NCBI GenBank assembly: GCA_023957275.1
Contig: JAMLHF010000049.1
Location: forward strand, 1 to 33,307
Source: Lentimicrobium sp.
Lineage (GTDB): Bacteria > Bacteroidota > Bacteroidia > Bacteroidales > Lentimicrobiaceae
Length of the DNA: 33,307 nt
Direction of reading: 5' to 3'
Positions 1 through 33,307 of this stretch are shown here, piece by piece. Below the pieces are notes generated by a model. That model was not told where the DNA came from, ran no database searches, and saw only the letters and a program-made list of their open reading frames with translations. The position numbers and the translations under genes were made by a program. Every line of letters begins with the position of its first letter. Within the stretch, counting starts at the first letter, position 1.

Positions 1-93
1 CGTCCCGTCCGTGCATAAAATCAGACTTAGCAAGGTTTAAACGTCTTTTTACACCTAACAGGTTAGAAGAAAACCTGTTAGGAGGATCCTGGT
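1..93 (+). repeat. Hairpin element, copy 1 (left end cut)
   Basis: The order is a head around GACGTCCCGTCCGTGC, a middle with AATCAGACTTAGCAAGG, then a perfect 11-bp hairpin at 54-82 (arms CCTAACAGGTT and AACCTGTTAGG, loop AGAAGAA) and the tail AGGATCCTGGT. It is nearly identical to copy 2. No T-tract follows the hairpin on either strand, so it is not a standard intrinsic terminator. Confidence 0.85.
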
Positions 94-124
94 CCCCTTG
101 TGGCCTTGTCTCCATCTCCCCCAT

Positions 125-226
125 TGGCGCTGACGTCCCGTCCGTGCATAAAATCAGACTTAGCAAGGTTTAAACGTCTTTTTACACCTAACAGGTTAGA
201 AGAAAACCTGTTAGGAAGATCCTGGT
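125..226 (+). repeat. Hairpin element, copy 2
   Basis: A complete element with its hairpin at 187-215. It differs from copy 1 essentially by one base in the tail (AAGATCCTGGT). It starts only about 30 bp after copy 1 ends, so the two form a near-tandem pair, and it leads directly into the octamer tract and the 22-bp array. Confidence 0.88.
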
Positions 227-375
227 CCCCTTGTCCCCCCGTCTCCTTGTCCCCTTGTCACTCTCTGGAGAGTTGTCCTTTTCCGTGAGGAAGCCGTCCC
301 TCGCCCCGGCCCCTGAGCGGCGGTTGTTGAGCGTAGCCGAAACAAGCCGAAGGGCCGTCCCTCGTCCCCCCTTCA

Positions 376-529
376 GCGTCCCTCGCCCCTCCTTCAAGCG
401 TCCCTCGCCCCTCCTTCAAGCGTCCCTCGTCCCTCCTTCCAGCGTCCCTCGCCCCTCCTTCAAGCGTCCCTCGCCCCTCCTTCAAGCGTCCCTCGCCCCT
501 CCTTCAAGCGTCCCTCGCCCCTCCTTCAA
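376..529 (+). repeat. 22-bp tandem array A, seven units
   Basis: Seven consecutive 22-bp units start at 376, 398, 420, 442, 464, 486 and 508. Each unit reads GCGTCCCTC, then GCCCCTCC or GTCCCTCC, then TTCAA or TTCCA. A degenerate unit (GCCGTCCCTCGTCCC) sits just before, at about 352-375. There are no unique spacers, so this is not CRISPR. A homologous array lies at 3088-3238. Confidence 0.9.
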
Positions 530-588
530 AACACGTTTGCATAACAAAAGGAATAAAACTATATTTGAGCATCCCAAACACAGGAAAT

Positions 589-1188
589 ATGTCACACTGG
601 CTGGAAGATGCGGAGCGCAACGCTACCGTCAGGAAATTATCAGAGAAAGAGGAACGGATCAGGCAGAAAATGCTGAGGGTACAGGAGAACTATACCGGAG
701 TGAAGACCCTTTACGACCCGTTTATTGACGGGCTTTACACCCTGATCAACCGGGCCAACAACCTGCCGGGGGAACGCCGCCGACTCTTCGGCATGATCGA
801 CGCACGGCCAAGGTCTTCGAAACTCGACAACCAGCTGAACATCTTCTCAAGCAGCCGCAAGCTTGAGCCCAGAAAGCTGTTTGGGTTGCTGCCGCCTTTG
901 TTTCCTGTGCAAATGAGGCTGGTAAGGGCTGTTTTTATCAGTGTATCCGATAAACCGGGCATGATCGGCATTGAGTTTAAGGAGAAGCGCAGCCGCAAGC
1001 GGCGCGACAACGGCTTGCATGAGCATTACCGCGGGGGTATCCATGTGCTTCACAGCTTTAAGGCAGAAAGCCTGAGCGATGAACTGTCGCTGGAGATCAT
1101 CGACTGGCTGGCTTTCAGCGCCGACCTGAAAGACCTCAGCTACCTCCTGTCCCATACGGGGAAAACCAGGATCATCAACGCGGACTAA
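589..1188 (+). CDS. Unrecognised 199-aa protein
   Basis: I do not recognise this family. The frame also opens at a TTG at 565, but I chose the ATG at 589 because AGGAAAT precedes it and the product then begins MSHWLEDAERN. The N-terminal 45 residues are highly charged and probably helical (a run of KLSEKEERIRQKMLR type). The middle holds a hydrophobic stretch around KLFGLLPPLFPVQMRLVRAV, followed by a basic segment (EKRSRKRRD). The C-terminus contains repeated leucines with aspartates. There is no signal peptide and no clear membrane span, so the protein should be cytosolic. It is transcribed away from the 22-bp array, which ends 60 bp upstream, and it converges on the next small gene. No function is inferred. 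Confidence 0.65.
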   Translation: MSHWLEDAERNATVRKLSEKEERIRQKMLRVQENYTGVKTLYDPFIDGLYTLINRANNLPGERRRLFGMIDARPRSSKLDNQLNIFSSSRKLEPRKLFGLLPPLFPVQMRLVRAVFISVSDKPGMIGIEFKEKRSRKRRDNGLHEHYRGGIHVLHSFKAESLSDELSLEIIDWLAFSADLKDLSYLLSHTGKTRIINAD

Positions 1189-1247
1189 GACGGCAAGGCG
1201 TTGTTGATCTTATTTTGCCGGCATACCCCGCAGAACCGGTGTTTGTG

Positions 1248-1517
1248 CTAATCCTGCACCGCCTTTTTTTTCCGGAAGACAAGGGGGATATTTTCGCGGT
1301 CGGGCGCACCGATTTCCACCAGTTCCCAGTCCTTATCGTACGCGTCGATGCGGTGCTTGAGCACGGTGAAGCGTTCCTGCGCCGAAGGAGCCGTCCCCTC
1401 CCAGTTAACAAGTTCCACGCGGTATTGCAGGGTTTTCTTCCGTCCGTTGATCCGGACCTCAATCTCCACATTCTGCTCCGGCTCAGTGTCGGGAATCAGG
1501 ATTACCACTTCTCTCAT
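1248..1517 (-). CDS. Unrecognised 89-aa cytosolic protein
   Basis: A short gene starting at an ATG (MREVVILIPDTEPEQNVEIE). The product alternates beta-like stretches (VVILIP, VEIEVRING, LQYRVELVNW) with charged turns, and contains a segment with ERFTVLKHRIDAYDKDWELVEIG. It has no signal peptide, cysteine motif or membrane span. It may be a small beta-rich ligand- or protein-binding fold, but I cannot name a family. The steady codon use over the whole frame and the convergent position against the 589-1188 gene support a real gene. It lies about 85 bp downstream of the GyrI-like gene on the same strand, so the two may be cotranscribed. Confidence 0.6.
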   Translation of the reverse strand: MREVVILIPDTEPEQNVEIEVRINGRKKTLQYRVELVNWEGTAPSAQERFTVLKHRIDAYDKDWELVEIGAPDRENIPLVFRKKKAVQD

Positions 1518-1601
1518 ATCAGCTGGATTTATAGTGTTTGAGTCATTGGATTTCAGTTATTTCCGGGTTCTGTCCTGATGCCCGAAGTGCCGCGTCCTGC
1601 C

Positions 1602-2156
1602 TTATTTTACCACTTCGAAAAGATAGATAATCGTTTTGTTGCTGTCGTAGATTTCCATAGCCGGCGCCTGTGCATAACCCTTGTCCTTCATGTATTTTTT
1701 CAGGGCCGGGTACACCTTAACAATGCCGGCAAATACCGAAAGCTGACTGCGAAATGGGATTTCGGAAGTAACATAAAGCTTTTCAGGGATTTCCATAATG
1801 GCATATTTACCGCTAAGGGTTTTGATGCGACTGGTGTCCGCCGGTTCGAGGATACACCCGGCAATACTGCGCAACTCCTCCCCGGGGGTTGTTTTGGGAT
1901 CATCGTAATAAATCCCGAAACCCCTGAAGGTTTCGATGTTATCTTCCTCTTTGAGCCGCTCATAGATACGGTCCATTATGCGGGCGGTACCTTTATACGG
2001 GCCGGTATGCTCTTCATAGACAAGCACAAAAGGGCCCATGGTTTTTTCATGGATTTCGGAATTGCTGAAAAAACCCGACCAGGCGAGGGCCAGAACAAGC
2101 AGGGTGGGGATCGTCAGCACGAAGATGATGATTGACACGCCGATTTTTCTTTTCAT
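1602..2156 (-). CDS. GyrI-like effector-binding domain protein with N-terminal membrane anchor
   Basis: The product is about 184 aa from the chosen ATG at 2156 (MKRKIGVSIIIF). Another in-frame ATG seven codons upstream would only extend the cytosolic tail. Residues about 5-28 form one membrane span or signal anchor. The rest resembles the GyrI-like small-molecule-binding fold: an early HTGPYKG segment, a central FRGFGIYYDDPKTTPGEELRS (in two parts, FRGFGIYYDD and PKTTPGEELRS), and a late VYPALKKYMKDKGY helix followed by EIYDSN. Proteins of this family bind hydrophobic or cationic ligands, and some are linked to heme or drug sensing. The domain should lie in the periplasm or at the membrane face. 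The ligand is unknown. A 1-kb repeat field lies upstream, and I saw no clear promoter in it. Confidence 0.7.
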   Translation of the reverse strand: MKRKIGVSIIIFVLTIPTLLVLALAWSGFFSNSEIHEKTMGPFVLVYEEHTGPYKGTARIMDRIYERLKEEDNIETFRGFGIYYDDPKTTPGEELRSIAGCILEPADTSRIKTLSGKYAIMEIPEKLYVTSEIPFRSQLSVFAGIVKVYPALKKYMKDKGYAQAPAMEIYDSNKTIIYLFEVVK

Positions 2157-2501
2157 GAGGAATGGGTTAACGCACATCTGCTACGGAAATATTTTATTCC
2201 AATAATGTGCCATGATCTGTAATAGATTGATATTCTGAACTAAACAATAATGACCTGCGGCAAAGGATATCAGGAACGAACACCCCTTGTCCGTAAACGT
2301 ACAGCCTGTTCAGCTGAAATCAGTTTTGCTATAGGTCAACAAAAGAACGGTTTTGAAAGGAATGTGTTCAAGCGGGATTGAAATACCCATAAACCTAACC
2401 GTACATCAACGGAAAGAGCCACGCATAAAGCTTCCGCCATGGCTGAGCAGGCTGCAATGACGCAAAGATGATTTTATACATCTTCTTTTCATTTTCAACC
2501 G

Positions 2502-2605
2502 CTGGCGCTGACGTCCCGTCCGTGCATAAAATCAGACTTAGCAAGGTTTAATCGTCCTTATTACACCTGACAGGTTAGAAGAAAACCTGTTAGGAGGATC
2601 CTGGT
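2502..2605 (+). repeat. Hairpin element, copy 3
   Basis: A full-length element with its hairpin at 2566-2594. The left arm reads CCTGACAGGTT, so one A-T pair becomes G-T, which would still pair as G-U in RNA. A CCTTGTCN octamer tract of about four units follows directly. Confidence 0.87.
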
Positions 2606-2644
2606 CCCCTTGTCGCCTTGTCTCCTTGTCCCCTTGTCCCCCGT

Positions 2645-2747
2645 AGACGCTGACGTCCCGTCCGTGCATAAAATCAGACTTAGCAAGGTTTAAACGTCTT
2701 TATTACACCTAACAGGTTAGAAAAAAACCTGTTAGGAGGATCCTGGT
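2645..2747 (+). repeat. Hairpin element, copy 4
   Basis: A full-length element with its hairpin at 2708-2736 and loop AGAAAAA. It is followed by octamers, a CTCTGGAGAG palindrome and about one and a half units of the 22-bp repeat (roughly 2806-2845). Confidence 0.87.
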
Positions 2748-2856
2748 CCCCTTGTCGCCTTGTCTCCTTGTCACTCTCTGGAGAGTTTTCCTTTTCCGCG
2801 AGGAAGCCGTCCCTCGTCCCTCCTTTCAGCGTCCCTCGCCCCCTTGTCACCCGCGT

Positions 2857-2959
2857 TGGCGCTGACGTCCCGTCCTTGCATAAAATTAAACTTAGCAAGG
2901 TTTAATCGTCTTTATTACACCTAACAGGTTAGAAAAAAACCTGTTAGGTGATTCCTGGT
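2857..2959 (+). repeat. Hairpin element, copy 5
   Basis: A full-length element. The tail reads GTGATTCCTGGT, which lengthens the stem to 13 bp (CACCTAACAGGTT with AACCTGTTAGGTG, 2918-2950). Together with the array that follows, it forms a block of about 380 bp homologous to 125-529. Confidence 0.87.
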
Positions 2960-3087
2960 CTCCTTGCCTCCCCGTCTCCTTGTCCCCTTGTCACTGTCTG
3001 GAGAGTTTTCCTTTTCAGTGAGGAGGCCGTCCCTCGCCCCGGCCCCTGAGCGGCGGTTGTTGAGCGTAGCCGAAACAAGCCGAAGGG

Positions 3088-3238
3088 CCGTCCCTCGTCC
3101 CCCCTTCAGCGTCCCTCGTCCCCCCTTCAGCGTCCCTCGCCCCTCCTTCAAGCGTCCCTCGTCCCTCCTTCAAGCGTCCCTCGCCCCTCCTTCAAGCGTC
3201 CCTCGTCCCTCCTTTCAGCGTCCCTCGTCCCTCCTTCA
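3088..3238 (+). repeat. 22-bp tandem array B, about seven units of 21-22 bp
   Basis: Units start near 3088, 3109, 3130, 3152, 3174, 3196 and 3218 and share GCGTCCCTC plus a CCTCC-TTCA end with array A. Unit length varies between 21 and 22 bp. The last unit supplies the stop codon of the YfcC gene (TGA, read on the minus strand at 3238-3236), so the array abuts that coding sequence without a gap. Confidence 0.88.
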
Positions 3239-4837
3239 GAATCCGTTCAGCTGCATCGTCACCGTTGGGATCAGCAGCAGGAAACCCAGGATAACCAGGA
3301 TGATCATCAGGGGGGTGACCCATTTCACCCATTTGTTAAAAGGGATCTTTGCCACGCCCAGGGCGCCGATCAGCACGCCGGAGGTCGGGGTGATCATATT
3401 GGTAAAGCCATCGCCGAACTGAAAAGCCATTACAGTTGCCTGTCGCGAAAGTCCGATCAGATCGGAGAACTGCGACATGATAGGCATGGTAAGGGCAGCT
3501 TTTGCCGAGCCGGAGGGAATAAACACATTGATGGCCGTCTGCATCACATACATGCTGCCTACGGTTGCCACCTTGCCCATATCTGCCATGGCGCCGGAGA
3601 CATTGTGAAGCAATGTGTCGATAATTTGTCCGTTGTTGAGGATGATGATGATGCCCCCCGCCAGTCCCACAACCAGCGCGGCGCCGGTGATGTCCTTCAC
3701 CCCTTCGAGAAACAGCCGGGTGATGGTGTTGGGAGAATAATCCATTGAAATGCCTGAGAAGATGCCCAGCGCCATAAACAGGGTGGCAATTTCCATAACG
3801 TACCAGCCGTAGCCCATTACCCCCACGATCAGCATCAGGATGGTAAACGAGAGCATATTGAGGATAAAGAAGTGCACCGATTTACGCAGGGAAAAGTAGC
3901 CGCCAATGGCAAATGCCACGGCCAGCACGGGAAAAACAGGCCAGACTACTGAAGCGTTGCCTACAGTGAGACGGGTGGTGGACAAGGCAAAAGCACAATA
4001 AGCAAACACCGCGGTAAGTATGATCCAGCTGACCCAGGCAGCCTTCGGGGTTTCGAACTTTATGGCTTCTGTGGACTCCTCCTGTCGGTTTCTCCAGTAT
4101 GCATCTTCTTCATATACAGGCGATTTCTGCGGATGCTTCCGGATGCGGTGCATATAACGCAGTATCCATGCGATGCCGACGATATTGATCACCACCCAGC
4201 AGAAGAAACGGTATTCAATGCCTGAAAAGAGCGGGAGGTGCGACAGTCCCTGGGCGATGCCTATGGTGAAGGGGTTGAGCAGGGCGCCTGCAAACCCCAG
4301 GGCGGCGGCCACATAACACATATACAGTCCCGTGATGGAGTCATAACCCATGCTGATGGACAATGGTACGAATATAATTACGAAGGCGATGGTTTCTTCG
4401 CTCATGCCGAAAGTTGCCCCGAAAATACTGAAAAGCAATACGATAAGCGTAACGATGATATTATCGACCCCCAGGCGGCGGATGGTGCGCCTGTTTTCAA
4501 GACGGCGTGCCCTTTTGAGAAAAGAAAGTATTCCAACGTCTATTGCTTTGCTGTGGTTCATGATCCAGAAAGCGCCTCCGATCATCAGGATAAAGACAAT
4601 GATATCCGCCTTGTCGACAAATCCGTCGAAAAATGCCGAGAACACCTGCCAGGTCTGGGGCTGGCTTTCGGTATAACTAAAGGAGTCATCGGCAATCACT
4701 TCGCGCTCTGTCCCGTTGATTTCCACCACAGTACGCTCATAGCGTCCCCCGGGAATTACCCAGGTCAGAAATGCCGAGAAAAGGATCAGATAGAAGATGA
4801 TTACATAAGTATGCGGGAATTTCCTTGTTTTGGCCAT
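3236..4837 (-). CDS. YfcC family membrane transporter
   Basis: The product is 533 aa and highly hydrophobic, with about a dozen predicted membrane spans starting at residue 10. It resembles the YfcC/DcuC-type carrier family, secondary transporters placed near C4-dicarboxylate and basic amino-acid carriers. Family-like segments are the opening HTYVIIFYLILFSAFLTWV with PGGRY, the EETIAFVIIFVPLSISMGYD helix, GGIIIILNNGQIIDT, and the re-entrant-like FIPSGSAKAALTMPIM followed by FGDGFTNMITPTSGVLIG. Such transporters often take up peptides or amino acids, but the substrate cannot be read here. The ATG at 4837 lies 19 bp downstream of a TATTTTTG box. It is probably a single-gene transcript, with array B at its 3' end. 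Confidence 0.85.
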   Translation of the reverse strand: MAKTRKFPHTYVIIFYLILFSAFLTWVIPGGRYERTVVEINGTEREVIADDSFSYTESQPQTWQVFSAFFDGFVDKADIIVFILMIGGAFWIMNHSKAIDVGILSFLKRARRLENRRTIRRLGVDNIIVTLIVLLFSIFGATFGMSEETIAFVIIFVPLSISMGYDSITGLYMCYVAAALGFAGALLNPFTIGIAQGLSHLPLFSGIEYRFFCWVVINIVGIAWILRYMHRIRKHPQKSPVYEEDAYWRNRQEESTEAIKFETPKAAWVSWIILTAVFAYCAFALSTTRLTVGNASVVWPVFPVLAVAFAIGGYFSLRKSVHFFILNMLSFTILMLIVGVMGYGWYVMEIATLFMALGIFSGISMDYSPNTITRLFLEGVKDITGAALVVGLAGGIIIILNNGQIIDTLLHNVSGAMADMGKVATVGSMYVMQTAINVFIPSGSAKAALTMPIMSQFSDLIGLSRQATVMAFQFGDGFTNMITPTSGVLIGALGVAKIPFNKWVKWVTPLMIILVILGFLLLIPTVTMQLNGF

Positions 4838-4855
4838 AGCTTGTGCATTGAATTA

Positions 4856-4863
4856 CAAAAATA
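4856..4863 (-). promoter_or_regulatory. Putative -7 box of the YfcC gene
   Basis: On the minus strand TATTTTTG matches the Bacteroidota -7 form TAnnTTTG and lies 19 bp before the ATG. No convincing -33 TTTG was found at normal spacing. Confidence 0.4.
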
Positions 4864-5357
4864 GAAATTCCCGGCAATCACCAGGTAATACAGAGAGAAA
4901 AGACAGGATATATACCTGTGGAGCAGCATGATTTACACCCTGAGGCCTGGGCGGCTAAATGAGGAAAGCAATCCTTGAATTCAGACATGCTGATGTTATA
5001 TCCGGGTGTTCAGGTGTTCGGGTGCCCGTGTCCGTTAAATGTTGCGCAATGTGAAAATCCCGCCATTAGTAATACATATTGTCAAATTTATGTCGGTCTG
5101 ATGTGCTCTGCTCCCGGCAAAGCAGCCGGGACAGGTTGTGCCCTAATGTGTCCTAATGTGTCTATTGTGGTTCAATGATTCACATGGTAAACTCCTTGGC
5201 ACACGTCGGGTGATATACGCGAACTTGGCGTATAGAAGGTTCTCTCTGCGGCCCTCTTCGAAAAATCTCTGCGGACTCTGCGGTTAAGTATTTTTTACCG
5301 CAAAGGCCGTGGAGCAATCGCAATCCCGATCGCCATCGGGAGCGCGGAGGGGCTTCC

Positions 5358-5402
5358 GGGAAAAAAGAAGACCCGACAAGCCGGAAAAAGACTTGTCAGG
5401 TC
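5358..5402 (-). terminator. Intrinsic terminator downstream of the metallophosphoesterase
   Basis: On the minus strand an 11-bp stem (GACCTGACAAG with CTTGTCGGGTC, including one U-G pair in RNA) is followed directly by TTCTTTTTTCCC. It lies about 155 bp beyond the metallophosphoesterase stop, so it would end that transcript after a long 3' leader. Confidence 0.6.
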
Positions 5403-5557
5403 AGTCGTTGATTGTTTCAGCCAGGCCCTGTGGGGAAGTCAGAAATTGCGGGTTCTCAAAATAATCTTTGCGTCGTGGCGTCTTTGCGCGGGGTACGTTA
5501 TGCTTTCTGCCTGGCATGCGCCGGAAGACGCTTGCCACCAATCCGCTTCAGAAAACC

Positions 5558-6709
5558 CTACCTGAATCTAAGCAATATATTTACCACTTCAGGCCGGTGG
5601 CCGGTTCGCACCGGCGGGCCCCAGCCACCAAATCCCGGGGATACGTAAATATGAGTGTTTCCCTTCTTTTTGTAGCCCATACTCACCTCGTACACGGCGC
5701 GGGTGATAAAGTTGAGCGGCCACAATTGTCCGTGGTGGGTGTGTCCCGACAGCTGCAGATCCACTCCGGCTTCCATGGCTTTCTCCAGTGCAAAGGGCTG
5801 ATGGTCGAGCAGGATTACCGGCCGGCTGAGGTCTGCGCCCAGCAGCAGTTCCTTCACCTCTTTCCGGGATTTTCCGCTGAAGCGGTTTTTATCGCGGTCT
5901 TCGCGTCCGGCCACATAAAAAGCATCCGCAACCTTCACCACGCTGTCGCGCAACATGGTAATGCCATGCGCTTCAAGGTATTTTACCGCCGCTTCGGCAC
6001 CGCCGATATACTCATGGTTTCCGGTGATGCCGTAAACGCCCAGCGGAGCTTTGAGGCGGGTGAGCGCTTCGCCCAGGTTCTGACGGATTACGGGAGCAAG
6101 GTCCTCATCCACAATATCGCCGGCCAGCAATATAATATCCGGATTCAGGGCATTGATCGAATCCACCAGCTTCCCTGTGCGCCTTGGCCCGATCAGCGTA
6201 CCCATATGGATATCCGAAGCCATGGCAATCTTCAGCTCCTTCAGCCCGCTGGCTTCTTTCGGGATGTCGAGTACCAGCTTAGTCGTTTTCGGGGTAATGG
6301 CATTGATATAACCGGCCAGCACAATGACGGCTGTTGCTGCCATACCCAGGTAAAGGACATTAAGCTTCCCGCGTGAAGTATGCAGTATCTGCGGTAAAAA
6401 GCCGGTGAAATGGTCGGCCAGGCGAATAAGGTCGATCAGCACAACCATAAGGAACCCATACAGCATCACGGCAAGCCAGAAGGCCCCCACCCAGGTGAGC
6501 ACATCACTCAGCAGCGAAAGATAGGCCCGCTCCAGAAAACGGCCGGCCACATAAGCCGAGGCCAGGATCAGAAAACCCCAGCGGAACCATCCCCTGAAGC
6601 TGCTGTCGGCAGGAATGGCCTGCATTGACCTTGCGTAAATATAATAGTTGACCGAAGCGTATATCAGCAGCACAATGCTGAAAAAGACCAGAAACTGATA
6701 GGATTTCAT
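5558..6709 (-). CDS. Membrane-anchored metallophosphoesterase, YkuE-like
   Basis: The product is 383 aa. About four N-terminal membrane spans (roughly residues 5-25, 42-60, 72-95 and 117-137) are followed by a calcineurin-like phosphoesterase domain. Metal-binding motifs are in order: D166-x-H168 in ASDIHMG, D198 in AGDIV, N231-H232-E233 in GNHEY, H293 in LDHQP, and H313/H315 in SGHTHHGQ. The core is therefore intact and should hold two metal ions. Relatives include YkuE and UDP-diacylglucosamine-type hydrolases, so a lipid or nucleotide phosphate substrate near the membrane is plausible but unproven. The gene is divergent from guaC and appears to be transcribed alone. Confidence 0.88.
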   Translation of the reverse strand: MKSYQFLVFFSIVLLIYASVNYYIYARSMQAIPADSSFRGWFRWGFLILASAYVAGRFLERAYLSLLSDVLTWVGAFWLAVMLYGFLMVVLIDLIRLADHFTGFLPQILHTSRGKLNVLYLGMAATAVIVLAGYINAITPKTTKLVLDIPKEASGLKELKIAMASDIHMGTLIGPRRTGKLVDSINALNPDIILLAGDIVDEDLAPVIRQNLGEALTRLKAPLGVYGITGNHEYIGGAEAAVKYLEAHGITMLRDSVVKVADAFYVAGREDRDKNRFSGKSRKEVKELLLGADLSRPVILLDHQPFALEKAMEAGVDLQLSGHTHHGQLWPLNFITRAVYEVSMGYKKKGNTHIYVSPGFGGWGPPVRTGHRPEVVNILLRFR

Positions 6710-6938
6710 TATTTGACAATCATTAATTAAGAGCAGTATAAACAGTTATAGATGTATTAAGTTTTAAGCGAACCCTGATACATACTTCCCGTGACTGCGC
6801 AAAGCGGCCGGATGCCCGCTCCCCTGCATACACAGTTACCTGCGGAAGAGCAAGTCATATTTTCTTTATAACAGCCCTGAAATTCTGAAAGATCTGCTCC
6901 GGAATTCTATCCTGCAAGAATGAAAAACATGAATGCAT

Positions 6939-6946
6939 TATCTTTG
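6939..6946 (+). promoter_or_regulatory. Putative -7 box of guaC
   Basis: TATCTTTG matches TAnnTTTG. It overlaps the codons of a longer open frame starting at 6933, which argues that translation really starts at the ATG at 6960, leaving a leader of only about 8-10 nt. Confidence 0.5.
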
Positions 6947-6959
6947 TAAAAAAACAGGT

Positions 6960-8000
6960 ATGAGAATAGAATATGAGATCAAACTGGGCTTTAAGGACGT
7001 GATGTTCAGACCGAAACGTTCAACATTGAAAAGCAGGAGCCTGGTAAGGCTCGAACGTACTTTCCGGATGCTGCATAACCACACGGAATGGACAGGCATT
7101 CCGGTAATGGCTGCAAATATGGACACAACAGGCACTTTTGACATGGCTCTAGCGCTGTTCAGCATGAAGCTTTTTACCGCCATCCATAAGCATTACACGC
7201 CGGATGAATGGAAACGGTTTCTGGATGCCGCACCACCGGGCATTGAGGACTTTATCGCGGTGAGTACAGGTACAGGGCAGGCTGATTTTGAAAAGCTGTC
7301 AGAAATCATTACAGCAAATCCCCGGCTCAGATTTCTGTGTATTGATGTGGCCAATGGCTATTCAGAGCATTTTGTAGCTTTTGTGAAGCAGGCGCGCAAA
7401 AGGTTTCACGACAAGGTGATCATTGCCGGGAATGTGGTGACCGGTGAGATGGTTGAAGAATTGCTGTTATCCGGCGCCGACATTATTAAAGTCGGCATCG
7501 GGCCGGGATCGGTGTGTACCACCAGGGTAAAAACCGGAGTTGGATACCCGCAATTGTCGGCCATCATCGAATGCGCCGATGCAGCTCACGGTCTTGGCGG
7601 ACTGATTATCAGCGACGGAGGCTGCTCCACGCCCGGCGATGTAGCCAAAGCCTTTGGCGCCGGGGCCGATTTTGTGATGCTCGGGGGGATGCTTGCCGGA
7701 CACGATGAGAGCGGCGGGGAACTTATTGAAAAAGACGGTAAAAAGTTCAGAATGTTCTATGGGATGAGCTCGGCTACAGCCATGGAAAAACATGTGGGCG
7801 GCGTAGCCGATTACCGCGCCAGCGAAGGCAAAACGGTAGAAGTCCCTTACCGTGGCAAAGTTGAAAATACCGTTCAGGATATACTTGGCGGCCTGCGCAG
7901 CACCTGTACCTATGTCGGGGCTTCCCAACTGAAAGAGCTGAGTAAGAGAACTACATTCATACGCGTGGCGGAACAGGAAAATCAGGTCTATACCGATTAG
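6960..8000 (+). CDS. guaC: GMP reductase
   Basis: The product is 346 aa from the ATG at 6960, close to the 347 aa of E. coli GuaC. It would reduce GMP to IMP with NADPH, releasing ammonia, in cytosolic purine interconversion. The IMPDH/GMPR barrel is complete: [11 protein letters not shown] near residue 50, [24 protein letters not shown], then the catalytic loop [11 protein letters not shown] with Cys186, the phosphate-binding ISDGGC (Asp219-Gly220-Gly221) and the flap-region [12 protein letters not shown]. There is no CBS insert, which together with the length separates it from IMP dehydrogenase. The frame is also open from 6933, but the promoter box at 6939-6946 favours the later ATG. It is divergent from the metallophosphoesterase and followed by repeats. 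Confidence 0.93.
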
Positions 8001-8018
8001 GAATTTTGCCTGAATTTG

Positions 8019-8088
8019 ATTTATTCAAGTATAAACGGCTTTATTACACCTAACAGGTTATAAGAAAACCTGTTAGGTGAATCCTGGT
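8019..8088 (+). repeat. Hairpin element, copy 6 (head lost)
   Basis: Only the right half of the element is recognisable: degenerate sequence, then the 13-bp hairpin at 8047-8079 with loop ATAAGAA and the tail AATCCTGGT. It begins within 20 bp of the guaC stop. Confidence 0.82.
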
Positions 8089-8093
8089 ATCGG

Positions 8094-8197
8094 TCGGCGC
8101 GGACGTCCCATCCGTGTAAAGAGTTTGACTCATCAAAGTCTAAGCGTCTCTTTTACACCTAACAGGTTATAAGAAAACCTGTTAGGTGAATCCTGGT
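8094..8197 (+). repeat. Hairpin element, copy 7
   Basis: A full element of the second subtype: head GGCGCGGACGTCCCATCCG, middle AAAGAGTTTGACTCATC, and a 13-bp hairpin at 8156-8188 with loop ATAAGAA. It is separated from copy 8 by only a few bases, so copies 6-8 form a tandem row with a period of about 108 bp. Confidence 0.88.
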
Positions 8198-8202
8198 ACC
8201 GG

Positions 8203-8306
8203 TCGGCGCGGACGTCCCATCCGTGTAAAGAGTTTGAATTATCAAGGTCTAAACGTCCTTTTTACACCTAACAGGTTAGAAGAAAACCTGTTAGGTGAAT
8301 CCTGGT
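8203..8306 (+). repeat. Hairpin element, copy 8
   Basis: A full element of the second subtype with its hairpin at 8265-8297 and loop AGAAGAA. The loop differs from copy 7 by one base while the arms are identical. Confidence 0.88.
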
Positions 8307-8333
8307 AACGGTTGGCGGGGACGTCCTAATCCC

Positions 8334-8443
8334 TTGTTCGGCGTAGTCTGTGACTACGTCGAAACAAATCCGAACCGGAGCGAAGCGGAGTTCACCGAAG
8401 GTAAATCCAAAATCCGATCCCGATAACGATCGAAACCCCGGCT
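8334..8443 (+). repeat. Element II, copy a
   Basis: It starts TTGTTCGGCGTAG and contains a 7-bp hairpin CGTAGTC-tgt-GACTACG inside a wider imperfect inverted repeat (TTGTTCGGCGTAG against CTACGTCGAAACAA). It continues as AATCCGAACCGGAGCGAAGC, AGTTCACCGAAGGTAAATCC and a CGATAACGATCG-containing end before CCCCGGCTG. Confidence 0.85.
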
Positions 8444-8567
8444 GCACCGGGCGGATTGCCATGAAAATGCATATGAAGGTGCACGTTGATACGACCGTTG
8501 CCCCAGATAACTGCATTATTCCGGATTACCGCCCCTGACGGTAATCTGACCGGGTGATAAATACATT

Positions 8568-8601
8568 CTAATTAAACTCCCGCAGCGACTCCTGCACCCC
8601 C
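8568..8601 (-). pseudogene. Duplicated 3' tail of the aldehyde oxidoreductase gene
   Basis: These bases repeat the last ten codons and stop of the neighbouring gene (GVQESLREFN then TAG on the minus strand) and are cut off from any start. They are a by-product of the 268-bp tandem duplication and not a functional gene. Confidence 0.85.
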
Positions 8602-8711
8602 TTGTTCGGCGTAGTCTGTGACTACGTCGAAACAAATCCGGACCGGAGCGAAGCAGAGTTCACCGAAGGTAAATCCAAAATCCGATCCCGATAACGATCG
8701 AAACCCCGGCT
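8602..8711 (+). repeat. Element II, copy b
   Basis: This is copy a carried along in the 268-bp duplication, with small differences (GGACCGG for GAACCGG, GCAGAG for GCGGAG). Confidence 0.85.
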
Positions 8712-8791
8712 GCACCGGGCGGATTGCCATGAAAATGCATATGAAGGTGCACGTTGATATAACCGTTGCCCCAGTTAACTGCATTATTCCG

Positions 8792-8814
8792 GATTACCGC
8801 CCCTGACGGTAATC
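8792..8814 (-). terminator. Possible transcript-end hairpin of the aldehyde oxidoreductase gene
   Basis: An 8-bp stem GATTACCG/CGGTAATC with loop CCCCTGA lies 22 bp past the stop. No U-rich tail follows on the minus strand, so it may be an end-stabilising hairpin and not an intrinsic terminator. The same hairpin is duplicated at 8524-8546. Confidence 0.35.
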
Positions 8815-8835
8815 TGACCGGGTGATAAATACATT

Positions 8836-10704
8836 CTAATTAAACTCCCGCAGCGACTCCTGCACCCCCTTGTGTATCTCATACCAGAAGTCGAGCGCGG
8901 CTTCTTTGGGGTTGGCTTCAAAGGCATCCTGCCATTTATTGAACTCCTTGCTGTCCAGTCCCTCTTCCTTCTTGCGGCGCAGAAAGCTGGCAATATATTC
9001 GAAATTCCGCTCTGATTCCCAGAATACCGAGCTGTTTCGGCCATTGATCCGGCTGGCGGTAAAGCGGATGGATTCCTTAAATTTTTCTCCCAGTCCGTAA
9101 AGCGATTCCACGATCTCGGGCACCATCTCTTCAGCCCACAGCCGGTGAAAACGGCAGATACCCATGTTGTCAATGATCAGTTCGGCCAGCATACGCTGTG
9201 CATTGACCTTACCCAACTCACGGGGTGTAACAAATTCATCACCGTAATACATGTAATATTTCCCCATGATGGCCATGGGCGACAGTGCGCCCGGGGTCCA
9301 GTACTGGTTGGGGACCATCCATCCCTTTCGCGCATAAGCGGTATATACGAACCGGTTCAGCAGGTTGACCCCTTTCGCGCGTGAAAGCCTGCGCCCGTAT
9401 TTGCGGGCACCTTCTTTCAGATTGATGGTGCCTGCAATGATGCTGTCGAGGATTTCACATCCCAGCAGGGCATTGTGCATGGAATCTTTTACGATATCAA
9501 AGTTCTGCGGGCTAAATACCGGTTTTGCACTGACTCCCAGATCGGCAGGCTGCAGCTCCCCGGCATCGAGGCATTCCATCAGCCACGAGATCACCCCGCC
9601 CACCGAGATGGCATCGAAGCCGAGCATATCGGCATGATGGTTCAGCTTTTCGGCAGCCCGCTGGTCAAAGATGCCGCTCAGCGGACCCATGGTCTGGTAG
9701 GGCTCGTAATCCTTCTTGTATTCGTCGCGCAGCTTCTTACAGACAGCAGCGCAGGGTTCTCCGCAGGTAGCCTGCTGCCTGGTTTTGATGGTCTCCTCAT
9801 TGAACTGCTTCAGGTAATGGTCGAGGATAAACTCCTTTTGCAACTTCAGGCGGAGTTCTTTACTCCAGTTCATCGACTGATAATTAAACGCCAGCAGTTT
9901 GCTGCCCATGGTGGCATAGTTTACGCCGAAAGTGCCCCCGGTATCGAAGTTTGGATCAAACCGGTATTTGGTGGTAATTTCAAGGTCTTTGGCTGCCAGT
10001 TTCATGGCATAGCGGTTTTCGAACCATTCATCGGCCACCTTACGGTCGCGGAAGTCTTCATCGATATGGGTACCCCCGTAAATTACCGCTGCAATGCCGT
10101 GTTCCTGAAGTAATGCCGAGCCAAAGCCACCCCTGCCTGCCCAGGTATCCACATTTGAAAGCGCCCCGCGTTTAACCGGCACAGAGGCAACCCCGCCGAA
10201 ATCGGTAACCATCGCCGCAGGCCCCGTGGCAAGAATACGTGGTTCGTTTTCGTAACGCGGCCGGTATTGCTCAAAAACATAATCCATCAGGGAATAGATG
10301 CCCCCCCGGCCTTCGTACCAAATCCGGTTAAGATCGAGCGGAGCAATTTCAACCTGAATCTCTTCCCCGTGCACACGGTTAAGGTAAAGTACGGAAGGTA
10401 CCGGCGCTTTGCCGACAATGGAAAGCATATTGATGCCAAGATTGTCGAAAACCAACCCGGCCCCGCCCATGGAGGAGATGTAAAAACCGCCCCAGCAGGG
10501 AGAAAAGCCGGTGAATATCAGCCGGTTTGATCCCGGAAAAATAGAACCGGAGAGCAATCCGACACCAATGTTCAGGCTTTTGTAACGCCCGGCCAGGTGT
10601 AGACCGAGATCGACAGGCCCGAAGAAATCACCGACCTTGTATTTCCTGATGCGGTAAAATGCATCGGTTGCATTGACAAAAAGCACTTTAAGGGTAGAGT
10701 CCAT
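8836..10704 (-). CDS. Aldehyde ferredoxin oxidoreductase family protein
   Basis: The product is 622 aa, typical of the family (about 600-650), and cytosolic. Family enzymes oxidise aldehydes to acids with ferredoxin as acceptor, using a tungsten or molybdenum bis-pterin cofactor and one [4Fe-4S] cluster. The N-terminal pterin-binding domain shows GFSPCWGGFYISSMGGAG and the GATGPAA-like LATGPAAMVTDFGG. Probable cluster ligands are Cys314, Cys318 and Cys322 (TCGEPCAAVC) and Cys517 in DNMGICRF. The first two cysteines are Cx3C here, while the classic Pyrococcus enzyme has Cx2C, so this is probably a divergent subfamily whose substrate I cannot name. It starts at the ATG at 10704, 29 bp downstream of a TATCTTTG box. 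Its last codons were duplicated into the 3' flank. Confidence 0.88.
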   Translation of the reverse strand: MDSTLKVLFVNATDAFYRIRKYKVGDFFGPVDLGLHLAGRYKSLNIGVGLLSGSIFPGSNRLIFTGFSPCWGGFYISSMGGAGLVFDNLGINMLSIVGKAPVPSVLYLNRVHGEEIQVEIAPLDLNRIWYEGRGGIYSLMDYVFEQYRPRYENEPRILATGPAAMVTDFGGVASVPVKRGALSNVDTWAGRGGFGSALLQEHGIAAVIYGGTHIDEDFRDRKVADEWFENRYAMKLAAKDLEITTKYRFDPNFDTGGTFGVNYATMGSKLLAFNYQSMNWSKELRLKLQKEFILDHYLKQFNEETIKTRQQATCGEPCAAVCKKLRDEYKKDYEPYQTMGPLSGIFDQRAAEKLNHHADMLGFDAISVGGVISWLMECLDAGELQPADLGVSAKPVFSPQNFDIVKDSMHNALLGCEILDSIIAGTINLKEGARKYGRRLSRAKGVNLLNRFVYTAYARKGWMVPNQYWTPGALSPMAIMGKYYMYYGDEFVTPRELGKVNAQRMLAELIIDNMGICRFHRLWAEEMVPEIVESLYGLGEKFKESIRFTASRINGRNSSVFWESERNFEYIASFLRRKKEEGLDSKEFNKWQDAFEANPKEAALDFWYEIHKGVQESLREFN

Positions 10705-10732
10705 GTCCCGGATCTTTAATGGTACAATTTAT

Positions 10733-10740
10733 CAAAGATA
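10733..10740 (-). promoter_or_regulatory. Putative -7 box of the aldehyde oxidoreductase gene
   Basis: The minus strand reads TATCTTTG, a full match to TAnnTTTG, 29 bp before the ATG. No clear -33 TTTG lies at the usual distance. Confidence 0.45.
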
Positions 10741-10804
10741 AGGCTTGGAAACATGAATTAAAAGTAACCGTGAGGGATTTTGAGGTCCATACACCGGTTG
10801 CTCC

Positions 10805-10879
10805 GTTTCAGCGTAGTCTGTGACTACGTCGAAACAAATCCGAACCGGAGCGAAGCGGAGTTCACCGAAGGTAAATCCG
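10805..10879 (+). repeat. Element II, copy c
   Basis: GTTTCAGCGTAGTC pairs with GACTACGTCGAAAC in a 12-of-14 hairpin, followed by the conserved AACCGGAGCGAAGC and ACCGAAGGTAAATCC parts. The left end differs from the other copies (CCGTTTCAG for TTGTTCGG). It ends 7 bp from the stop codon of the DUF4476 gene. Confidence 0.82.
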
Positions 10880-10886
10880 AACCAGC

Positions 10887-11978
10887 TTACTCCCGGCCTT
10901 CCAGGAACTTCATCAGCTCCTCCTTGCTGCTGCTGAAGGTAAACACATCGGCAACCTGGTAATAATTATCCCGGTCGGTGGTAAATTCCCAGGCAAATTT
11001 GGCCATCTCAAGCCTTGAATCGTCAAAACTGAAGAGTTTCAGCATCTCCCTGATCTGCACCGTGGTGAAGCACTGTTTGCTGCGCAGGATCTGCTTGGCC
11101 AGGGTGACTTTGGTGCTGTTGAAGCTCTCCTTCCGGATGGATGCCATGATCTGGTTAAACTCCTCGTCCGGCACAAAGCAGGGAGGCTGCTCTACCGGAA
11201 TATCAGCGGGTAACGGTTGATTGATCAGCTCATTGTAAGCGGCTTTGTTGGGGATATGGGCAAAGAGCTGGGCGCCATACTGCAGGTTTCCCGGATCGAA
11301 AATGGTATTGATTGCATTGCGGAAAAATACCAGGCGGTTGCCTTCCGATTGAAGGAGAGAAGAAAGCTTCATGGCCTGGGATACGCTCAGGCAGTTGTTC
11401 TGGGCGATCTGAGAAAGCAGCAGCGCCCGGTTACTCTCCGAGGTGTTGGACTGCACCTGGGCAGCCAGCCTGAGAAAATCATCCTCGCGTATGGGGTAGT
11501 TGCAGTTGGAAGGCCCGTGGTAATTTTCGAACACCGGGTATTCCAAAGCAGGAAAATTCAGGCTCAGAGGCGGTTCATAAGGAGGCAGGTAATCGACAGG
11601 ACGGCTTTCGACCGACTTTACATAGTCGTGCAGCATGAAAACCGTGGAGAAATAAGCAAAAGCATCATATACATAATAGAAGTTTTCCCGGTCAACCGTG
11701 TTGTGCCAGGCGGCCTGTGCAAAATTGAGGCGGCTGAAGTCATCGATAAACAGTTCGGCGATCGAGCGTACCTGCTCCACCGACAGACAATTCCCGGTTG
11801 CGACTGCCACCGCCACTTTCAGTTTCAGTTCTTCGGTTGGCTGCAGCGAAACGGAACGCTGTTTCTGCCTGAAGATATGATCGGGAAGCGGTACATCGCA
11901 CCGCTGTGGCTGCGGGCGCTGGCCCAGCACCAGCATGGCCGGGATAATAAGGATAAGGGTAAAAATGCTTGCTTTCAT
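10887..11978 (-). CDS. Secreted protein with three DUF4476 repeats
   Basis: I chose the ATG at 11978 because the product then begins with a signal peptide (MKASIFTLILIIPAMLVLG). The frame stays open upstream to 12107 but that part is unlike protein. The mature 340-odd residues hold three related helical domains: about 30-130, 165-270 and 280-363. Each carries a motif like NCLSVEQVRSI, NCLSVSQAMKL or QCFTTVQIREML, followed by a block with LxxAK-W and a D-R-x-N-YY segment in domains 1 and 3. This matches the DUF4476 family, common in Bacteroidota, usually as a single C-terminal domain and of unknown function. The middle copy has lost part of the D-R-x-N-YY signature. It should be periplasmic or secreted. 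Element II copy c lies directly at its 3' end. Confidence 0.82.
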   Translation of the reverse strand: MKASIFTLILIIPAMLVLGQRPQPQRCDVPLPDHIFRQKQRSVSLQPTEELKLKVAVAVATGNCLSVEQVRSIAELFIDDFSRLNFAQAAWHNTVDRENFYYVYDAFAYFSTVFMLHDYVKSVESRPVDYLPPYEPPLSLNFPALEYPVFENYHGPSNCNYPIREDDFLRLAAQVQSNTSESNRALLLSQIAQNNCLSVSQAMKLSSLLQSEGNRLVFFRNAINTIFDPGNLQYGAQLFAHIPNKAAYNELINQPLPADIPVEQPPCFVPDEEFNQIMASIRKESFNSTKVTLAKQILRSKQCFTTVQIREMLKLFSFDDSRLEMAKFAWEFTTDRDNYYQVADVFTFSSSKEELMKFLEGRE

Positions 11979-12157
11979 AGTTACTTGTCTGATTATGTGT
12001 ATGCTGATTAAATTTATCCAATACCCAAAAACTGCCCTCCCTGTCTCAATCATTGCCCCCTTCACCGGCTGCAGATGTACCTGCCCTTGCATTCCCCCTT
12101 GCTCCAAACCCTTGTTCTGTGTCTCCCTCTCTCACTTCCTCTTTCCTACTTTCTTTT

Positions 12158-12628
12158 TCATGACTCCTTCATCCACTCAAAAGTAAGGTAATGTCCGCCA
12201 TTCATACCTGCGCGTGTATATACCTGTTGTGCCCTGAGGTTGGTCCGGTCCACATAAAGCCTGATACCGGAGACCTCTTTGCGTTGCATCACCATGTTTT
12301 TCACATAATCATACATCATGCCGAAAATGCCGGATTTACGGTTTCCGGGCAAAACATATACCGATTGCAGCCACCATACCCATGCATTGCGCCAGTCACT
12401 CCACTCCGGGGTTACCATCAGGCAGCCGGCACGAATGCCTCCGGCTTCAGCCAGAAGATAAAAACCGCGGCCGGAATCGTTAAAAACCGCCTCTACGCCC
12501 TTTTCAACAATATGCGGTTCCAGCCTGAGCTGTTCGGTTTCGAACGCCATGCTGAGCTGACTGTCAATGATAAACTGAATATCAGCCTCGGTGGCGGGGC
12601 GGATGTTGACGGATGGCAAAGTTGTCAT
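12158..12628 (-). CDS. GNAT family N-acetyltransferase
   Basis: The product is 156 aa, the usual length for a single GNAT domain that transfers acetyl from acetyl-CoA to an amine. It begins with the beta1-alpha1 pattern IRPATEADIQFI. The core strand region AGCLMVTPEWSDW leads to LQSVYVLPGNRKSGIFGMMY, which fits motif A (the pyrophosphate-binding turn is RKSGIF, with Gly-Ile-Phe in place of a second glycine). It ends with the typical LYVDRTNLRAQQVYTRAGM, matching the beta6-alpha4 segment found in many members. The acceptor substrate is unknown. The DUF4476 gene follows 180 bp downstream on the same strand. The intervening gap is pyrimidine-rich and shows no terminator. Confidence 0.85.
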   Translation of the reverse strand: MTTLPSVNIRPATEADIQFIIDSQLSMAFETEQLRLEPHIVEKGVEAVFNDSGRGFYLLAEAGGIRAGCLMVTPEWSDWRNAWVWWLQSVYVLPGNRKSGIFGMMYDYVKNMVMQRKEVSGIRLYVDRTNLRAQQVYTRAGMNGGHYLTFEWMKES

Positions 12629-12737
12629 TACAACAGGGATATATTATGCAAAGTAAATGGATAGCGACGAAAAATAACAGAATTTTTTCTGCTCCATAAG
12701 AATCTATGAAAAAAACATGACCTCACTTATCAGGTCA

Positions 12738-12863
12738 ACGCAAACGTCCCGTCCGTGATCCCGATTCCTTTGCAGCGTAACGGATGCAGCATTTAATTCA
12801 CTTCGTTAAAGCGTCTTTATTACACCTAACAGGTTAGAAGAAAACCTGTTAGGAGAATTCTGG
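12738..12863 (+). repeat. Hairpin element, copy 9 (divergent middle)
   Basis: The head (AAACGTCCCGTCCGTG) and the hairpin (12825-12853, loop AGAAGAA) are well kept. The middle is longer and unrelated to the other copies, and the tail reads GAATTCTGG. The arms are nevertheless unchanged. Confidence 0.8.
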
Positions 12864-12918
12864 AAACCGGTTGGTTCTAACGTCCTGAGCATTCTCCCCT
12901 GTTGGCGCATACGTTCCC

Positions 12919-13020
12919 TTGTTCGGCGTAGTCTGTGACTACGTCGAAACAAATCCGAACCGGAGCGAAGCGGAGTTCACCGAAGGTAAATTCAATCCCT
13001 ATAACGATCGGGACCCCGGC
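12919..13020 (+). repeat. Element II, copy d
   Basis: It starts CCCTTGTTCGGCGTAG like copies a and b and keeps the CGTAGTC-tgt-GACTACG hairpin, AACCGGAGCGAAGCGGAG and ACCGAAGGTAAATTC. It ends ATAACGATCGGGACCCCGGC and joins hairpin element copy 10 without a gap, showing that the two families can be directly fused. Confidence 0.85.
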
Positions 13021-13123
13021 TGGCGCAGACGTCCCGTCCGTGCAAAGAGTTTGACATATCGAGGTCTAAGCGTCTCTATTACACCTAACAGGTTAGAAGA
13101 AAACCTGTTAGGAGGATCCTGGT
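13021..13123 (+). repeat. Hairpin element, copy 10
   Basis: A full-length element with its hairpin at 13084-13112. It is a hybrid of the two subtypes: head and middle (AAAGAGTTTGACATATC) as in copies 7 and 8, tail AGGATCCTGGT as in copies 1-4. Confidence 0.88.
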
Positions 13124-13353
13124 ACCGGCTGGCGCGGATGTCCCGATTCTTCCCAGCTTTCTCCCCTGATGGCGCGGATGTCCTGTCCCTGCCACACCCT
13201 CCCTGACTTCCTCAATTCTCTCATCCTCTCATTTCCACATTTCCACATTCTCACATTCTCTCCCTCTCCCCTTCATCCCTGATTCACTTCCTTGAATGTC
13301 AGCAGAAATTAATTCCGCAAAGCGATTTGTTCTCTTCTGGCATCAATTTTATC

Positions 13354-13361
13354 TATTTTTG
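13354..13361 (+). promoter_or_regulatory. Putative -7 box of the PurF-like gene
   Basis: TATTTTTG fits TAnnTTTG. TTTG at 13326-13329 could be the -33 part, though its 24-bp spacing is a few bases longer than usual. The leader to the ATG would be about 60 nt. Confidence 0.4.
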
Positions 13362-13425
13362 CACTTTCTTTTCAGGACTGATCCCGGAGCCTTTTCCTGA
13401 AAAATGAGACTAAACAACTGACCCA

Positions 13426-15327
13426 ATGAGTGAGCAAATCAAGCACGAATGCGGCATTGCCCTGGTAAGGCTGCTGAAACCGCTGGAGTATTACCTTAAC
13501 CGTTACGGTACCTCCACCTGGGGCCTCAACAAGCTGCATCTGCTGATGGAAAAGCAGCACAACCGGGGGCAGGACGGAGCCGGCATCGCCTGTATCAAGT
13601 TCGATCCCAAACCGGGCTCCAAGTATATCAATCGTCACCGTTCAAACTCAAACACCCCGATTGCTGACGTATTTAAGTGGGCCTACGAAGAGATCCGTGA
13701 TGCGGTGAACGACCATCCCGAAAGGCTACGCGACCTGCAATGGCTTAAATACAACACCGGCTTTTCGGGAGAGCTTTTCCTGGGTCACCTGCGTTACGGC
13801 ACCTTCGGGAAAAACAACATACAGAACCTGCACCCGGTAATTAGGGCCAACAACTGGATGACCCGCAACCTGGTACTGGCCGGGAATTTTAACATGACCA
13901 ACGTCGACGAGCTGTTCAACCGCCTGCTCGACCTTGGACAATATCCGGTGGAAACCTCCGACACCATTACCATTCTCGAAAAAATCGGTCATTTTCTGGA
14001 TGAAGAAAATGAAAGGCTGTATGCCAGATACAAAGCGGAAGGCTACAATAAAAAGGAGATTACCTCAAAGATCATCAAAGCCCTTGACGTTGGCGAAATA
14101 CTGAAAAGATCGGCCTATAACTGGGACGGAGGCTATGCCATTGCCGGGCTTTTCGGACACGGCGACGCTTTTGTGCTGCGCGATCCATCGGGAATCCGGC
14201 CTGCCTTTTATTATCAGGATGAGGATGTGGTAGTGGCGGCATCGGAACGGCCGGTGATACAAACCGCCCTGAATCTGCACCATAGCCAGGTGAAGGAACT
14301 CCTCCCCGGACAGGCGTTGATTGTGGAACAGGACGGCAAGGTTTCGCTGACTACCGTACTTGAACCCAAAAAAAAGCTGGCCTGCTCCTTTGAAAGAATT
14401 TATTTCAGCCGGGGTACGGATGTGGACATTTACCAGGAGCGCAAAAAACTGGGAAAAGTGCTGACCCCTGCCATTCTCAGGGCTGTAAACCATGATCTCA
14501 AAAACACCGTCTTTTCCTACATTCCGAATACAGCCGCTGTAGCCTATTATGGCATGATTGAAGAACTGGGCGCCTTCTGCGATACCATAAAAAAAGACCT
14601 TATCCTTAAGGAAGGGCCCGGTCTTACCCCGGCGAAAATGGACGAGATATTCAGCCTCAAACCCAGGGTAGAAAAAGTAGCCGTTAAAGACATTAAGCTC
14701 CGCACCTTTATCACCCAGGACAATGCCCGCGACGATCTTGTCGCCCACGTGTACGACGTCACTTATGGTGTCGTAAATGCAGGCACCGACAATCTGGTGG
14801 TGATCGACGACTCCATCGTAAGAGGTACTACATTGAAAAAGAGCATTATCCGTATACTCGACCGCCTGGGCCCGAAAAAAATCGTGATTGCATCATCAGC
14901 CCCTCAGATCCGTTACCCGGACTGCTATGGCATTGATATGACCAAACTGGGAGATTTTATAGCCTTTATTGCCACCATTGAATTGCTGAAAGAACACAAA
15001 ATGACCGGCATAATCAATGAAGTATACCTGAAATGCAAGGCTCAGGAAAACCTGCCTAAGGAAGAGGTGGTGAACCATGTTAAAGAAATCTACAAACCCT
15101 TCACCGCTGAGCAGATATCGGCCAAAATTTCCGCGATGGTAACCCCGGCAGACTGCAGGGCCGAAGTGCAGGTGGTTTACCAGACCATTGAAGACCTGCA
15201 CGAAGCCATTCCCAACCACACCGGCGACTGGTATTTCACCGGCAACTATCCCACTCCGGGCGGCAACAAGGTGGTGAACCGCTCGTTTATCAATTACATA
15301 GAAGGGCGCAACGAAAGGGCTTACTGA
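13426..15327 (+). CDS. Amidophosphoribosyltransferase-like protein (long PurF paralogue)
   Basis: The product is 633 aa, well above the roughly 470-510 of standard PurF, which makes phosphoribosylamine from PRPP and glutamine. The N-terminal Ntn glutaminase half has Cys9 in HECGIALVRL, preceded by a short removable peptide, then QHNRGQDGAG (44-53) and GHLRYGTFG (120-128). A PSGIRPAFYY segment follows near 255. The phosphoribosyltransferase half carries the PRPP loop VVIDDSIVRGTT (458-469). Additions include about 50 residues before the glutaminase GHLRYG motif, a helical insert at about 195-235 and a C-terminal extension of about 100 residues. Bacteroidota often carry such a long form besides a normal PurF, so the exact role is uncertain. 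Its stop overlaps the next gene's stop by 7 bp. Confidence 0.85.
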   Translation: MSEQIKHECGIALVRLLKPLEYYLNRYGTSTWGLNKLHLLMEKQHNRGQDGAGIACIKFDPKPGSKYINRHRSNSNTPIADVFKWAYEEIRDAVNDHPERLRDLQWLKYNTGFSGELFLGHLRYGTFGKNNIQNLHPVIRANNWMTRNLVLAGNFNMTNVDELFNRLLDLGQYPVETSDTITILEKIGHFLDEENERLYARYKAEGYNKKEITSKIIKALDVGEILKRSAYNWDGGYAIAGLFGHGDAFVLRDPSGIRPAFYYQDEDVVVAASERPVIQTALNLHHSQVKELLPGQALIVEQDGKVSLTTVLEPKKKLACSFERIYFSRGTDVDIYQERKKLGKVLTPAILRAVNHDLKNTVFSYIPNTAAVAYYGMIEELGAFCDTIKKDLILKEGPGLTPAKMDEIFSLKPRVEKVAVKDIKLRTFITQDNARDDLVAHVYDVTYGVVNAGTDNLVVIDDSIVRGTTLKKSIIRILDRLGPKKIVIASSAPQIRYPDCYGIDMTKLGDFIAFIATIELLKEHKMTGIINEVYLKCKAQENLPKEEVVNHVKEIYKPFTAEQISAKISAMVTPADCRAEVQVVYQTIEDLHEAIPNHTGDWYFTGNYPTPGGNKVVNRSFINYIEGRNERAY

Positions 15328-16415
15328 ACAATGTAAGTAAATGTATCTTTCAGCAGGTCCGCCGCCAGGCAGGAATGCACCGGTATAACCGCTACCAGGT
15401 CGCCGGGCCGGAGCGAAGCCGCCCAGCCGCTGACGGTGCGCATCAGGCCATGTTCCTGCGACAGGGAAACCATATAATCTTCTCCTTCCGGAAAACTCCA
15501 ACGGTCACCGGTAAACGGAACAGCCAGACCAAAAATCTTACTGCCATCGGGCTGCATCAGATATTCCTTTGATAAATGCACCGCGCCACCATAAATAAGC
15601 GCCTGGTTTCGTGATGGGTAAACCGATACTACCGGACATATCACCGCGGCAGCAATCTGACCGAACCGGCAACTGCCCAGCCTGAGCTGCATCAGATCGT
15701 AATACACAAAATTACCCGGCCTGATCTCATCCGCACCGCTGAAGTCATCGTCGATACTGCATGAGGGGGTGTCGCCCACCGAAGTGATCAGTCCGGGGAA
15801 ACGCCTGCTGTAGACCTCTTTCAGACCGGCCAGCAGGGCACGGCTTTTATGGGAGACCTGCAGTACCGCCTCCGGACTCCCGGCCATATAGGTTTGACCG
15901 GCGTGGGTCAGAAATCCCCTGAATTCCAATGGACCGGCCGCCGCCACCGACAGAATGGCCTCCATGGTTTCACGGTCACCGGGCAACACACCGGCACGGT
16001 GGTAGCCGGTATCCACTTTGATAAAAAAACCGGTAGCCTGCTTCAGTACTTTTGCCAGGGCTGCTGCCTGCTCCGGACTGTCAAAAAGCACATTCAGCTT
16101 TATCCTTGCAGCCAGTGCGCAAACCTCCTCCGTCTCCTTGATATTCAGCGGAAAAGCAATGGTGATGTCGTTCCAGCCCGCATCGGCAAAGGTTCGGGCC
16201 ATGCTTACGGATGAAACCGTAATGGCGGTAACACCCGCCTGCAGGAACCACTTTCCCACTTCCACCGACTGGTGGGTTTTAAAATGTGGCCTGAACTGCA
16301 CGCGAAGCCGGGCGGCCTTTGCCGCCATTATCCGGATGTTGTCGCGGGCGATGCGCTCGTCAATGCAAAGGGTCGGCTTACGGATATCCATGGAATCAGC
16401 ATTATTAATGATCAT
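15321..16415 (-). CDS. D-threonine aldolase / D-serine dehydratase-like PLP enzyme
   Basis: The product is 364 aa from the ATG at 16415. A TTG at 16454 and an ATG at 16391 are alternatives, and the last gives the family-like start MDIRKPTLCIDE. It has the alanine-racemase N-terminal barrel: the PLP lysine is Lys46 in FRPHFKTHQ, followed by SVSMARTFADAGW, VDTGYHRAGV and LTHAGQTY. The C-terminal domain has GGAVHLSKE and ends with PVHSCLA, whose His347 and Cys349 match the metal-binding pair of D-threonine aldolases and eukaryotic-type D-serine dehydratases. It should cleave or deaminate a D-beta-hydroxy amino acid in the cytosol. It is last in a minus-strand row after the AlgJ-like gene (gap of about 47 bp). 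Confidence 0.85.
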   Translation of the reverse strand: MIINNADSMDIRKPTLCIDERIARDNIRIMAAKAARLRVQFRPHFKTHQSVEVGKWFLQAGVTAITVSSVSMARTFADAGWNDITIAFPLNIKETEEVCALAARIKLNVLFDSPEQAAALAKVLKQATGFFIKVDTGYHRAGVLPGDRETMEAILSVAAAGPLEFRGFLTHAGQTYMAGSPEAVLQVSHKSRALLAGLKEVYSRRFPGLITSVGDTPSCSIDDDFSGADEIRPGNFVYYDLMQLRLGSCRFGQIAAAVICPVVSVYPSRNQALIYGGAVHLSKEYLMQPDGSKIFGLAVPFTGDRWSFPEGEDYMVSLSQEHGLMRTVSGWAASLRPGDLVAVIPVHSCLAADLLKDTFTYIVQ

Positions 16416-16462
16416 ATTACCCCGGCCGGGAATCAGCGGGATGCATACTTCCAAAGCAATTC

Positions 16463-17806
16463 TTATTTATTTCCGGAAGACTTTTGCTTCTGTTCCCATA
16501 TCCAGCCGGCATCCAGGCGCAGCATCTCTTCATAGGTAATGCCTTTGGCAGCAGCTTTTTCACGTATGGAAGCCCGGTAGCCGGGATCGGAATCAATGGT
16601 TTGCATAATTCCGGCAATGGCCTCCTCCTTTCCTGGTAATCCCGCAGCAGGAGGCTGGCTGGGCGCTGGTACCCGCCCTTCGGTCAGGGCATCATAAACC
16701 TGGTCGATAAAACCGTACGGAAAACGGTACAGATTGGCTTCCGTAGCCATGATGATGATCACATCGGCGCGGCCCAGTTCATCAATAAGGTTGAGACCCG
16801 CAGTTTTACGCGGCTCCCGCCATTGCGGGTTGTGCACCTGCTCATTATAGTACCAGAAATTGTCATCCGCAAAAAGGCGGCTGGAAATCCCGCTGCCGTA
16901 TATATTCCAGTAATAGCTGTCGGAAACCACAATGGCATTGGGCTTCACCTTTCCTTCCTCGCTTCCGAACCGCAACCTGGGGTATGCCATGGGATAATGG
17001 GGAATGGTAAACAGCAGGTTCATCCCTTCGGCCACATCGTAATCCGGGCTGCGCAGGGTATCGGGCAGGTCGAATCCATCCCACCTGAAGTCCACCATAT
17101 CAATGCCGCGCCTGCTTTCGATATAACTGATCAGCGAATCTACCGCCAGCGCCACCCCGTATGCACTCCAGTGGATGCCGCACTGCGGGTACAACGGATA
17201 AGTGGCCGTATCTTTCATCTTCATAAACCACGCATTGAAATCAATCACCGGAAGGTTTTGTCTGGCAAAAGCCTCCCTGATCACGGCATAATTGGTGGCT
17301 TCCCCCGATGGGCGGTCAAGATATTTGGCGGGAATTTTATCAGGGAAAAATGACGCCTTGCCGGGAGCCAGCACAAACACCAGGGTTTTGCCGACCGCCT
17401 GCAGGTTTTCATGCACCAATGCCGCCTTACGGGCCTGCGCTTCAATGGCTGCATATCCCGAAAAATCCCACCCCTTCCAGGCCCTGATATAGTTGATTTC
17501 GAAAAGGTAATTGTCCCTGCCGACTACCACCCCGGCAGCCCGGGCTGTATCGAACAGCCAGAAATCGAGCTGATTGTTCATGCGCACAAGCAGCGGCCTG
17601 AAACCTATGGTGTGTTCGTAATAATCGTTGTAATCTTCCTGATAGCTGCCACTGAAAACCGATTTCAGGGTGGCACCGGGCTTAACCGGCTCCTGAAAGG
17701 ATCCTTTCAGGGGATTTATATCAAATATTGGCACCGTCCGCTGCAACAGCGGCAACCCCAGCATCAGCATCAGCAGACCAAAAAGAAGTTGTTTCAGCTT
17801 TGCCAT
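16463..17806 (-). CDS. AlgJ/AlgX-like SGNH O-acetyltransferase partner
   Basis: The product is 447 aa with one N-terminal membrane anchor (about residues 7-22) and a periplasmic SGNH-hydrolase-like domain. Family features are GRDNYLFE (96-103), LVFVLAPGKASFFPDKIP, the GIHWSAYG motif with His202, and VVSDSYYWNI with Ser285/Ser287, the expected nucleophile region. The DxHW motif of Pseudomonas AlgJ/AlgX is GIHW here, so the usual aspartate is a glycine (Gly200). Related Bacteroidota proteins may share this, but I could not compare. Such proteins move acetyl groups from an MBOAT partner onto an exported polysaccharide. It starts one base after the MBOAT stop (TGAAATG), strongly implying cotranscription. 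The C-terminal 80 residues are charged and Ala/Pro-rich. Confidence 0.83.
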   Translation of the reverse strand: MAKLKQLLFGLLMLMLGLPLLQRTVPIFDINPLKGSFQEPVKPGATLKSVFSGSYQEDYNDYYEHTIGFRPLLVRMNNQLDFWLFDTARAAGVVVGRDNYLFEINYIRAWKGWDFSGYAAIEAQARKAALVHENLQAVGKTLVFVLAPGKASFFPDKIPAKYLDRPSGEATNYAVIREAFARQNLPVIDFNAWFMKMKDTATYPLYPQCGIHWSAYGVALAVDSLISYIESRRGIDMVDFRWDGFDLPDTLRSPDYDVAEGMNLLFTIPHYPMAYPRLRFGSEEGKVKPNAIVVSDSYYWNIYGSGISSRLFADDNFWYYNEQVHNPQWREPRKTAGLNLIDELGRADVIIIMATEANLYRFPYGFIDQVYDALTEGRVPAPSQPPAAGLPGKEEAIAGIMQTIDSDPGYRASIREKAAAKGITYEEMLRLDAGWIWEQKQKSSGNK

Positions 17807-17807
17807 T

Positions 17808-19226
17808 TCAGAACCTGAAGTAGATAAAGGGGTTAAAGCCGGATGAGGTGATGGCTGCCAGACTAATGATAAACAGCAGGACAGAAGCCGCGGTCATCCA
17901 CACCATAGTGGAAATCCTCTGCTTTTTGGCAAAGAGTTTCATCTGCCATTTCTCAATGTTACCGAAAGCCGCCCATAGGCCGAAGAAAGCGCCGATAATC
18001 AGCATTATCCATACTTTCTGGCTGATATACACCGCGGGGCCGCCTTCAAAAGAAAACATACGCCCAAGGAAATGGATAGCGTAAGGCAGGGTTTCGGCCC
18101 TGAAAAGTACCCAACCCACCAGGGTAATGATAAAGGTGATCAGGATGGAAGGGGCTTTCCCGATGGCCGCGAAAAACTTCAGCAGAAAAATCCTGTCGGC
18201 GATCAGGAAGAAACCATGGAACGCACCCCACACCACGAAGTTCCAGGCCGCGCCGTGCCAGAAACCCGAAATCAGGAATACCAGCCAGAGGTTAAAATAC
18301 AACCGCCGTATCGAAACCCTGTTACCGCCCAGGGGAATGTACAGGTAATCGCGCATCCAGCGCCCCAGCGAAATATGCCAGCGTCGCCAGAACTCACTGA
18401 TATTCTGAGATATATATGGATTATTGAAATTCTCAAGAAAGTCAAAACCGATCATTCTGCCCAGTCCGATGGCCATATCGGAATACCCGGCAAAATCGTA
18501 ATAAATCTGGAAAGCATAAGCCAGCACCCCCATCCAGGCGGTAGCGGTGGTCATACCCCCAGGATCCATGGCAAAAACGGTATCGGCATACTCGCCCAGC
18601 ACATTGGCTATCAGCACCTTCTTTCCCAAACCCAGGGCAAACCTGAAAAAACCGGTCAGGCGGTTGTCCACATTCTCGTTGGCACGCCGGTCTTCAAGCT
18701 GATCGGCTATTTCGTTGAACCGTACAATAGGCCCGGCAATCAGCTGGGGGAACATAAGGATGTAGAGGGCAAAATCGCTGATCTTTTTCAGCGGGACATG
18801 CACCTTGCGATAGACATCCACCGCGTAAGTCATTTTCTGGAAACTGAAAAACGAAATGCCAATGGGCAATGCCACCTTCGCCCATTCAACCGGTTTGCCG
18901 CCAAAGCCCTCCACCATCAGGTTGAAGTTCTCGACAAAAAAATTGGCATATTTGAAATAAAGCAGCATGCCGATGTTCAGCACAATGGAAAATGCCACCA
19001 GCAAGCGCTTCTTTCTGCCCTTCGACCGGTGCATTACTTTTACCGCGTAAAAATCGGCTATGATTGACCCGATCACTATGAAGATAAAAGCAGGCGCTCC
19101 CCAGGCGTAGAAAAACAAACTGGCTGCCAGGGCCACATAGTTCTTGTATTTTACATCGGCAAAATAATAGAACAACAGGAAAACCGGCAAAAAGTAAAGA
19201 AGAAACAGGCTGCTGCTGAAAACCAT
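17808..19226 (-). CDS. MBOAT family O-acyltransferase, AlgI-like
   Basis: The product is 472 aa with about 11 membrane spans. It resembles AlgI, which passes acetyl from cytosolic acetyl-CoA through the membrane for glycan O-acetylation. Landmarks are the opening MVFSSSLFLLYFLPVFL, PIGISFFSFQKMTYAVDVYR, QLIAGPIVRF, YYDFAGYSDMAIGLG, NISEFWRRWHISLGRWMRDY (with His284) and the catalytic GFWHGAAWNF (His324). The protein is full-length. It is first in a row with the AlgJ-like gene, and a TACATTTG promoter box with an upstream TTTG stands 44 bp before the ATG. The target could be an exopolysaccharide, O-antigen or peptidoglycan; no glycan biosynthesis cluster is within view. Confidence 0.9.
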   Translation of the reverse strand: MVFSSSLFLLYFLPVFLLFYYFADVKYKNYVALAASLFFYAWGAPAFIFIVIGSIIADFYAVKVMHRSKGRKKRLLVAFSIVLNIGMLLYFKYANFFVENFNLMVEGFGGKPVEWAKVALPIGISFFSFQKMTYAVDVYRKVHVPLKKISDFALYILMFPQLIAGPIVRFNEIADQLEDRRANENVDNRLTGFFRFALGLGKKVLIANVLGEYADTVFAMDPGGMTTATAWMGVLAYAFQIYYDFAGYSDMAIGLGRMIGFDFLENFNNPYISQNISEFWRRWHISLGRWMRDYLYIPLGGNRVSIRRLYFNLWLVFLISGFWHGAAWNFVVWGAFHGFFLIADRIFLLKFFAAIGKAPSILITFIITLVGWVLFRAETLPYAIHFLGRMFSFEGGPAVYISQKVWIMLIIGAFFGLWAAFGNIEKWQMKLFAKKQRISTMVWMTAASVLLFIISLAAITSSGFNPFIYFRF

Positions 19227-19269
19227 TGCTCAGGAATTAAATGGTGCCTATCGGAAATTTATTAGCCAG

Positions 19270-19303
19270 CAAATGTAAGGAAGTTGAAGAAGATAACAGC
19301 AAA
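19270..19303 (-). promoter_or_regulatory. Putative promoter of the MBOAT-AlgJ-like row
   Basis: On the minus strand TTTG (19303-19300) and TACATTTG (19277-19270) are 22 bp apart, close to the Bacteroidota -33/-7 arrangement. The ATG follows 44 bp downstream. Confidence 0.5.
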
Positions 19304-19373
19304 CAACCGGCAGGTTTTGGAGAATACAAAAGCTTACGGGAGTTGCCGGAGCCGGCCGGCCGTTCAGGTACAC

Positions 19374-20996
19374 TTACTTCCACATTCGGGTGATCTTATC
19401 ATCGACCCATTTTTCTAATGCTGCTGCAGTATCTGTCTGCGGCGAAGCAGCCAGGATACGCCGCATCAGGGCCGGGTCGTTTCCTGCGCTGTTCTTCAGA
19501 TATTCTTCAAGATACGGCCGGTTGATCAGAATCCTGTAATTTCTTTTTTGTCTTTCGGCTTTCGAAATTTCATGCGGGGGATAATAAACGCCTTTTACCC
19601 CCGGAGCATAGTCAGGATCTACCAGGGATCCCTGCAGGTCAGGCCTTAGGGTTGTTTCGAAAAAGGCATCGGAATAGGCTGCCCGGGTCATGGCATCGTA
19701 ATGAATAATGCCCTGCCGGTACTGCCATTGCTGGAAGGCACTTAAAAAAACAAAGAAACCGGTTATAAGCAGAAATGCAGCCCTGAGTAACCTGAAACGC
19801 TGCGTAAGCATAGCCTGTGCCACGGCAGCCACCCCAAAGGCAAATATCCCGTATCCGTCAATGTAGGCACGGTTACCGAAGCTCCCGCCAAACCACCAGC
19901 ACCACCATGATGCATTCACCCAGACAAGCAACACCAGCATAATTGCCGTGAGGTTAAATAATCCCCGTTGTTTGCGGTATAGTAAAGGAAGTCCGGCAAA
20001 AGCCAGCAACATCAGCGGCGTATAAACAAGCCATCCCTTCCGCCAGCTGAACAGGCTGCTGAAAACCTGCGGATTACCAAAAAAGAACCCCTCTTCGCCG
20101 TAAGTGTAATAAAACCAGCTGCCGCTGGCAAATTTCCAGAATACCAGCTGCGGCGCCCATACCATTAAAAAACCGGCTATCATGATGATCAGCCCCCTGT
20201 AATTGCTCAGAATAAACTGAACCCTTTCGCGGAAGCGATAAACAGCTTTCCCGGGCATAAAGAGTATGATCATGCCAAAAATTATATTGGTCGGCCTGAT
20301 CAGCACTATCAAACCGAAAAGGAGACCCGGCAACAGGGATTGCTTTATCCCGGGTTTTGCCAGCCATCGCTGCGTCTGAACGGCCATCAGCAGGATCAGC
20401 GCAAAGCTGAAGATATGCGACATGGCCGGTTCATGGGTCACATACCACAGCATATTTGTGCCAAATGCCACCACCACAAGGGTAATGGACACCGCAGCCT
20501 CACCAAAATAGCTGAGCAGCAGTTTCCTGAGCAGCCACAAACCCAGCAGCAGATACAAAAGGGACGCGACCACCAGGGCCACTTTGTAAGGAATGGCATA
20601 GACTCCGCCCGTCGCACCTGTCAGCGGCATGACAATGTAATGGGCAACAAGAAAGAAGGGGGCATAAACCATCGCCATCCCCATCGACATCTTCGGTATC
20701 CTGACTCCGGTTTCAGGATGAGCGGAAAGCCAGAATTTACGCTGATAATCAGGTTCTTCCTGAAAGAAACCGAAAGTCAGATCGTGATGTACAAAAACGG
20801 CAGGGAGATAAATATAGTAAAGGTGTACGTCGTCCTGAATGATGCGGATGGGGTTCTCCCATTCACGCGTTTTCAGATTAATGCCTGTTATACTGATAAA
20901 AACCAGCCAGAGTGTAACAAGAGACAGCAGGTTTTTTCCGGCTTTACCGAAGAAAAATTCAGAAATCCGGTCAATGCCGTCAACCAATTTCTTCAT
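19374..20996 (-). CDS. Polytopic membrane protein, probable GT-C-type glycosyltransferase
   Basis: The product is 540 aa from the ATG at 20996, which follows the PBP stop by one base (TGAGATG). The frame extends upstream into the PBP gene, but I reject that start. There are about ten membrane spans. The first extracytoplasmic loop holds an acidic pair (QDDVHLYYIYLPAVFVHH), and later loops carry WYVTHEPAMSHIF and NASWWCWWFGGSFGNRAY; the C-terminal about 110 residues are soluble. This architecture fits GT-C-fold transferases that use lipid-linked sugars (ArnT/PMT-like), but I see no diagnostic motif, so the function is inferred. Tight linkage to a class A PBP suggests work on peptidoglycan or another envelope polymer. 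Confidence 0.72.
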   Translation of the reverse strand: MKKLVDGIDRISEFFFGKAGKNLLSLVTLWLVFISITGINLKTREWENPIRIIQDDVHLYYIYLPAVFVHHDLTFGFFQEEPDYQRKFWLSAHPETGVRIPKMSMGMAMVYAPFFLVAHYIVMPLTGATGGVYAIPYKVALVVASLLYLLLGLWLLRKLLLSYFGEAAVSITLVVVAFGTNMLWYVTHEPAMSHIFSFALILLMAVQTQRWLAKPGIKQSLLPGLLFGLIVLIRPTNIIFGMIILFMPGKAVYRFRERVQFILSNYRGLIIMIAGFLMVWAPQLVFWKFASGSWFYYTYGEEGFFFGNPQVFSSLFSWRKGWLVYTPLMLLAFAGLPLLYRKQRGLFNLTAIMLVLLVWVNASWWCWWFGGSFGNRAYIDGYGIFAFGVAAVAQAMLTQRFRLLRAAFLLITGFFVFLSAFQQWQYRQGIIHYDAMTRAAYSDAFFETTLRPDLQGSLVDPDYAPGVKGVYYPPHEISKAERQKRNYRILINRPYLEEYLKNSAGNDPALMRRILAASPQTDTAAALEKWVDDKITRMWK

Positions 20997-20997
20997 C

Positions 20998-23352
20998 TCA
21001 GAAGTCTCCGGGACTGTATTTGCTTTTCTGCTCTTTTTGTAATTCCTCGTACTTATTGCAGTCAATTTCCACCGACAGGGGACTTGAAGGTCTTTCAAAA
21101 TCGCCCTGCGACAGTTTCAGTTTCGGATCAGCATAAATGCGCTTCATATAAAGGGCCCAGATCGGGAGTGCCATATTCGCCCCCTGCCCCAGGGTGATGG
21201 TCCTGAATCGGATGCTGCGGTCTTCACCGCCCACCCACACGCCGGTTACCAGGTCGGGGGTCAGGCCCATAAACCATCCGTCGGAGTTGTTTTGCGTGGT
21301 TCCGGTTTTACCGGCCACAGGATTTGCAATGCCGTACTTATAGCGCAAACGCACGCCTGTTCCGCTTTCCACCACCCCTTTCATCAGTTCCAGCATGAGA
21401 AAGGCGGTCTCCTCGCTCATGGCCTCTTCCTGCCGGGGCATGAACCGGGCCAGCAGGTTGCCGTTTTTATCCTCGATGCGGGTCACGAAAAGCGGTTCGA
21501 TGTATACCCCTTTGGCCGCAAAAGTATTCATGGCCCCTGTCATCTCATAAAGGGTAAGGTCAGGGGTCCCCAGCGAAATGGAAGGCACGGGGTCGATGGG
21601 GCTGACAACCCCCATTTTCCGTGCGATCTTTATCACCGCCATGGGAGAATACCTTTTGATCAGGAAGGCTGAAATCCAGTTGATGGAGTTGGCCAGCGCC
21701 TCTTTCAGGGTCACCATTTCGCCTTTCTTAAAATCATTGGAGTTGCGGGGCTCCCAACGACCTCCCTCAGGCAGGTCGATGCTGTACTGGATGTTGGCCA
21801 CCTTGGTGCAGGGCGAAAAATCACCTTCCTGCATCGCCAGTGTATAAACAAACGGTTTAAAGGTGGAGCCTACCTGGCGCCGTGCCATTTTCACGTGATC
21901 AAACTGGAAATGACTGTAGTTGATGCCACCCACATAAGCCCTGACAAAACCGGTCTGCGGCTCCACCGACATCAGTCCGGCCTGCAGAAAGAACTTGCAG
22001 TAACGGATGGAATCCCAGGGCGTCATAATGGTATCCCGCTCTCCCTGCCAGGTAAACACCTTCATCGGCGTCCTGGTATGAAATGACAGACGAATCGAGT
22101 CTTCAGGCATTCCGGCAGCCTTCAGCCTACGGTAACGATCCGAACGCTTCATCGAAGCAGTAAGCAGCTTATGCGCTTCTTCCTTTACCTGGGATTTCGG
22201 AAAATCAAAAGGAGCTTCCTCCCTGCCTTTCCAGTGCCTGTAAAATGCAGGTTGAATATCACCACCCATGTGTTCCGCCACGGCCTCCTCTGCATACCGC
22301 TGCATCCGCGAATTGATGGTGGTATAGATCCTTAAACCGTCTTTGTATAGATTGTACTTCGAGCCGTCGGGCTTGGGATTCTTCTCAATCCATCCGTAAA
22401 TCGGGTTGGAGACCCACTGTAGTGAGTCCTCGGCATAAACCAGCTTGTCAATGTAATTTTTCCGGTTTGGCTTTTTGGCCGACATGGTTATGCGCAGATA
22501 CTCGCGGAAGTAGGTTGCAGTGCCTGAAGTGTGATCCTGTTGCCGGTATTGCGACATATCCAGGGGAATCACCCTGATGGAATCATAAGCCTGCTCACTG
22601 ATATAGCCGTACCTTTCCATCTGATGAAGTACCACCTCCCTGCGCTTGATGGCCCTTTCGGGATTGCGCACCGGTGAGAAAAAGGTGGGCGCCTTCAGCA
22701 TACCCACAAGCATGGCTGATTCTTCTATGCTCAATTCTGAAGGCTGCTTGTTAAAAAACGTTTTTGCAGCCGATTTGATGCCAAAGGAATTGCTCCCGAA
22801 ATCTACCGTATTGAAATACATGGCCAGAATCTCTTCCTTCGTATAATTGCGCTCCAGCTTAATGGCCGTGATCCATTCCTTAAGTTTGATAAATACCGTT
22901 TCAAAAAAATTCCGGTTTGATTTGCGTGGAAAAAGATTTTTTGCCAGCTGCTGACTGATCGTACTTCCTCCTCCTTTGTTACTCCCGGTGAGCAATCCAA
23001 AGGTCACCCTGAAAAGCGCTTTTACATCTACCCCCGAATGCTTCTCATAACGGGCGTCCTCCGTGGCTATAATGGCATTCACCAGATTGGGAGACAGATC
23101 CCTGTAATTGATGTTCGAACGGTTTTCAATATAATATTTGCCCAACAACTCCTGGTCGGCCGAAATGATCTCGGAAGCCAGGTTACTCTTGGGATTCTCC
23201 AATTCTTCAAATGAAGGCATAAATCCAAGCAGGCCCGAAGAAATGGCAGTAAATAAAAGGATTATGAAAACAAATACAACCAGGTATGCTTTCCAGAAGC
23301 GCTTCTTCCAGACATTAGCATCAGCGGTGCCGGCTTTAGGTTTTTTGCTCAT
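20998..23352 (-). CDS. Class A penicillin-binding protein (PBP1A type)
   Basis: The product is 784 aa from the ATG at 23352 (MSKKPKAGT); the frame is open to 23415. It polymerises and cross-links peptidoglycan. A cytosolic tail and one membrane span (about residues 20-43) are followed by a GT51 domain with ATEDARYEKHSGVD (catalytic Glu98), GGSTISQQLAKNLF and the ERNYTKEEILAMYFNTVDFG block. The transpeptidase domain has all three motifs: Ser496-TFK, Ser556-Ile-Asn558 and Lys682-TGT. No motif is missing. The gene lies 65 bp after gldH and is followed by the membrane protein gene with a one-base gap, so gldH, PBP and GT-C-like protein probably share a transcript. Confidence 0.93.
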   Translation of the reverse strand: MSKKPKAGTADANVWKKRFWKAYLVVFVFIILLFTAISSGLLGFMPSFEELENPKSNLASEIISADQELLGKYYIENRSNINYRDLSPNLVNAIIATEDARYEKHSGVDVKALFRVTFGLLTGSNKGGGSTISQQLAKNLFPRKSNRNFFETVFIKLKEWITAIKLERNYTKEEILAMYFNTVDFGSNSFGIKSAAKTFFNKQPSELSIEESAMLVGMLKAPTFFSPVRNPERAIKRREVVLHQMERYGYISEQAYDSIRVIPLDMSQYRQQDHTSGTATYFREYLRITMSAKKPNRKNYIDKLVYAEDSLQWVSNPIYGWIEKNPKPDGSKYNLYKDGLRIYTTINSRMQRYAEEAVAEHMGGDIQPAFYRHWKGREEAPFDFPKSQVKEEAHKLLTASMKRSDRYRRLKAAGMPEDSIRLSFHTRTPMKVFTWQGERDTIMTPWDSIRYCKFFLQAGLMSVEPQTGFVRAYVGGINYSHFQFDHVKMARRQVGSTFKPFVYTLAMQEGDFSPCTKVANIQYSIDLPEGGRWEPRNSNDFKKGEMVTLKEALANSINWISAFLIKRYSPMAVIKIARKMGVVSPIDPVPSISLGTPDLTLYEMTGAMNTFAAKGVYIEPLFVTRIEDKNGNLLARFMPRQEEAMSEETAFLMLELMKGVVESGTGVRLRYKYGIANPVAGKTGTTQNNSDGWFMGLTPDLVTGVWVGGEDRSIRFRTITLGQGANMALPIWALYMKRIYADPKLKLSQGDFERPSSPLSVEIDCNKYEELQKEQKSKYSPGDF

Positions 23353-23417
23353 TCTATTGTTAATTCGTTCTGATCCAATAAACTGTACCCGGCTTTCCAC
23401 ACCGGTGAAACGCATCC

Positions 23418-23900
23418 CTACTTTTTCTCCAGCCTCACGCCCGCTTCCGAAATGCCCTCAAGCACCTCCTCACGCATAGCCTGGTTCAGCCGCAGTGTGT
23501 ACTCACCCTTACGCGGGAAACGGATGTCATCCCTTATCAGGATGCGGTTGTCACGGTAGCGCCCGCTGCCTTTACCCAACCATTTGCCGCTTTTGTCTGC
23601 CAGCGTGCACTCAATGGTATCGCGCGACAAACCACCCCCGGGATAAGATGTGGTAAGAAAGAAATAGATGTTGTTGTATTTATAGGAAGTGCTGTTTCGC
23701 ACGTTGATATAAAAACTGTAAGGACTAACCGTATCCTCAATATTCATTGTAAAACTCAGGGCCTCTTCACCGGGCCAGCGGTCACCGGGCAGGCTCAGGC
23801 TCTCATCGTAAAACTTATCAGCGTCACAGGCTGCAAAAGCCATTACCACAAGCAGCAATGCTGAACATTTCACCAGATAATTCAGAACTGTCATTTTCAT
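23418..23900 (-). CDS. gldH: GldH family lipoprotein
   Basis: The product is 160 aa with a lipoprotein signal ending at Cys25 (VVMAFAAC). The mature part is beta-rich, with FYINVRNSTSYKYNNIYFFL, a GGGLSRDTIECTLADKSGKW region and IRFPRKGEYTLRLNQAMR, as in the GldH family. GldH is needed for gliding in Flavobacterium, but homologues are kept in many Bacteroidota that do not glide, so motility should not be inferred from this gene alone. It should sit in the outer membrane, facing the periplasm or surface. It follows ricT by about 108 bp and precedes the PBP gene on the same strand. Confidence 0.87.
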   Translation of the reverse strand: MKMTVLNYLVKCSALLLVVMAFAACDADKFYDESLSLPGDRWPGEEALSFTMNIEDTVSPYSFYINVRNSTSYKYNNIYFFLTTSYPGGGLSRDTIECTLADKSGKWLGKGSGRYRDNRILIRDDIRFPRKGEYTLRLNQAMREEVLEGISEAGVRLEKK

Positions 23901-24008
23901 TACACAGTATTCAACGCCTGAATGGCAAATAAATTATATTACCCCGGATTTCATCCGGCTACCATAAAAACCAAATCTCAACTTACTTCCTCCCTCCTGC
24001 TGCGCAAC

Positions 24009-25121
24009 CTATTTATCGAACCTGCGCAAATCCTCCTGGCCCACAACATTCTCAAAATCAACTTTTTTCTCAAGTTTTCGGGCAAAGTCCTCCAGCTTAT
24101 CAATGGCTTTCCCCTTCCGGTTCATATCCATGATCTCTTTTACCTGATCCACGGGGATGGCCATCATATTGTTGGGATCCGATTTATAGGCATACCAGAT
24201 CACACCACCAAAAACATCTGTTTTTTGAGGTATGGCATCTCCCTTCCTGGTATTGAGCACGGTATCGTCCGGAGGAAAATGTTTCAGCGCTTCGGAATAA
24301 GCAGAATACTCGTAATTCAGACAACATTTGAGCTTGCCACACTGGCCGGCGAGTTTCTGCGGATTAAGTGAAAGTTGCTGAATACGCGCCGCATTGGTAC
24401 TTACCGTGTTAAATCCGTTGAGCCAGGTTGAGCAACAAAGTTCGCGCCCACAGGTACCTATACCTCCCAAACGGGCGGCCTCCTGCCTTGCACCGATCTG
24501 ACGCATTTCAATCCTCACCTTGAACTCTTCAGCGAGAATCTTGATCAGCTCACGGAAGTCAACCCGTTCATCGGCCGTGTAATAAAAAATCGCCTTGGTA
24601 TCATCACCCTGATATTCAACATCATTGATTTTCATTTTCAAATTAAGCCGGGCGGCAATTTCCCTGGCCCTGAACATGGTATTATCTTCCTTTTCAACCG
24701 CGGTAATCCACTTCTCAATATCACTTAACCTCGCTTTGCGGTAAACCTTGCGGATGTCGTCCCTTCCGGGATCAGTGTTGCGCTTGCGCATCTGAAGCCT
24801 GACAATCTCACCGGTCAGGGAAACTATGCCGATGTCGTGGCCCGGATTGGCCTCCACCGCCACAATATCGCCGGTGTGCAGATCAGGATCGCAGGTGGAT
24901 CGGAAAAATTCCTTTCGGTTATTCTTAAACCTTACCTCAATACAATCAAATGGTTTATGGCCCTCCGGCATCGGTACATAACCCAGCCAATCGAAAGCAT
25001 CAAGTTTGGCGCATCCATGCTTAAAAATCCTGTCGTTTTTATGAATCAGGCTGGGTTGATGGCAACAGCCCCGGGTAACAAAATGATTCTTTTCGGGAGA
25101 TATTTTCTCAGTTTCTTCCAT
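24009..25121 (-). CDS. ricT: PSP1-domain protein, RicT type
   Basis: The product is 370 aa from the ATG at 25121; a GTG three codons upstream is the alternative. The N-terminal region carries CHQPSLIHKND and KLDAFDWLGYVP, then the PSP1 core with CIEVRFKNNRKEFFR, GDIVAVE and HDIGIVSLTGE. A cysteine-rich signature GTCGRELCCSTWL and, 30 residues on, GQCGKLKCCLNYE matches RicT (YaaT), which joins RicA and RicF in an iron-sulfur complex that affects RNA maturation in Bacillus. The Bacteroidota protein is longer at both ends; the charged C-terminal 50 residues are extra. I recall ricT beside gldH in other Bacteroidota, but did not check this. The protein is cytosolic. Confidence 0.87.
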   Translation of the reverse strand: MEETEKISPEKNHFVTRGCCHQPSLIHKNDRIFKHGCAKLDAFDWLGYVPMPEGHKPFDCIEVRFKNNRKEFFRSTCDPDLHTGDIVAVEANPGHDIGIVSLTGEIVRLQMRKRNTDPGRDDIRKVYRKARLSDIEKWITAVEKEDNTMFRAREIAARLNLKMKINDVEYQGDDTKAIFYYTADERVDFRELIKILAEEFKVRIEMRQIGARQEAARLGGIGTCGRELCCSTWLNGFNTVSTNAARIQQLSLNPQKLAGQCGKLKCCLNYEYSAYSEALKHFPPDDTVLNTRKGDAIPQKTDVFGGVIWYAYKSDPNNMMAIPVDQVKEIMDMNRKGKAIDKLEDFARKLEKKVDFENVVGQEDLRRFDK

Positions 25122-25808
25122 TTTTTGCACGTTGTAAAATTGAATCCCGCGGGGATGCCCCCTGAAACAGGATGAAATATGTTGATTTTCAACCGGTCAT
25201 CGGTTGAACATGTAAAAAGCAAATGTACAATAAAAGCTTGAAAAGAAAATTAAGGGTTAAAGGAATCAGGATGTTCGTTTTCTCCGGGATGGGGGTTAAT
25301 TCGTCATTTGATGCGCGGCAGTTAAAGATGTACTTAATAATTAGCAGTGTAATCCAGGAAATAATATCACAGAGATGCCAGAGAATCAAAGAGAAGTCAC
25401 TGAGGCTAAAAGAGGGTTGTATTCTTCTCCGTGTTGCTCTGTGAAGCCTCGGTGTTTTCTGTGAAACTTTTTTTTGTTTCACAGAGATTCAAAGAAAAGA
25501 GTAGTTACAGAGGGTCACAGAGTTCAATATTCTTCAAAGTGATACCTCGTTGAGTTCTATGTGACTGCTTATTTTAAAAAGACCCAACGAGTCTGATTTT
25601 GAGGGATAAACCTTTAACACCTACTGATGATTTATCCCCATACAAATATTTGGTTTTAATGTCCTGATAACAATCGCGATATCATAAAACCAGCGCATCA
25701 TTTAACGAATAACCCCGCAAGGGTTCCTGGTTTGCCTGCAACTGAAAATTCAGTCAGGGAGGCTTTTGCCTGAAACCCGGCTAATGCTGTACACCTTTTA
25801 CCGGATTC
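25122..25808. other. Gene-free stretch with CACAGAG-type repeat relics
   Basis: From about 25367 to 25530 the sequence is a decayed string of CACAGAGAT, TCTGTGAA and related words in both orientations, including a perfect 10-bp hairpin TCTGTGAAAC/GTTTCACAGA with a T8 loop (25458-25485). A TACATTTG box on the minus strand at 25227-25220 could serve ricT. The rest, 25540-25808, is AT-rich with only short weak hairpins. I see no gene. Confidence 0.6.
25220..25227 (-). promoter_or_regulatory. Possible -7 box of ricT
   Basis: The minus strand reads TACATTTG, about 98 bp before the ATG at 25121. No -33 partner is visible, so this is weak. Confidence 0.3.
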
Positions 25809-28313
25809 TCAAACCGGATCTACGTCGATGATTATTCTGACACTTTTATAATCCGGCAGGGCTTTAAATATTTCCAGTTGACGGGCAAGCTCAGCCTTGT
25901 GCTGTTTCCCCTGTAATCCTTTTCCGGTTTTCAGCATTAAATTCTTGATATAAAGATTTCTGATCCTTGAAACCAGGGGATACTCGGGCCCCAGCATCAG
26001 GCCGCCAAATACCGGTTTAAGCATCCCTGCCAGGGCAGAAGCCGCTTTATTGAGCAATTCATAATCACGGTGCCTCAACGATACTTCAATCAGTCTGTAA
26101 TACGGAGGATACTTGTATTTGTAGCGGTCCGACAGCTGTTGTTCAAACATGGCATCGTAATTGTCATCCACCACCCATTGCAGCAGAGGATGTTTGGGAT
26201 TGTTCGTCTGTATCATCACCAGTCCGCGTTTATACCTGCGTCCGGCCCTGCCGCTAACCTGGGCCATCAGCTGATAGCTGCGTTCCAGCGCCCTGAAGTC
26301 GGGGTAGCTCATCATCCCGTCCGCATATAACACGCCTACCAGACTAACATTGTCGAAATCCAGCCCTTTGGTAACCATCTGGGTTCCAACCAGAACATCA
26401 ATCTTCCCTGATTCAAAATCCCCTATGATGCGTTGATAGGCATTTTTGGTCCGGGTTGTATCGAGGTCCATCCTCCCGATCACCGCATCCGGGAAGAGAA
26501 TGGAAAGCTCCTCCTCCACCTTCTCGGTGCCAAACCCCCGCATTTTAACAGCCGGGCTGTGGCATTCGGGGCATATATCAGGAACCCGGGTCGTGTATCC
26601 GCAATAGTGGCACTTCATTACATTCACCTGCTTGTGATAGGTGAGCGTGACATCACAGTTGATGCATTCCGGAATATGATGACAGGTGTCGCATTCAAGC
26701 CTGAGGGAAAAGCCACGGCGGTTCTGAAAAAGGATAACCTGTTCCCCTGCACTCAATGCTTGTTTGATGGCATCAAGCAACTGCGGCGAAAAATGCGACT
26801 TCATCCGCTTCATCCGGGCCTCTTCCCTGATATTCACAATCCGGATTTCCGGCATCTGCAAACTGCCAAAACGCTCATTCAGGTTAACAAGGCCATACTT
26901 ACCGCTCACCGCGTTAAAAAAACTTTCGACGGAAGGGGTAGCAGAGCCCATTAAAACAGGACATTGGTGAATATGACCAAGCACCGTGGCAGCGTCCCTG
27001 GCATTATAACGGGGGGCAGGATCGTTTTGCTTATATGAGCTGTCATGCTCTTCATCCACAATAATAAGACCCAGATCGGTGTAAGGCAGAAACAGGGCCG
27101 AACGGGCACCTAGCAAAACCTGGTAGGGCTGGTGTTGCTGATTGTCCGAAAGCGGAATGTTGGCTTTATTCCAGATCTCTATCCGCTCAAACTCGTTATA
27201 CTTTGAATGGTAAACCCCGACTTTATTGCCGAAATACTTCTGAAGCCGCCTGATAATCTGGGTTGTCAGCGCAATCTCAGGAAGCAGGTACAGCACCTGC
27301 TTTCCGCTTCCGATGACTTCTTCAATCAAATGAATATATACCTCCGTCTTACCGCTAGAGGTGACCCCTTTTAACAAAGCGATTCCGGTTCCTTTCAGCA
27401 GGCTTTTCAATTCAGCAAGAACCTGTTTCTGAGCATCAGAGAAAACAATATTCCGTGAACTGTCGCTTGCTTCATCATGGTTCAAACGGCTTACATTGCG
27501 CGAATATGTTTCAAGTATCCCCTTTTTGATAAGCCCGTCAAGCTGGGCAGCGCTGATATCCGGGGTTTTGAGCAATTCAGGCCGGCTGATTTCAAGCGGA
27601 TGATCCGTAAAACAACGGCTCATACTGATATATGCCATCAAAGCCTGCAGTTGCTTGTACGCCCTTTTGTTAAGCCTGTCCATTCCGGCGTTCAACAGCG
27701 CTTCACTACGGTATGCTTCTGTCAGCCGGATACAGGTCTCGGTCCGGGGTTTATACCTCTCGGTAATCTCTTCCTCCACCCTTACAATTCCCTTCTCTAT
27801 CATTGTTTTTATAAGGGGAATCACCTTTGTCATCCCGACTATCCGGCTGATATCGGTAAGTGTCAGTATCTTTTGTATTTCAAGGGCTTCCACTACCATA
27901 AACTCCCTGTCGCTGAGCAGGTCTCCATCCTTGACAAATTCGGGATCCATCACCACCCGGGTTTCACTGGCCAGTTTGTATGCCGATGGCAGGGCCGCAT
28001 TCATCACTTCGCCTACCGTACATAAATAATATTCAGCCATCCATTCCCAAAGGGCAAACTGCTTTTCATTCACCACTGGCCATGGATCAATGGCCGCCAG
28101 TAAATACTTCACCGACATGGTTTTCGGCGGCTGATTATGAATACGACGAATCAGTGCAGTGTAAAACTTCTTCTGACCGAACTGCACCACCACCCGCATA
28201 CCCGGGGCAACCAGCCCGTTGAGCTCCTGCGGCACCCGGTATGTAAAATAACCCTTGACCGGAAGCGGCAGCAACACCTCTGCAAACAATGTGATATACT
28301 CCTGCTCAGCCAA
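25809..28313 (-). CDS. priA: Primosomal replication protein N' (PriA helicase)
   Basis: The product is about 834 aa. It restarts stalled replication forks by 3'-to-5' unwinding and primosome loading. The N-terminal DNA-binding domain opens with VLLPLPVKGYFTYRVP. The helicase core has Walker A GVTSSGKTEVY, LLPEIALT, the DEEH box (VDEEHDSSYKQ), GSATPSVES, then VGTQMVTKGLDFDNV and QVSGRAGRR. Eight zinc-binding cysteines lie in CDTCHHIPECINCD and CHYCGYTTRVPDICPEC. The helicase is complete. No ATG or GTG precedes the domain: a TGA lies two codons upstream, so the start must be TTG at 28313 (or the adjacent ATT). A TATCTTTG box lies 24 bp upstream. Confidence 0.94.
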   Translation of the reverse strand: MAEQEYITLFAEVLLPLPVKGYFTYRVPQELNGLVAPGMRVVVQFGQKKFYTALIRRIHNQPPKTMSVKYLLAAIDPWPVVNEKQFALWEWMAEYYLCTVGEVMNAALPSAYKLASETRVVMDPEFVKDGDLLSDREFMVVEALEIQKILTLTDISRIVGMTKVIPLIKTMIEKGIVRVEEEITERYKPRTETCIRLTEAYRSEALLNAGMDRLNKRAYKQLQALMAYISMSRCFTDHPLEISRPELLKTPDISAAQLDGLIKKGILETYSRNVSRLNHDEASDSSRNIVFSDAQKQVLAELKSLLKGTGIALLKGVTSSGKTEVYIHLIEEVIGSGKQVLYLLPEIALTTQIIRRLQKYFGNKVGVYHSKYNEFERIEIWNKANIPLSDNQQHQPYQVLLGARSALFLPYTDLGLIIVDEEHDSSYKQNDPAPRYNARDAATVLGHIHQCPVLMGSATPSVESFFNAVSGKYGLVNLNERFGSLQMPEIRIVNIREEARMKRMKSHFSPQLLDAIKQALSAGEQVILFQNRRGFSLRLECDTCHHIPECINCDVTLTYHKQVNVMKCHYCGYTTRVPDICPECHSPAVKMRGFGTEKVEEELSILFPDAVIGRMDLDTTRTKNAYQRIIGDFESGKIDVLVGTQMVTKGLDFDNVSLVGVLYADGMMSYPDFRALERSYQLMAQVSGRAGRRYKRGLVMIQTNNPKHPLLQWVVDDNYDAMFEQQLSDRYKYKYPPYYRLIEVSLRHRDYELLNKAASALAGMLKPVFGGLMLGPEYPLVSRIRNLYIKNLMLKTGKGLQGKQHKAELARQLEIFKALPDYKSVRIIIDVDPV

Positions 28314-28620
28314 AATTCAAGATCCTTTAGAACGATCAAAGATACAAAGCCCCTGAAAATGCAGGGAAATATTTCTCAACAACCGGACGGGCCTGCACAG
28401 CCAACATCCGGCCAGCTGCCGCCTCTGTTCACTGAAACTCATCATTTTTCTGAATTCACACGAAGTATTAACCAAATAATAAGTAACTTTAGCAATGAGG
28501 GATGCAACAGCATTTACCAGTACAATATCTTGATTTAATGCATTTTACAATACCAACACTATACTTTTCGCAACGATCCTGATGCGAATGGATTTTATTC
28601 AACACATAAAAATTTAAACT
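28314..28620. other. Intergenic region between divergent priA and metallopeptidase genes
   Basis: Apart from the priA promoter box, only near-matches to TAnnTTTG are seen for the rightward gene (TAACTTTA at 28483, TACTTTTC near 28562). No repeats or RNA genes were recognised. Confidence 0.5.
28337..28344 (-). promoter_or_regulatory. Putative -7 box of priA
   Basis: TATCTTTG on the minus strand is a full match to TAnnTTTG, with its last base 24 bp before the TTG start. This supports a start near 28313. Confidence 0.45.
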
Positions 28621-29463
28621 ATGCGCTGGACCGGAAGACGAGGAAGTTCAAATGTAGAGGACCGTCGCGGTATGTCGGGCGGCAAAATGGCCCTTGGCGG
28701 AGGACTAGGAACCATTGTTATTGTGCTGATAGTCTGGCTTATGGGCGGTGATCCCGGTCAGATGCTCGGAAGCCTGGAAACCGGCCAGACAGCCCGGCCG
28801 GTGGAAGCTTCGGCCGAAGAAGACCAGATGGCGCAATTTGTATCGGTTGTTCTTGCCGATACCGAGGAAGTCTGGAAAATGATGTTTGAACAATCGGGAC
28901 AAACTTACCGGGAGCCTAAGCTGGTGCTTTTCAGGGATCAGGTGCAGTCGGCCTGTGGCTATGCCAGTGCCGCCAGCGGGCCCTTCTATTGCTCAGGTGA
29001 TGAAAAAATCTATATCGACCTCAGCTTCTGCGAGGTACTCAAAACCCGTTTCGGCGCGCAGGGCGATTTTGCCGTTGCCTATGTGATTGCGCATGAAGTA
29101 GGCCATCATGTTCAGAAACTGCTGGGAATCCTCGAAGAAGTGCAGGCACAACGAGCCCGGCTCAGCCAGAGAGAAGCCAATGCACTTACCGTTAAACTCG
29201 AACTGCAGGCCGACTTCCTGGCCGGATTGTGGGCCCACCACGCCGACCGCATGATGGATATCCTCGAGACCGGTGACATCGAAGAAGCGTTGCGCGCCGC
29301 GGCTGCCGTCGGCGATGACAATATACAGCTGAAATCGCAGGGCCGCATTGTCCCCGATGATTTTACGCACGGCACCTCCGAACAAAGGATGTCATGGTTC
29401 CGCAAAGGCTGGGAAACCGGTGACCTGGCGCAGGGCGATACCTTCAGGAGGGGAGCTGTTTAG
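28621..29463 (+). CDS. Neutral zinc metallopeptidase, YpfJ family
   Basis: The product is 280 aa. A basic, arginine-rich N-terminus (RWTGRRGSSNVEDRRG) with GGG segments leads to one membrane span at about 27-42, then an extracytoplasmic peptidase domain. The zinc site is His158-Glu159-x-x-His162 in AHEVGHH, with a likely third ligand in LELQADFLAG (Glu194 or Asp197). Other family blocks are ACGYASAASGPFYCSGDEKIYID (as ACGYASAASGPFYC and GDEKIYID), where the two cysteines may form a disulfide, and the C-terminal THGTSEQRMSWFRKGWETGD. The length and the order of blocks fit the family, whose substrates are unknown. It is monocistronic in this window and followed by low-complexity sequence. Confidence 0.9.
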   Translation: MRWTGRRGSSNVEDRRGMSGGKMALGGGLGTIVIVLIVWLMGGDPGQMLGSLETGQTARPVEASAEEDQMAQFVSVVLADTEEVWKMMFEQSGQTYREPKLVLFRDQVQSACGYASAASGPFYCSGDEKIYIDLSFCEVLKTRFGAQGDFAVAYVIAHEVGHHVQKLLGILEEVQAQRARLSQREANALTVKLELQADFLAGLWAHHADRMMDILETGDIEEALRAAAAVGDDNIQLKSQGRIVPDDFTHGTSEQRMSWFRKGWETGDLAQGDTFRRGAV

Positions 29464-29704
29464 CAGTATCACACTTTACGTTTCAACATTTCAAATACCT
29501 GGCTGACGCGGACGTCCCGTCCAGCGTGTTCAGGTATTAAGGTGTTAAGATATTCAAGTGCTCACGTCCGTATGAAGCAACTTACCCGGCCCTCATCGGC
29601 TGATGGCAACCGTGAGAAATTACTAATCACCATTTAACCTCTCATTTTTTTCATCCTGCATGTGAATCCTGCAACTTTCCACCTACTTTTTACTACCTGC
29701 TACC

Positions 29705-29781
29705 TACTTCTTACTTCATACTTCTTACTTCATACTTCTTACTTCTTACTTCTTACTTCTTACTTCTTACTTCTTACTTCA
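29705..29781 (+). repeat. 7-bp microsatellite, eleven units
   Basis: Eleven consecutive units of TACTTCT or TACTTCA. The array is pyrimidine-rich on the plus strand and frame-shifting by design of its length, so it is not coding. Slippage could vary its unit number between strains. Confidence 0.9.
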
Positions 29782-29840
29782 CTCCCTCTCCCCTTCACTC
29801 TCTACCAGGCTGGCAGGGTCGTCCCCTCCGTGCCCCTTTT

Positions 29841-29981
29841 CTCCCCTGTCTCCGTTTTGACTCACTTCTCCGCCCGACCTGCTGGCGCGGACGTCTCGTC
29901 CGTGCCCGATCTTCTCCCGGCTGGCGCGGACGTCCCGTCCGTGCCTCTTCTCTCCCCTGTCTCCGTTTTGACTCACTTCTC
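29841..29981 (+). repeat. Two direct copies of a 30-bp segment
   Basis: CTCCCCTGTCTCC followed by GTTTTGACTCACTTCTC stands at 29841-29870 and 29952-29981, 111 bp apart. Isolated element heads lie between them (29884-29903 and 29922-29942). The right copy carries a TTTTG that could be the -33 part of the next promoter. Confidence 0.85.
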
Positions 29982-30000
29982 ACTTCATTTCCTATCTTTG
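29967..30000 (+). promoter_or_regulatory. Putative promoter of the DHS-like gene
   Basis: TATCTTTG (29993-30000) is a full -7 match, and TTTG (29967-29970) lies 22 bp upstream. The ATG follows at 30018, so the leader would be about 10 nt. The -33 part lies inside a repeated 30-bp segment. Confidence 0.5.
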
Positions 30001-30017
30001 CAAAAAAAATCATTGTC

Positions 30018-30992
<975 letters not shown>

Positions 30993-31030
30993 TTTTCGAC
31001 GTTTCAGCCAATTTAACTGATAATTAATGG

Positions 31031-31061
31031 ATTAACCCCGGGATGAACTTCCGGGGTTAAT
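31031..31061. terminator. Bidirectional hairpin between convergent genes
   Basis: The arms ATTAACCCCGG and CCGGGGTTAAT form a perfect 11-bp stem with a 9-nt loop. It starts 38 bp after the DHS-like stop and its last base is the first base of the GH30 stop codon. T-tracts are short on both sides (TATTTCC on the plus strand), so termination efficiency is uncertain. Confidence 0.6.
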
Positions 31062-32524
31062 TATTTCCACACAAAACTGGTAACCGAAGTTGCCGGCAGG
31101 TTCACGGTGAAGATCCGCGGCCCCTGTTCTACGGCAAACCCCACGGCATCGCCGCTGTAATTTGCGGCAATCAGCACCTTCGAGCCATCGGCGTTCTGAA
31201 ACGCTACCACCCCGGCATCACCCGCCGATTGCGGCAGATTACCGCTGATTCTGCGCGCTCCGGGACGAACGAATTTCGAAAAATGGGCGATGGCATAATA
31301 CTCCTCATTCCGGGTGATTTCTCCCGTTACCGAATTGATGGTAATCACACCCCGGCAGTTGTTGCACCCGTTGTTCTGCGGCCCGTAATTTTCATCCAGG
31401 GCCAGGTTCCAGAGCAGCGCGTTCTTCGACCAGTTACGGGCGGTTCCGATAAAGATGTTTCGCATATTCCACATCAGGTTGCCGGCAAAATCGGTAGCCC
31501 AGGCACCACCGGAAATTTCTGTAAAATACAGCGCCTTGTCGGGATGGGCCTGATGTACCGTTCCCATGGCCGACACATCCCCGGCATAAGCGTGAAAGGC
31601 CGAACCTGCCACATATTGCCTGGCGTCAGGATCATCCAGAATGGTAATGGGATAATCGGGCCGGTCCCAGTTATGGTCGTAAGTGATGATTCTTGTGGAT
31701 ATACCCTCAGCGGCAAACACCGGTCCCAGGTTGTTTTTAATAAACTGAAGCTGCTCTCCCGCCTGCATCTGCATACACGGATAATTGGCCGTAAAATGCA
31801 GGGGCTCATTCTGTATCGTCACCGCGTCAATTGTAATGCCTTCTTCCGCCATCGCCCGGATATACCTGACAAAATATTCGGCATATACAGGGTAACAATC
31901 TGTCTTCAGCTTTCCGCCCGCCAGCTTGCCGTTGGTTTTCATCCATGCCGGCGGACTCCAGGGAGATCCCAGTATGCTGAGATCCGGAGATATTTGAAGG
32001 ATCTCTTTCATCACCGGAATCACATCATCCCTGTCCTGGGAAAGCGAAAAATTATTCAATCCGAAATCCGTCTGACCGGCCGGCAAATCATTGTAGGTAA
32101 AGTCGGAAAGCGAAAAATCGGAAGCGCCCATAGTCAGCCGGAGGTAAGAAATACCAATCCCGGCTTCAGGGTCAAACAGTTCATTCAACAGGGCCTGTCT
32201 TGTCTGTGGCGTTAATTTGCGGTTGATCAGCCAGGCCGAAGAACCCGTAAGTGCGGCACCATAGCCTTCCACTTCCTGATAGGTAATGGCGGTGTCGATC
32301 CTGAGCACAGCCTGCCCGGCAGGGACGCTGCTGATAAAGGAAATCTCCCTGCCTGCTGCCAGCAATTGCGCACGGTCGCCGGTGGTTACCCATGATTTTA
32401 CGCTGTTTCCCGGCCCGGGTTCTTCAGGTTTGGGTTTATCCTTCTTGGTGCAGGCGGTCACTCCCGTCGAAAGCAGGATAACTAAAATCAGTATTACCGG
32501 CAGTTTGCTTCTTTCAGATTTCAT
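31061..32524 (-). CDS. Glycoside hydrolase family 30 lipoprotein
   Basis: The product is 487 aa from the ATG at 32524, which gives a lipoprotein signal ending at Cys25 (STGVTAC) followed by a charged linker (KKDKPKPEEPGPG). The frame is open to 32614 but that part is not signal-like. GH30 landmarks: EVEGYGAALTGSSAWLI, YLRLTMGASDFS, GSPWSPPAWMKTNG, acid/base Glu240 in IQNEP, nucleophile Glu336 in YFTEISGG, and a C-terminal beta-sandwich. GH30 enzymes cleave beta-1,6-glucan, beta-glucosylceramide, xylan or related links; the exact substrate is not readable. It follows susD by 161 bp on the same strand, so it should act at the cell surface or in the periplasm on the glycan bound by SusD. Confidence 0.9.
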   Translation of the reverse strand: MKSERSKLPVILILVILLSTGVTACTKKDKPKPEEPGPGNSVKSWVTTGDRAQLLAAGREISFISSVPAGQAVLRIDTAITYQEVEGYGAALTGSSAWLINRKLTPQTRQALLNELFDPEAGIGISYLRLTMGASDFSLSDFTYNDLPAGQTDFGLNNFSLSQDRDDVIPVMKEILQISPDLSILGSPWSPPAWMKTNGKLAGGKLKTDCYPVYAEYFVRYIRAMAEEGITIDAVTIQNEPLHFTANYPCMQMQAGEQLQFIKNNLGPVFAAEGISTRIITYDHNWDRPDYPITILDDPDARQYVAGSAFHAYAGDVSAMGTVHQAHPDKALYFTEISGGAWATDFAGNLMWNMRNIFIGTARNWSKNALLWNLALDENYGPQNNGCNNCRGVITINSVTGEITRNEEYYAIAHFSKFVRPGARRISGNLPQSAGDAGVVAFQNADGSKVLIAANYSGDAVGFAVEQGPRIFTVNLPATSVTSFVWK

Positions 32525-32605
32525 CTCAGTAATCTTTAAACAACAGTTAAACGACAATTCACAGGAAATCATGCGTTCCCGGCAATCACAGGGCAACCGT
32601 AAACA

Positions 32606-32633
32606 GGGGCGCATCCGGTAAAAGACGCGCCCC
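32606..32633 (-). promoter_or_regulatory. GC-rich hairpin between susD and GH30
   Basis: A 7-bp stem GGGGCGC/GCGCCCC with a 14-nt loop lies in the gap between the two genes. It has no U-tract and could be an RNA processing or stability element. Confidence 0.3.
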
Positions 32634-32659
32634 GGCGTGGTTGTTATTTGAGCCTGGAT

Positions 32660-32680
32660 GATCCGGCAAAAATCCGGATC
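32660..32680 (-). promoter_or_regulatory. Hairpin directly after susD
   Basis: A 7-bp stem GATCCGG/CCGGATC with a 7-nt loop begins 6 bp after the susD stop. No U-tract follows on the minus strand, so it may protect the 3' end of a susCD message or attenuate readthrough into GH30. Confidence 0.35.
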
Positions 32681-32685
32681 TCAGA

Positions 32686-33307
32686 TCAGTAACCCGGGTT
32701 TTGGGTCAGCAGTTCATTCTTATCCAGTTCCGATTGCGGGATGGGCCACAACAGGCCGTTTTGCGTCAGGTTGTATCCGAACTTATTTCCGTCGGGTCCG
32801 ATGGCGTTGTTGATCACCTCTATGGCCCTTCCGGTGCGTTTCAGGTCAAACCAGCGCTTGCCTTCAAAAGCCAGCTCCAGGCGGCGTTCCTTCTCTATGG
32901 CCAACCGCATCGCCTCTTGGGTCGAAGCCTGGGTATCCGGCAGGTCTGCACGGCCACGGATCTGATTTACCAGTTGGGCAGCGCCGTTCACATCGCCCAG
33001 TTCATTCAGCGCTTCAGCCTTTAGCAGTATAATATCCGCCAGTCTTACCAGGATATAATTCTGAGGACTCGGCCAGGTGATGATCCGGTATTTGTTCATA
33101 AACGGATAACTATTGGCCGGCCAGTTGGCATCCGACCACTTACCGGTTACATCTTCAAATGATATTGAAGCATTTTTGCGGATCATATCATTCTCATCGT
33201 CAAAAGCCTTCACCAGGTCGTTGGAAGGAACGTTGAACTTCTTCCAGTCGGTGCCCCTGAACATGCTGGAACCCCAGTTGGCATCGCTGGCGGTTCCCGC
33301 ATAATTC
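32686..33307 (-). CDS. RagB/SusD family outer-membrane nutrient-binding protein (C-terminal part)
   Basis: The C-terminal 206 codons are present and the frame continues past the right edge without a stop, so the gene is cut by the window. The methionine at 33264 is internal. Family features: NYILVRLADIILLKAEALNELGD (in two parts, YILVRLADIILLKAEA and LNELGD), VNQIRGRADL, the ERRLELAFEGKRWFDLKRTGR region (ERRLELAFEGKRWFD), and the terminal LLWPIPQSELDKNELLTQNPGY pattern (WPIPQSELD then NPGY). SusD-like lipoproteins cap a SusC/TonB-dependent transporter and bind glycans at the surface; a susC should lie just beyond the edge. GH30 downstream fits a polysaccharide utilisation locus. Confidence 0.93.
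   Translation of the reverse strand, partial: NYAGTASDANWGSSMFRGTDWKKFNVPSNDLVKAFDDENDMIRKNASISFEDVTGKWSDANWPANSYPFMNKYRIITWPSPQNYILVRLADIILLKAEALNELGDVNGAAQLVNQIRGRADLPDTQASTQEAMRLAIEKERRLELAFEGKRWFDLKRTGRAIEVINNAIGPDGNKFGYNLTQNGLLWPIPQSELDKNELLTQNPGY

Follow-up and report, generated by a model that had tools for sequence, protein, structure and literature searches.

The ten hairpins of the window, a 33,307-nt stretch that is the entire contig C90 of a draft Lentimicrobium genome (G000; 4.41 Mb, 145 contigs), very probably (we put it at about 0.87) belong to a REP family and so are the non-autonomous footprint left by a RAYT; RAYTs are single-tyrosine HUH transposases in the IS200/IS605 superfamily. 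The physical association of REPs with RAYT genes, the diversity of the family, its dispersal and changes in its tandem copy number were all observed directly. The initial annotation had described the hairpin as REP/MITE-like or as an RNA-structural element under selection. Its first half stands and can be made more specific, the repeat being a REP of a RAYT clade whose genes are flanked by such palindromes; its second half is not supported (see below).

Hairpin copies, composite arrays and turnover

All ten hairpins were located where they had been annotated (Table 1). Nineteen of their 20 arms are exact and one is G·T-compatible. Searching the window at up to one mismatch gave 21 arm matches, 20 of which form the ten arm pairs; shuffled sequences are expected to give 0.46. 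Across the genus the repeat has a shared core of about 70 bp, made up of ATCAAGGTTTAAACGTCTTTATTACA, the stem CCTRACAGGTT, the loop AGAAGAA, AACCTGTYAGG and then TGGATCCTGGT. The consensus hairpin has a stem of 11-13 bp (-16.5 kcal/mol). Its 5' flank usually reads TTACA or CACA on one strand and ATCCA or similar on the other, and the window hairpin lacks the GTAG/GTGG tetranucleotide that marks the 5' foot of canonical REPs.

Table 1. Positions of REP hairpins and related sequences in the window.
Feature	Position	Strand	Remarks
REP-A copy 1	54..82	+	CCTAACAGGTT-AGAAGAA-AACCTGTTAGG; contig start cuts its element
REP-A copy 2	187..215	+	
REP-A copy 3	2566..2594	+	arm position 4 is G, giving a G·T pair
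REP-A copy 4	2708..2736	+	tandem to copy 3; single copy at G001 site
REP-A copy 5	2920..2948	+	tandem
REP-A copy 6	8049..8077	+	loop ATAAGAA
REP-A copy 7	8158..8186	+	109-bp tandem; single copy at G001 site
REP-A copy 8	8267..8295	+	109-bp tandem
REP-A copy 9	12825..12853	+	
REP-A copy 10	13084..13112	+	
REP-D head of copy 2	126..147	+	GGCGCTGACGTCCCGTCCGTGC; close palindrome flanks RAYT L142 in G005
REP-C hairpin	8341..8358	+	GCGTAGTC-TGT-GACTACG; flanks own-genome RAYT L054, contig C46
REP-C, further place	8609..8626		
REP-C, further place	10811..10828		
REP-C, further place	12926..12943		
Sister-family copy, decayed	5370..5402	+	GACCCGACAAGCC-ggaaaaa-GACTTGTCAGGTC

The arms, first described as nearly invariant, are so at most stem positions; position 4 varies. 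Among 80 genus copies, chosen by a pattern that fixes every arm position but 4 and 5, it is A-T in 45, G-C in 13, A·C in 13, G·T in 8 and T-A in 1. Free variation of the arms was not found genome-wide: comparison of a covariance-model search, which tolerates arm changes, with the exact pattern showed exact arms in 31 of 35 copies in G000 and in 33 of 37 in its two-contig sister genome, G001.

The element of about 100 bp that was initially delimited is not a single unit. The repeat of about 109 bp joins sequences from two REP families and a third is scattered among them; the intergenic regions are patchworks of three or more families. The other two families, REP-C and REP-D, each flank a RAYT of their own. 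Heads related to REP-D precede copies 3-5 and 7-10, with a partial head at 1-14. The head GGCGCGGACGTCCCGTCCGTGC forms a palindrome of its own, and a different RAYT (L142) in genome G005 has a close variant of it alongside. REP-C has four places in the window and 14 exact places in G000, and its palindrome also flanks L141, the G005 relative of RAYT L054. Copies of a sister family, of the type found beside RAYTs L155 and L156, are present in G000 and G001.

Other repeats were seen in the window. Positions 8331-8866 are a 268-bp tandem duplication, 98% identical, which includes a GTAGTC REP; positions 312-572 and 3066-3282 are intergenic arrays of a 22-bp unit like CGTCCCTCGCCCCTCCTTCAAG, and similar arrays lie on contig C135 of G000 and at 2009 kb of G001. 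An array of CTTACTTCATACTT-like repeats occupies 29675-29786, and the orthologous G005 site has no array and carries a REP-A copy instead.

Copies 3-5 of the window correspond to one copy in G001, which is about 93-96% identical here; copies 6-8 likewise correspond to one, and copies 1-2 align with one. Because G001 has single copies at these multi-copy sites, the ten copies do not represent ten independent events. At another site G001 has three copies (354-bp unit) and the window two; one G001 copy has no window counterpart; and contig C135 of G000 has a copy where G001, with flanks 97-98% identical, has other repeats. The comparisons between genomes gave only messy block replacement; at no site did a precise empty counterpart mark a clean insertion. 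One recent segmental duplication, which had been named as a possible refutation, accounts for part of the copies within sites and not for the dispersed set. Copy number would now change mainly through tandem duplication inside composite arrays shared with two other REP families.

The exact-arm pattern was found 31, 34, 38 and 15 times in G000, G001, G013 and G005, respectively, and 0-4 times in the other 15 of the 19 genus genomes; nine of the 19 have no copy and three have one. The G013 copies are a variant: eight on contig C4 read CCTTCCAGGTT, and a stricter R/Y pattern matches none in that genome. A covariance model built from 49 copies gave, at E below 1e-8, at least 35 strong copies in G000 (11 contigs), at least 37 in G001 and at least 22 in G005; 150 of about 3,000 candidates per genome were scored, so these counts are lower bounds. 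Sixty-one of the 393 Bacteroidales genomes searched contain the hairpin core, and a reversed control pattern matches 1. At most of the inspected loci from other genera the repeat is a bare palindrome, often AGACCTRACAGGTTTTNAAAACCTGTYAGGTCT, and the loop is 3 nt in most of the genera inspected versus 7 nt in the window hairpin. Among named records, the exact hairpin was found in nine stretches of Bacteroidales metagenome assemblies, one Lentimicrobium sp. The exact pattern was absent from viral contigs, and searching a plasmid collection gave no match. At 61 sites analyzed in three genomes, five overlap a crude ORF call and the rest lie between ORFs, as befits a dispersed extragenic multi-copy palindrome.

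In G001, a 65-kb stretch (C1:646711-712014) holds 20 of the 37 copies together with several GTAGTC REPs packed there, and is partly syntenic with the window and with contig C136.

Association with RAYT genes

No transposase had been noticed near the hairpins, and a Pfam scan of 19 window ORFs agreed with this. A first test with PF01797, covering the window's own genome and the 30 best matches in 20 hairpin-rich genomes, found mostly IS200-type genes without the hairpin, which lay near one of the 30 best matches, at a distance of 1.3 kb. The apparent refutation of a RAYT link was overturned by 20 of the remaining, mostly weak, matches of about 200 aa: L146, L152 and L154 have palindromes with a CAGGTT core, L144 has the sister type, and most of the others have different palindromes or none.

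Palindromes with arms of at least 11 bp were found within 250 bp of 26 of the 30 best RAYT-clade loci, versus 3 of 26 IS200-type controls; they lie on both sides at 17 of the 30 versus 1 of the 26, and have an AGGTT...AACCT core at 19 of the 30 versus none of the 26. The search profile itself included nine of the 30 RAYT loci, three others were known beforehand and 18 were fresh; 14 of the fresh loci have a palindrome, two being doubtful (in L218 the sequence is unrelated and in L219 it spans an N gap). The control set began with 30 loci, of which four, L120-L123, were excluded for being weak or fused matches; control gene ends are those of the domain match of about 344 bp, with the strand assumed.

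The profile search detected the RAYT clade in 127 of the 393 genomes, a lower bound given that mostly 8 candidates per genome were scored. Hairpin and RAYT occur together in 43 genomes, the hairpin alone in 18, the RAYT alone in 84 and neither in 248 (Fisher p 3e-11, phylogeny ignored).

A REP-associated tyrosine transposase, for which the initial annotation proposed to look elsewhere, is thus present in relatives; the window's own genome has such genes only beside other hairpins. The same-genus RAYTs L155 (G013) and L156 (G018), 86% alike, are flanked by arrays such as GACCTAACAAGTT-7 nt-AACTTGTGAGGTC, with a loop of the same 7-nt purine type as in the window. Four stem-loops, GACCTCACAAGTT-gaaagaa-AACTTGTTAGGTC and variants, stand on either side of the G013 gene (contig C50), and the G018 relative has five upstream and one downstream. 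In G186, G235 and G298, RAYTs lie between palindromes that have the window arms, CCTAACAGGTTT, one of the G298 copies being decayed; in G070 such a palindrome lies on one side of the gene. No RAYT with exactly CCTRACAGGTT and a 7-nt loop at its flanks was found, and the putative RAYT link of the window's own variant rests on the palindromes of its closest relatives.

Three proteins of the clade match NF047646, REP-associated tyrosine transposase, at E 6e-19 to 1e-15 and with 58-68 bits, below the curated cut-off of 80. Residues H57, H59 and Y125 are conserved in 12 of 12 aligned RAYTs; a sequence search of the Protein Data Bank gave no match to the G013 protein. In a midpoint-rooted tree these RAYTs form one clade (100/100), apart from the three RAYTs of the GTAGTC, GGCGCGGACG and TGCGCGCGTC palindromes. 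Beside different RAYTs the REP arms change on both sides together (CTAAC/GTTAG, CTGAC/GTCAG, CTCAC/GTGAG, CTTCC/GGAAG and CATTC/GAATG). These joint changes are diversity and not independent proof of pairing, because the REPs were picked as palindromes.

Palindromes also occur inside the RAYT reading frame at eight of the 30 loci (L212, L216, L217, L218, L219, L220, L221 and L225), about 185-230 nt from the match start and without a stop. L149/L183 (G001:C1:545-548 kb) are two near-identical tandem RAYT genes; TGCGCGCGTC and GTGTTGGTACGCGTC palindromes surround and separate the two. L052 (G000:C76:22223-25564) matches Y1 genes, contains one in-frame TAG and adjoins several TGATTACCCCCGGC-type palindromes.

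G000 and G001 have one clade RAYT each, flanked by ACCATTCAGGTTT palindromes and not by the window hairpin; the two G000 copies of this palindrome both lie at that RAYT. The G000 gene, on contig C137, was missed by PF01797 at E 0.001 and recovered with the G013 protein. No clade RAYT was found in the draft genome G005, nor a partner RAYT for the window family in G000, G001 or G005, and the family looks orphan in the window's genome. Draft gaps could hide a cognate RAYT in G000 and G005, less easily in the two contigs of G001. Eighteen of the 61 hairpin-bearing genomes gave no clade RAYT at E 1e-20, among them G043 with 21 hairpins and G282 with 17, the latter having no PF01797 match either; so orphans are common or the link between RAYT and hairpin is looser.

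Strand orientation and alternative explanations

The strand of each hairpin was defined by its purine loop. All 34 pairs of neighbours less than 600 bp apart are direct and none is inverted, and 29 of 29 pairs at 600-20,000 bp are direct. A REPIN proper is an inverted REP pair acting as a mobile unit, from which the close neighbours seen here differ.

Strand composition was analyzed at the 61 sites, which comprise 93 of 94 copies from three genomes (G000:C87:33656, at a contig end, was left out), after about 400 bp to either side of each copy had been masked. The hairpin lies on the locally C-rich strand at 55 sites, on the G-rich strand at 4 and in flat sequence at 2, a count in which the three genomes share ancestral sites and about half of the G001 sites fall in one 65-kb stretch. 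By independent region the G001 bias is 7 to 1 over about eight regions (two-sided sign test, approximately 0.07). Samples of 12-20 kb along G001 revealed large arms of one skew sign, which the copies follow: they are on the minus strand at 646-712 kb (positive arm) and on the plus strand in negative arms, at 1487, 1604 and 2850-2861 kb as well as at 1240-1371 kb of C2. The site at 2267 kb is the exception, and 3034-3064 kb is nearly flat. By the usual rule the C-rich strand would be the lagging one; coding-strand excess, used as a check of the leading strand, gave a weak signal. GTAGTC palindromes (23 of 23 copies) and GGCGCGGACG palindromes (14 of 15) show the same bias but for the most part sit in the same arrays, and the sister family has no consistent bias (19 copies G-rich, 7 C-rich, 2 flat).

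Gene orientation was rejected as the cause of the bias: at the 49 sites with both flanking genes called, as crude longest ORFs, the hairpin is in the same sense as both genes at 17, antisense to both at 16, between convergent genes at 10 and between divergent genes at 6.

In the proposed mechanism a RAYT would once have recognised the hairpin in its folded, single-stranded DNA form, cleaved the DNA next to it and inserted copies at other places, probably where the replication fork exposes single-stranded DNA, favouring one replication strand. Such cutting and pasting would explain the dispersal, the conservation of the stem and the single orientation relative to replication. The cognate RAYT may later have been lost from this genome. 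Members of the IS200/IS605 superfamily are described as using single-stranded DNA at the replication fork, with one strand favoured (PMC6006769). GTAG requirement differs among RAYTs tested in vitro, so its lack here does not alone exclude RAYT action (PMC8266576).

That the stem is kept because a transcript must fold, as structural RNA, an mRNA-stability hairpin or a terminator, is very improbable. The strong stem (11-13 bp, -16.5 kcal/mol) and the position of some copies close after gene ends would fit such a role, but among the 80 copies A·C mispairs (13) are as frequent as G·T (8) in the + reading, every gene context is occupied without a preferred sense, and Rfam contains no matching family. 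Covariation within the genus, tried as proof of selection on RNA, does not exceed that of shuffles (50 of 500 reach the score). Both the balance of A·C and G·T and the absence of a gene-sense bias suggest that the molecule that folds is DNA and not RNA.

A hairpin serving as a double-stranded DNA site for a protein that organises the chromosome or is linked to replication, in the manner of dif, KOPS and Chi, would likewise keep one orientation per replication arm. The bias at 55 of 61 sites and the clustering of 20 of 37 G001 copies in 65 kb agree with this, but such a site is very unlikely here: nine of 19 genus genomes have no copy of the exact pattern and three have one, related palindromes adjoin RAYT genes, and the bias comes down to about eight independent G001 regions. 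The shared orientation of the copies also recalls an integron-like attC/cassette array, as do the CCTAAC...GTTAGG ends, which resemble attC core-site ends. We regard this as next to negligible, since the 29-nt hairpin lacks the bulges that attC hairpins carry, 109-bp units are too short for cassettes and related palindromes stand beside RAYTs.

Origin as REPs of a RAYT is the preferred reading. A more specific proposal is offered tentatively, at somewhat worse than even odds: the hairpins may belong to a GTAG-less Bacteroidales branch of RAYT/REP systems whose REPs always keep to the same strand with respect to replication (the C-rich one, presumably lagging-sense), direct and never inverted, regardless of transcription, the matching RAYT having then been lost. 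If true, this would be genomic evidence that RAYT-driven spread of REPs uses single-stranded DNA at the replication fork.

Comparison with known systems

A literature search with the window arm letters returned no REP-related title among the short-arm matches listed, nor any for the long arms, and among the records retrieved none was a strand analysis of Bacteroidales REPs. The hairpins resemble RAYT/REP systems (REPtrons; TnpA-REP subclasses, Quentin et al. 2018, PMC6006769) in that an HUH/Y1 gene is flanked by dispersed palindromes. A palindrome inside the RAYT frame, as at eight of 30 loci here, has a like feature reported in that paper for TnpA-REP subclass 2.4. Unlike the REPtrons described there, the window hairpin has no GT[AG]G foot and combines a perfect 11-13 bp stem with a 7-nt loop.

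CGTC-tagged REPs have been reported in five phyla including Bacteroidetes, with no dedicated transposase described (PMC3733652). CGTC does occur about 10 nt before many window-type stems, but those REPs have stems of 8-9 bp, loops of 4-5 nt and the tag at the repeat end, compared with 11-13 bp, 7 nt and a non-adjacent tag here; the window hairpin thus falls outside that class. Tandem arrays in Pseudomonas fluorescens SBW25 also mix two REP groups at fixed spacing, and point forward in one part of the chromosome and backward in another (PMC3116915); opposite array orientation at different chromosome positions was found here too.

Earlier work has described palindrome-flanked RAYTs, among them atypical ones of Bacteroidetes (PMC6006769); what is new is this hairpin family, notable for its missing GTAG tag and its strand bias. 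For these "atypical" REPs a sequence family and partner proteins are now available. The variants (CTAAC, CTGAC, CTCAC, CTTCC, CATTC; ACAGG, ACAAG) each stand beside their own RAYT, which makes hairpin-protein recognition testable, and a strand bias without inverted pairs bears on how REPs move.
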